In this document: positions 1-60,068 of the stretch, piece after piece
Layout: every line of letters begins with the position of its first letter
How positions within the stretch are numbered: the first letter of the stretch is position 1
NCBI GenBank assembly: GCA_021777535.1
Contig: JAJYDN010000006.1
Coordinates: 1-60,068 of the forward strand
Length of the DNA: 60,068 nucleotides
Direction of reading: 5' to 3'
From: Pseudomonadota bacterium
GTDB taxonomy: Bacteria; Pseudomonadota; Gammaproteobacteria; Acidiferrobacterales; Acidiferrobacteraceae
Translations under genes and position numbers: made by a program
Notes under the pieces: generated by a model
Told to the model about the DNA's origin: nothing
Seen by the model: the letters and a program-made list of their open reading frames with translations, nothing else
Databases searched by the model: none

Positions 1-466
1 CGGCGTTCAAGTCGGTCATGGCGTCGACGGCGAGGGTGACGTTGAAGCCCAGTTCGTGGGCCTGACGGGCAGTCGATTCGACACCGATGCTGGTGGCGAT
101 CCCGGCAAGCACGACCTGCGTGATCCCGGTGGCGCGCAGACACAGCGTAAGATCGGTGTCCGTGAAGGCGCCCCAGGTCTGTTTGCTGATCACGAGGTCA
201 TCCGGTGCGCGGCCGAGCTCCGGCAAGAGCTCTGTCCAGTCAGGCGGGAGTGCGCCGGACCGGAAGGATTGCTCGGTGCGGCCGGGCGAGCGGCCGGTGA
301 CATTGACGAGGATGACGGACAGTTCCCGTGCGCGGAATGCAGCGGCAAGCCGCCCGGCCTGCCGCGCAATGTCGCCGACGGGGTGTACGGTGGGAAGGGC
401 GGCGGTGCCCTTCTGGAGATCGATCACGATAAGGGCGGTTTTCGGATCGAGGGCGGTTGCGGTCAT
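1..466 (-). CDS. Isochorismatase-family hydrolase, 3' end cut by window edge
   Basis: 155 codons are visible from ATG at 466; the C-terminus lies outside the window. The fold is the cysteine-hydrolase/isochorismatase type: an early acidic residue in LIVIDLQ (about residue 16), a lysine in VISKQTWGAF, and the cis-peptide loop AGIATSIGVESTAR. In nicotinamidase-like members that loop carries the nucleophilic Cys (TxxCVxxTAR); here the position is Gly, so thioester chemistry is unlikely and the substrate cannot be named. It lies 74 bp downstream of the marR-type gene on the same strand, so the two probably form one operon in which the regulator controls the hydrolase. Family call is secure, specificity is not. 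Confidence 0.85.
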   Translation of the reverse strand, partial: MTATALDPKTALIVIDLQKGTAALPTVHPVGDIARQAGRLAAAFRARELSVILVNVTGRSPGRTEQSFRSGALPPDWTELLPELGRAPDDLVISKQTWGAFTDTDLTLCLRATGITQVVLAGIATSIGVESTARQAHELGFNVTLAVDAMTDLNA

Positions 467-540
467 GGGTCGTCAGGGTGCTCCAAAAGGATGGGGTGCG
501 TTGTGCATGGTTTTCTGGTCCGTGACCTGGGCGAGGGGCC

Positions 541-981
541 TTAAAGATCGCCGAGGCGCTTTATCAGCGGAATGGCCGCAGTCAGTGCCGCGAGTTCGCC
601 TGCGGGGAGTTTTGCAAGGGCGGCCAGCAGCCACGCCCGTTTGGCGATGCCCCGGCGCCTGTGCTCTTCCTTGCCGAGGGTCGTGAGCGCAAAGAGGATC
701 TGGCGGCCATCGGTCGGGTGCGGCGTGCGCAGGACCAGACCATCCCGCTCGAGACTGCCGAGGATGGCGCCCATGGACTGGGGTTTTATGCATTCGGCGC
801 GGGCGAGATCCGCGGTGGTGAGGGCGCCGTATTCGGCGAGCCGTGCCATCGCCGCGAGCTGCGACAAAGTGAGCGCGTTGGGGTTGGCTTCCGCCCGCAG
901 GCGCCGGACCAGATGCCGCATGGCGAGCGCGAGCTCGGCCACCACGATTTCGAGGGCGGTATCAGCGGGTTCGACTGGCAT
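541..981 (-). CDS. MarR-family transcriptional regulator
   Basis: 146-residue protein of typical MarR length. A central winged helix-turn-helix is seen around residues 37-95: the segment LTLSQLAAMARLAEYG, a recognition helix around IKPQSMGAILGSLERDGLV, and the wing RTPHPTDGRQILFALT, which carries the family's DxR signature. Helical ends would form the dimer interface. Starts at ATG 981, with a purine-rich GAGAGG upstream on the minus strand. MarR proteins usually repress themselves and the adjacent operon in response to small aromatic or oxidising ligands. Here the likely target is its own promoter and the downstream isochorismatase-fold hydrolase. Ligand unknown. Confidence 0.9.
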   Translation of the reverse strand: MPVEPADTALEIVVAELALAMRHLVRRLRAEANPNALTLSQLAAMARLAEYGALTTADLARAECIKPQSMGAILGSLERDGLVLRTPHPTDGRQILFALTTLGKEEHRRRGIAKRAWLLAALAKLPAGELAALTAAIPLIKRLGDL

Positions 982-1289
982 ACGCAGAGCCTACCTCTCG
1001 TCAGATGAACTGGCAAGGTTACCTGCCGATTTTGAGGGACTTTTGCCGATCCGGCAGCGGCAGGCCCCGGGGCGCGAAGCGGACCCCGGCGGCTGGAATG
1101 CCGCACACCCTGCCGGGATGCCCCCGTCTTCGCGCCGTGCCCGGCCTTCGGTCTCTGGTGCCGGGGCTTTTCCTGCCCCCATCCTGAAACGATCGGAACG
1201 GTGGAAAGTCATGAGTCCGGAGCGGGAAAGCCTGAGTGCCGCGCAGACGCGGGGATTCGGGCGCGGCTCGCCTTGCCAGGAGGATCGCC
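982..1289. other. Intergenic region between divergent marR and cytochrome c genes
   Basis: 308 bp between divergently transcribed genes, so it must hold both promoters. Apart from the palindrome at 1012-1027, a short hairpin TGCCGATCCGGCA near 1045, and the ribosome-binding site AGGAGG at 1279-1284, nothing convincing was seen. No credible small ORF. Confidence 0.4.
1012..1027. promoter_or_regulatory. Imperfect inverted repeat upstream of marR, possible operator
   Basis: GGCAAGGTTACCTGCC is a near-palindrome (GGCA..GGT/ACC..TGCC) lying about 30 bp before the start of the MarR-type gene, where an autoregulatory operator is expected. One inserted A breaks the symmetry. Assignment rests on position and shape only. 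Confidence 0.25.
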
Positions 1290-1772
1290 ATGAGGAACGC
1301 AGGGACGATCGTGGTCGTCGCGCTCGCCGGGGCGATCGGCCTCACCGGCTGGGTGACAGGGGTGAGGGCAACACAGGACTCTGTGCTGCTTGCGCAGATG
1401 GGCCCGATGGATCAGGGATTGATGGATCGGGGCATGATGGGGCACCCGATGACGGGGCACAGGATGATGGGGGAGGTCATGGGCGGGGGGCCTGCTGCGC
1501 ACGCGCTCAGGGCCTATATAAGGAGGCAGCATCTCGCCTGTCTCAGCTGTCACCGGATTTACAGAGGCGCCGTGGGGCCAGCCTTCGCCGCCATCAGCGC
1601 CCGCTACAGAGGGCGGCCGGGTGCCAGCCGGCAGTTGGCGGAGGCGATCGCTGTGGGCGTCTCCGGCGCATGGGCGGGTTTCCGGGCCATGCCGGGCGGG
1701 CTTGCCACGCCCCTGCAGGCCCGCAGGCTCGCCACGCTCATTCTCCACCTGCAGTCCGCCCACCATCCGTGA
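1290..1772 (+). CDS. Small exported c-type cytochrome with Met/His-rich linker
   Basis: 160 residues. The start is ATG 1290 because a strong AGGAGG precedes it; an in-frame upstream start at 1236 lacks one. An N-terminal hydrophobic segment (about residues 6-24) looks like a Sec signal peptide or anchor. One haem c motif, CLSCH, sits at residues 84-88, and a likely distal Met ligand lies in RAMPGG near 134, giving a single class I cytochrome domain of about 80 residues. Between signal and haem domain is a linker dense in Met and His (about residues 37-64, with GMMGHPMTGHRMM), which resembles copper-binding segments. It should act in the periplasm as an electron carrier; its partner is not encoded nearby. 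A short GC hairpin plus TTTT follows the stop. Confidence 0.8.
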   Translation: MRNAGTIVVVALAGAIGLTGWVTGVRATQDSVLLAQMGPMDQGLMDRGMMGHPMTGHRMMGEVMGGGPAAHALRAYIRRQHLACLSCHRIYRGAVGPAFAAISARYRGRPGASRQLAEAIAVGVSGAWAGFRAMPGGLATPLQARRLATLILHLQSAHHP

Positions 1773-1783
1773 CGGATCGGCGC

Positions 1784-1798
1784 GGGGCCGCCCCTTTT
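1784..1798 (+). terminator. Short terminator-like hairpin after the cytochrome gene
   Basis: GGGG-CCG-CCCC followed directly by TTTT, 12 bp after the cytochrome stop codon. The stem is only 4 bp, although flanking GC could extend it, so it is a weak intrinsic terminator candidate. The remaining bases to 2033 show no gene. Confidence 0.4.
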
Positions 1799-2009
1799 GA
1801 AGGCGCCACCCAGCACCTTGCGTGCGCATGCGGGCTGTACCGGAGGGCGGGCCGCCGGTGTCTGTGCGTACGGATCCCGTGCCACGGGAGGAAGGGGGAG
1901 GGGTGCCCGTGTGGGTTGCGGAGCGGCTGCGCGGGGTTGCCGGTACGCAGAGGGAACCAAAAAGCAGGCGTCCGGACGGTGCCCAAGGGAGGCTGCCCCG
2001 GCCGGCCCG

Positions 2010-2024
2010 CAGGGCGCGGCCCTG
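2010..2024 (-). terminator. Hairpin after the last gene of the Roadblock operon
   Basis: CAGGGC-GCG-GCCCTG forms a 6-bp perfect stem 10 bp beyond the stop of the distal Roadblock gene. No U-tract follows on the minus strand, so termination here would be inefficient or protein-assisted. Confidence 0.3.
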
Positions 2025-2033
2025 TGGCCCAGG

Positions 2034-2435
2034 TCAGCCGCGGATCTTGGTGGCGAGCTTTAGCGCAGTCTTGCGCGCCTCGATGAACAACATGCCGAGG
2101 TTTATGGTGGGACGGGCGGCGATGGCAAGGAGCGCATCGGTGCCGACCTGTACCAGCAGCATGAGGCCGGTCTCCCCTTCGATCAGCACCTGTTTTAGCC
2201 GTCCGCGCGAGATCTCCTGCGCGGCGCGGTCCGTCAGGGCGAGCAAAGATGCGCACATGGCCGCAAAACGGTCCGGGTCGGCTTTGTCGCCGAGCACGGC
2301 TGCGATCATGAAGCCGTCGGTGGACATCAGGGCGGACGCCTCGACGTCTGCCGCCGAGGCATTGAGTTCGCGCAAAACGGAACGCAGCGCGCTTGCGTGG
2401 GCATCGTTTCCCGATGCGGTGGACGGGGGCGTCAT
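2034..2435 (-). CDS. Roadblock/LC7-domain protein (distal copy)
   Basis: 133 residues, essentially one Roadblock/LC7 domain. After a short N-terminal helix (SALRSVLRELNAS) come the typical strand VEASALMSTDGFMIAA, a helix ending in SLLALTDRAAQEI, the strand pair QVLIEGETGLMLLVQVG / DALLAIAARP, and a C-terminal helix. Bacterial Roadblock proteins such as MglB and CvnB are GAPs or scaffolds for Ras-like GTPases. The cognate GTPase is encoded two genes upstream in the same operon. ATG 2435 has a GGAGA box. A very stable hairpin separates it from the preceding Roadblock gene, so its expression may be set separately. Biochemical role is inferred. Confidence 0.85.
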   Translation of the reverse strand: MTPPSTASGNDAHASALRSVLRELNASAADVEASALMSTDGFMIAAVLGDKADPDRFAAMCASLLALTDRAAQEISRGRLKQVLIEGETGLMLLVQVGTDALLAIAARPTINLGMLFIEARKTALKLATKIRG

Positions 2436-2471
2436 GAGAATTCTCCAGAAGGCGAAGTCACGCGGGCAAAT

Positions 2472-2501
2472 GGCACCGCCGGCCCGAAGGCCGGCGGTGC
2501 C
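2472..2501 (-). promoter_or_regulatory. Intercistronic 13-bp hairpin with UUCG loop between the two Roadblock genes
   Basis: On the minus strand GGCACCGCCGGCC pairs perfectly with GGCCGGCGGTGCC around a TTCG loop, a 13-bp stem capped by the extra-stable C(UUCG)G tetraloop. It begins 6 bp after the stop of the first Roadblock gene and lies 36 bp before the start of the second. No U-run follows, so it more likely acts as an attenuator, a 3'-end stabiliser or a processing barrier than as a full terminator. Confidence 0.6.
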
Positions 2502-2506
2502 TGCGC

Positions 2507-2920
2507 TCAGACCGCCGCTTCCACGGCCGGCATGGCGCCGCGTGCCTTGGTGAGGGCCATGCCGAGGTTTGCCGACTTGCGGCAGACGAAACAGACCACG
2601 TATTCCTCGTTGCTCTTGCTGCGCAAGAAGATATGGAGGAGGTTGTCGCTGTTGACGATGATCTCCTGGAAATAATGATGATTGTTGCCGGGATCAATGC
2701 CGCGCGCCTTCTTGAACAGGTTCTCGATCATGGAAACGTTCGATCCCTGAAAGAGGTCGGCCGTCGCGGCGGCAAGCAACTCGAGGACCTGCTGTGGGTG
2801 CGAGTCGATGGTGCGGATGCCGAGCATCATGCCGGTGGACAGATCCACATAACCGGCGGCGACGCATTCCGGGATATTGCTGACGGCTTGTTGCAGGGCT
2901 GTATCAAGGTTGCTGGCCAT
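2507..2920 (-). CDS. Roadblock/LC7-like protein (proximal copy)
   Basis: 137 residues with the Roadblock order helix-strands-helix-strands-helix: N-terminal helix LDTALQQAVSNIPE, strands AAGYVDLSTGMMLGIRT, long helix QQVLELLAAATADLF, then strands FQEIIVNSDNLLHIFLRS and EYVVCFVCRK, and final helix LGMALTKAR. It is clearly diverged from the second copy, so the pair could heterodimerise or bind different partners. The ATG at 2920 is preceded by a purine-rich AAGGAGA. It follows the ABC-phosphatase gene by 46 bp in the same transcription unit. Function as a GTPase partner is inferred from family and context. Confidence 0.78.
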   Translation of the reverse strand: MASNLDTALQQAVSNIPECVAAGYVDLSTGMMLGIRTIDSHPQQVLELLAAATADLFQGSNVSMIENLFKKARGIDPGNNHHYFQEIIVNSDNLLHIFLRSKSNEEYVVCFVCRKSANLGMALTKARGAMPAVEAAV

Positions 2921-2966
2921 TTGTTTCTCTCCTTATTCGTTGTTGCGTGTGGGTGAACGGAATGAC

Positions 2967-4313
2967 TCACATCCCGCCGGGCACCATGGCCGGTGGTCTG
3001 TGTTGGCCTGCGCCAGACAGGACGCGGGCAAACTGTTCCAGGAACTTGACCTGGATGTCGGACTGGACCCAGCGCGGCTCGATACGGCGCGCGCTTTCCA
3101 GGGCCGACAAGGCAGACTGGCCCTCCCAGATGAGGTAGGCGGCGAGTATGGTGCCAGTGCGGCCAAGGCCGGCACGGCAGTGGACTGCGATGACATCGCC
3201 GGCGGCCAGGCGCCCGTCCAGGGTCTGGCACAAGCGGGCGGCCTCGACGAGACTCGGGGCCCCCATGTCATCGATAGGCAGCCAGACGTTCTCGATGGCA
3301 TGACGAGCGAGCGCGGCTGTATCGGGCGGCGTGCGCGTGAGGGTGACGAGACAGGTGATGCCGACCCGTTTCAAGGCCTTCAGGTCGTAGTCGATGTCGT
3401 CGACGATGCCGGGCCGCGGTGTGCCGGCGAGCCGGCTCTTTTTGAGCCACAGGAAACCGCGCGGGCCGAAACTGTCACTTACATAGGCGCGCGCCGCCGG
3501 AGGAAGCGGCGGGCGCGGCAGCACGGCGGGATCCAGGGTGGCCGGGTCGGCGTCGGGTGCCGGCAGGGCGCAGGAACCGGTGCGCACGAAGTCGCGGGCG
3601 GCGGTTGATGCCGGCGCGCCAAAGAAGGTCTCGCTGGGCGAGACGGCCTGTACGGCACCACCGGCGAGGAGGGCAACCGTCCCGCCAAGGCGGCGTGCCT
3701 GGGCCTGATTGTGCAAAACGATCAGCACCGACCGGCGCTTGGCTTCCTCGAGAAGATAAGCGAGAAAACGCGCCGCCTCCTCGTCGGACAAACCCGTCGT
3801 CGGTTCGTCGAGCAGCAAAAGACGCGGGCTGGCGGCCACGAGCCGCAAGGTGGCGATGTGCCGCTGTTCGGCAAGGGAGAGGTGAATCACGGGCTCGTCC
3901 AGCCGTGCCAGCAGTTCCTTCAGGCCGGCCTCGAGCAGCAGGCGCTGGGCGAGATCGCGCTGTTCGAGATTCGTGAGCGCGTGGCGTTCCGGCAATTCGT
4001 GAACGATATTTTCGAACAGGCTCGCCATCATGAGGCGCGCGCTCTGCGAAACGAGGGCAGGCCGCGTGGACTCGGTGAGCGGGCGGCCGCAATACCATGC
4101 CTGCCCCCAGGTGCGCAGGGACGGATTGCTGTCGTTGAAACCCGCAAGTGTGCGCAGGAGCGTCGATTTGCCGGTGCCGCCGGGCCCGAGGAGGACGCAG
4201 AGGTGGCGATCGGGAATGTGGAGATCGACCGCGCTCAGGATGGTCCGTTCCCCGAAGGCGACGCCGAAACCGCGCAGGGAAAGCAGGGTGTCCGGCTCGT
4301 GCACGGCGCTCAT
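2967..4313 (-). CDS. ABC ATPase fused to a dual-specificity/tyrosine phosphatase domain
   Basis: 448 residues, two domains. Residues about 8-235 form an ABC ATPase: Walker A GPGGTGKST (43-51), Q-loop Gln near 90, Walker B LLLLDEP (165-171) and a switch His at 201. The signature is LSLAEQ (145-150) instead of LSGGQ. Residues about 275-435 form a cysteine phosphatase: a candidate general acid in LPIDD (346-349) and the loop HCRAGLGRTGT (378-388) with Cys379 and Arg385, the CX5R motif of dual-specificity enzymes. A Pro-rich linker joins them. No permease is encoded nearby, so membrane transport is unlikely; a soluble, signalling ATPase is more plausible. The gene overlaps the GTPase gene by one base. 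I know of no characterised protein with this architecture. Confidence 0.88.
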   Translation of the reverse strand: MSAVHEPDTLLSLRGFGVAFGERTILSAVDLHIPDRHLCVLLGPGGTGKSTLLRTLAGFNDSNPSLRTWGQAWYCGRPLTESTRPALVSQSARLMMASLFENIVHELPERHALTNLEQRDLAQRLLLEAGLKELLARLDEPVIHLSLAEQRHIATLRLVAASPRLLLLDEPTTGLSDEEAARFLAYLLEEAKRRSVLIVLHNQAQARRLGGTVALLAGGAVQAVSPSETFFGAPASTAARDFVRTGSCALPAPDADPATLDPAVLPRPPLPPAARAYVSDSFGPRGFLWLKKSRLAGTPRPGIVDDIDYDLKALKRVGITCLVTLTRTPPDTAALARHAIENVWLPIDDMGAPSLVEAARLCQTLDGRLAAGDVIAVHCRAGLGRTGTILAAYLIWEGQSALSALESARRIEPRWVQSDIQVKFLEQFARVLSGAGQHRPPAMVPGGM

Positions 4314-4846
4314 CAGCGGTCCAGTCCGGGATCCAAAGTGGCGAGCAGCGCCAGCAGGAGCGTCTTCATGTCTGCGCGTGACCGTGGGTCCACCTCGAAC
4401 ACTGGCACATGGAGATTCAGGCTTTCCAGGCGCTCCTGATAGGCCGAAAGCCGCGGCTCCGGATAGCCCTCCATGCGGTTGACGCCGATGACGACGGCAG
4501 TGCGGGCAATGAAGCCGGCGAAGGCCTCGAGGTAGAACGTGAGATCCGCGAGCGGGTCAGGGCGGCTGTTGTCGGAGAGGAGGACGAGGCCGATCCCGCC
4601 CGCTGTGGCGATGTCCCACATGAAACTGAAACGTTCCTGTCCGGGTGTTCCGTAGAGATGGATCTTGGTGCCGCCTTCGAGATTCAGGATGCCGTAGTCC
4701 ATCGCCACCGTCGTATGCGACTTGATGAGCTGCGTGTCGTCGGTTGCGCGCGCCTCGGTGGCCACGACGGGGATGTCGCTGATGGTGCTGATGGCCGTGG
4801 TTTTTCCGGCTCCGACCGGGCCTGCAAAGAGGATCTTGTGCGCCAT
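4313..4846 (-). CDS. MglA/CvnD-like small Ras-type GTPase
   Basis: 177 residues. G1/Walker A is GPVGAGKTT (9-17), a switch I threonine lies in SHTTVAMDYG (about 43-52), and the G3/switch II is GTPGQERF (66-73), giving the classic Gln-Glu-Arg-Phe of Ras-like proteins. The G4 motif reads NRME (123-126) instead of NKxD, so guanine selectivity may be relaxed. There is no signal peptide and no lipidation motif. The nearest families are the bacterial GTPases that pair with Roadblock proteins (MglA, actinobacterial conservon CvnD). It ends on the first base of the ABC-phosphatase gene and starts 4 bp after the upstream gene, so the operon is tightly coupled. Role as a nucleotide-dependent switch is inference from family. 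Confidence 0.88.
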   Translation of the reverse strand: MAHKILFAGPVGAGKTTAISTISDIPVVATEARATDDTQLIKSHTTVAMDYGILNLEGGTKIHLYGTPGQERFSFMWDIATAGGIGLVLLSDNSRPDPLADLTFYLEAFAGFIARTAVVIGVNRMEGYPEPRLSAYQERLESLNLHVPVFEVDPRSRADMKTLLLALLATLDPGLDR

Positions 4847-4850
4847 GGGA

Positions 4851-5486
4851 TCAGAGCCTGGTGATGCGCTGGAACAAGGCTGACAACAAGCCCTGGCTGC
4901 GATGCGGCGCGAGCTCGGGTTCCGCGGTCTTGCGATTCACGGCATGCGCGAAACCGGCCGCGCGCGCGGCACTGTAGAACCGGGAGAGCTCACTGAACTC
5001 CACCTTCAGAAGGGAACGGGCGATGGTGAGCGACGTCGGCTGCCGGGCAAAGAGCGCGGCCATCCGTATGCTGTTGGGTGTGACGGGAAGCCGGGTCATG
5101 TTCGGCCACTGCAAGAGTTCGACTACGTCATCGCGGTAACAGCCGGCCATCAGGCGGCCATCCGATGCATGAAAGGCTGCCTCCCACAAAAGCTCCCGGA
5201 TCGGGCGGCCTGCGTTGGAGGGCAGAGGACGCAGGGGGTCGTTGGGCGCTACCGTGCGGACCTGTACATGGGCCGCCGCGAGCGTACAGAACGCGCGCAT
5301 GTCGGCGACGTGCGGCCAGTACCCGCCGCGGGCGGGCAAAAGGAGAATCGTGCCAAGCCCGTTGGCGGAAAGCAGGACGTCCTGATTGTTGGTGACGGCC
5401 CGCCGGACGAGATTGACGGCGTAGTGATCCGGCTCAAACGATGCGATTCCCGGCGCGCGCGTCTCGCGTTCAATGTGTGCGATCAA
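4851..5486 (-). CDS. Unrecognised first gene of the GTPase/Roadblock operon
   Basis: 211 residues from TTG 5486, chosen because AGGAG lies 9 nt upstream; an in-frame TTG at 5549 would add 21 residues but has no ribosome-binding site. The N-terminal half (about to residue 115) is mixed alpha/beta, with ANGLGTILLLPARGGYWP and YAVNLVRRAV. The C-terminal half looks helical and winged-helix-like, around LLQWPNMTRLPVTPN, RMAALFARQPTSLTIARSLL and FSELSRFYSAARAAGF. There is no membrane segment or catalytic motif I recognise. As the first gene after the riboswitch, 4 bp from the GTPase gene, it may be the input or adaptor component. Function unknown. Confidence 0.75.
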   Translation of the reverse strand: MIAHIERETRAPGIASFEPDHYAVNLVRRAVTNNQDVLLSANGLGTILLLPARGGYWPHVADMRAFCTLAAAHVQVRTVAPNDPLRPLPSNAGRPIRELLWEAAFHASDGRLMAGCYRDDVVELLQWPNMTRLPVTPNSIRMAALFARQPTSLTIARSLLKVEFSELSRFYSAARAAGFAHAVNRKTAEPELAPHRSQGLLSALFQRITRL

Positions 5487-5595
5487 GTGCCTGCTCTCCT
5501 GGCGTGCGGTACCGCGCGGCCGTAGCGGCGCGCGCCTCTGCTGCGTCAAACACCGGTTTTCAGGCGAGGGAAGGGCTATGCAGGAAGGAACGACC

Positions 5596-5641
5596 TGGAC
5601 AGGCGCTTAAGCGGACCTGCGCGGGATCGCGCCCCTGTCCA
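5596..5641 (-). promoter_or_regulatory. Leader hairpin between riboswitch and first gene
   Basis: On the minus strand TGGACAGG(GG)CGC pairs with GCGCCTGTCCA, an 11-bp stem with a two-base bulge, about 50 nt downstream of the aptamer. It could be part of the expression platform. No U-run follows, so control by simple intrinsic termination is not evident. Confidence 0.35.
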
Positions 5642-5687
5642 TCGTGATGCGGTGTGTCCAGCCGATGTTCCCATGGCTGGCGCTGTG

Positions 5688-5768
5688 CCGGCGGTCCCGC
5701 TGTCATAGGGTATCCCCCTTAGACCGGTGACTTTGCGACCTGACCTTTCGGCCAGTGTGCTTTTGACT
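5688..5768 (-). promoter_or_regulatory. GEMM-I cyclic-dinucleotide riboswitch, A20 (cGAMP-type) variant
   Basis: Read on the minus strand from about 5768. AAAAGCACA leads to a 6-bp stem CTGGCC/GGTCAG closed by a GAAA tetraloop. Next comes GTCGCAAAGTCACCGGTCTAA (conserved core GACGCAAAGCCnCnGGnCTAA), a short stem AGGG/CCCT and the receptor strand TATGACAGCGGGAC. The stem and core keep exactly the spacing of the Vibrio Vc2 aptamer. The core's GTC still pairs with a downstream GAC, a compensated change from consensus GCC/GG(U/C). In Vc2 numbering position 20, which contacts one ligand base, is A here and not G; G20A is the hallmark of GEMM-Ib riboswitches that bind 3',3'-cGAMP. The predicted transcription start lies at the aptamer's first base. 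Ligand call is inference. Confidence 0.78.
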
Positions 5769-5774
5769 GAGTCT

Positions 5775-5804
5775 AAATTACTCTGGCACGAGAGCGTTTG
5801 TCAA
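5775..5804 (-). promoter_or_regulatory. Sigma-70 promoter of the GTPase/Roadblock operon
   Basis: Minus strand: -35 TTGACA (5804-5799), 18-bp spacer, -10 TAATTT (5780-5775). The start would fall near 5768, exactly where the riboswitch aptamer begins, which supports both calls. Confidence 0.72.
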
Positions 5805-5917
5805 CGCCCAGCCTGCTGGGCGCCACCCGGCAGTCACGGGTTACCCCAAGGGGCACAGGGGCCGGCCGGCGGAGAAGGGCCCGGGCCTTCGCGTAAACCG
5901 GGGCCCCGCGTGCCGCC
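5805..5917. other. Intergenic region upstream of the riboswitch promoter
   Basis: Together with the leader this makes 431 bp between the channel gene and the operon's first codon. Beyond the promoter, the aptamer and the leader hairpin I see only GC-rich sequence. It contains a short repeat CAGCCTGCTGGGCGCC near 5808 that could serve as the 3' end of the upstream channel transcript. Confidence 0.35.
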
Positions 5918-6808
5918 TCAGGGCGGCGGTATCTCGCCGGAGACATCCGGTATCACATTATCGAAGCGGCTGTAGTCGACGACGTAGGTGTCCCCCCGCT
6001 TGGAGAGCACATCTTCCAGGCGGTGGCGGAGCAGGATGTCCTCAGGCCGGTAGACGTAGCGCGCGTGGATGCCCTGGGAAAGGGTTTCGTCGAGACCGGA
6101 CAAAATGACGACGATCTGCGCGTCGGCGGTGCGCAGCTGGTTGTAGTCGTAGCCATAGAGGGGGCTTTCCTTTGTGATCGGGTGCATGATCATCCAGGAG
6201 TAGGAGAAGGTGGGATTGCTCTTGCGCAGCAGGGGCAGGTCGTAGAAGCGGCGCATGGCGTGGCCTTCGGGACTTACCTCGTTGCGCAACAGTGTCGCCT
6301 CGACACGCGCCTCGAGAATCTGGTTGCCGCGCTTGTTGGCGGCGCGGAACATGAGTGTCGGTACGCCGTAATAGGCGCTGACGACCGCATGGCGGGTGAA
6401 GACGATGCGGGCGCGGGGGCGTGAAAAACGCGCATAGGCAAGGCCGGTGGCGAGCGCAAGCCCGAAGAGGCCGACGAGGGATTCGAGCGTCATCAGGATG
6501 TTGGCGAAGAACGTGCCCGGATACATGATGCCGTAGCCGATCGTCGCCATGGTCTGGACGCTGAAAAAGAAGGCATCCAGGAAGGATCCGGGGCGGGAAT
6601 GGACGATCGCGGCCGGCTGCGCCCAGTAGGCAAGGGCGAACAGCATGTTGACGCCGAGAAAGAGCAGGCCGACACCCAGCACGAAGCGGGGCCAGCCCAT
6701 GGTCAGCAAGGCATGGTACAGGTCACCCAAAAGGTCGGGCAGCCGGTCGCGCCAGGCTATGCGCGGCGGACGCGGGGACGGTTGCGGGTCGGATGTGCGC
6801 TGCGGCAT
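5918..6808 (-). CDS. KirBac-type inward-rectifier potassium channel
   Basis: 296 residues from ATG 6808; an upstream in-frame start at 6958 adds an Arg-rich stretch unlike the family. The order is that of KirBac channels: a slide helix (DLLGDLYHALLTMGWP), TM1 near residues 42-62, the pore helix FFFSVQTMA, the selectivity filter TIGYG (89-93), TM2 near 104-124, then a C-terminal immunoglobulin-like cytoplasmic domain with LMFRAANKRGNQI and LPLLRKSNPTFSYSW. It should conduct K+ across the inner membrane as a tetramer. It stands alone, minus strand, about 180 bp from the divergent SRP RNA gene. K+ channels help acidophiles keep a reversed membrane potential, but acidophily is only inferred here. 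Confidence 0.93.
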   Translation of the reverse strand: MPQRTSDPQPSPRPPRIAWRDRLPDLLGDLYHALLTMGWPRFVLGVGLLFLGVNMLFALAYWAQPAAIVHSRPGSFLDAFFFSVQTMATIGYGIMYPGTFFANILMTLESLVGLFGLALATGLAYARFSRPRARIVFTRHAVVSAYYGVPTLMFRAANKRGNQILEARVEATLLRNEVSPEGHAMRRFYDLPLLRKSNPTFSYSWMIMHPITKESPLYGYDYNQLRTADAQIVVILSGLDETLSQGIHARYVYRPEDILLRHRLEDVLSKRGDTYVVDYSRFDNVIPDVSGEIPPP

Positions 6809-6932
6809 GGCCGTTTCGCCGGGATGGGCTGGTCTGATGGCTGGCTCAAGGCTGCCACGAAAAAGGCAGGTGCGCAAATCACCCAAACGCCGCCCGCAGG
6901 CGTGCCGCCGGTAGGCCCTGTACCGGAAAGTG

Positions 6933-6941
6933 TGGTAATCT
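6933..6941 (+). promoter_or_regulatory. ffs: Extended -10 promoter candidate for the SRP RNA gene
   Basis: TGG followed by TAATCT gives an extended -10 element (TGnTAATCT). No good -35 lies 17-18 bp upstream. A start near 6948 would precede the predicted mature RNA by about 40 nt. Confidence 0.35.
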
Positions 6942-6987
6942 CTGGTCCGTCGGAGCAATCCGGCGCGCAGGCAGAAAAACGCGTTAT

Positions 6988-7099
6988 GGCGGTGACGGTC
7001 GACCCCCGCTGTGGCGATCGATCGTGAACCCGGTCAGGTCCGGAAGGAAGCAGCCGCAGCGATCCGGTCGGGTGCAGTGAAGGGCCGGCCCAAGCCGCC
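6988..7099 (+). ncRNA. ffs: 4.5S signal recognition particle RNA
   Basis: The universally conserved domain IV core is plain: GGTCAGGTCCGGAAGGAAGC (about 7035-7054), with the asymmetric loop and GGAA tetraloop that bind Ffh. Flanking sequence folds into one long hairpin, and the 5' GGCGG pairs with the 3' CCGCC to close it at about 112 nt. Exact ends are estimated from that pairing. It lies directly upstream of dnaX, as in many gammaproteobacteria. It forms the SRP with Ffh for co-translational membrane targeting. Confidence 0.92.
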
Positions 7100-7124
7100 A
7101 CCCTATTGGTGCTTGAGGATCTCG

Positions 7125-8771
7125 ATGAGCTATTTGGTGCTCGCACGCAAGTGGCGGCCGCGTACGTTTGCCGAGCTCGTCGGCCAGGAGCCAGTCGTCG
7201 AGGCGCTCCGTTATGCCTTGGCCGCAGGACGTCTCCATCACGCTTATCTTTTCAGTGGCATTCGCGGCGTCGGCAAGACCACCGTGGCCCGCATCCTGGC
7301 CAAGGCCCTGAATTGCGAGCAGGGGGTCGTGGCCGAACCCTGCGGGCAGTGCGCGGCTTGCCGGGAAATCGATGAGGGACGGTTCATCGACCTGATCGAG
7401 GTGGATGCGGCATCACGCACCAAGGTCGACGACACGCGGGAGCTGCTCGACAATGTCCAGTACGCGCCGACGCGTGGGCGATTCAAGGTCTACCTGATCG
7501 ACGAAGTCCACATGTTGTCGGCGCATAGCTTCAACGCGCTGCTGAAAACCCTCGAAGAGCCGCCCCCGCACGTCAAGTTCATTCTCGCCACAACCGATCC
7601 GCAGCGCCTGCCGGTCACGGTGTTGTCGCGCTGTCTCAAGTTTACGCTGCGCCGCCTGCGCGACGACCAGATCGCCGCCCAGCTGCGGCGCGTGCTCGGC
7701 GCCGAAGAGATCGAATACGAGGAGCCGGCGCTGGCGGCACTGGCGCGGGCCGCCGATGGCAGTGTGCGCGATGCGCTGAGCCTTGCGGATCAGGCCCTGG
7801 CGGCCGGTGGCGGACGGGTGCGGGCCGGCGCCGTGCAGGAGATGCTGGGTCTCATAGCGCCGGATTTCGTGCGGCGGCTGATCGAGGCATTGGCGCGTCA
7901 TGATGCGCGCGAGGTGATGGATCTGGCGGAAGAGGCCTACACGCTCGGTTTCGGGATGGAGGCGCTGCTGGACGAGCTGCTGCGGGCGCTGCATGAGCTC
8001 GCGCTTGCGAAGGCGGAGTGTCCGGTGGCGGAGGCGTGGGCGCCGGTGGTCGCCGCCGGGGCGCCGCTTGCTGCCGATGAGATCCAGCTGTATTACGAGA
8101 TCGGCTGTCTGGGCCGCCGCCAGCTGGGGGTGGCGCCGGATCCGCGCACGGGTGTGAAGATGACCTTGCTGCGGATGCTCGCCTTCAGGCTCGCGGAAGC
8201 GCCGTCCGGGGGGCGGGTGGCCGCGGCTTCTACGGCCGCACCGGCACGATCGGCGCCACCACCGCGCGCGCAGCCGGCGCCGCAGGCAGAAAGGGAAATG
8301 GCGGTGCCAGGATCCGCGCCGGCCGCGGCCCCCGCACCGGTTCAGGAGGCAGCACCCGCGGCGCGCGCTGGCGGCGGACAGGCCGCGACGGCACTGGAAG
8401 GTGCGGCGGTACTCGAGGCATTGCCGCTTACGGGGCTTGTGCGGCATTTGGCCCAGAATGCGGTGCTCACGCGCATGGGTGAGGACCGGGTGTCGCTCAG
8501 CCTCGATCCGGCGGCGGCGCATCTTTTGAACGACGAACGGGTCCGGTTGTTGCGGGAGGCGCTCAGTACCCATTATGGGCACCCGGTGATCCTGTCGGTG
8601 ACATCCGGCACGAGCACGGCGGCGACCCCCGCGAACCTGCGCCGGCAGGCCGATGATCGGGCCATGCAGGAGGCGCTCACGGCCTTGCAGAGCGATCCGG
8701 CCGTCGAAGCGCTGCGGCGGGAGTTCAACGCACGGGTGCAGGAAGAAAGTGTGCGGCCGGTACGGGATTGA
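7125..8771 (+). CDS. dnaX: DNA polymerase III tau/gamma subunit
   Basis: 548 residues from ATG 7125 (TGAGGA box seven bases upstream). AAA+ clamp-loader ATPase: MSYLVLARKWRP start, Walker A GIRGVGKTT, a four-Cys zinc site (CEQGVVAEPCGQCAAC), Walker B VYLIDEVHML, sensor 1 FILATTDPQRLP and an SRC arginine finger (VTVLSRC). A low-complexity Ala/Pro-rich linker (about residues 370-425) leads to a C-terminal tau-like domain that would contact DnaE and DnaB. It is shorter than the 643-residue E. coli tau. No A-AAA-AAG slippery heptamer was seen, so a shorter gamma form by frameshifting is not supported. Followed by ybaB and recR, the usual gene trio. Confidence 0.97.
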   Translation: MSYLVLARKWRPRTFAELVGQEPVVEALRYALAAGRLHHAYLFSGIRGVGKTTVARILAKALNCEQGVVAEPCGQCAACREIDEGRFIDLIEVDAASRTKVDDTRELLDNVQYAPTRGRFKVYLIDEVHMLSAHSFNALLKTLEEPPPHVKFILATTDPQRLPVTVLSRCLKFTLRRLRDDQIAAQLRRVLGAEEIEYEEPALAALARAADGSVRDALSLADQALAAGGGRVRAGAVQEMLGLIAPDFVRRLIEALARHDAREVMDLAEEAYTLGFGMEALLDELLRALHELALAKAECPVAEAWAPVVAAGAPLAADEIQLYYEIGCLGRRQLGVAPDPRTGVKMTLLRMLAFRLAEAPSGGRVAAASTAAPARSAPPPRAQPAPQAEREMAVPGSAPAAAPAPVQEAAPAARAGGGQAATALEGAAVLEALPLTGLVRHLAQNAVLTRMGEDRVSLSLDPAAAHLLNDERVRLLREALSTHYGHPVILSVTSGTSTAATPANLRRQADDRAMQEALTALQSDPAVEALRREFNARVQEESVRPVRD

Positions 8772-9041
8772 GCGGGTCTCCTGGAAGAAGCGGGAGGTCC
8801 ACGCGGCAGCGCAGACCTTATTGTCGGCCCCTCGTGCGAACGGAAGGTGGATAGCCGTTTTGATCGCGGCAAAAGGGCGGCGTGCGGGCGGTTTGCTGCC
8901 CATTTAGGGTCTTTGCGCCCCTTGGCGGCGCGGCCGTCAGCATGCGGCGGCAACGGGCGGCAGGACGATTTCATGACAATTGCACCGGCGGCTGCCGATC
9001 GCCCAATGGGAGACGGCCGCCGGTTTCTGTGCGGAGGTTCT

Positions 9042-9362
9042 ATGAAAGGCGGGTTGGGGCAGTTAATGAAGCAGGCGCAGGCCATGCAGGAAAACCTGCG
9101 CAAGGCGCAAGAGCAGCTTGCCACGATCGAGGTGGAGGGACAGGCGGGCGGCGGGCTCGTGAAGGTGACCGTTACCTGCCGCAACGTGGTGCGCAAGGTG
9201 CAGATCGACGGCGCGCTCATGCAGGAAGAGCGGGAAGTCATCGAGGACCTTCTTGCGGCGGCCATGAACGATGCCCTGCGCAAGGCCGAGCAGCTGAGCC
9301 AGGACAGACTCCAGGGCCTCACGGCGGGCCTCAATATCCCCGGACTCAATCTGCCTTTTTGA
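9042..9362 (+). CDS. ybaB: Nucleoid-associated protein YbaB/EbfC
   Basis: 106 residues. Start ATG 9042 is favoured by GCGGAGG upstream; the reading frame stays open farther 5' (from 8847) but that part does not resemble the family. The N-terminus [18 protein letters not shown] is typical, followed by the strand-rich middle [13 protein letters not shown], a helix [22 protein letters not shown] and a Gly/Pro-rich tail [11 protein letters not shown]. It forms a dimer that binds DNA and coats the nucleoid. Its stop TGA overlaps the recR start (TGATG), so the two are translationally coupled. The 270 bp between dnaX and this gene hold no other gene. Confidence 0.95.
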
Positions 9363-9961
9363 TGGTTCACGAAAGCGAAGCCATAGAGGCGCTGAAGCGG
9401 GCGCTGCGCCGCCTGCCCGGCATCGGCCCGAAGGCCGCGCAGCGGATCGCGTTTCATCTGCTTGGGCGGGATCGCGCGGCGGCAAGAGACATCGCACGCG
9501 CTCTCGAGCAGGCGGTGGCGCGCGTTGGCCACTGTCAGGTCTGCAACAATTTTAGTGAAACGGAAATGTGTACGATCTGCGCGTCACCGCGGCGCGCGAC
9601 GGGCCTTTTGTGCGTGGTGGAATCCCCGGCGGATCTCGTGTCCCTGGAGCAGTCGGGTGCGTTTTCTGGCACCTATTTCGTACTGATGGGACGGTTGTCG
9701 CCGCTCGAGGGAATCGGTCCGGAGCAGATCGGGATCCCGCGGCTCGAGAATCTTCTGGAAGGCGGCGCGGTCCGCGAGGTGATATTGGCGACGAATGCCA
9801 CCGTAGAGGGGGAGGCCACGGCACACTATATCAGTGAGATCGCGCACCGCCGGGGATTGCTCGCCACGCGTATCGCCTATGGCGTACCGGTAGGTGGAGA
9901 GCTCGAATACATAGACCGTGGCACGCTCGCCAAGGCTTTCTCGGGACGGCGCGAGGCCTGA
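9362..9961 (+). CDS. recR: Recombination mediator protein RecR
   Basis: 199 residues, the usual length. Helix-hairpin-helix LRRLPGIGPKAAQRIA near the N-terminus, a zinc-finger with Cys pairs in CQVCNNFSETEMCTIC, then a Toprim domain with VVESPADLVSLE and the C-terminal RIAYGVPVGGELEYID signature. With RecF/RecO it loads RecA at gapped DNA. Starts at ATG 9362, sharing bases with the ybaB stop. A decayed pterin dehydratase gene lies tail-to-tail with it. Confidence 0.97.
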   Translation: MVHESEAIEALKRALRRLPGIGPKAAQRIAFHLLGRDRAAARDIARALEQAVARVGHCQVCNNFSETEMCTICASPRRATGLLCVVESPADLVSLEQSGAFSGTYFVLMGRLSPLEGIGPEQIGIPRLENLLEGGAVREVILATNATVEGEATAHYISEIAHRRGLLATRIAYGVPVGGELEYIDRGTLAKAFSGRREA

Positions 9962-9964
9962 GGC

Positions 9965-10243
9965 AGGCAGCGCGTCGATGCGGGCGGCGCAGAAGGAGTC
10001 GTTTCCGCTCAGGGCGGCGATCGCGTGGGTCGTATGGCGCACCGTGCAACGGTCGGTATATACGCTCACGAAGACCATGGTCGCGTAAAGGTTTTTGAAG
10101 ACGACTTCGCGGCGGATGGCCGCGGCTCCGGCGTCGAGGGACCAGCGGGGAACCGGCGAAAGGAATGCGCGCCGCGCCGTTGGCGTCAACGGCGCGATGC
10201 CGCCCTCGCAGGCCTTGCCGGAAAGTGTGCAGAGGTCGTCCAT
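9965..10243 (-). pseudogene. phhB: Decayed 4a-hydroxytetrahydrobiopterin dehydratase
   Basis: The first ~60 codons from ATG 10243 match pterin-4a-carbinolamine dehydratase: DLCTLSGKACEGGIAPLTP, then VPRWSLD and REVVFKNLYATMVFV. The reading then jumps straight to DRCTVRHTTHAIAALSGND and ARIDALPA, which is the family's C-terminal end. The roughly 17 residues in between, including the catalytic HHPDL segment, are missing in frame. The usual stop after the ALPA end is also lost, so the frame runs on antisense to recR until 9584. Catalytic loop gone and stop lost indicate a pseudogene. PCD recycles the pterin cofactor of phenylalanine hydroxylase or serves molybdopterin enzymes; no partner gene is nearby. 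Confidence 0.7.
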
Positions 10244-10314
10244 GGGTGTTCTGCGCGGATTGCCGCAAGATGGCGTCGCCCGTCCTCCCTGTGGCGGAAC
10301 ACTGGCCGGCCGCC

Positions 10315-10343
10315 TTGGGGGGCGCTTGCGGCTGTGCTAGAGT
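10315..10343 (+). promoter_or_regulatory. Promoter candidate for orn
   Basis: TTGGGG, 17-bp spacer, TAGAGT, preceded by TG two bases before the spacer end (TGTGC). About 50 bp upstream of the orn start codon. Moderate match to sigma-70. Confidence 0.4.
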
Positions 10344-10392
10344 CGCGCATTCGCGTACTGGTTGTGTTTAAGCTCATTTGCCGGAGGAAGGC

Positions 10393-10953
10393 ATGCCGCA
10401 GGATCCGAACGCCCTCGTCTGGATCGATCTGGAGATGACAGGACTCCGGCCCGATACGGATACGATCATCGAGATTGCGACCGTGGTGACCGATAGTCAG
10501 CTGAACGTGATCGCCCAGGGTCCGGTGCTCGCCATTCACCAGACAGACGAGGTGCTGCGCGGCATGGACGAATGGAATCAGAAGACCCATGGGCAATCGG
10601 GTCTCGTCGATCGCATCCGCGCCTCGCAGATCGGCTTGGCGGAAGCCGAGCGGCAGACGCTGGCGTTTCTGGAGCCGCTCGTTGCGCGGAACCGGTCGCC
10701 ACTGTGCGGCAACAGCATCTGTCAGGACCGGCGCTTTCTGGCCCGGCTCATGCCCACCCTCGAATCCTATCTGCATTACCGCAATCTCGATGTAAGCAGC
10801 GTCAAGGAACTGATCCGCCGCTGGCGTCCCGAATGGATGGGTGGATTCAGCAAGCAGAACACCCACCGTGCGCTCGATGACATCCTCGAGTCGATCGCCG
10901 AGCTGCGCCACTACCGCGCCCATCTGTTTCCCGGCCATGACGGAGCGGCCTGA
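10393..10953 (+). CDS. orn: Oligoribonuclease
   Basis: 186 residues from ATG 10393, with GGAGGAAG immediately upstream; a TTG five codons earlier overlaps that box and is rejected. DEDDh exonuclease: Exo [11 protein letters not shown] (Asp, Glu), Exo II within [13 protein letters not shown], and Exo [12 protein letters not shown] with the catalytic His and Asp. It hydrolyses 2-5-nt RNAs, including pGpG, the linear product of EAL phosphodiesterases. It therefore would complete c-di-GMP breakdown started by the EAL protein encoded at 49.5-51.6 kb. The next gene begins inside its last codons. Confidence 0.97.
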
Positions 10954-12295
10954 GCCCGTCGCCCTCTACGATCGTGCGGGTCTGCGTGCATGGCGGGCCC
11001 GGAACAAAGACGCCGCGCAGGCAGAGGCTTGCGTGCACGCCGTGACCGATGACATCACACTGCGGTTTCCCGCGGCACGCACGGTGGCGGTCATAGGCGG
11101 CGTCTCGCCCTGGCCGTCGGCCACCCTCTGGCAGGAGTCCCTGCAGACGCGGGGGCGGATTGTCATGGCCGGCGGCATGGAAGAGATTGGCAGTCGCCTG
11201 GACGCAGCCGAGGTCATCGTCGATGCGGTCCTCGATGGCGGCGTCGCCACTGCATGTGCGCCACAGACGCTGGCCATGCTGGCGCAGGCGCGGGCCCCGA
11301 TCGTGGCCCTGGGGATACCGGCCTGCGTTGATCCGGATCGGGGCACCGTGGCGGAGAGGGCGTACCGGGCGCGCGTTACCTATCTCGATGGTGCGACGGC
11401 AATCGGTATCTGGACGGGTGCGGGGCGCGAGCATTGTGGACAATTCCAGCAGGTGGCGCCGGCCTCATGCGAGGGGCCGGTACGCGCGCTCATCCCCGGC
11501 GCCGGTTTCCTGCGTGACTGTCTCGTACACCGGCCGTGGCATGCCCACAAGGGCATGGCCGGCACGGTCCTCGTGATCGGCGGAGACGAAGGGATGCCAG
11601 GCGCGGTGCGGCTGGCGGCGGCCGGCGCCTATCGCGCGGGAGCAGGCCTCGTGGCGGCGGTCGTGCATGCGTGCAATGCGCCCGGGCTCTCTGCAGCCTA
11701 TCCGGAACTGATCGCGCTCGAGGCTTCGCAGGCAGGGCGCATGTGGGCGCGGGCCGACGTGGTCGTGATCGGACCCGGACTCGGGCGCGGCCCGTTCGCG
11801 GCGGCGCAGTGGGCCGCGTGGACCGAACGGCGCATCCCGACCGTGGTGGATGGCGATGGACTCTATTGGCTTGCGCAGGAGGGGGGTGTGGCGGCCGATG
11901 TTGTGACGCCACACGAAGGCGAAGCGGCGCGCCTGCTCGGCTGTGCGGTCGCCGACGTGAGTGCGGACCGGCCGGGGGCGGCGCGCGCCATTGCGCGGCG
12001 CTATGCAGCGGTATGCGTATTAAAGGGTGGCGGCACGATCATCGATGACGGCGCGGCGACATGGGTGTGCCCCTTCGGGAATCCCGGGATGGCGACAGCG
12101 GGGATGGGCGATGTCCTGGCGGGGATAATCGGATCGTTACGGGCCCAGGGCAGCGATGCGCGGTCCGCCGCGATAGCCGGTGTATTTCTGCACGCGCATG
12201 CCGGGGATGCCGCTGCAGCGCGGATCGGACCCCGCGGCCTTGTCGCCCGTGACGTGGTCAGGGAGATCCCGGGGTGTCTCAGTCACTATCTCTGA
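10937..12295 (+). CDS. nnr: Bifunctional NAD(P)HX repair enzyme; dehydratase intact, epimerase half degenerate
   Basis: 452 residues from ATG 10937, overlapping orn by 17 bp. The C-terminal ~250 residues are a canonical ADP/ATP-dependent NAD(P)HX dehydratase: [49 protein letters not shown] and [16 protein letters not shown]. The N-terminal ~200 residues align by position with the YjeF epimerase domain, but its nucleotide loop GxGNNGGDG is replaced by [14 protein letters not shown]. The conserved AVDxPSG has become ALGIPACV, removing the Asp. The epimerase is thus probably inactive, although the domain is retained as a scaffold. It repairs hydrated NADH/NADPH. Confidence 0.88.
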
Positions 12296-12738
12296 ACTGG
12301 CGGCTCGCCGATCAGGCGCAGACTACACATCTTGGCGCGGTGCTTGGGCCGAAATTGCAGGCGGGCGACCGGATTTTGCTGCGCGGTGATCTCGGTGCCG
12401 GCAAGACCGCGCTCGCCGCAGCCATCCTGGCCGGACGCGGATATGCAGGGGCGGTGAAGAGCCCTACCTATACCCTGGTCGAAGAATACGCGCTGGAAGA
12501 CCTGCGGATCGTGCATGCCGATCTGTATCGGCTGCGGGATTGCGCCGAACTCGATGCGATCGGCTGGCGTGATTATGATGACGGGCACACGGCCTTTCTG
12601 ATCGAATGGCCGGAGCGCGGCGGCGTGCTCGGGGGCGATATTGACGTTTCGCTTTCGGTGACCGATGATGGCCGGCAGGCGCGGCTGCGCAGTCTGTCGC
12701 CGCGGGGAGAGGAGATTCTCAGAAGCTTGGACCGGTGA
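12274..12738 (+). CDS. tsaE: tRNA threonylcarbamoyladenosine biosynthesis ATPase TsaE
   Basis: 154 residues from GTG 12274, overlapping the end of nnr by 22 bp. P-loop GDLGAGKTAL near residue 40, then KSPTYTLVEEY, HADLYRL and the acidic LIEWPERGG, all hallmarks of TsaE (YjeE). With TsaB and TsaD it makes t6A at position 37 of ANN-decoding tRNAs. The arrangement nnr-tsaE-amiC is the standard proteobacterial order. Its TGA overlaps the GTG of amiC. Confidence 0.95.
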   Translation: MSQSLSLNWRLADQAQTTHLGAVLGPKLQAGDRILLRGDLGAGKTALAAAILAGRGYAGAVKSPTYTLVEEYALEDLRIVHADLYRLRDCAELDAIGWRDYDDGHTAFLIEWPERGGVLGGDIDVSLSVTDDGRQARLRSLSPRGEEILRSLDR

Positions 12739-14213
12739 AACGTCTTCTTTTCGTCGTCACTGTCGCGCTCTGTTGCGGTTTCGTATCGGGAGCGCGGGGC
12801 GCCATTCGGGTTGGTGAGCCCATTGTCCACGCCACGCGGCAGGCATGGCTCGTGCAGCTTTCCGCGGCGCGGGATCTCGTCTGGCGTTCCTTTTCCCTCT
12901 CTCATCCCGCGCGTATCGTCCTCGACCTGCATGGTGTGACGCTGCCCGATAGCGACACCGTCTGGCCCGAAAACAGGGGCGTCATCAAAGACATCCGCGT
13001 TTTCCGCCACCGCGACGGCATGGTCCGCTTCGTTTTCGATCTGGCACACAAGACGTCCTACCTCGTCACGAACATGCCAGGCGGTCTCACCGTATCGGTG
13101 TCCCGGCAGGCCGCACGGGTGGCCCGGGCGCTGCGGGCGACCCCGGCGCGGGCGGCCGTCGAGGCACCGCAATCCCCCTCGGACCTCGTCATCGCCATCG
13201 ATCCGGGACATGGCGGCATCGACACCGGTGCCTGCGGAATCGATGGGATCTGCGAAAAGAACGTCGTGCTGCGGATCGGCCTCGACCTCGCGGCCATGAT
13301 CGACGCCACACCCGGACTGCATGCCTACCTGACGCGTCACGGCAACTACTATGTGCCGCTGCGCACGCGGGTGCTGAAGGCCGAAGCCCACCACGCCGCC
13401 GCCTTCATCTCGATCCATGCCAATTCGCTGCCGGGTCCGGAAGGGCGGACGATCCGGGGCGCGGAGATCTTCATCCTTTCCCGGCACGGGGTGAGCCGCG
13501 AGGCGCGCTGGCTGGCCCGCAGCGAAAACGCGGCCGACCAGGTAGGGTCGGTGCACTTCGGTGCCCATAGCAGTTTCCTGCACGATATCCTGCTCAACAT
13601 GACGCAAAACGGGACGCGGCGGGCAAGCTATCAGCTGGCAGGCGACATCCTCCGGCAGATCGGCCAGATGGAGCCGATCCACGTGGATTACGTGCAGAAG
13701 GCGAATTTTCTGGTGCTCGAGTCGCCGACCATTCCGTCGGTGCTGATCGAAACGGCGTTCATTTCGAATCCGCGGATGGCTTTCAGGCTGAACAATCCCG
13801 TGTACGATGATGACCTCGCGCGCGCCATCTGGCGGGGCGTGGTGGCCGATGCGCCGGCGTTGCGCGCCCGCCTCGGGGAAACACCGCTGCCGCGCCTCTA
13901 CATGGTGCGGGCCGGCGATACCCTGTCGGGAATCGCGAGCCGCTTCCATGTGTCGGTGGCGGCGTTGCAGAGGGCCAATGCCCTGCGTGGCGCGGTCGTG
14001 TACGCGGGGACCGAGCTGCACATCCCGGGGCACGGGGCGCCACCGCGGCCGCCCAGGGTGCCCCCGCGCCTCTACATGGTGCGGGCCGGCGAGACCTTGT
14101 CGGGAATCGCGAGCCGCTTCCATGTGTCGCTGGCGGCGTTGCGTGAGGCGAATGCGATGAAAGGCTCGACACTGTATGCGGGCACCCGGCTGCGCATCCC
14201 GCCGCGCACCTAG
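12735..14213 (+). CDS. amiC: N-acetylmuramoyl-L-alanine amidase with AMIN and two LysM domains
   Basis: 492 residues from GTG 12735. A Sec signal peptide (KRLLFVVTVALCCGFVSG) is followed by an AMIN domain (about 25-120) that targets the division septum. Next is the zinc amidase (about 150-370): VIAIDPGHGGIDTGA, the zinc Glu in CEKNVVL, ISIHANS and the second Glu in VLIETAFISN. The C-terminus has two LysM peptidoglycan-binding repeats (about 387-430 and 445-490), nearly identical in DNA sequence. It cleaves septal peptidoglycan in the periplasm during daughter-cell separation, normally activated by an EnvC/NlpD-type LytM factor not seen here. E. coli AmiC lacks LysM; the LysM-tailed form is like E. 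coli AmiD-type or Pseudomonas AmiB homologues. Confidence 0.95.
   Translation: MKRLLFVVTVALCCGFVSGARGAIRVGEPIVHATRQAWLVQLSAARDLVWRSFSLSHPARIVLDLHGVTLPDSDTVWPENRGVIKDIRVFRHRDGMVRFVFDLAHKTSYLVTNMPGGLTVSVSRQAARVARALRATPARAAVEAPQSPSDLVIAIDPGHGGIDTGACGIDGICEKNVVLRIGLDLAAMIDATPGLHAYLTRHGNYYVPLRTRVLKAEAHHAAAFISIHANSLPGPEGRTIRGAEIFILSRHGVSREARWLARSENAADQVGSVHFGAHSSFLHDILLNMTQNGTRRASYQLAGDILRQIGQMEPIHVDYVQKANFLVLESPTIPSVLIETAFISNPRMAFRLNNPVYDDDLARAIWRGVVADAPALRARLGETPLPRLYMVRAGDTLSGIASRFHVSVAALQRANALRGAVVYAGTELHIPGHGAPPRPPRVPPRLYMVRAGETLSGIASRFHVSLAALREANAMKGSTLYAGTRLRIPPRT
13890..14142 (+). repeat. Direct repeat encoding the two LysM domains of AmiC
   Basis: Positions 13890-13968 and 14064-14142 match at 76 of 79 bases, spaced by exactly 174 bp (58 codons). 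Two of the three differences change an amino acid (Asp/Glu, Val/Leu). High DNA identity suggests recent duplication or gene conversion of the module. Confidence 0.85.
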
Positions 14214-14229
14214 TCCTGGCAGAATTCGC

Positions 14230-14235
14230 TATACT
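14230..14235 (+). promoter_or_regulatory. -10 element candidate for the amino-acid permease
   Basis: TATACT, 31 bp before the permease start codon. No recognisable -35 hexamer lies 16-18 bp upstream. Confidence 0.3.
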
Positions 14236-14265
14236 TCCACGTTTTGAGCGGACGACGGGAGCGCC

Positions 14266-15729
14266 ATGGGGATATTTCGCACGAAACCAATCACCGCAGG
14301 TGGCCACGATGCCGGGCTCAGGCGCTGTCTTTCGGCGACCGATCTCGTGCTGCTTGGCATCGGCGGCATCATCGGCGCAGGAATCTTCGTATTGACCGGC
14401 ATTGCGGCGGCGACCGACGCGGGTCCCGCCATCGTCGTGTCCTTTCTGGTGGCGGGACTTGCCTGCGCCTTTACGGCGCTGTCGTATGCGGAGCTCGCGT
14501 CGGCCATCGGGGGATCGGGAAGCGCTTACGGATACGCCTACGCGGGTCTTGGGGAAATCGTCGCCTGGATCGTCGGGTGGGATCTCGTGCTCGAGTATGG
14601 TGTGGCGACCGCAGCGGTGGCGATCGGCTGGTCCGGTTATGTGCGGGACGCGTTACTTTCCCTTGGCATTCGGATCCCGCAGGCCTTTGCGCGCATCAAT
14701 TATGATGCCGTATGGGCCCTCATGTTGCGCTGGGCGCACCAGAAGGTGCCACACGCGGTGGCGGTGGCGGCCCACACGGGGGGTTTTGTGAATGCGCCTG
14801 CCGCGTTCATCGTGTTGGCGCTCGCAGGCGTCCTCATAGCGGGTGTGCGCCAGAGCGCCACCGCCAATGCGGTGATGGTCGTCATCAAGCTCACGGTGAT
14901 CGCAATTTTCATTGGCGTGGCCGCCTTGCATGTGACGCCGGGCAACTGGCATCCGTTCACACCGTTTGGCTGGCCCGGCATCATGCGCGGGGCGGCCATC
15001 ATCTTTTTCGCATACATCGGGTTCGACGCGGTGTCGACGGCGGCGGAGGAAACACGCAATCCCCAGCATGCCATGCCGATCGGCATCATCGTTTCGCTCG
15101 TCGTGTGCACGGCGATCTACATCGTGGTGTCGGGACTCCTCACCGGTATCGTGCCGTATTTCACCTTGAACAATGCCTCTCCGGTCGCCAAGTCGATGCT
15201 CATCCTGGGGTACCCGAAGGTCGCACTGCTCGTGGGCCTGGGCGCGATCGTCGGGCTCACGAGCGTCATGCTCGTGCTCTTCTATGGGCTGACGCGGATC
15301 TTTCTTGCGATGTCGCGTGACGGGCTGTTGCCACCCTTCTTTTCCGCCGTACATCCGCGCACGCAGACGCCGGTGCGGGTCATCATCCTCTGCGGGGTGT
15401 TCATGGCGTTGATTGCCGGCTTTACGCCGATCGGCGACGTGGCTGAGCTCGTGAACATCGGCACGCTCGCGGCGTTTACGATCGTGTGCGGCGGCGTGCT
15501 GGTACTGCGGGTGACGCGGCCCGACCTCCACCGGCCGTTCCGGGTGCCCGGAAGCCCCCTGGTGCCGCTGCTCGGCATGGTGTTTTGTGTCTACCTCATG
15601 ACGAGCCTGCCGGTCGTGACGTGGATCCGGTATGTCGTCTGGCTGATCGTGGGTCTCGCCGTATATGCAGGATACGGGCGCCGGCACAGCGTGCTTGTGC
15701 GCGGCGCGGCCGAATCGGCGGCCACCTAG
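14266..15729 (+). CDS. APC-superfamily amino-acid permease
   Basis: 487 residues from ATG 14266 (GGGAG box). About 12 hydrophobic segments. The family's unwound TM1 motif is GIGGIIGAGIFVLTG, followed by GPAIVVSFLVAGLACAFTALSYAE and the TM6 region FFAYIGFDAVSTAAEETRNP, which is characteristic of the cationic-amino-acid-transporter (CAT/YfnA) branch. The C-terminal signature HRPFRVPGSPLVP is also present. It probably imports an amino acid by proton symport at the inner membrane; the substrate cannot be deduced. It is convergent with glnD, the main nitrogen-status sensor, with 32 bp between the stops. That could reflect a nitrogen link or chance. Confidence 0.92.
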   Translation: MGIFRTKPITAGGHDAGLRRCLSATDLVLLGIGGIIGAGIFVLTGIAAATDAGPAIVVSFLVAGLACAFTALSYAELASAIGGSGSAYGYAYAGLGEIVAWIVGWDLVLEYGVATAAVAIGWSGYVRDALLSLGIRIPQAFARINYDAVWALMLRWAHQKVPHAVAVAAHTGGFVNAPAAFIVLALAGVLIAGVRQSATANAVMVVIKLTVIAIFIGVAALHVTPGNWHPFTPFGWPGIMRGAAIIFFAYIGFDAVSTAAEETRNPQHAMPIGIIVSLVVCTAIYIVVSGLLTGIVPYFTLNNASPVAKSMLILGYPKVALLVGLGAIVGLTSVMLVLFYGLTRIFLAMSRDGLLPPFFSAVHPRTQTPVRVIILCGVFMALIAGFTPIGDVAELVNIGTLAAFTIVCGGVLVLRVTRPDLHRPFRVPGSPLVPLLGMVFCVYLMTSLPVVTWIRYVVWLIVGLAVYAGYGRRHSVLVRGAAESAAT

Positions 15730-15761
15730 CCGCAAGCATCCGCGGCCGGGGCGGGCCCTTC

Positions 15762-18335
15762 TCAGCGTGCGCCGTCGACGCGGCGGCGCACCTCGGCGGC
15801 GAGTGCTTCGAGGCGCGCCGGGCCGGCGGTGCCAAGTGGATCTCCCTTCTCGTCGGCAAGATAAAACACGTCATCGGCGCGCTCGCCGAAGGTCGCTACC
15901 TTCGCCGTGACGAGGCGCACCCGGCAGGCGCGTAGCGCAAGCGCTACCTGATGGAGCAATCCAGGCCGGTCCTGAGCCACGACTTCCATGGTGGTCATGC
16001 CGCGCCCGATGTCCGTGAAGCTGATTTCCGTCGTGATCGGGAAGTGGCGGAGTGCGCGCGCGATACTGTGGGTGATCGTGTGGGCACGCCGGGAAAGAAG
16101 GTCGTCGCGGACCTGCGCGCGCAGGCGGTCGAGCAGCGCCGGCGCCGGCAGGGCGTGCTCATCTGTGAGGGTCACGAAACAGGCGAGCGTGCATTCGCCT
16201 GCCACATGGACGCGGGCATCGAGAATGGAGAGCTGCAGGCGCTCGAAGCTGCCGGTGACGAGAGAAAAGAGTTCGTCATCCACGGCGCCGAACACGAGAA
16301 ATTCGGCACCGGATTCGTCGGGCGCGAGGCGTACATTGACGATCGGCAGCGAGGCGGGTGTGGCGGCAGCGACCGACAGGGCGTGCCAGGCGACGGCTTC
16401 GGCGGAGTGGCGAATGAAGTAGTCGTGCCCCATGCGGGCGAAATAGCGTTCGATGTCCCCGCCGGGCAGGCGCGTACCGATGATATCGATGGCGTCACGC
16501 TGGATGTCCGTGACGCGGGCCCCGATGTCGATGGGCACACCGATGCCGCGGCGCAGGGTGCGGCGGGTGTCCATGTACAGCTGGGACAGCAGGCGGCCCT
16601 TCCAGGCGTTCCACAAGGTCGGACTGGTGGCGCGGATGTCGGCGACCGTGAGCAGATAGAGATGATCGAGGTGTTCCTGATCGCCGACGCGCTGCGCAAA
16701 GGTCTTGACGACCTCCGGGTCCGAGATATCGCTGTGCTGGGCGGTTTGCGACATGACGAGGTGGTGGCGGACCAGCCAGGTGATAAGTCCGGTGTCGTAT
16801 TCCGAAAGACCGTGGCGCTGGCAGAAATGCAGCGCTTCGGCCTCCCCGAGCCGTGAATGGTCACCACCGCGCCCCTTGGCGATGTCGTGAAACAAGGCGG
16901 CGAGATAGAGCCGTTCGGGCTTGGCGAGGGCGCGGCCGATTTCACTTGCAAGCGGCAGTTCGCCGGCGAACTCGGGCTGGAGGACGCGGCGCACGTTGCG
17001 CAGGACGAACAGGCTATGTTCGTCGACCGTATACACGTGAAAGAGGTCGTGCTGCATCTGTCCCACGATCTTGCCGAACGCCGGAATATAGGCGCCCAGG
17101 ACGCCGTAGGCGTTCATGCGGCGCAATGCGTGGGTGACGCCGTGCTCGGCGCGCATGAGGCGCATGAAGCGTGCCTGGGCATCGGGGTCGTGGCGAAAGT
17201 CGCTGTCGATGCGGTGCACGTTCTGGCGCACCAGGCGGATGGTGGCGGCGCGGACCCCCTTGAGGCCGGGATGCTGCTCAAGGAGCGCAAAGAGATCGAA
17301 GAGGGCCGCCGGCGTGCGCGAAAAGAGCTGCGGATCCGTGACCTCGAGAAAATCATTGCGGGCCGCGAAGTGCGCAGCAAGCGGCCGGACGACGGTGCGG
17401 CGGGGGGCCGTCAGCACCTCGCCAAAATGCTGCAATGTGATCTCGTTCAAGAGGCGCACATGGGCGACGGCGCGATAATAGCGCTTCATGAACTGTTCGA
17501 CGGCAAGCCGCCCGGGGCGGTCGGCGAAGCCCATTTCCTGAGCCAGTGCGCGCTGGTGATCGAAGAGCAGGCGGTCCTCGCGGCGGCGCGCCAGCAGATG
17601 CAGGCCGTTGCGCACATGCCAGAGGAAATTGCGATTGTCGATCAGGGCCTGGTATTCGTGCTCGTTCAGAAAGCCGATGCGCACGAGTTCATGGAAGTCG
17701 CTGGAACCGAGATGACGGCGGGCGATCCAGGCTATGACATGCAGGTCGCGCAGGCCGCCTGGACCCTCCTTGACGTTGGGCTCGAGGTTGTAGCCGGTGT
17801 CGTTGTAGCGGGCATGGCGGATGCGCTGTTCCTCGCGCTTGGCCGCGTAAAAGCGGGCGCTCGGCCAGAGCCGCGGTGAATGCAGGCGGTGCACGAGATC
17901 CGCCATGAGCCCCTCGTCGCCCGTGAGCAGGCGGGCCTCCATGAGACTCGTCATGACCGTCACGTCCCCGGCGGCGGCCGTCAGGCAGTCCCTCACCGAC
18001 CGCACGCTGTGCCCGACCGTAAGACCGATATCCCAGAGAAAGTGCAGGAAGGCCTCGGCAAAGGGCGCAATGGCGTCATAGCGGGGCTGGCCGAGCAGCA
18101 GCAACAGATCGATGTCCGAATGGGGGTGAAGCTCTGCGCGCCCGTAACCGCCGACTGCCACGAGCGTGACCGTGAGCTTTTTCGGCAAAAGGGCGCTGTG
18201 CTCGGTGAAGGCGTCGATCAGGATGCGGTCGACCAGGTGTGTATGCAGGCCGACGACGTGAGTGCCGAGTCCACGGCGGGTGGTGCAATCCAGCTTGTAG
18301 GTGGCGCGCGTTTCGGTGTCGCCTGCGCGGAGCAA
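15762..18335 (-). CDS. glnD: [Protein-PII] uridylyltransferase/uridylyl-removing enzyme
   Basis: 857 residues. Nucleotidyltransferase domain with [33 protein letters not shown] and [13 protein letters not shown] domain with [13 protein letters not shown]. Two C-terminal ACT domains, the second starting [18 protein letters not shown]. It uridylylates PII when nitrogen is scarce and removes UMP when glutamine is high. The only standard start in the frame is TTG 18335. The frame is open upstream to 18437 without ATG/GTG/TTG, and that stretch still reads like GlnD ([18 protein letters not shown]), so the true start may be a rare codon near the map stop. It follows map closely, minus strand. Confidence 0.95.
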
Positions 18336-18403
18336 TGCCTGATAGGCCTGCAGGCGGGCGCGCCTGGCGTCAGGCAGGGCGGGGCGGGGACCGGCGGTCG
18401 TCT

Positions 18404-19171
18404 CTATATCTGTTCCCCCTGGCGCAGCGTGAGCACTTCATAGCCCTGATCCGTGACAAGGATGGTGTGTTCCCATTGCGCGGAAAGGCCGTGATCGCGG
18501 GTGACGACGGTCCAGTTGTCCGGGAGGAGTTTTACCCCCGGCCCCTTCTGGTTGATCATGGGCTCGATCGTGAATGTCATGCCGGGTTCGAGGACGACCC
18601 CTGTGCCCGGTTTGCCGTAGTGGAGCACCTGCGGGTCTTCGTGAAACGCGCGGCCAATGCCGTGGCCGCAGTATTCGCGGACGACGGAGTAATGGTGGCG
18701 CTCGGCGTGTGTCTGGATCGCGTGTCCGATGTCGCCCAGCTGGCGTCCGGGACGGACCGCCTGGATGCCGAGCACCATGCATTCATACGTGATTTCGGTG
18801 AGGCGGCGGGCCGTTACCGACGGTTCGCCCACGAAGAACGTATAGCTCGTGTCACCATGGAAACCGTCCTTTATGACCGTGATGTCGATGTTGATGATGT
18901 CGCCCTTCCTCAGGATGCGGTCCCCGGGGATGCCATGGCAAACCTGGTGATTGACCGAGGTGCAGATCGAGCGCGGAAAGCCCCGGTAGTTCAGGGGCGC
19001 CGGGATGGCCTGCTGGACGTTCACGATGAAGTCGTGGCAAATACGGTCGAGTTCGGCGGTCGCGACGCCTGCTGCGACATGGGGCCCGATCATCTCCAGG
19101 ACATCGGCGGCCAACCGCCCCGCCACGCGCATCTTGGCGATTTCTTCGGGAGTTTTGATGGAGATCGCCAT
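18404..19171 (-). CDS. map: Methionine aminopeptidase, type I
   Basis: 255 residues from ATG 19171. Signatures: [20 protein letters not shown] (substrate pocket with His), the metal ligands in [20 protein letters not shown] (two Asp), [12 protein letters not shown] (His), and TIEPMIN and [10 protein letters not shown] (two Glu). It removes the initiator Met from nascent proteins. It is divergent from rpsB across a 318-bp region, the common proteobacterial arrangement, and is followed by glnD on the same strand. Confidence 0.97.
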
Positions 19172-19489
19172 GCCTATTGTCTTGCCTTTCTCATGGGGCC
19201 ATTGTCGGGTGTCAGGCGCTGGAATTCAACTGGGCCCGGCCGCTGGAGCCAGGGACGGCAGGCGCCTTTGCGGGGCGGCGGGCGGCAAGCGTCCCGGCCG
19301 GGGGATTTCCGGCGGATGAGGCTAGGAGCGGAGCGCTCGCCCGTGGTAGCATTCACCCGCCGGAAAGACCGGCCCTTTACCCGCGAAACGGGGAAGGTCA
19401 ATCGCACGCGGATCGTCACGGCGTTCGGGTGCCAGCCTCATGGCTGGTCGGCGTCCGGGATCCGCGGCGGACAAACCCAAGGAGAAGAC
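19172..19489. other. Divergent map/rpsB control region and rpsB leader
   Basis: 318 bp. Holds the map promoter candidate and must hold the rpsB promoter, for which I see no clear hexamers. The long GC-rich leader of rpsB is where S2 autoregulation would act in this gene family, but no specific S2-binding fold could be confirmed by eye. An AAGGAGA ribosome-binding site is at 19479-19485. Confidence 0.4.
19201..19229 (-). promoter_or_regulatory. Promoter candidate for map-glnD
   Basis: Minus strand: TTGAAT (19229-19224), 17-bp spacer, GACAAT (19206-19201), about 30 bp before the map start. Reasonable sigma-70 fit. Confidence 0.42.
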
Positions 19490-20380
19490 ATGCAGATCAC
19501 GATGCGCGACATGCTGGAGGCGGGTTGCCATTTCGGCCACCAGACCCGGTTCTGGCACCCCAAGATGCGGCCTTACATCTTCGGCGAACGAAACAACATC
19601 CATATCATCAATCTCGAGAAATCGTTGCCCATGCTGATCGAGGCGACGAATTTCGTGAAAAAGCTCGCTACCAACAAGGGTGTCGTCCTGTTCGTCGGTA
19701 CCAAGCGGCAGGCGGCCGAGATCATCCGTGAGGAAGCGCTGCGCGCCGGATGTCCCTACGTGGATCACCGTTGGCTCGGCGGCATGTTGACGAACTACAA
19801 GACCGTGCGCCGCTCGATCGAACGCCTGAAGCGTCTGGAGGCGCTGCTCGCCGAAGGTGGCGGTGCCGAGCGCCTGAGCAAAAAGGAGACCCTGAATCTC
19901 GAGCGGGAGCGGCAGAAGCTCGACCGCAGCCTGAGCGGCATCAAGGACATGCCGGGTCTGCCGGATGCGCTGTTCGTGATCGACGTGGGCCACGAATACA
20001 TCGCCGTGAGCGAAGCCAACAAGCTCGAGATACCGGTCATCGGTGTCGTCGATTCGAACTGCAAGACCGACGGTGTCGATTACGTCGTGCCGGGCAACGA
20101 CGATGCGATCCGCGCGATCCGCCTGTACGCCGCCGCGGTTGCCGACGCCGTGCTGGAAGGTCGCTCCACGCAGACCGTCATTCCGGCCAGCGACGAAGAA
20201 TTCGTCGAAATCAAGGAAGAGCCAAAGACCCGTCCGGCCGCGCGCAAGCGGGCCAACGTCGCCGACATGGTGACCGAGGGGGAGGGAGAGGGTGAAGCCA
20301 TAGCGCCGGGCGACCGCAAGGCGCGGCCGAAGGGCCGCAACGAAGGGGGCCGTGGTCGTGGTGGCCGCGCACGCCCCTAA
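19490..20380 (+). CDS. rpsB: 30S ribosomal protein S2, with basic C-terminal extension
   Basis: 296 residues from ATG 19490 (AAGGAG box). The first ~230 residues are standard S2: [46 protein letters not shown] and [13 protein letters not shown]. coli S2 has 241 residues; this one carries about 55 more, first acidic ([10 protein letters not shown]), then rich in Arg, Gly and Lys ([10 protein letters not shown]). Such tails are seen in some proteobacteria and probably lie on the ribosome surface. It is the first gene of the long rpsB-tsf-pyrH superoperon, with a strong hairpin after the stop. Confidence 0.97.
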
Positions 20381-20404
20381 ACGGAATACCCATCCGAGGA
20401 ATTG

Positions 20405-20431
20405 ACAAAGGGGGGCTTGGCCCCCCTTTGT
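20405..20431 (+). terminator. Attenuating hairpin between rpsB and tsf
   Basis: ACAAAGGGGGGC and GCCCCCCTTTGT form a perfect 12-bp stem with a TTG loop, ending 19 bp before the tsf start. A partial terminator here is typical of rpsB-tsf units and sets S2:EF-Ts ratios. The downstream T-run is short. Confidence 0.75.
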
Positions 20432-20450
20432 TTGGCAAGAGGTAGACGAC

Positions 20451-21332
20451 ATGGCAATTTCAGCAGCACAAGTCAAAGAACTGCGCGAGCGGACGGGCCT
20501 TGGCATGATGGAGTGCAAGGCCGCCCTGGTGGAGACCGACGGCAACATGGAAGCCGCCATCGACGTCCTGCGCAAGAAGGCGGGCGCGAAGGTCGAGAAG
20601 AAGGCCCACCGGGTGGCCGCCGAGGGCGCCATCGGCCTGTACGTGAGTGAGGCAGGCGATGCGGGGGCGCTCGTCGAGATCAACTCGGAAACCGATTTCG
20701 TGGCGAAGGAGGAACGCTTTGCATCCTTCGCGCAGATGCTGGCCGAGCTCGTGGTGAAAAAGAATCCCGCGAATGTCGAGGCGCTGGCAGCGCTCCCGGG
20801 TTCTGCGGGCGGCACGGTCGCCGACGAGCGTGCGGGGCTTGTCGCCCAGTTCGGGGAGAACATCACCATCCGGCGTTTCGTGCGCATGACCGCAGACGGC
20901 GGGCGGCTTGGCCACTACGTGCACGGGCGCAAGATCGGCGTCCTGATCCGTATCACGGGTGGCGACGCGACGCTGGCCCGCGATCTCGCCATGCATATTG
21001 CAGCCAGCCGGCCGCAGTATGTGCAGCCGGCGGATGTGCCGGCAGACGTGATGGAGCGGGAGAAGGCCATTTACGTGGCGCAGGCCCAGGAAAGCGGCAA
21101 GCCGCGCGAGATCATCGAGAAGATGGTCATGGGCAAGGTCAAGAAGTATCTGGACGACATCAGTCTGGTCGGTCAGCCCTTCGTCAAGGATCCGGAGACC
21201 ACGGTGGGAGAGCAGCTAAAGCGCGGCAAGGCGACGGCGCAGGCCTTCCACCGGCTCGAGGTCGGAGAAGGCATCGAGCGCGAAGCAAGCAACTTTGCGT
21301 CGGAAGTCATGTCTCAAGTGCAGGGAAGCTGA
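20451..21332 (+). CDS. tsf: Elongation factor Ts
   Basis: 293 residues from ATG 20451 (AAGAGG box). N-terminal UBA-like domain VKELRERTGLGMMECKAAL, the EF-Tu-contacting motif INSETDFVAKEE, and the coiled-coil/C-terminal region. It is the guanine-nucleotide exchange factor for EF-Tu. Downstream of the attenuator hairpin and three bases before pyrH. Confidence 0.97.
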   Translation: MAISAAQVKELRERTGLGMMECKAALVETDGNMEAAIDVLRKKAGAKVEKKAHRVAAEGAIGLYVSEAGDAGALVEINSETDFVAKEERFASFAQMLAELVVKKNPANVEALAALPGSAGGTVADERAGLVAQFGENITIRRFVRMTADGGRLGHYVHGRKIGVLIRITGGDATLARDLAMHIAASRPQYVQPADVPADVMEREKAIYVAQAQESGKPREIIEKMVMGKVKKYLDDISLVGQPFVKDPETTVGEQLKRGKATAQAFHRLEVGEGIEREASNFASEVMSQVQGS

Positions 21333-21335
21333 ACC

Positions 21336-22058
21336 GTGGGGTGCTACCGGCGGGTTCTGCTCAAGCTGAGCGGCGAGGCCCTCATGGGCCAGGGGCAGTA
21401 CGGGATCGATCCGGCGGTGCTGGATGAGATCGCCGGGGAGATCCGCGCCGCGGCCGTTGGTACGGGGCTTGCCATCGTCATCGGCGGCGGCAACATCTTT
21501 CGCGGGGTATCGGCATCGGCGCAGAGCATGGACCGCGCGCAGGCCGACCTCATGGGCATGCTGGCGACGGTCATGAATTCGCTGGCACTCGCCGAGGCGC
21601 TCACCCGCAAGGGTGTGCGCGCGCATGTGCAGTCGGCGTTGCCGGTCGGCCATGCGGTCCCTCCTTTCGAAAGACTCCGGGCGCTTGCGCTGCTCGATCA
21701 GGGGGACGTGGTGATCTTCGCGGCCGGCACCGGCAACCCGTTCTTTACGACGGATACGGCGGCGAGCGTGCGGGCACTCGAAGTGCGCGCCGACGTCATG
21801 CTGAAGGCGACCAAGGTCGATGGCGTGTATTCGGCGGATCCCAAGCGTGACCCGCAGGCGGTACGCTACCGGCGGCTGAGCTACGACGAGGTGTTGCGGC
21901 GCAGGCTCGGGGTCATGGACGCCACGGCCATCGCCTTGCTGCGGGAATATCGCATGCCCCTGCGCGTCTTCAACATGACCACGAAGGGGATGCTGGCGAA
22001 AATACTGGCCGGGGAGGACGAGGGTACCCTGGTGGAAGAAGGAGCCGAGTGTGAGTGA
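21336..22058 (+). CDS. pyrH: Uridylate kinase
   Basis: 240 residues from GTG 21336. Amino-acid-kinase fold: [24 protein letters not shown], the phosphate-site [14 protein letters not shown] and [13 protein letters not shown]. It phosphorylates UMP to UDP as a hexamer and feeds the CTP synthase encoded later in the window. It overlaps frr by 8 bp. Confidence 0.97.
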
Positions 22059-22608
22059 TGACATCAAGAAAGATGCGCAGGCACGAATGGCGAAATCCGT
22101 CGAGGCGTTGAAGGGAGAGCTAAGCCGTATCCGTACCGGCCGGGCACACACGGGCCTGCTCGATCATCTGACGGTGGAGTACTACGGAACAAGGACACCA
22201 ATCGGCAAGATCGCCAGCGTCACCGTCGGTGACGCGCGGACGCTGGTGGTCACCCCCTGGGAGAAGGGGATGGTGGCCGCCATCGAGCGCGCGATCCTCG
22301 AATCCGGACTCGGTTTCAATCCGGTGACGACCGGCATGGTCATTCGCATCCCCATGCCGCCCCTGACCGAGGAGCGGCGGCGGGAGCTCAGCAAGGTGGC
22401 GCGCAGTGAGGGCGAGAACGGGAAGATCGCCGTACGCAACATCCGCCGCGACACCAACAATCACCTGAAGGATCAACTGAAGAAGAAGGTCTTGTCGGAA
22501 GACGAGGAGAAGCGGTTGCAGGACGGGGTCCAGAAGATCACCGACCAGTTCATCGCGGAAATTGACAAGCTCGTCGCCGCCAAGGAACGGGATATCCTTG
22601 AAATCTAA
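22051..22608 (+). CDS. frr: Ribosome recycling factor
   Basis: 185 residues from GTG 22051, overlapping the end of pyrH. Typical [22 protein letters not shown] at the N-terminus, then [36 protein letters not shown] and a C-terminal basic helix. With EF-G it splits post-termination ribosomes. Confidence 0.97.
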
Positions 22609-22641
22609 CGTCGCAGGGAAGGTTCAGCTTATAATGGCCCG

Positions 22642-23406
22642 ATGATGACCGACGATCCGATCAGCCTGCCGCCCCCGTCCGCGCTGCCGCAGCACGTGGC
22701 CGTGATCATGGATGGCAACGGGCGGTGGGCGAAGGCGCGGGGGCAGGCGCGCATACAGGGGCACCGGCAGGGCGTCGAGACGGTCCGCGAACTGGTGGCG
22801 ACCTGCGCAGAGATCGGGATCGGTCACCTGACCCTGTTTGCGTTCAGCAGTGAAAACTGGCGCCGTCCGCGCCTCGAAGTACGGTTGTTGCGCCAGTTGT
22901 TTTTGCTGGCACTCGATCGTGAGATCGACCGCTTGCACGGTCACGGGATTCGCTTCCGGGCGATCGGCGATATCGGGGCCTTTGGCAGCGACATCGTCAA
23001 GCGCGTGGAAGCCGCCGAGGCCCTTACGCGCGGCAACGGGCGGCTGACGCTGACCATTGCTGCAAACTACGGCGGCCGATGGGACATCGCCCGGGCGGCG
23101 CAGTCTCTGGCGAAGGAAGTCGAAGCCGGGCTGCTGCGTGCGGAGGATGTCACGGCCGAGGCCCTCGGGCAGCATCTGAGTCTCGTCGACATCCCGGAAC
23201 CGGACCTCTTCATTCGCACCGGCGGCGAACAGCGCATCAGCAATTTTCTCCTCTGGCAGCTCGCTTATACCGAGCTCTATTTCACACCCACGCTGTGGCC
23301 GGATTTCCATCGCGCAGAGTTCGAGCGGGCGCTCCATTCCTTTGCGGGACGACAGCGGCGCTTTGGGCGCACGGGCGATCAGGTCGAGGCGGCCTGGCGT
23401 GCTTAA
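22642..23406 (+). CDS. uppS: Isoprenyl (undecaprenyl) diphosphate synthase
   Basis: 254 residues from ATG 22642. Cis-prenyltransferase signatures: VAVIMDGNGRWAKARG with the catalytic Asp, GHRQGVETVRELV, TLFAFSSENWRRP, and the C-terminal PEPDLFIRTGGEQRISNFLLW. It makes the C55 carrier lipid precursor for peptidoglycan and LPS at the inner membrane. A second ATG one codon later is equally possible. It overlaps cdsA by 8 bp. Confidence 0.96.
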   Translation: MMTDDPISLPPPSALPQHVAVIMDGNGRWAKARGQARIQGHRQGVETVRELVATCAEIGIGHLTLFAFSSENWRRPRLEVRLLRQLFLLALDREIDRLHGHGIRFRAIGDIGAFGSDIVKRVEAAEALTRGNGRLTLTIAANYGGRWDIARAAQSLAKEVEAGLLRAEDVTAEALGQHLSLVDIPEPDLFIRTGGEQRISNFLLWQLAYTELYFTPTLWPDFHRAEFERALHSFAGRQRRFGRTGDQVEAAWRA

Positions 23407-24211
23407 GGCACGGATCATCACCGGTCTCATCCTGGCTTCCCTGGTCCTCGCGGGGCTCTTCTGGCTGAATACGGCCGGCGTAGCCGCCTTGCTCGCCGTG
23501 GTGATCGCCATCGGCGCGTTCGAATGGGCGGGTCTGTGCGCCGTGCAGGGCGCCCGGCGTGTCCTCTACGTCCTCTTCATCCTCGGTCTGTGCGGACTGT
23601 CGGTTTTCTTGCCGGTACGGGCAGTGCTGATCCCGGGCGTCGTGTGGTGGGTATATGCGATGTGGGATCTGGTGGTCCGCGCAGACGGGCGCACCGGTTT
23701 GTGGCGCCATCCGGGTACGGAGCTTTTGATCGGCGTGCTCGTGCTGGTGCCTGCCTGGCGCGCCTGTGTGGCCCTGAAGGCCTGGAATCCGGCGCGCCCG
23801 GAATGGTTGTTCATGTTGCTGTTTCTCGTATGGGCCGCCGATACGGTGGCCTATTTCGTCGGCCGGGCCTTTGGGCGCAGGCGGCTTGCGCCCAAAGTGA
23901 GTCCCGGCAAGACGATAGAGGGTGCGGCCGGCGGGCTCGCGGGCGCGGCCCTGCTCGTCTTCGCGTGGACGATGGCGGCCGGATACAGTGGCGGCATGGC
24001 GGTGAGGACGGCTGCGTTTGCGGCCCTCGTCGCCGCCTTCTCCGTGGCCGGTGATCTGGTGGAGAGCAAAGGAAAGCGCCTTCGGGGTGTGAAGGATTCG
24101 GGACGCCTGTTGCCGGGCCACGGCGGCATGCTCGACCGGATCGATGCGTTGACGGCGGCGGCGCCGGTCTTCGTGCTCGGAATTCGTTGGCTGGTGGGAG
24201 ACCGTTCGTGA
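23399..24211 (+). CDS. cdsA: Phosphatidate cytidylyltransferase
   Basis: 270 residues from GTG 23399 ([15 protein letters not shown]...), inside the end of uppS. Seven or eight hydrophobic segments. The CDP-alcohol signature near the C-terminus is [19 protein letters not shown] followed by [10 protein letters not shown]. It makes CDP-diacylglycerol, the branch point of phospholipid synthesis. Its TGA overlaps the GTG of dxr. Confidence 0.96.
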
Positions 24212-25449
24212 AGGAAGCAATCGGCGTGGCAGCAGAGAAGAAGAAAGAAGAGCGCCAGGGTGTTGTCGTGCTGGGGGCAACCGGATCGATCGGCGTGAAC
24301 ACCTTGAATGTGCTCCGCCTTCACCCCGACCGGTTCGCGGTGATCGCGTTGAGCGCGTACCGTCAGGTCGACCGGTTGCGCGAACAGTGTCTCGAGTTCC
24401 ACCCACGGTATGCGGTGGTGGCGGAGGAAGGGAAGGCGGCCTCCCTGCAGGCCGACCTGCGCAGTGCCGGCTGCCGCACGGAAGTGCTGGCGGGGCCGGC
24501 GGCGCTTGATGCCGTGGCACAGGACGCGGATGTGCATACAGTGGTATGCGGAATTGTCGGCGCGGCGGGATTGTTGTCGGCGTGGGCGGCGGTGAAGGCG
24601 GGCAAGCGCGTATTGTTCGCCAACAAGGAGCCGCTCGTGATGTCGGGACATCTCCTGCTCGATGAGGCGGTGCGCAGTGGTGCCGTCCTCTTGCCGCTCG
24701 ACAGCGAGCACAATGCGATTTTCCAGTGCCTGCCGGCTTCGTGGTCATCGCTTGCCGGTGCGGGTGTGCGGCGTATCCTGCTTACCTGTTCGGGTGGACC
24801 GTTCCGCAATACGCCGGCGTCGGAGTTCGCGCGGGTGACGCCAGATCAGGCCTGCGCGCATCCGCGCTGGGTCATGGGGCGCAAGATTTCTGTCGACTCT
24901 GCCACCTTGATGAACAAGGGGCTCGAGCTTATCGAGGCGTGCCGGCTGTTTCGTGCGGCCCCGGGGCAGATCGATGTCGTCATCCATCCGCAAAGCGTCA
25001 TCCATTCTCTCGTAGAATATGTCGATGGTTCCGTGCTCGCGCAGTTGGGCAATCCCGACATGCGCACACCGATCGCGCATGCACTCGGTTTCCCGGCGCG
25101 TATCGAGGCGGGTGTGGCGTCTTTGGATCTGCCGGCCATCGGACAACTGGAATTTGCACCGCCAGATGAGGTGCGCTTCCCTTGTCTGCGGCTTGCGCGG
25201 GAAGCGGCGGTGGCCGGCGGCAGTGCGCCGACCGTACTGAATGCCGCAAACGAAGTCGCCGTGGCCGCATTCCTGGACGGCGGGATCGCGTTCTCCGCCA
25301 TTCCCGAGATCATCGAGCGGGTGCTGTCGGCGATTCCGGTTACGTCCGCTGACAGCCTGGAGGCCATCCAGGCCGAAGACGCGCGGGCCCGGCATGCCGC
25401 GCAAGGCTTTATCGCGCGGCGCGGGGTACAGGGGGCAAGGGCATGCTGA
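24208..25449 (+). CDS. dxr: 1-deoxy-D-xylulose 5-phosphate reductoisomerase
   Basis: 413 residues from GTG 24208, sharing GTGA with the cdsA stop; an in-frame TTG at 24187 is less likely. NADPH-binding [35 protein letters not shown], and the metal/substrate site [18 protein letters not shown]. It commits carbon to the MEP isoprenoid pathway and is the target of fosmidomycin. An Fsr-like exporter is encoded at 58.8-60.0 kb. Overlaps rseP by 7 bp. Confidence 0.97.
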
Positions 25450-26810
25450 CGGAGCTTGGCTATAGTCTGCTGGGATTCGTGCTGGCGATCGGCATCCTCA
25501 TCATTGTGCACGAGTTCGGGCATTACATCGTGGCCAAGTGGCTCGGCGTGAAGGTATTGCGGTTTTCGGTCGGGTTTGGCAAACCGCTGTGGGTACACCG
25601 GTCCGGGGCGGATCAGACGGAGTACGTGCTTGCGGCCGTGCCGCTTGGCGGCTATGTGAAGATGCTCGACGAGACCGAGGGCGAGGTGGCCCCCGAGGAA
25701 CGGGCGCGCGCCTTCAACCGGCAGCGTCTCTGGCGGCGCATGGCCATCGTGCTGGCAGGGCCGGCGTTCAACTTCCTGTTTGCGATCCTCGCGTACTGGG
25801 TCGTATTCCAGGTCGGCATCCCCGGCATCAAGCCCGTGATCGGACAGGTGATACCGGGGTCACCTGCGGCCGTGGGCGGCCTGCGGGTGGGAGACGAAAT
25901 CCTGTCCATCAACGGGAGCCCGATCAAGAGTCTCGGGCAGGACAGGCTCTATCTGTTCCAGAAGGCGCTCAGCCATGCCCGATTGCCGATGACCGTGCGG
26001 ACGCCGCATGGACGGATCAGGCAACTCTCGCTGAATCTCTCGTCCGTGAAGGCGGCGTCGCTCAGCGATGGAAGGCTGAGCAAAGCGCTCGGCTTTTCCG
26101 GATGGCAGCCGCCGCTTGTGCCGCGCGTCGGCGCCGTATTCCCCCATATGCCGGCCGCCGCCGCCGGCCTGCGCGCCGGAGATCTCATCACCCGAATCGA
26201 TGGCGCGCCGGTGACCAGCTGGCTCGCGGTAGCGCGTACCGTGCGTCACAATGCCGGAAAGCCGCTTGACTTCATGCTGCGGCGCCACGGGCGCACACAG
26301 CAATTGATCATCGTACCAAAAGCCATTAAGGTGAAAGGCCGGATCATCGGCGAGATCGGCGCCGCCATGCGCATCGAGCCGCTGCCATCCAGTCTGCGCG
26401 TCACCGTGCGGCTTGGGCCACTGGCAGCTGCGCGCGCAGCCGTGCGGAATACATGGCTCATGACGCGCCTGACCGTCGAAATGCTCGGCAAGATGATACT
26501 CCTGCAGGTTTCGCCACGGAGTATCAGCGGGCCTATCACGATCGCGCAATACGCGGGGTATTCGGTGCAGATCGGATTCTCCAGCTTTTTGATGTTTCTC
26601 GGTGTGGTAAGCATCAGTCTGGGGGTGCTGAATCTCATGCCGGTGCCGCTGCTCGACGGCGGGCACATATTCTTCTACATCCTGGAAGGGCTCAAAGGGG
26701 GGCCGGTGTCGGAACGGGTGATCGGCTGGGGGCAGCGGATTGGTGTGACATTGTTGCTCGGACTTATGGTACTCGCCTTTTACAACGACCTGACGCGCAT
26801 TCTGGGCTAA
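25443..26810 (+). CDS. rseP: Site-2 zinc metalloprotease RseP
   Basis: 455 residues from ATG 25443. TM1 carries the zinc motif HEFGH (23-27). Two PDZ domains follow, recognisable by [20 protein letters not shown] and [18 protein letters not shown]. The C-terminal membrane part has [12 protein letters not shown] with the third zinc ligand. It performs the second cut of anti-sigma-E factor and clears signal peptides. It stands directly before bamA, as usual. Confidence 0.97.
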
Positions 26811-26832
26811 ACAAGGGCGGATATCATACACA

Positions 26833-29124
26833 ATGAAACAATGGGTGGCAGCGCTCGGCCTATGGGGCGTGCTTACGGGGGCGGCGCAGGCGGCGCCGTT
26901 CGTCATCGGACACATATCCATCGTCGGGATCAAGCGGATTTCCGCCGCGACGGTTCGCACGTACCTGCCGCTGCATGTCGGTGAGAACCTGACGCCCCAG
27001 CGGGCCGAGCGCGCTCTCAATGCGCTGTTCGAAACGGGTTTTTTCCGTGACATCAAGCTGCTGCAGGAAGGTGACACCCTCGTCGTCCAGGTGACCGAGC
27101 GGCCGTCGATTGCGCGCATCGATATCACGGGCACGCACGTCATCAAGGCCCACAAGCTCCTGAAGTCGCTCGCGGGCATCGGTCTCGCCGACGGGCGCGT
27201 ATTCAATGAAGCCCTTCTGCACAGCACGGAGCTCGATCTGCGCCGCCAGTATTTCAACCGCGGTTATTACGCGGTGCGCATCAAGACCGTCGTCAAACCT
27301 CTTCCACGCAACCGCGTTTCGATACATGTCGCTGTATCGGAAGGAAAGATTGCGCGCATCAAGCAGATTACGGTCGTCGGCGATCATCGGTACAAGGAGT
27401 CCCGCCTGCTCGGCCGCTTCAAGCTCGGGGCGCCGAACTTCTTGAGCTTCTTTACGGGAAATGACCGGTATTCGAAGCAGAAGATGATGGCCGATCTGGA
27501 GAACCTGCGGAGCTTCTACCTGAACCGCGGGTACCTGCACTTCCGCATCATTTCGACAGTGGTCGCAATTACGCCAGAGAAGAACTGGATCTATGTAACG
27601 ATCAATGTCCACGAGGGGCATCTTTACCGCATCTCCGGCTACCGTTTCATAGGGCACACGGTACTTCCGCCGGACGAACTGAACCGGCTCATCAGGCTGA
27701 AGCCTGGCGAGGTGTTCTCGCGGGAGAAAATCACGAAGGGGACGCGGGCCGTCATCGACGAACTCGGGAACCGCGGTTACGCCTTCGCGAACGTACGGGT
27801 AATACCGGCAATCGATGAAAAGACCCACACGATAGGGCTTTCATTCTTCGTCGAACCCGGACCGCGCGTGTACGTGCGGCGTATCCGGTTTGTCGGCAAT
27901 ACCGTGACGCAGGGTGTCGTCCTGCGGCGGGCCATGCGCCAGTATGAAGGGGCGTGGTTTTCGGCTGCACGAATCAAGGAATCGCTGACACTGATCCGGC
28001 GGCTTGGGTTTTTCAACAACGTACGGGTGACGACACCCCCGGTGCCGGGCCATCCGGACGAGGTGGACGTCGTGATCCACGTGCAGGAGCGGCCGACCGG
28101 CAGTGTCGTGGCAGGCATCGGCTATTCGGACCTGTACGGAATATTCCTGAACGGATCGGTGAGCTACCAGGATCTGTTGGGCACGGGCAGGCAGCTTTCC
28201 GTCACCGCGGATACGTCGGTGGCCTACAAAGACATCAGCCTTACCTACGTCAATCCGTATTATACGTCGTCCGGAATCAGCCGCGGCTTCAACATTTACG
28301 AGAGCACGTTCAACGCGGCCGAGGCCTACACCGCAGCCTACAATTCGCGGACCGTGGGCGCGGGCGTCTTTTACGGCATTCCGATTGGCGAAAACCGCGC
28401 GATCAATCTGGGCCTTGCCGTCGAGCAGGTGAAGATCACGACGAGTTCGTCGAGTGCGTATGTGGCGCAGCAGTTTGTCGCGCAGCATGGTTCGACAAAC
28501 AACATCATCAAGGCGACTTTTGGCTGGTCGCGCAATACGCTGAACAATGCCATCTTTCCGACAAGCGGTACGTACCAGCAAGTGAGTGGAGAACTGGGGC
28601 TTCCAGGCGGCGATCTCGAGTACTACCGCGCCTCCTACCTGGCGAGCATTTTCGTCCCGTTCGGGCGCCAATACAGTCTGAAGCTGAGCAACGAATGGAG
28701 CTACGGCAACGGCTACGGCAGGACGAACGGGCTGCCGTTCTTCAAGAACTTCTATGCCGGCGGCGCGAATTCGGTGCGCGGCTATCAGGCCGAGTCGCTC
28801 GGTCCGCGCGACATCCTGCCGCCGTACGACCCGATCGGCGGCAACAAGCGGGTGCTGGCGACCGCGGAATTCTACTTCCCGGTGCCCGGCACCTCGCGGC
28901 ACAACCGCTCCATGCGTTTCTCGGCGTTTTTGGATGCAGGCCAGGTGTACGGACCCGGACAACCGATGGCATTCGGGCAGATCCGGACATCGGTGGGTGT
29001 GGCATTCGACTGGTTCTCGCCGATTGCCCCGCTTAGTATCAGTATCGCGCGGCCGCTGAATGCGCGGCCAGGCGATCAGACCCGTACGGTACAGTTCACG
29101 CTCGGCACGCTCTTCATGTACTAG
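26833..29124 (+). CDS. bamA: Outer-membrane protein assembly factor BamA
   Basis: 763 residues from ATG 26833. Signal peptide (VAALGLWGVLTGAAQA), five POTRA domains (about 22-420) and a C-terminal 16-strand Omp85 barrel. The barrel holds the loop-6 VRGYQ motif (GANSVRGYQAESLGPRD). The last residues VQFTLGTLFMY are short; the expected aromatic C-terminus is met by Tyr. It inserts beta-barrel proteins into the outer membrane. Unlike most relatives, it is followed directly by lpxD with no skp gene between. Confidence 0.97.
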   Translation: MKQWVAALGLWGVLTGAAQAAPFVIGHISIVGIKRISAATVRTYLPLHVGENLTPQRAERALNALFETGFFRDIKLLQEGDTLVVQVTERPSIARIDITGTHVIKAHKLLKSLAGIGLADGRVFNEALLHSTELDLRRQYFNRGYYAVRIKTVVKPLPRNRVSIHVAVSEGKIARIKQITVVGDHRYKESRLLGRFKLGAPNFLSFFTGNDRYSKQKMMADLENLRSFYLNRGYLHFRIISTVVAITPEKNWIYVTINVHEGHLYRISGYRFIGHTVLPPDELNRLIRLKPGEVFSREKITKGTRAVIDELGNRGYAFANVRVIPAIDEKTHTIGLSFFVEPGPRVYVRRIRFVGNTVTQGVVLRRAMRQYEGAWFSAARIKESLTLIRRLGFFNNVRVTTPPVPGHPDEVDVVIHVQERPTGSVVAGIGYSDLYGIFLNGSVSYQDLLGTGRQLSVTADTSVAYKDISLTYVNPYYTSSGISRGFNIYESTFNAAEAYTAAYNSRTVGAGVFYGIPIGENRAINLGLAVEQVKITTSSSSAYVAQQFVAQHGSTNNIIKATFGWSRNTLNNAIFPTSGTYQQVSGELGLPGGDLEYYRASYLASIFVPFGRQYSLKLSNEWSYGNGYGRTNGLPFFKNFYAGGANSVRGYQAESLGPRDILPPYDPIGGNKRVLATAEFYFPVPGTSRHNRSMRFSAFLDAGQVYGPGQPMAFGQIRTSVGVAFDWFSPIAPLSISIARPLNARPGDQTRTVQFTLGTLFMY

Positions 29125-29188
29125 CGGGAACACCCGGCGAAAGCTAGGCTTAAGACGGCGAGGAGGCGGGCGAAGCGCCCAGGGGAGC

Positions 29189-30229
29189 ATGGTGTATAGG
29201 TTGAGCGATCTTGCACGCGTGGCGGGTGCGACATTGCGGGGCAATGGAGACAAGGAGATTCAGGGCGTTGCGCCGCTGTCACGGGCGGGCGAACGGGAGA
29301 TCGCCTACTGTGCGGCATCGCGTTACCGGGCGCAGATCAGCAACTGCCGGGCCGGTGCGCTCATCGTCACCGCCGAAGATGCCGAGGGCCTCGAACACGA
29401 CATACTGATCTGCGCGGATCCGCGGGTAGCCTTTGCGCGGGTCGCCAATGCGCTCTGTCCGGTGCCGGTGGTCACCCCGGGCCGGCACCCGAGCGCGGTT
29501 ATTGCGGCCGACAGCGAGATCGATCCCGGCGCCTCCATCGGACCCTGCGCGGTCATCGAGACCGGCGCGGTCATCGGTGCGGGGGCCAGTATCGGCGCCG
29601 GTGCGTTTGTCGGCGCAAGGACCCGTGTCGGGGCGCGCACGCGGATCGAGGCACGTGTGGTCATCATGCATGACTGCGTGATCGGGGAAGACTGCGCGAT
29701 TTCGCCTGGCGCCGTCATCGGCGGCGAGGGCTTTGGCTATGTCCGCGAAAGCGACGGACACTGGCTCAAGGTGCCCCAGCTTGGCCGGGTGGTGATCGGC
29801 AACCGGGTGGACATCGGCGCCAATACCACGGTCGATCGCGGCGCCCTGGGTGATACCGTCATCGCCGACGGCGTGAAGCTCGATAATCTCATCCAGATTG
29901 CCCACAACGTGAAAGTCGGCAGCGACACGGCGATGGCCGGCTGTGTCGGCGTGGCCGGCAGCGCAGTCATTGGCAGCCGTTGCCTCATCGCGGGTGGTGC
30001 GGGCATCATGGGTCACATTACAATAGGGGACGACGTCGAGGTTACGGCGATGTCCTTTTTGAAGAATTCCGTCGAAGGGCCGGGGCGTTTTTCGTCGAGT
30101 TTGCCGGCGACGAACGCCGATGTATGGGCGAAGAACGTCGGACGTTTTCGTCATATCGATGAATTGGCTCGGCGACTTCGGCGCGCGGAGCGGGCGATCA
30201 AACAGTTATTGTCAGGGGGAAAACCGTGA
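29189..30229 (+). CDS. lpxD: UDP-3-O-acylglucosamine N-acyltransferase
   Basis: 346 residues from ATG 29189 (AGGGGAG box); the frame is open farther 5' into bamA but that part is not homologous. N-terminal uridine-binding domain (YRLSDLARVAGATLRG), then many left-handed beta-helix hexapeptides (for example IDPGASIGPCAVIETGAVIG) and the catalytic His in LIQIAHNVKVG. It adds the second acyl chain in lipid A synthesis. The 64-bp gap before it contains no skp/ompH gene. Overlaps fabZ by 4 bp. Confidence 0.97.
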   Translation: MVYRLSDLARVAGATLRGNGDKEIQGVAPLSRAGEREIAYCAASRYRAQISNCRAGALIVTAEDAEGLEHDILICADPRVAFARVANALCPVPVVTPGRHPSAVIAADSEIDPGASIGPCAVIETGAVIGAGASIGAGAFVGARTRVGARTRIEARVVIMHDCVIGEDCAISPGAVIGGEGFGYVRESDGHWLKVPQLGRVVIGNRVDIGANTTVDRGALGDTVIADGVKLDNLIQIAHNVKVGSDTAMAGCVGVAGSAVIGSRCLIAGGAGIMGHITIGDDVEVTAMSFLKNSVEGPGRFSSSLPATNADVWAKNVGRFRHIDELARRLRRAERAIKQLLSGGKP

Positions 30230-30672
30230 ACAGTTTCGATATTTACGAGGTGATGAAACACCTCCCGCACCGCTATCCGTTTCTGCTTGTCGATCGGGTG
30301 CGCGACTTCGGGCCGAATGAATCGCTGGTGGCACTGAAGAATGTCACGATCAACGAACCATTCTTTCAGGGGCATTTCCCCCACTGGCCGGTGATGCCGG
30401 GAGTGCTGGTCATCGAAGCGATGGCGCAGGCCTGCGCAATCCTCTCATTCAAGTCGCTGGAGAGGTACCCGGGCGATCGGGGCATCTATCTGTTCGTCGG
30501 CATCGATAAGGCCCGCTTCAAGCGCCCGGTGAACGCCGGCGACCAGTTGCGGCTGAATGCAAAACTCATTCGCAAAAAGCAGAACATCTGGAAATTCGAG
30601 GCCAATGCCACGGTAGACGGCGTCGTGGTGTCTGCAGCGGAGCTGATGTGCACCTACAAGGACATCCCATGA
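30226..30672 (+). CDS. fabZ: 3-hydroxyacyl-[acyl-carrier-protein] dehydratase FabZ
   Basis: 148 residues from GTG 30226 in a GTGA overlap with lpxD. Hot-dog fold with YEVMKHLPHRYPFLLVDRV and GHFPHWPVMPGVLVIEAMAQ, providing the catalytic His and Glu. It dehydrates 3-hydroxyacyl-ACP and competes with LpxA for hydroxyacyl-ACP, hence the conserved clustering. Overlaps lpxA by ATGA. Confidence 0.97.
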   Translation: MNSFDIYEVMKHLPHRYPFLLVDRVRDFGPNESLVALKNVTINEPFFQGHFPHWPVMPGVLVIEAMAQACAILSFKSLERYPGDRGIYLFVGIDKARFKRPVNAGDQLRLNAKLIRKKQNIWKFEANATVDGVVVSAAELMCTYKDIP

Positions 30673-31439
30673 TCCACCCCCAGGCGATCATCGATCCGGA
30701 TGCGCAACTGGGACCTGGGGTGGAAGTCGGACCGTTTTCTATCATAGGTCCGGAAGTGGAGATCGGTGAAGGCTGCTGGATCGGTCCGCACGTTGTCATC
30801 AAGGGACCCACCCGCATCGGCCGGCGTAATCGCTTTTTCCAGTTTTGTTCGATCGGGGACGATCCCCAGGATCTCAAGTTCCACGGCGAACGGTCGTGGC
30901 TTGAGATCGGAGACGAGAATGTGTTCCGCGAGTATGTCACGGCAAGCCGCGGCACGGAGGGCGGCGGTGGCGTCACCCGGGTCGGGAATCGGAATCTGTT
31001 CATGGCGAGCACCCATGTGGCGCACGACTGCCAGGTGGGAAGCCACACGATTCTTGCAAACGGGGTGGGCCTTGCCGGACATGTGACCGTGGAAGACTAC
31101 GCAATACTCGGTGGTTTCACGGGGGTCCATCAATTTTGCCGGTTGGGCGCGCACTGTATGACAGCAGGCGGGACCATCGTCATTCAGGATGTCCCGCCCT
31201 ATACGATGGTGGCCGGCAACTCGGCGCGGCCCTTTGGCATCAATGTGACGGGGCTCAAGCGGCGCGGGTTCACGAACGAGGCCGTGGCGGCGATCAAGCG
31301 GGCCTACAAGCTCGTGTACAAGTCGGGGTTGCGCCTCGAAGATGCCATTGCCGAACTCGAGCGGATGCGCACGGAACACCCCGAGATAGGACCGTTGGCA
31401 GACTTTCTGGGCCAGGACGGCCGCGGCATCGTGCGCTGA
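30669..31439 (+). CDS. lpxA: Acyl-ACP--UDP-N-acetylglucosamine O-acyltransferase
   Basis: 256 residues from ATG 30669. Left-handed beta-helix repeats (IHPQAIIDPDAQLGPGVEVG), the catalytic His in MASTHVAHDCQVG, and the C-terminal helical domain starting GINVTGLKRRGF. First step of lipid A synthesis. Its stop shares one base with the lpxB start. Confidence 0.97.
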   Translation: MIHPQAIIDPDAQLGPGVEVGPFSIIGPEVEIGEGCWIGPHVVIKGPTRIGRRNRFFQFCSIGDDPQDLKFHGERSWLEIGDENVFREYVTASRGTEGGGGVTRVGNRNLFMASTHVAHDCQVGSHTILANGVGLAGHVTVEDYAILGGFTGVHQFCRLGAHCMTAGGTIVIQDVPPYTMVAGNSARPFGINVTGLKRRGFTNEAVAAIKRAYKLVYKSGLRLEDAIAELERMRTEHPEIGPLADFLGQDGRGIVR

Positions 31440-32590
31440 TGGGCCTGAAAGTCGGCATTGTCGCCGGCGAGGCCTCGGGAGACGTGCTCGGCGCAGGCCT
31501 TATGGCGGCGCTCAGGCGTGAAGAGGACTGCCAGTTCGAAGGGATCTGCGGGCCCGCCATGGCCGCGGAGGGTGGCATCAGCCGCTATCCCATGGAGCGG
31601 CTGGCAGTGACCGGGATCGCGGAGGTGATCGGACGCATACCGGAGATCGTGCGCATGCGGCGTGATCTGATCCGGCACTTCCGTGCCCGGCGGCCGGATT
31701 GCGTGATCGGCATCGACGCGCCGGATTTCACTCTGGCCCTGGAGCGCGCCTTGAAGCGCGACGGCATTCCGGTCGTCCATTACGTGAGTCCGACGGTCTG
31801 GGCGTGGCGCCGCTACCGGGTGCGGACCGTGGCGCGCAGCGCCGATCTCTTGCTTGCGCTTTTGCCCTTCGAGCCGCCTTATTACGAAGGCCACATGCGG
31901 GCCCTATACGTCGGGCACCCCTTGGCCGATCGTATCCGGGAGGACCCGACGCCGGTGCGGGCGCGCCAGCAACTGCGCATGGACGAGGAGGGGCTCGTGA
32001 TAGCCCTGTTGCCCGGCAGCCGCGAGAACGAACTGAAAGCGCATGGGCAGCTTTTCGTGCGCACGGCAATGCGGCTTGCGATGCGCTACCCGCAATGCCG
32101 GTTCGTGGTGCCTTTCGCCAGCCGCAAGACACGGATGATCTTCGAAGATGCGATTCGCGAGGAAGGGGCTTACGACTTGCCGCTTATGCGCGTGCATGGG
32201 CATGCGGCACAGGCCATGGCCGCATCGGACATCGTCATCGTCGCCTCGGGCACTGCAGCCCTGGAAGCGGCGCTTGTGGGGCGCCCGATGATCGTGACGT
32301 ACCGGACGTCATCGCTTAGTTACCACCTCCTGCGCGGGCTGGTGCGTCTGGATTATTATTCGCTGCCGAACCATCTTCTCGGGGCACCCCTCGTTCCGGA
32401 GCTCATCCAGCAGAAGGCGACACCGGATCACCTGGTCGCAGCGGCCGAGCGGCTGATCGAGAGCCCAAGTGCGCGCGGGGAGATGGTAGCGGCGTTTACG
32501 CGCATCCGCGAAGAGCTGCGCCGCAACGCCGACCAGACGGCGGCACGCGCCGTGCTGGACCTCATTGCGCAAAAGCGGGCAGGGGCATGA
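31439..32590 (+). CDS. lpxB: Lipid-A-disaccharide synthase
   Basis: 383 residues from ATG 31439. GT-B glycosyltransferase (family 19): VGIVAGEASGDVLGAGLM, GIDAPDFTLALERALK, HYVSPTVWAWRRYR, LLPGSRENEL and the donor-site IVASGTAALEAALVGRPMIV. It condenses UDP-diacyl-GlcN with lipid X. Overlaps rnhB by 4 bp. Confidence 0.97.
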   Translation: MGLKVGIVAGEASGDVLGAGLMAALRREEDCQFEGICGPAMAAEGGISRYPMERLAVTGIAEVIGRIPEIVRMRRDLIRHFRARRPDCVIGIDAPDFTLALERALKRDGIPVVHYVSPTVWAWRRYRVRTVARSADLLLALLPFEPPYYEGHMRALYVGHPLADRIREDPTPVRARQQLRMDEEGLVIALLPGSRENELKAHGQLFVRTAMRLAMRYPQCRFVVPFASRKTRMIFEDAIREEGAYDLPLMRVHGHAAQAMAASDIVIVASGTAALEAALVGRPMIVTYRTSSLSYHLLRGLVRLDYYSLPNHLLGAPLVPELIQQKATPDHLVAAAERLIESPSARGEMVAAFTRIREELRRNADQTAARAVLDLIAQKRAGA

Positions 32591-33171
32591 CGACGGGATT
32601 GATCGCAGGGGTCGATGAAGCCGGTGTCGGACCACTGGCAGGTCCCGTCTATGCGGCGGCGGTGATCCTGCGCCGGTGCGTGCGCATCGACGGACTCGAT
32701 GATTCCAAGCGGTTGAGCCCCAAAAAGCGCCTCATCGTGGCCGAGCAGGTCAGGCAGTCCGCGGTCGCGTTTGCGATCGGCCGCGCGGATGTGGCGGAGA
32801 TAGACAGCCTGAATGTGCTGCACGCGGCATGGCTTGCGATGCGCCGCGCCGTCGATGCATTGAGCCCGGCGGCAACGCAGGTGCTCGTCGACGGACTCTA
32901 CGCCCCGCCCTTTCCGTGCCCGGCGCGGGCCATTGTCCAGGGCGATGCCACGGTGGCTTCCATCATGGCGGCGTCGGTGCTGGCCAAAGTGGCGCGCGAC
33001 GCGGAGATGTGCGAGTGGGACAGCGTCTACCCGCAGTACGGTTTTGCGGTCCACAAGGGGTACGGAACGGCGCGGCACCTCGCCGCATTGAAGGAATTCG
33101 GTCCCTGTGCCCTGCATAGAAGCGGTTATGCGCCGGTGCGTGATGCCATGCAGGAAGAGGAAGACACGTGA
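32587..33171 (+). CDS. rnhB: Ribonuclease HII
   Basis: 194 residues from ATG 32587. Acidic active site: AGVDEAGVGPLAGPVYAAAV (Asp, Glu), LDDSKRLSPKKR, the third Asp in QVLVDGLYAP and ASVLAKVARD. It removes ribonucleotides from DNA. Sits between lpxB and dnaE as in E. coli, overlapping both neighbours by 4 bp. Confidence 0.97.
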   Translation: MTTGLIAGVDEAGVGPLAGPVYAAAVILRRCVRIDGLDDSKRLSPKKRLIVAEQVRQSAVAFAIGRADVAEIDSLNVLHAAWLAMRRAVDALSPAATQVLVDGLYAPPFPCPARAIVQGDATVASIMAASVLAKVARDAEMCEWDSVYPQYGFAVHKGYGTARHLAALKEFGPCALHRSGYAPVRDAMQEEEDT

Positions 33172-36100
33172 GCGGGTTCGTGCACCTGCACCTGCATTCG
33201 GAATATTCGCTTGCCGATGGGCTGGTGCGCCTGGACGAGCTCGTCGGTGCGTGCGTGCGCGACGGCATGCCGGCCGTGGCGGTCACCGATCTCGCTAATC
33301 TTTTCGGGATGGTCAAGTTCTACAAGGCTGCAGTGGCGGGGGGGATCAAGCCCATCATCGGCGCCGACATCGGGGTGGAGGCGGCACCGGGTGGCAAAGA
33401 GGTGCCACGGCTGGTGCTCCTCTGCCAGAATCTGCAGGGCTATCGCAACCTGAGTATTTTGCTCACCCGGGCCTACAGCGAAGGCCAGGGGCGGGGGCGG
33501 CCGTGTGTCGCGCAAAGCTGGTTGCCAGGGCACACGGAGGGCCTCATTGCGCTGTCGGGCGCGCTCGAAGGCGACATCGGGCAGGCGCTCATCGCAAGCC
33601 ACCGGGCCCAGGCAGAGGCCGCTGCGCGCCAGTGGGCGCAGCTCTTTCCGGGACGTTTCTACATCGAACTGCAACGGACCGGTCAGCCGCTGCAGGAAGA
33701 GTACAACCGGCTCGCCGTGGGGCTGGCAAGGGAGCTCACGTTGCCGGTCGTGGCGACCCACAACGTGCGCTTTCTGAGCCAGGAGGATTTCGAGGCGCAC
33801 GAGATTCGCGTCTGCATCCATGAAGGGCGCACCCTTGCGGATCCGCGCCGCCCGCGTCGCTACACCAAGGAGCAGTATCTGGCGCGCCCAGACCAGATGG
33901 AGCGGCTTTTCGCCGACATCCCGGACGCCATCGAAAACACCGTGGAAATCGCCAAGCGCTGTACGCTCGAATTCTGCTTCGACAAGCATTTCCTGCCGAA
34001 TTTCCCGGTGGCCGGAAAATCGGTCGACGAAGTCCTGGATGAACAGGCCCGCACGGGGCTTGACCGGCGCATGGGGCGCATGCCGGAGGCATTGCGCGCG
34101 GAAAAGACCGGTCCCTACGCAGAACGGCTCGCGCTTGAGCTTTCCGTCATCAAGAAAATGGGGTTTTCGGGATACTTCCTGATCGTGGCCGACTTCATTG
34201 CGTGGGCCAAAGGGCACGATGTCCCGGTGGGTCCCGGACGCGGATCGGGTGCGGGGTCGCTGGTGGCCTACGCGCTTGGCATCACCGAGCTCGATCCGAT
34301 CGAATACGAACTCCTTTTCGAGCGCTTCCTGAATCCGGAACGCGTGTCCTTGCCCGATTTCGACGTCGACTTCTGCATGGACGGGCGCGATCGTGTGATC
34401 GAGTATGTCACGGAGCGCTACGGCAGCGACCGCGTTTCGCAGATCATCACCTTTGGCACGATGGCGGCAAAGGCGGTGGTCCGCGACGTGGGGCGGGTCC
34501 TCGATCATCCGTATGGCTACTGCGACAAACTCGCCAAACTCATTCCGCACGACCTGGGCATAACCCTCGATCAGGCGCTCGAGCAGGAACCCATCCTGAA
34601 GGAGCGCTACGAGAAGGAAGAGGACGTGCGGGCGCTGCTGGACGCGGCACGCAAGCTCGAGGGGCTCGCGCGCAATGCCGGCAAGCATGCCGGCGGTGTC
34701 GTGATCGCGCCGAGCGTGCTGACAGATTTCATGCCGCTTTATTGCGAAGCGGGGAGCAGCCAGTTCGTGACCCAGCTCGACAAGGACGACGTCGAGGCGC
34801 TGGGACTGGTGAAGTTCGACTTTCTTGGCCTGCGCACGCTCACGATCATTGCAAAGGCGGTAAAGATCGTCGACCAACTGCGGGCATCGCAGGGAGAGCC
34901 GCCGCTTGCGCTCGATGCGTTGCCCGTGGATGACCCCGACGCGTACAAGCTGCTGAAGGCATGCCGGACGACGGCACTCTTTCAGCTGGAGTCGCGCGGA
35001 ATGAAGGAGCTGATCCAGCGGCTGCAGCCCGACAATTTTGAAGAGATCGTGGCGCTCGTGGCGCTGTTCCGGCCCGGTCCGTTGCAGTCGGGCATGGTGG
35101 ATGATTTCATCAACCGCAAGCATGGGCGGGCGCGCATCGAATACCCGCATGAGGTGCTGGCGCCGATCCTGAAGCCAACCTATGGCGTGATCCTGTATCA
35201 GGAACAGGTGATGCAGATTGCACAGGTGCTGGCGGGGTACAGTCTTGGGAAGGCCGATCTCTTGCGCCGCGCCATGGGCAAGAAGAAGCCCGAGGAGATG
35301 GCCAAGCAGCGGGAAGGGTTCGTCGGCGGCGCAGAGCAGCGCGGGTATGATGGACGCCTCGCGAGCGCCATCTTCAATCTTATTGAAAAGTTCGCAGGCT
35401 ACGGATTCAACCGGTCGCACTCGGCGGCGTATGCGCTTTTGAGTTATCAGACGGCCTGGCTGAAGGCGCATCATCCGGCGGCCTTCATGGCCGGCGTGCT
35501 GTCGGCCGACATGGACAAGACCGACAAGGTCGTGACCATGATCGCCGAGTGCAGCGACATGGGCATCGCGGTGATACCGCCCGATATCAATCGCTGTGGT
35601 CAGGAATTCGTCGTCGTCGACGGCAAAACGATCCTGTACGGGCTTGGTGCGATCAAGGGCCTCGGTGAATCGGCCATCGAGGCGCTCTTGCAGGCGCGCG
35701 AAGGCGGCCCCTTTGTGGATCTGTTTGATCTGTGCCGCCGCGTCGACGGCCGCCGTGTGAACCGGCGGGTACTCGAGTGCCTGATCCTGGCTGGCGCCTG
35801 CGACCGCCTCGGACCGCACCGCGGTGCGATGATGGCCTCCCTCGAGGTGGCACTGAATGCCGCCGAACAGCAGGGCCGCAATGCCGCGCTCGGTCAGGAC
35901 GATCTTTTTGGCGGCGGCAGCGGCGTGGGGGTCTATCAGCCGGAATTTGTCCAGGTCGAACGCTGGCCGAGCGAGCGCCAGCTTGAGGGCGAAAAAGAGA
36001 CCCTTGGACTCTATCTAACCGGTCATCCGGTCGACCGCTACGCGCAGGAGCTGCAGCAGATCACGGGCTCTACCCTGGCGGACCTGAAGACAAGCGAGGA

Positions 36101-36620
36101 CAGGCCCGTGTTGGTGGGCGGGCTTGTCGTGGGCTTGCGGATCATGAATACCCGCCGGGGCGACCGGATGGCGATCATGACGCTCGATGACCGGCGCGGA
36201 CGCATTGACGTGGTGCTGTTTGGGGAGATATTCGGGCGCTACCGGGAGCGTGTGGTCAAGGATGCGCTGGTCCTGGCCAGCGGCCGGGTCGCCGCAGACG
36301 ACTACTCCGGTGGCTATAAAATGACCGCGGATGCCCTCTATAATATGGACGAGGCCCGTGCGGAATTCGCACGCAGGCTCGTAATCGAATGTGACACCAG
36401 GGCGCAGGGCGCCTTGTTCGCAGCGCAGCTAAAAGAGATTCTCGCCTCGGCGGCGGGGTCCGGCCAGTGTCCCGTGGTGGTGCGTTGCCACTTGCCCCAG
36501 GCGAGCGGGGATTTGTGTTTCGGGGACGAATGGCGTGTCGCTCCGAACGAATCGATGTTGCGGCGGCTTGATGCGCTGGCCGGTGAAGGGCGCGTTCATC
36601 TTGTTTATGGGAACGGATAG
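33168..36620 (+). CDS. dnaE: DNA polymerase III alpha subunit
   Basis: 1150 residues from GTG 33168, close to the 1160 of E. coli. PHP domain (VHLHLHSEYSLADGLVRLDE), palm domain with GPGRGSGAGSLVAYAL and the catalytic PDFDVDFCMDGRDRV, then GYGFNRSHSAAYALLSYQ in the fingers. C-terminal helix-hairpin-helix, OB fold (VGGLVVGLRIMNTRRGD) and tau-binding tail. Chromosomal replicase. A possible clamp-binding motif QDDLFG occurs near residue 910. Confidence 0.98.
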   Translation: MSGFVHLHLHSEYSLADGLVRLDELVGACVRDGMPAVAVTDLANLFGMVKFYKAAVAGGIKPIIGADIGVEAAPGGKEVPRLVLLCQNLQGYRNLSILLTRAYSEGQGRGRPCVAQSWLPGHTEGLIALSGALEGDIGQALIASHRAQAEAAARQWAQLFPGRFYIELQRTGQPLQEEYNRLAVGLARELTLPVVATHNVRFLSQEDFEAHEIRVCIHEGRTLADPRRPRRYTKEQYLARPDQMERLFADIPDAIENTVEIAKRCTLEFCFDKHFLPNFPVAGKSVDEVLDEQARTGLDRRMGRMPEALRAEKTGPYAERLALELSVIKKMGFSGYFLIVADFIAWAKGHDVPVGPGRGSGAGSLVAYALGITELDPIEYELLFERFLNPERVSLPDFDVDFCMDGRDRVIEYVTERYGSDRVSQIITFGTMAAKAVVRDVGRVLDHPYGYCDKLAKLIPHDLGITLDQALEQEPILKERYEKEEDVRALLDAARKLEGLARNAGKHAGGVVIAPSVLTDFMPLYCEAGSSQFVTQLDKDDVEALGLVKFDFLGLRTLTIIAKAVKIVDQLRASQGEPPLALDALPVDDPDAYKLLKACRTTALFQLESRGMKELIQRLQPDNFEEIVALVALFRPGPLQSGMVDDFINRKHGRARIEYPHEVLAPILKPTYGVILYQEQVMQIAQVLAGYSLGKADLLRRAMGKKKPEEMAKQREGFVGGAEQRGYDGRLASAIFNLIEKFAGYGFNRSHSAAYALLSYQTAWLKAHHPAAFMAGVLSADMDKTDKVVTMIAECSDMGIAVIPPDINRCGQEFVVVDGKTILYGLGAIKGLGESAIEALLQAREGGPFVDLFDLCRRVDGRRVNRRVLECLILAGACDRLGPHRGAMMASLEVALNAAEQQGRNAALGQDDLFGGGSGVGVYQPEFVQVERWPSERQLEGEKETLGLYLTGHPVDRYAQELQQITGSTLADLKTSEDRPVLVGGLVVGLRIMNTRRGDRMAIMTLDDRRGRIDVVLFGEIFGRYRERVVKDALVLASGRVAADDYSGGYKMTADALYNMDEARAEFARRLVIECDTRAQGALFAAQLKEILASAAGSGQCPVVVRCHLPQASGDLCFGDEWRVAPNESMLRRLDALAGEGRVHLVYGNG

Positions 36621-36626
36621 GAAAGA

Positions 36627-37586
36627 ATGAACCAGAATTACCTCGATTTCGAGCAGTCGATCGCTGACCTTGAGGCCAAGATCGAGGCATTGCGGTTTCT
36701 CGACAGCAGTTCGGGCGTCAACATCAACGACGAGATCATCCGCCTTCGCGCAAAGAGCCACCGTCTCACGCAGTCGATCTTCGCGCAGCTCACGCCCTGG
36801 CAGGTGTCGCAACTGGCGCGTCACCCGCAGCGGCCCTACACGCTCGACTATGTGCCGCGCCTTTTCACGGACTTCGAGGAACTGCATGGCGACCGCCTGT
36901 ACGGTGACGACGGCGCCATCGTGGCCGGTATCGCCCGTCTGGACGATCGACCGGTCGCGGTGATCGGGCACCAGAAGGGGCGCGATACGCGGGAGAAAGT
37001 GAAGCGGAATTTCGGCATGCCGCGGCCCGAGGGATACCGCAAGGCGCTGCGCATCATGCACCTCGCCGAACGTTTTCATATGCCCGTCATCACGTTCATC
37101 GATACGATGGGCGCCTACCCCGGAGTAGGTGCGGAGGAGCGCGGGCAGAGCGAGGCGATTGCGCGCAATCTCTATGTGATGGCGACGCTGAAGACGCCGA
37201 TCATCAGCGCCGTGATCGGCGAGGGGGGCTCCGGCGGGGCGCTCGCGATCGGGGTTTGCGATCACATGCTGATGCTGCAGTACGCGACCTATTCGGTGAT
37301 AAGCCCCGAGGGGTGCGCGTCGATCCTCTGGAAAAGCGCCGATCGCGCGTCGCAGGCGGCGGAGGCCCTGGGGATCACGGCCGAGAGCCTAAAGCGCCTG
37401 AACCTGATCGACGAGATCGTCAGCGAGCCGCTCGGGGGCGCGCATCGGGACGTCGACGCGATGGCGCAGATACTGAAATCGGCTCTGCGCGCCAATCTGG
37501 ATACGTTGACCCGCATGCCCATCGAAGACCTGTGCGCGCGCCGCCAGTTACGGTTGCGCCAATACGGGCAGTTTGAAGACCACTGA
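36627..37586 (+). CDS. accA: Acetyl-CoA carboxylase carboxyltransferase subunit alpha
   Basis: 319 residues from ATG 36627 (GGAAAG box). [20 protein letters not shown] start, [36 protein letters not shown], the oxyanion-hole [12 protein letters not shown], and [11 protein letters not shown]. Pairs with AccD, encoded elsewhere, to carboxylate acetyl-CoA. The tilS start lies in its last codons. Confidence 0.97.
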
Positions 37587-38913
37587 GTGGTCCACCGCGC
37601 GGTTGCGCGAGGCGCTCGGGCGCCTTCATGTCGCAGACGCGACACCCCTTTGCGTCGGCTACAGTGGCGGGCGGGATTCACGGGTGTTGCTGCAGGGGCT
37701 CGTAGATCTCGGTTGGGCGCCACTGCGTGCCCTGCATGTCAATCATCAATTACAGGCGGATGCCGCCCGGTGGGCGGCCGAGGCGGTCCACGTGTGCGCA
37801 GCGCTCGGGGTTCTTTGCACCGTACGCACGGTGGAAGTGACGGGACGAAAGCGCCTGGGTACGGAGGCGGCGGCGCGCGTAGCCCGCTACGCGGCGTTTC
37901 GCGAGGAATTGAATGAAGGGGAGGTGCTGCTGCTTGCCCATCACGCCGATGATCAGGCCGAGACCGTCCTTTTGCAGCTTTTGCGCGGTGCGGGTCTCGA
38001 GGGACTGATGGGTATGGCGGCAAGCCTCCCGCTGGGGCGCGGACGGCTGGCGCGGCCGCTACTGGACGTGCCGGGAGACGCTATCGAGGCCTTTGCGCGC
38101 ACCCGCAACATCCCGTATATCGTCGATCCGAGCAATGCAGACACACGCTACCGGCGCAACTTCCTGCGCCTCGAAATCATGCCGCGGCTCAGACGGCATT
38201 GGCCGCGCGCCGGACTTGCGATCGCCCGCAGCGCCCGCCAGTTGCAGCGCGCCCACGCGGTCTGGCAGGCAGACAGAAGCGGGCTCTCCTGCGCGAGGGG
38301 CGACGGGGCGCTTTGGCTGGGGGCCTGGCGGGCGCTCGATGCGCCGCAGGCGCTCCATGCGCTGCGGCAGTGGATCAGGCAGCAGCAGGGTCCCGTACTG
38401 TCGGAGCGCAGCCTGCTTGCGCTCGCCGCGGCGTTACACGAAGAGCCGCGAAGCCGCCAGCAGCGCATCGCCCTGGAGGGCGGGGTGGTGCGGCGGTACC
38501 GGGACCACGCATGGTGGGGGGAGGCCGCAGGAGAGGCCCCCGGCGGCAGCCGTGACTGGGAGCCGCCGGCGCCGTTTGACTGGCCGGAGGCGGGGCTACA
38601 CTGGTCCGTACGGGAGACGGTCGGCATGGGACTTGCGCAGGAACGCCTGCGGGGTCACAGGCTCTCCGTACGGTTCCGGGAGGCGGGCGCGCGGGCCTTC
38701 ATCGGCGGCCGCGGGCACCGGCCGGTCAAGAAGCTGTTGCAGGAGCTCGGCGTGCCGCCCTGGCGGCGGGCGCAGTTGCCGCTTTTATGGGACGGGGAGA
38801 ATCTCGTTGCGGTGGCGGGGATATGGATCGCGCCGGCTTACCGGGCGCGGGATGGCGAGCCAGGCTGGCTCATCGAGGACAAGGGACAAGCGCCGGGAGG
38901 TTGTGAAAAATGA
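37573..38913 (+). CDS. tilS: tRNA(Ile)-lysidine synthase
   Basis: 446 residues from TTG 37573, overlapping accA by 14 bp. N-type ATP pyrophosphatase P-loop [12 protein letters not shown] (canonical SGGxDS), then [34 protein letters not shown] and [16 protein letters not shown]-terminal tRNA-binding TilS_C region with [19 protein letters not shown]. It converts C34 of tRNA-Ile(CAU) to lysidine. Normal position after accA. Confidence 0.95.
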
Positions 38914-38926
38914 GACCATCTGTTAG

Positions 38927-42767
<3,841 letters not shown>

Positions 42768-42851
42768 GAAACGCCTGTAAGGGGATTGCGCCTCCGTCTT
42801 CCCGCCGGCGTCCTGCCGCGGCGGGACGTCCCGGCACCGGGACCGACTCTG

Positions 42852-42868
42852 CTTTCGCTGAGCGAAAG
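42852..42868 (+). terminator. Inverted repeat between eno and ftsB
   Basis: CTTTCGC-TGA-GCGAAAG (7-bp stem, extendable to 8 bp with a single-base centre), followed by TTCAAGTTATACT. It could end some eno transcripts. The TATACT at 42876-42881 could be a -10 element for ftsB, but it lies so near the ATG that the transcript would be almost leaderless. Confidence 0.4.
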
Positions 42869-42887
42869 TTCAAGTTATACTGGATCC

Positions 42888-43226
42888 ATGAAGAGGTGGC
42901 TCGGCATTGCCGTTATCGCCTGTGTGGTGCTCACGCAATACACCTTATGGTTCGGGCGTGGGGGTGTTGTTGCGCTCATACACCGGCAACACCATATTCA
43001 TGTCCTGAAGAAAAGCACGGCAAAACTCCTGAAGATCGACGAAGCGCTGGCAGCCGAAGTCACGAGCCTGCAAAGCGGAACCGCCGCCCTGGATGCGCAA
43101 GCGCGTTCTGGTCTGGGTATGATCCGCAAGGGTCAGACCTTCTACGAGGTCATCTCCGGCAGTCCGCCTCCCGTCAATACCGCCTCGTGGATTGCGCGCT
43201 ATCAGGAACTCGCCGCCAGAGGGTAG
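42888..43226 (+). CDS. ftsB: Cell division protein FtsB
   Basis: 112 residues from ATG 42888. One N-terminal TM helix (WLGIAVIACVVLTQYTLWF) followed by Gly-Arg and a coiled-coil (about 30-75), then ARSGLGMIRKGQTFYEVI, matching FtsB's conserved ARxxLGMIrpGEtfyqv. It links FtsL and FtsQ in the divisome. The upstream in-frame start at 42786 lies before the hairpin and is not family-like. Relatives are usually followed by ispD; here the convergent ygfZ follows and overlaps its end by 25 bp. Confidence 0.93.
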   Translation: MKRWLGIAVIACVVLTQYTLWFGRGGVVALIHRQHHIHVLKKSTAKLLKIDEALAAEVTSLQSGTAALDAQARSGLGMIRKGQTFYEVISGSPPPVNTASWIARYQELAARG

Positions 43227-44221
43227 GGCAGTTCCGTAAAGGAAAGCGGGATGTCCGCGCAGGTCACGACGGCGGTATCGTGACTGCTGATCTGGGTGAC
43301 CGCAAGCAGCGCGACCTTGTGATCCGGCCCCGTTTCCGCCATCAGCACATGACCCGCCGGCTGCCCCGGCAGATTCGCCGCATGCAGCGGGGTGCCGGGC
43401 GCAGGCGGCGTCCTGGTATCCAGTGTGGCGGCATACATGCGCTGCTTCAGGCGTCCGAGATAATGCATTCGCGCGACGATCTCCTGGCCCGTATAGCAGC
43501 CCTTCTGAAAGCTGATGCCGCCCAGAACATCGAGGTTCACCATCTGGGGTACGAATTCCTCGCTCGTTGCCGGCCCGATCTCGGGGATCCCGGCGCGGAT
43601 ATCGAGCCAGCGCCACGCCTTGGCGCCGATTCTCTGCGCGGCCGGCACCTGCGACCAGAGCGCTGCAACCGCCGCGGAAGGGCCGAGGACCAGGCCGCGC
43701 CGGCCGGCGGCGGCCGGGATGGCAGCGACCAGAAAGTCATCGGCGCGAATGACCGCCGCCGCTTCAGGCAGCGGCAGGGCGCCGGGGATCTGCGGCGGGT
43801 TCCCGGAGAAGCCGAGCACCGACCACGCGGTGTCTTCCGTGAGTGTCACCTTCGCGCGCAATACATACATCTTCAAGCGCTTCAGCATCGGGGGGAGCAG
43901 GCTGCGCGGCAGCAAAAGGAGCAGATCGTCGCCGTCTTTCAGGATCCGGAAGATGGCGAGGAGCCGTCCCTGCGCGGTGCAGTAGCCGCTCAGCTGACTG
44001 GTGCCGCCGACGCTTCGCGTATCGCTCGTGAGCTGGCCCTGCAGAAAGCTTGCCGCCTCGGCCCCGCTTGCCCGGATGATGCCAAAATGGGACAGGGCGC
44101 AGACCACGGGACCGCGGTCTGCCGCGAGGAGCTCGGCCGCCGGATGGCCATAATGGGCGACCTCTCCGTCAAGCAGTATGCCGCCTTCGGCGGTCAAGGC
44201 CTCGTTTGATTCCCTCTCCAT
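43202..44221 (-). CDS. ygfZ: tRNA-modifying/Fe-S assembly folate-binding protein YgfZ
   Basis: 339 residues from ATG 44221. The aminomethyltransferase-like fold carries the diagnostic KGCYTGQEIVARMHYLGR, with ISFQ just before it. N-terminal SHFGIIRASGAEAASFLQGQ and LSGYCTAQGRLLAIFRI are also typical. It helps repair or assemble certain Fe-S enzymes with folate. Divergent from sdhC, which encodes part of an Fe-S enzyme; the shared control region holds a TATAAT for the sdh side. Confidence 0.95.
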   Translation of the reverse strand: MERESNEALTAEGGILLDGEVAHYGHPAAELLAADRGPVVCALSHFGIIRASGAEAASFLQGQLTSDTRSVGGTSQLSGYCTAQGRLLAIFRILKDGDDLLLLLPRSLLPPMLKRLKMYVLRAKVTLTEDTAWSVLGFSGNPPQIPGALPLPEAAAVIRADDFLVAAIPAAAGRRGLVLGPSAAVAALWSQVPAAQRIGAKAWRWLDIRAGIPEIGPATSEEFVPQMVNLDVLGGISFQKGCYTGQEIVARMHYLGRLKQRMYAATLDTRTPPAPGTPLHAANLPGQPAGHVLMAETGPDHKVALLAVTQISSHDTAVVTCADIPLSFTELPYPLAASS

Positions 44222-44232
44222 CGCTTGCCCCC

Positions 44233-44238
44233 TATAAT
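44233..44238 (+). promoter_or_regulatory. -10 element of the sdh operon promoter
   Basis: Perfect TATAAT, 58 bp before the sdhC start and just upstream of the ygfZ coding start on the opposite strand. The -35 region at 17-bp spacing (TTCCCT) is weak; TTGATT lies 21 bp upstream, too far for standard spacing. Confidence 0.5.
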
Positions 44239-44295
44239 TTGATAACAGAGCCGTTTGATCATAACCAAAAATTGCCGCTGTCGGCAGAGGGATCC

Positions 44296-44673
44296 GTGAA
44301 CCAGGCCGTGCGCCCCCGCGAATTCGGGCTTTTGCACCTGCGCCTGCCGGTTGGGGCGGTCACGTCCATCCTCCACAGGGTGACGGGTCTGCTCCTCATC
44401 GTGTTAGTCGGCGCCCTCATCGTCCTGCTCCGGAAAGCGCTCGCTTCGCCGCAGGGTTACATGCGCGTGGCCACCATCCTCGGTGGCCCGGCCGCCCATG
44501 TCCTGGGGCCTCTGGCGGTCTGGGTGGTGGCGCAGCATACCTATGCAGGCCTGCGTCATCTGGCCCTCGATGGGGGACTCGTGCAGGGACGGCGCGCGGG
44601 GCGCGCGAGCGCCATCGCGGTGCTGGTGGTCGCGGCCGCCACTGCGTTCGCGGCGGCTCTTTTATGGCCTTAG
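44296..44673 (+). CDS. sdhC: Succinate dehydrogenase cytochrome b556 subunit
   Basis: 125 residues from GTG 44296 (AGAGG box); an upstream in-frame start at 44206 lies before the promoter and is excluded. Family features: MNQAVRPREFGLLHLRLP, then SILHRVTGLLLIVLVG with the conserved Ser and Arg near the quinone site, three TM helices and the haem His in HTYAGLRHLALD. Overlaps sdhD by 10 bp. Confidence 0.95.
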   Translation: MNQAVRPREFGLLHLRLPVGAVTSILHRVTGLLLIVLVGALIVLLRKALASPQGYMRVATILGGPAAHVLGPLAVWVVAQHTYAGLRHLALDGGLVQGRRAGRASAIAVLVVAAATAFAAALLWP

Positions 44674-45017
44674 AACCCGGACTCTACGGCAGCCGCCGGG
44701 CAGGTACGACGGGCTGGCTTTGGCAGCGGGTCACGGCCGTCGTCATCGGCGCGGGCCTGCTCGCCCTGTTGGTGGCCCTCTGCCTCATTGGCCCCCTGAG
44801 TTATCCGGTATGGCACGGGGTCATGGGCTCCTTCGCGGTGCGAACACTTCTCTTCGTCTGGTTTTTGGCGATGATGATCCATGCCTATCTGGGCATGGAG
44901 ACGATCCTCAAGGATTACGTGCATGCCCCTTTTTTAAGGCTTGCGATCGGATCGGCCGGATTGCTTGCCCTCGTGGGTCTGCTGGCGTTTGGCGCAATGG
45001 TGCTTATGACATGGTGA
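44664..45017 (+). CDS. sdhD: Succinate dehydrogenase hydrophobic anchor subunit
   Basis: 117 residues from ATG 44664. Three TM helices. TGWLWQRVTAVVIGAGLLAL carries the conserved WxxQR-type start, and MMIHAYLGMETILKDYVH has the haem-ligand His and the Asp-Tyr motif. Forms the membrane anchor and ubiquinone site with SdhC. Overlaps sdhA by 7 bp. Confidence 0.94.
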   Translation: MALEPGLYGSRRAGTTGWLWQRVTAVVIGAGLLALLVALCLIGPLSYPVWHGVMGSFAVRTLLFVWFLAMMIHAYLGMETILKDYVHAPFLRLAIGSAGLLALVGLLAFGAMVLMTW

Positions 45018-46777
45018 CGAAAGTGAAGCGGCGGCGGTTCGACTGCCTCGTGCTCGGCGCGGGCGGGGCGGGATTGCGCGCCGCACTGCAGCTTGCGCAG
45101 GATGAGGCGCGGGTGGCGGTGGTGTCGAAGGTCTTTCCGACGCGGTCCCACACGGTGGCCGCCCAAGGCGGCGTGAACGCGGCGCTTGGCAACGTGTTGC
45201 CGGATTCGTGGCACTGGCACATGTATGACACGGTCAAGGGCGGGGACTATCTCGGAGACCAGGATGCGATCGAATACCTCTGCCGCGCGGCGCGTCGTCT
45301 CGTCATTGAGCTCGAGCATTACGGGGTGCCGTTCTCGCGGCTCGACGACGGACGTATCTACCAGCGCCGTTTCGGGGGTCAAAGCCAGAATTTCGGTGGC
45401 GCACAGGCGGCGCGGACTTGCGCTGCGGCCGACCGCACGGGGCACGCCATCCTGCATGCGCTCTATCAGCAGAACATGCGCGCCAAGACACACTTTTTCG
45501 ACGAATATTTCGCGATCGACCTGTTGCGCGACGCAGACGGCCACACGCTCGGTGCGCTGGTCCTCGAGATGGAAACCGGGGAGCTGCTTGTCATCGAGGC
45601 AAAGGCCACGCTCATTGCGACGGGCGGCGCCGGACGGATGTACCGGACCAGCACCAACGCGCTCATCAACACGGGTGACGGACTGGGCATGGCACTGCGC
45701 GCGGGCATCCCGTTGCAGGACATGGAGTTCATCCAGTTCCATCCGACCGGACTGGCCGGTCTGGGCGTGCTCATAACCGAGGGTGCGCGGGGCGAAGGCG
45801 GCTATCTCGTCAACGGCGAAGGGGAGCGCTTCATGGAACGGTATGCGCCGCACGCCCGCGATCTGGCAAGCCGCGACGTCGTGAGCCGCGCCATTCATGA
45901 GGAAGTGCAGGCAGGACGGGGGTGCGGGCCGCGCCGGGACTACGTCGAACTGAAGCTTCAGCACCTGGGTGACGAGATCATCCGCAAGCGGCTGCCGGGC
46001 ATCCGCGAGACCACGCTGCGCTTTGCGCACATCGACCCGGCGACGGCCTCCATACCGGTCTATCCGACCGCCCATTACATCATGGGCGGCATTCCGACGA
46101 ACCGCCTGGGCCAGGTGGTGGCGCCCGCCCGGCACGGGCCCGAGGAACCGCAGCCCGGTCTCTACGCAGTCGGCGAGTGCGCGTGCGTGTCCGTGCATGG
46201 CGCCAACCGGCTCGGGGGAAACTCGCTTTTGGATATCATCGTGTTTGGCCGCGCAGCCGGCAACCAGATCCTCGCGGAACTAAAGGGGGAGCGCTACCAC
46301 CGGCCTTTGCCGGAAGGGGTCATCGAGGAAGCGGTGGCGCGCGTGCGGCGCTGGGATCGGGATGGCCCGGAATCGGTCGAGGCCGTGGGACGCGATTTGC
46401 GCGCGACGATGGAGCGTTTTTGCGGCGTGTTCCGGACCCAGGCCGTTCTCGACGAGGGCGTCCGGCGTATCCTCGAGATTCGCGAACGCCTGGCCCGTGC
46501 CGGGCTTACGGATCGCAGCCGGGTATTCAATACGGCGCGGATCGAGGCCCTCGAACTCGAGAATCTGGTGGAAGTGGCGCTGGCGACCGTCAGTTGCGCC
46601 GCCGCGCGCACCGAGAGCCGGGGGGCCCATTCGCGGGTCGATTTTCCAAAGCGTGATGACGCTCATTGGTTGCGCCATAGCCTTTATTTCCGTGCGGGGC
46701 GGACGGTCGATTACAAGCCCGTGCGCACACGGCCGCTCACCGTCGAACCGTTCCCGCCCGAACAGCGTGTCTACTGA
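45011..46777 (+). CDS. sdhA: Succinate dehydrogenase flavoprotein subunit
   Basis: 588 residues from ATG 45011. FAD-binding LVLGAGGAGLRAALQLA, the covalent-FAD His in TRSHTVAAQGGVNAAL, the substrate loop QFHPTGLAGLGVLITEGARG, active-site PTAHYIMGGIPTN, and HGANRLGGNSLLDIIVFGR. Oxidises succinate to fumarate in the TCA cycle and complex II. The FAD-attachment factor SdhE is encoded in the same operon. Confidence 0.98.
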   Translation: MVTKVKRRRFDCLVLGAGGAGLRAALQLAQDEARVAVVSKVFPTRSHTVAAQGGVNAALGNVLPDSWHWHMYDTVKGGDYLGDQDAIEYLCRAARRLVIELEHYGVPFSRLDDGRIYQRRFGGQSQNFGGAQAARTCAAADRTGHAILHALYQQNMRAKTHFFDEYFAIDLLRDADGHTLGALVLEMETGELLVIEAKATLIATGGAGRMYRTSTNALINTGDGLGMALRAGIPLQDMEFIQFHPTGLAGLGVLITEGARGEGGYLVNGEGERFMERYAPHARDLASRDVVSRAIHEEVQAGRGCGPRRDYVELKLQHLGDEIIRKRLPGIRETTLRFAHIDPATASIPVYPTAHYIMGGIPTNRLGQVVAPARHGPEEPQPGLYAVGECACVSVHGANRLGGNSLLDIIVFGRAAGNQILAELKGERYHRPLPEGVIEEAVARVRRWDRDGPESVEAVGRDLRATMERFCGVFRTQAVLDEGVRRILEIRERLARAGLTDRSRVFNTARIEALELENLVEVALATVSCAAARTESRGAHSRVDFPKRDDAHWLRHSLYFRAGRTVDYKPVRTRPLTVEPFPPEQRVY

Positions 46778-46786
46778 AGGAGGCGC

Positions 46787-47478
46787 ATGCGCTTTCAGAT
46801 ATATCGCTACGACCCCGACCGGGACCCACAGCCGCGCATGGTCTCCTATGACGTCGCAATACCTGCCGACACCCACATGCTGCTGGATGCGCTCCTGCTT
46901 TTGAAAGGACAAGACGAGACATTGAGCTTTCGGCGTTCGTGCCGGGAGGGCGTGTGCGGTTCGGATGCCATGAACGTGAACGGGCGCAACCGGCTTGCCT
47001 GCATAACGCCGCTTGCGGAGCTGCGGGAACCCATTATCGTGCGGCCGCTGCCCGGGATGCCCGTGATCCGGGATCTCATCGTGGATCTCGAGGGCTTCTA
47101 TCGGCAGTATCGGCGCGTGCGTCCCTGGCTCATCGAGGATGGGCCGGAATCGGAAATCGAACACCTGCAGGCGGTGGCCGACCGGGACCGGCTCGACGGA
47201 CTGTACGAGTGCATCCTCTGCGCCTGCTGCACGACGAGCTGCCCATCGTTCTGGTGGAATCCCGAAGAGTTTCTGGGACCGGCGGCACTGTTGCAGGCCT
47301 ACCGCTTCTTGAGCGACAGCCGCGACGAGGCGACCGGCGCGCGCCTGGACGACCTGGAGGATCCCTACCGGCTCTTCCGGTGTCACACGATCATGAACTG
47401 CACCGATGTGTGCCCGAAAGGCCTTGACCCGGCCGCCGCCATCGGGCATATCAAGGCCCTTCTTGCGGCGCGCAAGCT

Positions 47479-47482
<4 letters not shown>
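46787..47482 (+). CDS. sdhB: Succinate dehydrogenase iron-sulfur subunit
   Basis: 231 residues from ATG 46787 (AAGGAGG box). [2Fe-2S] cysteines in SCREGVCGSDAMNVNG plus RLAC, [4Fe-4S] in CILCACCTTSCPS, and [3Fe-4S] in CHTIMNCTDVCPKGL. Carries electrons from FAD to quinone. Overlaps sdhE by 4 bp. Confidence 0.98.
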
Positions 47483-49006
<1,524 letters not shown>

Positions 49007-49033
49007 CACCCCGCGCTCAGGGAGCGCGGGGTG
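49007..49033. terminator. Bidirectional hairpin between serS and doxX
   Basis: CACCCCGCGCTC and GAGCGCGGGGTG form a perfect 12-bp stem with an AGG loop, starting at the serS stop and ending 5 bp before the doxX stop. It can fold in both transcripts. No clear T-tract on either side. Confidence 0.65.
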
Positions 49034-49038
49034 GCCCC

Positions 49039-49437
49039 TCAGGATGCGCGGCGATAATGATCTATGCTGATGCAGCCGGGACCGTGGACGGCAAGCTCCA
49101 GAAGGCCGCCCGTGAAGGCGAGCTCCGCAAGTGCCACGATGATGTCATTTTGGGTCGTCAGCACATGATGGAAGACGACAATGGCGGCCAGGGAAAAGAG
49201 CGCAAGTATGGCTGCGGCCGTGCGCGTAAAAAAGCCAAAGATGAGACAGAGACTCCCGACGAGTTCCACGACAATGACCAGAGGCAAGACTGCCGTTGGC
49301 ACACCGAAGGCGGCCATGTACTGGGCGGTGCCGTGGTAGTCCAGAATTTTCCCGGTTACCGCATAAACAAAGATCGAGGCAAGGAACAGGCGGGCGATCA
49401 ATTCCACAAAGGCATAACTCTTCGCATTGGCTGCCAT
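49039..49437 (-). CDS. DoxX-family membrane protein
   Basis: 132 residues from ATG 49437. Four predicted TM helices; DoxX/DoxD signatures in ARLFLASIFVYAVTGKILDY, the small helix YMAAFGVPTA, and VVELVGSLCLIFGFFTR. Family members include the small subunit of archaeal thiosulfate:quinone oxidoreductase and many proteins of unknown role. No second subunit is adjacent, so a specific reaction is not assigned. Monocistronic, convergent with serS. Confidence 0.88.
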   Translation of the reverse strand: MAANAKSYAFVELIARLFLASIFVYAVTGKILDYHGTAQYMAAFGVPTAVLPLVIVVELVGSLCLIFGFFTRTAAAILALFSLAAIVVFHHVLTTQNDIIVALAELAFTGGLLELAVHGPGCISIDHYRRAS

Positions 49438-49519
49438 ACGGTCTCCAGGTGACCCCGGGCGATTCCGGTTCCGACAAGTCTAGGATAGGCGCAGGGTTTG
49501 GTCCAGATCCCTGTGGGAG

Positions 49520-51583
49520 TCAGGCTGGGCCCTCTTCCTGGCGGCAGTATTGGGCAAGGGTTGCGATGATCTCGGCACGCGTCTCTTCGTAGGCCTCGTG
49601 GTTGCGCGCCGCGGCATGGTGGTTGCGATGCACGCTCTCCGCAAGGGGCGTGTTCTCGAGTTGGCGGGTGGCGATGAAGCGGTCGACGGTGTTGTCGGCC
49701 TTGGCGAATATGTCGACGAGTTCCGGCTGGTGGACAATGGTGGCGAGCTGCTGATCCCAGAGCAGGAAGCCCGCCATTGCACCGAGTGCCGTGAGGGGGT
49801 TATGGTCGGGGTCGATAGGGTAGACGTAATTCCTGTGCCAGCGGGGCATCTCCGACGCAGGCATCGGGTGGGCGATTCCATGCCCCTGGCCATGATCGGC
49901 GCCGAGAATGGCGGCCGCCTCGATGAGGGCCGGATGCGCGAGTCCCTCGACGGTCACGGGTATGTCGAAGGCGTGGGCGAGACGGGAGATGTGCAGGATG
50001 AATTCGAGCGCCCGCGTCGGTGTGCGCAAGGCATCGCGGACCAGGGCCTGGTCGATCTTGACCTCGTCAAAAAGATACTGGTTCAGGCGCAGGAGCGAGC
50101 TGTGGCCTGATCCGAGATCATCCTGTGCCACGCGGATACCGGCATCGCGCAGTCTCTGGTAGAAAGCCTGCATGCCGTGGGCGTGGCCATCGTCTGTCTC
50201 GAGCATTTCGAGTTGCAGCTGGTCCGGCGGACATGCGGCAGCGGCAAGCCTGTCAAAAAGGACGGCCTCATAGCGCGGATCGCCCCAGGCGCCGGCGGGG
50301 AAGTTGATGGCAACCGGTATCGGGCGGCCGGGTTCGCCGAAATGGCGCCTGTCCACGCAGGCGCGCTGAAGGCCAATGTCGAAGAGCTGTAGAAGTTCCG
50401 CATCACCAAGGGATGACAGGAAACGGCCGGGAGGAATGAGCTCGCCATCGGCGAGCTCGAGCCGCGCAAGCGCCTCTACCTTGACGAGGACCCCCGTGCG
50501 CAGATCGATGATGGGCTGGTACAGCATGACCACCCGCCCCTCATGAATGAGCTTGCGGTGGAGGAGCTGTTCCTGCCAGGGCACTACCGTAAGCTGGGCC
50601 CCCTTTTGCAAAACGCTGCCCAATACGCCCTGCGTATGCGCAAGGAGACTGCGTATCTGCGAAGTCGAGAAATAGCCCGGCCAGCTGCTATAGAGGCTCA
50701 AGAGCGCAATCGACCGGCCGGCCTCGTCGAGAATCGGTACCGCCGCGCTCGAACGAAAGCCGAGGGTCTGGCCGACCGGCCACCACGGCGCACCCTCGGG
50801 GTCGAGCGCCCAGGCATCGGTCACCACGATCTGCCCGCTGCGCCATGCGCGCCCACCCGGGCCCTGTCCCGCCACCTGGTCTGCGTCGATGCTGATCTTG
50901 GGTATGGAACCATTCTCCATGGCCTGATGATACTGCTCGGCGACAGTGCCCGCGGAGGCCTCGATCTGAAGTTGCCCGTGGGTGTCGGCGCGGCCAAAGA
51001 ATGCCGATACACGCCCTTCGAGGACCGGAAAGACACTCATGATCTCCCGCACGGTATCGCGCACGTTGGCGCCTGCGATGGCGTACTGGTCGATATGCAC
51101 GAAGGCCTCGGCGGTTTCACTTTCCACGCGCCGGAATATTTCCGCCTGTGCACTCAAATCAACCATGATGCGCTGATTGACGACCCGCATGATCCGTTCG
51201 CGCTCGGCGCAGTCGGCGACGACCGCGCCCAGGGTGTCGTGCAAGGCGGTCTGGTAGATGTCGAACGCCTCTATGAGCCAGAGAAGATCGACGCCGACAT
51301 GCGCATGGATGCGTCCGACGCAAACGGCCTCCTTGCGGTGCTGCTCTTCCGTGATTTCGGGCACGAGAATGGCGACGAGATAGGCCGCCTGGCGGTCCTG
51401 GAGGCGCCTGAACTCGTCTGCGCTCAACCGCGCAAAGACGCGCGCCGCGAGGGCGGCACTCGACAGCCTGCGGTAGAACGTTTCGACAAAGACTCCCGAC
51501 AGGTCCCGAATGGCATTTTGGACCGGCCGGAGGACGCGCGCGGCATCTTCCCCGTAGGCGGCTGCGTTTTCCTTGTCTGCCAT
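49520..51583 (-). CDS. Globin-coupled sensor-GAF-EAL cyclic-di-GMP phosphodiesterase
   Basis: 687 residues from ATG 51583, chosen for the AGGGGG box; an upstream TTG at 51631 lacks one. Residues about 15-165 resemble a globin-coupled sensor with candidate proximal His93 in VGRIHAHVGVDLLWL. About 175-330 is GAF-like (GFRSSAAVPILDEAGRSIALL). About 340-575 is EAL, with catalytic residues E370 (VEALAR), N427 (VAINFP), E459, D488/D489 (QDDLGSG), K509, E546 and Q566 all present, so it should be an active c-di-GMP hydrolase. A further helical ~100-residue tail begins PLTALGAMAGFLLWDQQL. There is no GGDEF domain. Likely a gas- or redox-gated regulator of c-di-GMP; Orn would remove its product. Confidence 0.85.
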   Translation of the reverse strand: MADKENAAAYGEDAARVLRPVQNAIRDLSGVFVETFYRRLSSAALAARVFARLSADEFRRLQDRQAAYLVAILVPEITEEQHRKEAVCVGRIHAHVGVDLLWLIEAFDIYQTALHDTLGAVVADCAERERIMRVVNQRIMVDLSAQAEIFRRVESETAEAFVHIDQYAIAGANVRDTVREIMSVFPVLEGRVSAFFGRADTHGQLQIEASAGTVAEQYHQAMENGSIPKISIDADQVAGQGPGGRAWRSGQIVVTDAWALDPEGAPWWPVGQTLGFRSSAAVPILDEAGRSIALLSLYSSWPGYFSTSQIRSLLAHTQGVLGSVLQKGAQLTVVPWQEQLLHRKLIHEGRVVMLYQPIIDLRTGVLVKVEALARLELADGELIPPGRFLSSLGDAELLQLFDIGLQRACVDRRHFGEPGRPIPVAINFPAGAWGDPRYEAVLFDRLAAAACPPDQLQLEMLETDDGHAHGMQAFYQRLRDAGIRVAQDDLGSGHSSLLRLNQYLFDEVKIDQALVRDALRTPTRALEFILHISRLAHAFDIPVTVEGLAHPALIEAAAILGADHGQGHGIAHPMPASEMPRWHRNYVYPIDPDHNPLTALGAMAGFLLWDQQLATIVHQPELVDIFAKADNTVDRFIATRQLENTPLAESVHRNHHAAARNHEAYEETRAEIIATLAQYCRQEEGPA

Positions 51584-51663
51584 ATGCCCCCTGACTGTGT
51601 GAGGTGGCTTGCCCCGATCACGCCCGAGCACAAACGCACGGCGCGTATCTTCAGACTCCGCGC

Positions 51664-51692
51664 ATATTAGCCCAGACAGATAATCCCGTTAA
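51664..51692 (-). promoter_or_regulatory. Promoter candidate for the globin-GAF-EAL gene
   Basis: Minus strand: TTAACG (51692-51687), 17-bp spacer, TAATAT (51669-51664), about 80 bp before the start codon. Reasonable sigma-70 match. Confidence 0.42.
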
Positions 51693-51789
51693 GTCCCGTC
51701 GAATGTTTCGCCACACTCTGCACTGGACGGGGATCGAAAGGCAAGGGGACCATGGAATGATCCGGATTTTCGGCGGACATGGCGCAACG

Positions 51790-52689
51790 TCAGGGCATGT
51801 AGGTAAGCAGTAGCCGATCGCACACCACTTCGCTCTCGAGAGTCGACCCTTCCATCTGAAAGCGGCGCAGCATGGAGCGGCCGACAGGGATGAATATTTC
51901 GCGTGCAAAGAGACCCTTGGGGATGGGCAGATCGCAATGAATGCGCCCCGATTTTTTGGTGCCATCAAGGCTTACGGCCACATGTACGCCGCGAGCCTTG
52001 CAACGGCCGATCTCTTCGAAGAATGCATCGAGCCGAAACGCGTGACCGCCGTAGAGGATCGGCTGGCTGTGTGCGTAGGGTGGATCGCAATAGATGAAAT
52101 CGCCCTTTTTGGCATGCTGCATCGCTTCGCGATAGTCGAGCGTGGCAAAGTCGGCGTGCCGCACGCGCTCGTGCCACATATCGGCGCGTTTTTCGAATCT
52201 TTCGGGCGTAATGGGCTCGTGTCCGCCGCAGGGAGTCGACATATGCCCATCGGTCTTGCGGAAGCGGACGACGCCGCCATAGCAAGAGCGTGTCAGGAAA
52301 AGAAGGTCTGCGCCGTTGGGATTGCGGTTGTAGCGATCACGGATGCTTGCGTAGCCTTCTTTCTTCCCATTGCCGTGAGCGAGGGCCCATCGCTCACCGT
52401 ACCATGCCTTCACGATGTCGGGACGGGTCTTTAAGGTAACCCAGATCTCCATGAGCGGACCAAAGCTGTCAGAGGCGAGCGCGCCATGTGGGGCGAGCGT
52501 CCCGAGAATGGCGCCGCTTCCGAGGAAGGGCTCGTGATAACGCCCCATGCGGGCGGGGAAAGACGCAACGATCTCGCGCGCACAGCGTTGTTTGTTGCCG
52601 ACCCATTTGAGAAGCTGGGCGGCAAGAGGACCGCCGCCTTGTGTGTGCGGGTCGGGGGATTGCCGTCGAGATGGGTATACGGCAGACAT
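51790..52689 (-). CDS. D12-class (Dam-type) adenine-N6 DNA methyltransferase
   Basis: 299 residues from ATG 52689. SAM-binding motif I HEPFLGSGAIL (53-63) follows LLKWVGNKQRCAREIV, as in Dam/DpnM. The catalytic DPPY is at 202-205, preceded by KKGDFIYC. Target-recognition region about 95-170. No restriction endonuclease, specificity subunit or MutH is encoded beside it, so it appears solitary. No strong ribosome-binding site precedes the ATG. GATC is a plausible target from family, not proven. The gene-poor flank (52690-53163), tRNA-Ser downstream and single-gene nature hint at acquisition, perhaps phage-derived. Confidence 0.85.
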   Translation of the reverse strand: MSAVYPSRRQSPDPHTQGGGPLAAQLLKWVGNKQRCAREIVASFPARMGRYHEPFLGSGAILGTLAPHGALASDSFGPLMEIWVTLKTRPDIVKAWYGERWALAHGNGKKEGYASIRDRYNRNPNGADLLFLTRSCYGGVVRFRKTDGHMSTPCGGHEPITPERFEKRADMWHERVRHADFATLDYREAMQHAKKGDFIYCDPPYAHSQPILYGGHAFRLDAFFEEIGRCKARGVHVAVSLDGTKKSGRIHCDLPIPKGLFAREIFIPVGRSMLRRFQMEGSTLESEVVCDRLLLTYMP

Positions 52690-53163
52690 TTCGGTTCGGC
52701 AGGTCCCTTCGGATTCGTGTATTGGCAGGTCGCCGTTCCATTATAGCGTGCGAAGGGCAGGAACAGGGCATGCGACGGGCCGGTATCCCGTCGTTTGCGG
52801 GCTTTCCATCATCGGCAATCGGGGTGCGATGCCTAAAGCCTGACGCGCTGTCCGGCAGCCGCGGCACGCCGCGCCAGGAAACGATGCAGTCCGGCGAAAG
52901 AGCACGGGCCCGGTCCAGGGTATCGTCACCGCAGGCAGGCAGCCCCAGGGGAGGATCGCCTTGCCGTTACCGGGTTTTGCGTTCGTGGCGCCACGGCGGC
53001 AACGCCTGTCCGCAGGCGCGGGGCGGCCCGACCTGGCCACCCCATCCGCTGTTGGCGGCCCGCGCGGTGGTCATCGCCAAAAGCAGGGCACCGGCTGCGG
53101 CCGGCAGCGCGCCGTGTAGTCATGTGTGCTTCGTTGCGACGTTACATCCTCCCCATGGTGTGG
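52690..53163. other. 474-bp gene-free stretch
   Basis: Open frames occur on both strands, but their translations are Arg/Ala/Gly-rich with no family resemblance and no ribosome-binding site. I see no RNA gene, no inverted repeat of note and no mobile-element end. It contains the upstream region of the methylase gene and the 3' side of the DsrE-like gene. Confidence 0.4.
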
Positions 53164-53958
53164 TCATTTGATGTAGTGGAATCCGGCCAGCTGCAACTCC
53201 GGAAGTGTACCCACCACTCCGGGCGTCAGAACCACGCCGGGGATCAGATGATTGGTGAATTCGGCCGCCATGTGCGCGTGATCGAGATGGTCCGGATTGA
53301 TGCCCCGTTTGCGGATTCCCATCGTGAGTTCCCAGATGGCATTGTGGCAGGCGAGGAAGACGGCGCCGCGCCGCTGCAAGACGGTGATGCTGTTGTCATG
53401 CGGAGAGAAGGGCCCCTGCGGATTCTCGAAATCGGCCGGGTTGCCGTGCGCGGCGGGTGGCGCTGCCAGCCAGATATTGCGATCCCATTTTCCGCGCGTG
53501 AACGTCCGCAGGTACTTGTGCCAGATGAAATCGTCATAAAGCGCCATGTGCGCCGAGCCGTGGGTGGCGGATACGCAGAGGAAATCCGAATGCTGGAAAG
53601 ACCAGATCTGCGCGTTCAGGGCATTGCGCATGAGATTGAGCCAGGGGCTGTCGAGGGCGGTGTTGTCCCACACCTGCTTGGGGGCTCCCTGGTAGCGCAT
53701 CAGCAGGTCCAGCGCCTCGGCGTCCCATTGATCGGGGTGTGTCAGGATCATGGGAACTGTGTGGAAGGTCCTTCGCCGCGGGGCCCTGGCCAGGGCCGTG
53801 GTGAGATCCTCCAGCGTAGAGTTTCCGGGTGCCATCAGGCCGATGGGGCGCACGGCGGCAGACGCGCTGTGGGCGCCTGTCATGGCAACACCCGCAAGTC
53901 CCAGTCCGGTTACAGTCATCTTGATCGCATCGCGGCGGTTTATTGGTCGCTTTGACAT
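53164..53958 (-). CDS. Tat-exported DsrE-like protein
   Basis: 264 residues from ATG 53958 (AAGGAGA box); the frame runs upstream to 54051 without a ribosome-binding site. A twin-arginine signal INRRDAIK followed by a hydrophobic run (MTVTGLGLAGVAMTGAHSAS) indicates export to the periplasm. The C-terminal part, with RGAVFLACHNAIWELTMG, LIPGVVLTPGVVGTLPELQL and AGFHYIK, matches the DsrE/DsrF-like fold with a conserved Cys, as in sulfur-relay proteins. The middle (about 60-200), rich in Trp and His, is unusual for the family. A periplasmic role in sulfur handling is possible but unproven. Confidence 0.72.
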   Translation of the reverse strand: MSKRPINRRDAIKMTVTGLGLAGVAMTGAHSASAAVRPIGLMAPGNSTLEDLTTALARAPRRRTFHTVPMILTHPDQWDAEALDLLMRYQGAPKQVWDNTALDSPWLNLMRNALNAQIWSFQHSDFLCVSATHGSAHMALYDDFIWHKYLRTFTRGKWDRNIWLAAPPAAHGNPADFENPQGPFSPHDNSITVLQRRGAVFLACHNAIWELTMGIRKRGINPDHLDHAHMAAEFTNHLIPGVVLTPGVVGTLPELQLAGFHYIK

Positions 53959-54431
53959 GACACACTCTCCTTGATATGGAATTCGGTCCCATCCCGCAAA
54001 ACGTCCCGCGCAGCCCGATGGGCGGGGCCCGCGCGCGATCCCTTCTTTCATGGTATCCGCCGGGCGGCGCCCGTGGATGTGACGATTATGGGGAACAGGG
54101 GCTCACACGGCCATAGGGCATGCAATGGCGCACGTTTCCATCGGGCAGCAAGGCGAAGGCGGGGGTCCATGGGCCCCGGGCATGGAAGGGAACGAGCCGA
54201 TGAGCGCTCCGGTCCCTGACGCGAAGACCGGACCGGTGCGCTGGAGGTCCCGCCTGTAGCGGGGACCGGATATCGGACCGGCGTCACCAGGCCGCCCAAA
54301 AAGGGGGCCATGACGTCACAGGGATGATGCCCAAGGACGCTCATGCCGCGATCCGCGGGTGCAATCGCCGCCGCGCGATCCCCCATGGGCGCCAAAGGCG
54401 GCACGCGGCGAGTCACGCGCAGAGAATGCTC
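53959..54431. other. 473-bp region between the DsrE-like gene and tRNA-Ser
   Basis: No gene recognised. It has three direct copies of GGACCGG (54230-54236, 54263-54269, 54275-54281), one inverted copy CCGGTCC (54209-54215), and a hairpin GGTCCCGC/GCGGGGACC (about 54246-54267). These could be protein-binding or structural elements. No copy of the tRNA 3' end was found, so an attachment site is not supported. Confidence 0.35.
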
Positions 54432-54519
54432 TGGCGGAGAGGGAGGGATTCGAACCCCCGGAAGGTTGCCCTTCAACGGTTTTCAAGACCGCCGCAATCG
54501 ACCGCTCTGCCACCTCTCC
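54432..54519 (-). tRNA. tRNA-Ser (anticodon UGA)
   Basis: 88 nt including an encoded 3' CCA. Acceptor GGAGAGG pairs with CCTCTCC with discriminator G. The D arm begins TGGCAGAGCGGTC. Anticodon loop CTTGAAA gives UGA (54483-54485 on the complement). A long variable arm (TTGAAGGGCAACCTTCC) is the class II feature of tRNA-Ser, and the T loop is GGTTCGAATCC. Decodes UCA and related serine codons. Confidence 0.97.
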
Positions 54520-54527
54520 GTCGCAAC

Positions 54528-54533
54528 ATAGTA
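54528..54533 (-). promoter_or_regulatory. -10 candidate for tRNA-Ser
   Basis: TACTAT on the minus strand, ending 9 bp before the mature 5' end; no convincing -35 hexamer at normal spacing. Confidence 0.3.
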
Positions 54534-54656
54534 GCATGAGCCAGGTAGCTCCCATAGCCGCCGTCGTGCACCCCGGGAGATGCAAAAGATTCCGCCGCCC
54601 CTGTCGCTTCGCGCTCAAGCCCGCTAGAGTAACCGGAAAGAGGCCCGGGGTAGATC

Positions 54657-56195
54657 ATGGCGCGGTCGCGCAAAAAACCAATCCGGAAATCGAAGGCAAG
54701 GATTCGGCGGGTTGCTACCGCCCGTGCGCCGGTGGTTGCTGCGGTCGACCTCGGCTCGAACAGTTTCCATCTGGTCATCGCCCAGATCCGGGACGGCGCA
54801 CCCTTTGTGGTCGACCGTGCGCGCGAGATGCTGCGTTTTGGTTCGGCGCTCGACCACCACGGCAAAATCCGCCCGGAAAGCGCCAAGGCCGCTTTACTGT
54901 GCCTCAGGCGGTTTGGACAGCATCTGGCGCTTTGGCGGCCACAGCTCGTGCGCGCGGTGGGCACCAATACGCTGCGGGTTGCCGCGCAGTCGGATGACTT
55001 TCTGGCCCGTGCCGAAGAACGGCTTGGGGCGCCTATTTCCGTCATTTCCGGTGTAGAGGAGGCGCGTCTCATCTACCGGGGAGTCAGTCCGGGACTTGCC
55101 GGAAACGAGCGCGTCCTGCTGATCGACGTCGGGGGCGGCAGCACCGAGATCGTCGTGGGCGAGGGTTCCGTGCCGCAGGTCATGGAGAGTGTCACGCTCG
55201 GTAGCGTGACACTGACCGACGAGGTGTTCACGGGCCATCTGTTGAGCGAGACGCGTTTTGCGCAGGCGGTGAAGAAGGCGCGGGCCCGTCTCATGACGGT
55301 CCATGGGGCCGTGATGGCAGCCGGCTGGACGCGCGTGATGGGCTCGTCGGGAACGGTGCGCGCCGTCGAGAGCATGGTGCGTGATTCGGGTCTGGCCGAA
55401 CGCGGGCTACGCCGGGCGCATGTCGAGGAAGTGATCCGCCGGCTGATCGCCCAGCGGCGCATCGACCGGCTCGTGATGCCGGGGCTTGCGACGGAGCGGG
55501 CGCCGGTCATCATGGGCGGACTTGCCGTGCTCATGGCGGTGTTCGATGTGTTCGGCGTCGACACGATGGAGGTCTCACGCGGCGCGTTGCGTGAAGGAAT
55601 CCTTTACGACCTGATCGACCAGATGCAGGGACAGGACGTGCGTTCGGCAGCCGTAACCGGGCTTGCCGAGCGTTGGCCGACCCCCATGGGGGAAGACGTC
55701 GCGCACGGTGTCACCCAATTCGCTGGGTCGGTGGCCGCCGCCTGGTCGCTTACCGACGAGGATCGCCGCTTTCTGGAATGGGGCGCGCGGCTCCATGGTT
55801 GCGGGGAGGCAATTGCCCACACACGCTTTCATCTCCACAGCGCCTATATCGTGCGTTCAGCAGAACTCGCCGGGTTTTCCCGCCATCAACAGGACTTCCT
55901 CGGCGCCCTGATCGAGCTCCACCGGGGCCGCTGGAGCGGATCGAATCTCCGTTCCCTGAAGGGCCTGTACGGAGGCAGCATCATCCGGCTTGCCGCATTG
56001 TTGCGTTTGGCAGTCGCGACCGAGCGGATGCGGGCCGCCTACGGGCACCTGACGGTTCATCTGAACGCCCAGGGGGCCCGGTTGCGTATCCATGTCACCA
56101 TGCGATCGGGGATTCAGCGTGCAGCCGCCCTTGCCGATCTCGCCGAAGAGTGTGCGCAGATGGCGAAAAGCGGCATCCGCTTCGCGCTGGACTAA
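54657..56195 (+). CDS. ppx: Exopolyphosphatase / pppGpp phosphohydrolase (Ppx/GppA)
   Basis: 512 residues from ATG 54657. A basic N-terminus (ARSRKKPIRKSKARIRR) precedes the actin-like ATPase fold: AAVDLGSNSFHLVIAQI, RAVGTNTLRVA, ISGVEEARLIYRGV, LLIDVGGGSTEIVVGEG and MGSSGTVRAVE. A C-terminal HD-like domain (about 320-500) includes GARLHGCGEAIAHTRFH. It hydrolyses polyphosphate chains and possibly pppGpp. Convergent with ppk1, which makes polyP, so opposing enzymes are encoded side by side. Confidence 0.95.
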   Translation: MARSRKKPIRKSKARIRRVATARAPVVAAVDLGSNSFHLVIAQIRDGAPFVVDRAREMLRFGSALDHHGKIRPESAKAALLCLRRFGQHLALWRPQLVRAVGTNTLRVAAQSDDFLARAEERLGAPISVISGVEEARLIYRGVSPGLAGNERVLLIDVGGGSTEIVVGEGSVPQVMESVTLGSVTLTDEVFTGHLLSETRFAQAVKKARARLMTVHGAVMAAGWTRVMGSSGTVRAVESMVRDSGLAERGLRRAHVEEVIRRLIAQRRIDRLVMPGLATERAPVIMGGLAVLMAVFDVFGVDTMEVSRGALREGILYDLIDQMQGQDVRSAAVTGLAERWPTPMGEDVAHGVTQFAGSVAAAWSLTDEDRRFLEWGARLHGCGEAIAHTRFHLHSAYIVRSAELAGFSRHQQDFLGALIELHRGRWSGSNLRSLKGLYGGSIIRLAALLRLAVATERMRAAYGHLTVHLNAQGARLRIHVTMRSGIQRAAALADLAEECAQMAKSGIRFALD

Positions 56196-56600
56196 CCAGC
56201 AGCTCCAGCAGGCGCGGCTTTTAGTGGCGCGGCTGGGGGATGTCATGAATGCGCCCCGGGCCTCATATGTGGTCGCCAAGCCATGAGTGCGCGACGGCGT
56301 CCGGAGCACGCTAACGATCGATGGCCTCTTCACGGCGCCCACGCGCAGGTCCATGGCTCGCGTGTCACGGGCGGCCGCCAAGAGGACGCCGTATGGGGAT
56401 ACGGGCCGGATCCGGACACAAGGCGTGACCGGGTGCCGTGATGACAAGACCGCGCAGGAAGTCTTCGGGCGCATCATCGCGTGCCCGCATCCCATGACCG
56501 GGCCGGCAAACCTCGCCACCGACGTGACCTCCCAGCCGGCCATCGGCGAAGTCATCCGGGCCAATCGGCGATCAAGTTCCGGACACAATGCGGTACCGCA
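56196..56600. other. 405-bp region between convergent ppx and ppk1
   Basis: Frames are open on both strands, but the translations (Arg/Ser/Thr-rich) match nothing I recognise and lack ribosome-binding sites. No clear terminator hairpin. It may be a decayed gene, but no family can be named. Confidence 0.35.
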
Positions 56601-58673
56601 TCAGGGATTGGGCCGGTTCCCGAGGAGGGCGAGCAGTTGCGCCTGCGCGTCATGCAAGCGCTTGCGCGCGTGGGTGTGCCGGTAGCTGCCGTCGGCGTAC
56701 AGTATCCAGGCCCGCTGGTTGTCTTTCAGATAACGCTTGAGATCACGCAGGATGCGGTCACGCAGGCGCGGCTGTGCGATGGGGAAACACACCTCGAGAC
56801 GGCGGAAGAAGTTGCGCTCCATCCAGTCGGCGCTTGCGAGATAAATCTCTTTTTTTCCGTTATTACGGAAATAATATACGCGGCTGTGTTCGAGGAAACG
56901 CCCGACCACCGAACGCACCTGGATGTTGTCGGAGACACCCTTGATGCCGGGGCGCAGGCAGCACATGCCGCGCACGATGAGCTGGATGCGCACGCCCGCC
57001 TGGGAGGCGCGGTAGAGCGCCTGAATGACTTCGGGTTCCGTGAGCGCATTGATCTTGGCGATGATGTGCGCCGGGCGCCCTGCTTCGGCTGCCGCCTGCT
57101 CGCGCTGAATGAGATTGATGATGTGCGCATGCAGGGCGAACGGTGACTGGATGAGACGCTGCAAATGGGTCGGCGCACCAAGGCTCGTAAGCTGCTGGAA
57201 GATGTGATGGACATCCGCTCCGACTTCGGGGTCTGCGCTGAAAAGGCCGTAGTCCGTATAGGCCATCGCAGTCCGCGGATGGTAGTTGCCGGTGCCAAGA
57301 TGCACGTAGCGGCGCAGCATGGTTCCCTCGCGGCGCACGACGAGCACCATCTTGGCGTGCGTCTTGTAGCCCACTACGCCGTACATGACATGCGCACCGG
57401 CTTCCTGCAGGCGGTTCGCCATCGCGATGTTGGCGGCTTCGTCAAAGCGCGCCCGCAACTCGATGACGACCGCAACCTCTTTGCCGGCCTGCGCGGCGGC
57501 CACCAGGGCGTCGATGATCGCCGATTCCGGTCCGACCCGGTAAATCGTCTGCTTGATGGCGAGGACTTGCGGATCGGCGGCGGCCGTGGCAATGAATTCC
57601 GCGACCGGCAGAAAGGATTCGAAGGGGTGATGGAGGAGGATGTCGCCCCGGCGGATCGCCGCAAAGATGTCACCGGGCTGCAGGAGGGCACGGGGTATTC
57701 CCGGGACAAAGGCGGGGAACTTGAGATCGATCCGCTCGATGCGGTCGTAGATTTCACCTATCCGGTTCAGGTTTACCGGGCCGTTGACCGCATAGAGGTC
57801 GTCCGGGCCAAGCCCGAAACGCCGCAACAGGAAGGCGGCGGTCTCCTGGGGACATTCGCTCGATACCTCGAGACGCACGGCATCGCCATAGCGGCGCGAA
57901 GCCAGTTCCCCCTGAACGGCGCGTAAGATATCATCCACTTCCTCGTCTTCGACGGACAAATCACTGTTGCGGGTGACCCGGAACTGGTAGCAGCCCAACA
58001 CCCGCATGCCGGGAAAGAGCTCATCTACGTAGGCATGGATCACAGACGACAGCAAGACGAAATCATAAGCGCCACGGCCGGCACGGGGCAGGGCGATGAC
58101 GCGGGAGAGCGCGCGCGGAGCCTGTACGATCGCCATGCCGCCCTGGCGGCCGAACGCGTCTTTCCCCTCGAGCTGCACGATGAAGTTCAGGCTCTTGTTC
58201 AGGACGCGTGGAAACGGATGTGCGGGGTCGAGGCCCAAAGGACTCAGGATCGGAGCGAGCTCTTCATGAAAGTAGTGCCGCAGCCAGGCGTCCTGGACAG
58301 GCGTCCAGGAGTCGCGCTTGATGATGCGGATGTTGCGTTCGGCAAGCGCCGGGATAAGTAGCTCATTCAAGACCTGGTACTGGTCGCGCACGAGATCCAC
58401 GACGTCCTTGCGGACCGCATCGAGCACATCGACCACGGTCTTGTCGTCGGCAGACAAGGGGGCGGCTTTCAGTTCGGCGCGCTGCTTCAATCCCGCCACG
58501 CGCACCTCGAAGAACTCATCCAGATTGGTGCTCGAAATGCACATGAAGCGGAGCCGCTCGAGGAGCGGCAGCGCCTCATCCTTGGCCTGCTCGAGCACCC
58601 GCTGGTTGAAGGCAAGGGCGCTCAGTTCGCGGTTCAGGTAAAGGGCCGGGTCTTTCAGATCGACAGGGGTCAT
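56601..58673 (-). CDS. ppk1: Polyphosphate kinase 1
   Basis: 690 residues from ATG 58673. N domain LYLNRELSALAFNQRVLEQA, head domain STNLDEFFEVRVAGLKQ, and two PLD-like C domains with the autophosphorylated His in GYKTHAKMVLVVRREG and HLGTGNYHPRTA. The second has RGMCCLRPGIKGVSDNIQV and SVVGRFLEHSRVYYFRN. It polymerises ATP gamma-phosphate into polyphosphate. Full-length; promoter lies in the 84-bp gap shared with the divergent MFS gene. Confidence 0.98.
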   Translation of the reverse strand: MTPVDLKDPALYLNRELSALAFNQRVLEQAKDEALPLLERLRFMCISSTNLDEFFEVRVAGLKQRAELKAAPLSADDKTVVDVLDAVRKDVVDLVRDQYQVLNELLIPALAERNIRIIKRDSWTPVQDAWLRHYFHEELAPILSPLGLDPAHPFPRVLNKSLNFIVQLEGKDAFGRQGGMAIVQAPRALSRVIALPRAGRGAYDFVLLSSVIHAYVDELFPGMRVLGCYQFRVTRNSDLSVEDEEVDDILRAVQGELASRRYGDAVRLEVSSECPQETAAFLLRRFGLGPDDLYAVNGPVNLNRIGEIYDRIERIDLKFPAFVPGIPRALLQPGDIFAAIRRGDILLHHPFESFLPVAEFIATAAADPQVLAIKQTIYRVGPESAIIDALVAAAQAGKEVAVVIELRARFDEAANIAMANRLQEAGAHVMYGVVGYKTHAKMVLVVRREGTMLRRYVHLGTGNYHPRTAMAYTDYGLFSADPEVGADVHHIFQQLTSLGAPTHLQRLIQSPFALHAHIINLIQREQAAAEAGRPAHIIAKINALTEPEVIQALYRASQAGVRIQLIVRGMCCLRPGIKGVSDNIQVRSVVGRFLEHSRVYYFRNNGKKEIYLASADWMERNFFRRLEVCFPIAQPRLRDRILRDLKRYLKDNQRAWILYADGSYRHTHARKRLHDAQAQLLALLGNRPNP

Positions 58674-58757
58674 GAGATCAGGGGCCGAATGATGCCGTCA
58701 CGCGGCACGCAAACATCGATTGTTATGGGAAAAGTTTAGCATGATTCGGAGTCCAGC

Positions 58758-59957
58758 ATGACAAGGCAGCGGGAGGAAGGGTCGAGCCGCCCCCCGGACG
58801 CCGCCGCCGGGGATGCCGTTGCATCCGCGCCCGGAAGATCGCTCGCAGCGCTTTCCTGGCTGCATTTCCTGAACGATGGCGCGGCGAATTTCCTGCCGGG
58901 CATCCTGCCGCTTTTGCTGGTGTCTTTGCATCGTTCGCCGGCGCTGGCCGGAAGCCTCATGGCGGCGCTTCTGATCGGTCAGGGATTGCAGCCGCTCTTT
59001 GGCCTCATGGCGGACCGCATCGGCGGCCGTTGGCTGGTGATGGGCGGGTATCTGGGCACTGCCATCGGCATGGGGCTCGTCGGGGCGAGCCACGCATTCC
59101 TGCCTCTTCTCTTTGCGCTCGGCCTGATCGGCGTTGCCAATGCCGCCTTTCATCCGCAGGCCGTGGCGGCGGCGCGCACACTGGAAGGGGCGGCAGCCGG
59201 GCGGGGCCGGTCGGTGTCGGTGTTTTTGGTAGGCGGCGAACTCGGGCGGGGCCTGTCGCCCTGGCTTGTGACCCTCGCCGTGACGGGGCTTGGCCTGGAT
59301 CACCTGTGGCTGTTGTCGCTCGCCTGTGTCGCAAGCCTCTTGCTGCTGCGCGGTTTCATTCCGGTCTTGCCGCCCCATAGACGCCACGGGCGGCCGCTTG
59401 CGTGGCACGGCAAGGGCCGTCCGGTGGCGGCCCTGGTGACGTTTGCCGCGCTGCGCTCGCTGGTCACTTATTCGCTGGTGACATTCTTGCCGCTCCTCTG
59501 GCGCGAGGAGGGCGGCACGGTCCGCACCGGGGCGTTGCTGATCGCGACGGTGATCGTGGCCGGCATCGCCGGCAATCTGAGCGGGCCGGGACTTGCGCGC
59601 CGGTTCGGGCGCCAGCCCCTGCTGGCGGGATCGCTGGTTGCGGCAGGCACGCTCGTGGCACTTGCGCTTACGGTGCCATGGGCGTTTGCGTGGCCGCTTT
59701 TGGCAATGGTCGGCGTGGCGCTCTTTGCGCCGATCGCCGTCACGGTCGTCAGTGGACAGGACATCTTCCCCGAAAACCGGAGCCTCGGTGCGGGACTGGC
59801 CCTGGGTGCCGCCAACGGCCTCGCGGCGGTGGCGATGATCGCGCTCGGCGTCTGCGCGAAGGCGTTTGGCATCGAGTCGGCCCTGTGGGTGACGGTGGGC
59901 CTTGCGCTGATCGCGGCGCTGGTCGCAGGCAGCCGCGGTCTTGCCGCCGCCGGATGA
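58758..59957 (+). CDS. MFS transporter of the fosmidomycin-resistance (Fsr) type
   Basis: 399 residues from ATG 58758. Twelve TM helices. After a 25-residue hydrophilic N-terminus comes SWLHFLNDGAANFLPGILPL, the Fsr-family opening (HxxxDxxxxxxP), then GLMADRIGGRW (the MFS loop 2-3 motif) and GVANAAFHPQAVAAARTL. Fsr members export fosmidomycin or related compounds, but physiological substrates are unknown. Not clustered with a biosynthetic operon. Stop at 59957, followed by a putative promoter for the next gene. Confidence 0.88.
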   Translation: MTRQREEGSSRPPDAAAGDAVASAPGRSLAALSWLHFLNDGAANFLPGILPLLLVSLHRSPALAGSLMAALLIGQGLQPLFGLMADRIGGRWLVMGGYLGTAIGMGLVGASHAFLPLLFALGLIGVANAAFHPQAVAAARTLEGAAAGRGRSVSVFLVGGELGRGLSPWLVTLAVTGLGLDHLWLLSLACVASLLLLRGFIPVLPPHRRHGRPLAWHGKGRPVAALVTFAALRSLVTYSLVTFLPLLWREEGGTVRTGALLIATVIVAGIAGNLSGPGLARRFGRQPLLAGSLVAAGTLVALALTVPWAFAWPLLAMVGVALFAPIAVTVVSGQDIFPENRSLGAGLALGAANGLAAVAMIALGVCAKAFGIESALWVTVGLALIAALVAGSRGLAAAG

Positions 59958-60002
59958 GGGGCAGGGCGGGGCCGGTCGCTATCGGGCGGTCCCTCATTTC
60001 GG

Positions 60003-60008
60003 GTATGC
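60003..60008 (+). promoter_or_regulatory. -10 candidate for the truncated last gene
   Basis: TATGCT, 21 bp before the ATG at 60030; no clear -35. Confidence 0.25.
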
Positions 60009-60029
60009 TCGCGTTTTTTGGGGGAATAC

Positions 60030-60068
60030 ATGGAAGAGTTGGCGGGACTTCACCAGCAGCTGCGCGAC
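60030..60068 (+). CDS. Start of an unidentified gene, cut by window edge
   Basis: Thirteen codons visible (MEELAGLHQQLRD) from ATG 60030, with GGGGG as a possible ribosome-binding site 5 bp upstream. Helical N-terminus; too short for a family call. Confidence 0.45.
   Translation, partial: MEELAGLHQQLRD

Follow-up and report, generated by a model that had tools for sequence, protein, structure and literature searches.

A Group 3-like MglA operon carrying an ABC ATPase-phosphatase fusion with its own Roadblock partner, preceded in several lineages by a c-di-GMP-I riboswitch

Group 3 MglA systems are described from beta- and gammaproteobacteria by Wuichet and Sogaard-Andersen (2014; PMC4316618). 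As given in the main text of that paper, in which the word 'phosphatase' is not found, their parts are an unknown protein (receiver-like part plus winged helix), MglA, and one or two MglB. A Ras-like GTPase is also combined with a Roadblock protein in the actinobacterial conservon (CvnA-D), in the MglA/MglB polarity module of Myxococcus and Thermus, and in a cluster on plasmid pTB1 of Thermus brockianus, where the module is joined to globins and c-di-GMP enzymes. The operon analysed here lies in a stretch of 60,068 nucleotides (the window) from a member of the Acidiferrobacteraceae, and includes a protein in which an ABC ATPase and a dual-specificity phosphatase are fused, here called ABC-DSP.

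The operon shares with the Group 3 systems an unknown protein (A) with, plausibly, a winged helix, an MglA-type GTPase with odd G4 and G5 motifs, two MglB/Roadblock proteins (R1 and R2), and the occurrence in beta- and gammaproteobacteria. It differs from them in the ABC-DSP inserted between the GTPase and the Roadblocks, in the distinct R1 of the ABC-DSP variant, in the c-di-GMP riboswitch that precedes some of the operons, and in that no receiver-like N-terminal part is seen in protein A of the window. In contrast to the conservon, it has another gene order and an ABC-DSP, and no histidine kinase (CvnA) or DUF742 protein (CvnC) among its five proteins. The R1 fold is common to the operon and the Myxococcus/Thermus module, but the window GTPase comes from a different MglA group, and R2 scores 21.1 bits against the NCBIfam equivalog of the MglB GAP (NF052242), the cut-off of which is 200. 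The pTB1 cluster has no ABC-DSP match, and its GTPase falls outside the Group 3-like set.

The initial annotation presented the system as undescribed. This holds for the ABC-DSP, its partner R1 and c-di-GMP control of such a module, none of which was found in the literature texts searched (chiefly openly available journal papers, main text; no ABC-DSP variant was recognised among the matches listed), but not for A, the GTPase and the two Roadblocks, which match Group 3 MglA as the main text of PMC4316618 gives it. The same search yielded nothing on the function of any ABC-DSP operon. PMC10547765 was set aside, 'roadblock' being used there in its everyday sense, and PMC7159879 contained none of the terms sought.

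The features of the operon, in the order of reading, are as follows.

5777 to 5804, minus strand: promoter-like element read by eye, TTGACA (5804-5799), 16-nt spacer, AGTAAT (5782-5777)
5687 to 5771, minus strand: c-di-GMP-I riboswitch aptamer, RF01051, 69.6 bits (gathering cut-off 35), full length over model positions 1-87
5487 to 5686, minus strand: leader, from the aptamer to the likely start of A; an expression platform was sought and none recognised
4851 to 5549, minus strand: gene A, Group 3-type 'unknown' protein; TTG start at 5549, likelier TTG at 5486
4313 to 4846, minus strand: small GTPase, Ras-like and of the Group 3 MglA type, by Pfam (ATP_bind_1, 4e-10), alignment and tree
2967 to 4313, minus strand: fusion of an ABC ATPase (residues 27-173) with a dual-specificity phosphatase (residues ~284-404), by Pfam
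2507 to 2920, minus strand: Roadblock R1, companion of the ABC-DSP, by fold match to MglB/Roadblock
2034 to 2435, minus strand: Roadblock R2, MglB-like, by Pfam (Robl_LC7, 4.9e-16)

By the open reading frame and Pfam/fold analyses, five packed genes in the order A - GTPase - ABC-DSP - R1 - R2 occupy, together with the upstream riboswitch, positions 5804-2034, with intergenic gaps of 4, -1, 46 and 71 bp. The tight minus-strand packing, the 4-bp gap before the GTPase and the 1-bp overlap before the ABC-DSP had all been described in the initial annotation and agree with the gene coordinates. Its calls of a Ras-like GTPase, an ABC ATPase-phosphatase fusion, two Roadblock/LC7 proteins (R2 by Robl_LC7 and R1 by predicted fold) and a cyclic-dinucleotide riboswitch are likewise borne out, and no histidine kinase appears in Pfam among the five proteins, as it had stated. 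The single promoter that it claimed is plausible: a perfect TTGACA is followed 16 nt downstream by AGTAAT when read by eye, but a consensus promoter scan upstream of the operon reported none and did not accept this element. Transcription from such a promoter would begin at about the aptamer's first base. A terminator scan gives no terminator-like site in the leader; within 1750-5700 it gives six matches, where shuffled sequence gives 2.9, and of these six, five are on the strand of the genes. The five genes are thus likely to form one transcript.

The full gene order is present in 17 of 25 related loci, so the absence of synteny in relatives, which had been named as grounds for giving up the earlier proposal, is not observed; because the operon is conserved across relatives, chance is ruled out. 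The ABC-DSP adjoins R1 in 25/25 relatives. A search starting from R1 finds ABC-DSP beside it in all 14 other genomes with an R1 of at least 190 bits, and a scan starting from ABC-DSP finds R1 in all 11 true relatives. In contrast, none of the 16 loci with a distant R1 only (42-71 bits) has an ABC-DSP, and ten of these have the order A-GTPase-R2-R1, which is the published Group 3 anatomy. These 16 weak-R1 loci, read at length, are the controls below; G165, with a partial match of 22 bits, and weak matches outside the class were left out. Five short weak-R1 loci outside the class (L051-L055) have no ABC or DSP match, the short loci (L001, L016-L055) being used for genome choice and a first look only. 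L013, L014 and L015, matching just an ordinary ABC domain at 24-26%, were excluded from the counts.

A partner rule may be read from these counts, namely that R1 goes with ABC-DSP; an intermediate R1 in Ruegeria (123 bits) has no ABC-DSP nearby. The tie of this pair to the GTPase is not obligatory, because 3 of the 25 loci (L065, L067 and L069) have ABC-DSP and R1 without the GTPase, A and R2. At the level of sequence it is established that the module of A, GTPase and Roadblocks carries an ABC-DSP fusion with its own Roadblock partner. The operon is patchy, R1 being found in 0/2 other genomes of the window's genus. Marinobacter, Halospina and Microbulbifer include named strains that carry it, which makes the role of Group 3 MglA systems testable.

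In the ABC-DSP of the window, Pfam recognises ABC_tran (4e-16) and DSP domains (PTP-SAK, 5e-19; Tc-R-P, 2e-19). The motif HCxAGxGRT, with an Asp 30 residues upstream, is present in all 24 ABC-DSP proteins or fragments surveyed, window included; the window reads HCRAGLGRT with D349, and so has both HCx5R(S/T) and the upstream general-acid Asp. Its ABC domain keeps Walker A (GPGGTGKS), Walker B with its Glu (LLLDEPT) and the switch His (LHNQ). L067 and L068 scored too low to enter the motif survey, and their domains come from Pfam. An ABC_tran domain with Walker motifs might belong to the ATPase of an ordinary transporter, with the membrane part elsewhere and a phosphatase fused to it. This is very improbable, considering that the LSGGQ signature is found in 0/23 surveyed ABC-DSP proteins covering the region (the window reads LSLAEQRH), that no permease family occurs among the five window proteins, and that the Roadblock partner is constant. 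With Walker A, Walker B and switch His but without LSGGQ, the domain would rather serve as an ATP-binding clamp than as a transport motor. A defence system was also considered and rejected: PADLOC matches to the ABC-DSP are confined to its general ATPase part (best 46 bits), and the other four proteins have none. A search of a plasmid collection for ABC-DSP at E 1e-30 found none.

R1 reaches the cut-off of no Pfam family and is recognisable as a Roadblock by fold only. Roadblock, MglB, MglC, MglA-MglB, Ragulator or Rag/LAMTOR complexes, by their names, make up 49 of the 50 PDB matches listed for its predicted fold, and the remaining one is called just 'human heteroheptameric complex'; as modelled, R1 is a Roadblock. 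A profile of 12 R2 sequences matches solved Roadblocks (best 4e-26; CvnB5, 8e-11).

The GTPase has 177 residues, within the 150-240 of the small single-domain GTPases of Group 3, and its motifs are GPVGAGKTT (G1), GTPGQ (G3), NRME (G4, with the lysine missing) and VDPR (G5). The G4 lysine is missing in 12/12 aligned GTPases, and D153 and R155 of the D-x-R G5 are invariant; the same G4/G5 features are published for MglA of Groups 2 and 3 in the main text of PMC4316618. In the GTPase tree, which holds no named Group 3 reference, the window groups with 12 loci without ABC-DSP (support 94/85), ten of which have Group 3 anatomy, and this group is separate from the conservon and Deinococcota rows. 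Among the matches listed, Streptomyces plasmid copies are 32-44% identical to the window GTPase, in some cases across no more than half of its length.

The likelier start of A, at 5486, has AGGAG nine bases upstream. No Pfam family reaches its cut-off, and Foldseek gives no match under E 0.001. The AF2 model (pLDDT 84) has a small beta domain (residues ~40-104) and a part (~128-206) that is plausibly a winged helix, with structural matches of Z up to 7.4, below the caution level of the tool. No conclusion is rested on a Rag/GATOR parallel, since the winged-helix matches to a GATOR1 subunit and FAM91A1 are below that level. Homologues of A are found in 20 of the 21 relatives holding the GTPase (the exception is L068); longer ones (L008 and L062) have an extra N-terminal part with no Pfam family above cut-off.

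The aptamer is the sole RF01051 match found in the host genome. Full length and above cut-off as in other c-di-GMP-I (GEMM) riboswitches, it differs from them in preceding a GTPase module, a target not found in the literature searched. The leader fold is unremarkable (z -1.27), and fold and terminator scans yield no expression platform. A riboswitch lies upstream of 5/26 ABC-DSP operons (the window, G020, G179, a gammaproteobacterial MAG and Methylotenera) and 0/16 controls, a difference that is not significant alone (Fisher p 0.14). Because the window was chosen partly for its riboswitch, the fair count is 4/25, one of the 25 stretches (L058) stopping short of the upstream region. The chance of a riboswitch before an operon is about 4e-5 per operon, calculated from 28 above-cut-off riboswitches in 60 relatives on the assumption that their genomes average 2.6 Mb. 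The nucleotide sequences themselves place the aptamer directly upstream of the operon in several lineages.

The window operon may be a variant Group 3 MglA module whose phosphatase is gated by ATP and which is itself gated by c-di-GMP; to this reading, mechanism included, we give slightly less than an even chance. Binding of c-di-GMP to the leader would set, up or down, the amount of the kit made. R2 would act as an MglB-like regulator of the GTPase, while the ABC domain would dock onto the GTPase/R2 complex via R1 and gate the phosphatase, which would dephosphorylate either a module protein or the module's target. Protein A, with its putative winged helix, would be a DNA-binding or scaffold output, and the neighbouring globin/2Fe-2S protein, where present, would add gas or redox input, the host genome being without it. 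Most likely, c-di-GMP and nucleotide state, joined in relatives by redox state, would together determine gene expression and surface behaviour. A single conserved unit would then combine c-di-GMP and a small G protein with an ATP clamp and the dephosphorylation of proteins. That the GTPase state is set by the ATP-gated phosphatase via the dedicated Roadblock, with a c-di-GMP RNA switching the device and a globin/iron-sulphur redox sensor feeding it in relatives, is rather unlikely; if true, one operon would bring a second messenger and a G protein together with gas sensing and reversible phosphorylation.

A globin gene lies by the operon in 14 of the 25 relatives (14/26 operons), mostly fused to a 2Fe-2S domain; of the two forms checked in Pfam, both have Fer2 and one also has reductase domains. 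The fuller kit might include a globin-ferredoxin(-reductase), perhaps a handler of nitric oxide or oxygen, the state of which the GTPase module reports, with the window version reduced. The Thermus plasmid cluster, where GTPase and Roadblock are joined to two protoglobins, EAL and HD-GYP, and an Agarilytica plasmid, where they are joined to BLUF, are in line with such sensing. It is nevertheless doubtful as the main role: the window's genome has no such globin (no Bac_globin match), none lies by the operon in L057, L058, L060 and L061, and a globin match, though weak (66.5 bits), occurs in control locus L096 as well, where ABC-DSP is lacking.

The preferred reading, an ATP-gated and c-di-GMP-gated Group 3 variant, is compatible with a pilus or polarity switch as in Myxococcus, which would name its output: the GTPase module would control type IV pili, with ABC-DSP and c-di-GMP as tuners. 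L057, L058, L060 and L061, the relatives of the window's family holding the operon that were read, have immediately downstream of R2, in convergent orientation, coaE, a prepilin peptidase and a PilB-type ATPase that carries an MshEN domain, and L067 has two PilT/PilU-type ATPases within 5 kb of ABC-DSP. A pilus-gene match is found in 0/16 controls, and the host genome has seven T2SSE-type ATPases, two of them adjacent. However, four of these five relatives come from one genus, no pilB, pilT or pilD homologue occurs in the 60 kb of the window or the stretches of the other 20 relatives, the polarity work concerns Group 1 whereas this GTPase is Group 3-like, and protein A resembles a winged-helix protein. 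Such a switch is possible but on the unlikely side, and the module perhaps acts on pili. Surface motility is a fair guess for the role of the operon, because pilus genes adjoin it in 5/25 relatives and a Group 3 mglB mutation in Snodgrassella altered pilus-dependent motility (PMC11112851).

Besides the globin gene and the pilus genes of L057, L058, L060, L061 and L067, clustering of the neighbouring genes recovers a CxxCxxCC protein. The latter is found near the operon in seven loci, two of which were checked in Pfam.

Five genes on the minus strand of the window follow a c-di-GMP-I riboswitch aptamer (RF01051). They encode a protein without a known family (A), a GTPase, an ABC ATPase fused to a dual-specificity phosphatase (ABC-DSP) and two Roadblock proteins (R1 and R2).

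5771-5687, minus strand: c-di-GMP-I aptamer, 69.6 bits against a gathering score of 35
5549-4851, minus strand: gene A, the first gene after the aptamer
4846-4313, minus strand: GTPase gene
4313-2967, minus strand: ABC-DSP gene
2920-2507, minus strand: R1 gene
2435-2034, minus strand: R2 gene

The initial annotation described a packed five-gene operon with a cyclic-dinucleotide riboswitch, and this description is sound. The intergenic gaps are 4, -1, 46 and 71 bp from A to R2. A likelier start of gene A is the TTG at 5486, which has AGGAG nine bases upstream and lies near the start position of the homologue in locus L006. A promoter scan upstream of the operon gave none at its threshold; TTGACA-16-AGTAAT (5804-5777, minus strand) is promoter-like by eye only. 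Directly upstream, on the same strand, is an inward-rectifier-type potassium channel gene (5918-6958; IRK_C, 8e-25), and a bacterial small SRP RNA (6997-7093, plus strand; 69.8 bits) lies just ahead of a gene which we take to be DnaX-like.

The synteny search that the annotation had proposed was run, and the five-gene order is kept in 17 of 25 relatives, i.e., other loci with ABC-DSP (18 of 26 with the window). An ABC-DSP scan of species genomes gave 14 loci, of which three, matching the ABC domain alone, were dropped; the other 11 (L002-L012) have all five genes in identical order. Their hosts are Microbulbifer, Halospina, two Marinobacter, three Thiobacillus, Methylotenera, a Rhodocyclaceae, a betaproteobacterium and a gammaproteobacterial MAG. 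R1 searches over overlapping sets of 60, 369 and 299 genomes gave strong matches (at least 190 bits) in 8, 8 and 5 genomes, respectively, altogether 15 distinct genomes, one of them the window's own. Over up to 17 kb read in the 14 others, ABC-DSP adjoins R1 in all, and the full order is found in six (L056, L057, L059, L060, L061 and L066). L060 has a split ABC-DSP frame (7451-8803, across several frames; assembly error or decay). Among the remaining eight, L064 has a globin gene between R1 and R2, L063 is without R2, L062 carries two R1 genes in a rearranged order, L058 stops at a contig edge, L068 is loosely arranged, and L065, L067 and L069 have ABC-DSP and R1 alone, the 17 kb read containing neither the GTPase nor A nor R2. 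None of the ABC-DSP pairs compared is more than 90% identical. One of the R1 searches gave no strong match outside the window's class. The operon is patchy, since R1 is missing from both other genomes of the window's genus. A more distant Roadblock gene (31-80 bits to the R2 profile) lies near the operon at L007:8485-8997, L056:3942-4304, L059:3321-3824 and L064:11069-11428.

The window GTPase matches Pfam ATP_bind_1 (4e-10); it has G1 and the G3 Gln, and its G4 and G5 depart in the way that was published for Groups 2 and 3. The window ABC-DSP has ABC_tran and DSP domains (Pfam). HCxAGxGRT with an Asp 30 residues upstream occurs in all 24 ABC-DSP proteins or fragments surveyed, the window's included, and Walker A in 22, the exceptions being L058 (cut at the contig end) and L060 (a fragment); LSGGQ is absent from all 23 with that region. 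R2 is Robl_LC7 (Pfam). For R1 the Pfam search gave nothing over the cut-off; with its AlphaFold model (pLDDT 80), 49 of 50 PDB rows among the matches listed named Roadblock, MglB/MglC or Rag/Ragulator-type complexes. Comparison of the R1 and R2 profiles aligned just a C-terminal stretch (31 columns, probability 78). Protein A was assigned no family; its model (pLDDT 84) combines a small beta domain with a probable winged-helix part.

The controls were 16 loci whose R1 match is weak (42-71 bits), each read over 4.2-9.6 kb. ABC-DSP and DSP are absent from all of them, the GTPase is present in 12, and the order A (19-84 bits), GTPase, R2, R1 in 10. A tree of 40 GTPases included 22 ABC-DSP rows, 12 control rows, three conservon rows and two from Deinococcota. 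In it the ABC-DSP rows join the control rows (94/85), apart from the conservon and Deinococcota rows. The ABC-DSP label requires 3 changes on this tree, versus 13.5 in shuffles, and ABC-DSP may have been gained once; the L068 GTPase, a long branch, is placed among the control rows.

The system had at first been called undescribed. This does not hold for its core, which is of a known kind, probably the Group 3 MglA system (a GTPase/MglB module class) defined in PMC4316618. An ABC passage in that paper deals with excluded sequences, the word 'phosphatase' was not found in the main text, and no published account of the ABC-DSP variant was recognised in the literature searched. The ABC-DSP/R1 pair with putative c-di-GMP control is a well-conserved variant not found in print; beyond this assignment we can only infer a mechanism.

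The aptamer precedes A, on the coding strand, in five of 26 operons (window, L006, L009, L056 and L064), at a distance of 138-446 nt to the start taken for A, versus none of the 16 controls, a difference that is not significant (Fisher p 0.14). Given the aptamer density in the relatives, its occurrence before ABC-DSP operons is far beyond chance. The operon aptamer is the sole RF01051 match found in the window's genome, which has 20 GGDEF matches. For genomes G000 and G020, the one aptamer detected is that of the operon; the one detected in G028 stands elsewhere, and none was found in G005, G007, G008, G016 and G024. GGDEF or HD-GYP genes were noted at individual loci (L005, L065 and L004).

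Output via pili is possible, with some support from the gene neighbourhoods. In four loci of one genus in the window's family, coaE and genes for a PilB-type ATPase with MshEN, a c-di-GMP-binding domain, and for a prepilin peptidase are found downstream of R2, in convergent orientation.

L057:2670-6000, pilus genes and coaE beside the operon
L058:2205-5532, the same
L060:1601-5115, the same
L061:12290-15782, the same

These were assigned by similarity in all four; Pfam identifies the ATPase in four and, in L057, also the peptidase and CoaE. Two PilT/PilU-type ATPases lie near ABC-DSP in L067 (3377-5868). Within the stretches examined, no pilus-gene match was found in the window, the other 20 relatives or the 16 controls. 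A Group 3 mglB of Snodgrassella is linked to pilus-dependent motility in PMC11112851.

A gene with a globin-type domain lies downstream of R1 or R2 in 14 of the 25 relatives (L003-L012, L056, L059, L063 and L064). The globin is mostly fused to a 2Fe-2S domain, often also to a flavin/NAD reductase. By Pfam, L009 has the long form (2Fe-2S, flavin, NAD and globin domains), L003 the short form (2Fe-2S and globin) and L064 globin alone; the others were assigned by similarity. No Bac_globin was found in the window's genome, where the long form gave reductase-like matches only, and control locus L096 has a weak globin match (66.5 bits). A small CxxCxxCC-type protein is encoded near the operon in seven loci (two checked in Pfam).

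On Ruegeria plasmids an R1 of intermediate similarity (44-46% identity, 123 bits) belongs to a dynamin/kinase/PP2C cluster that has no ABC-DSP; in L105 the genes beside it include FHA and PP2C.

L105:7998-8399, R1-like Roadblock gene, with four dynamin-family genes and one for a protein kinase around it
L106:5998-6399, the same

On Agarilytica plasmid pSU2 (L104:2255-3931), a BLUF-domain protein adjoins a GTPase homologue and a Roadblock protein. Thermus brockianus pTB1 (L107:2126-9381) carries a cluster encoding a GTPase, two protoglobins, a Roadblock protein and EAL and HD-GYP proteins, which again brings globin, small GTPase and c-di-GMP together.
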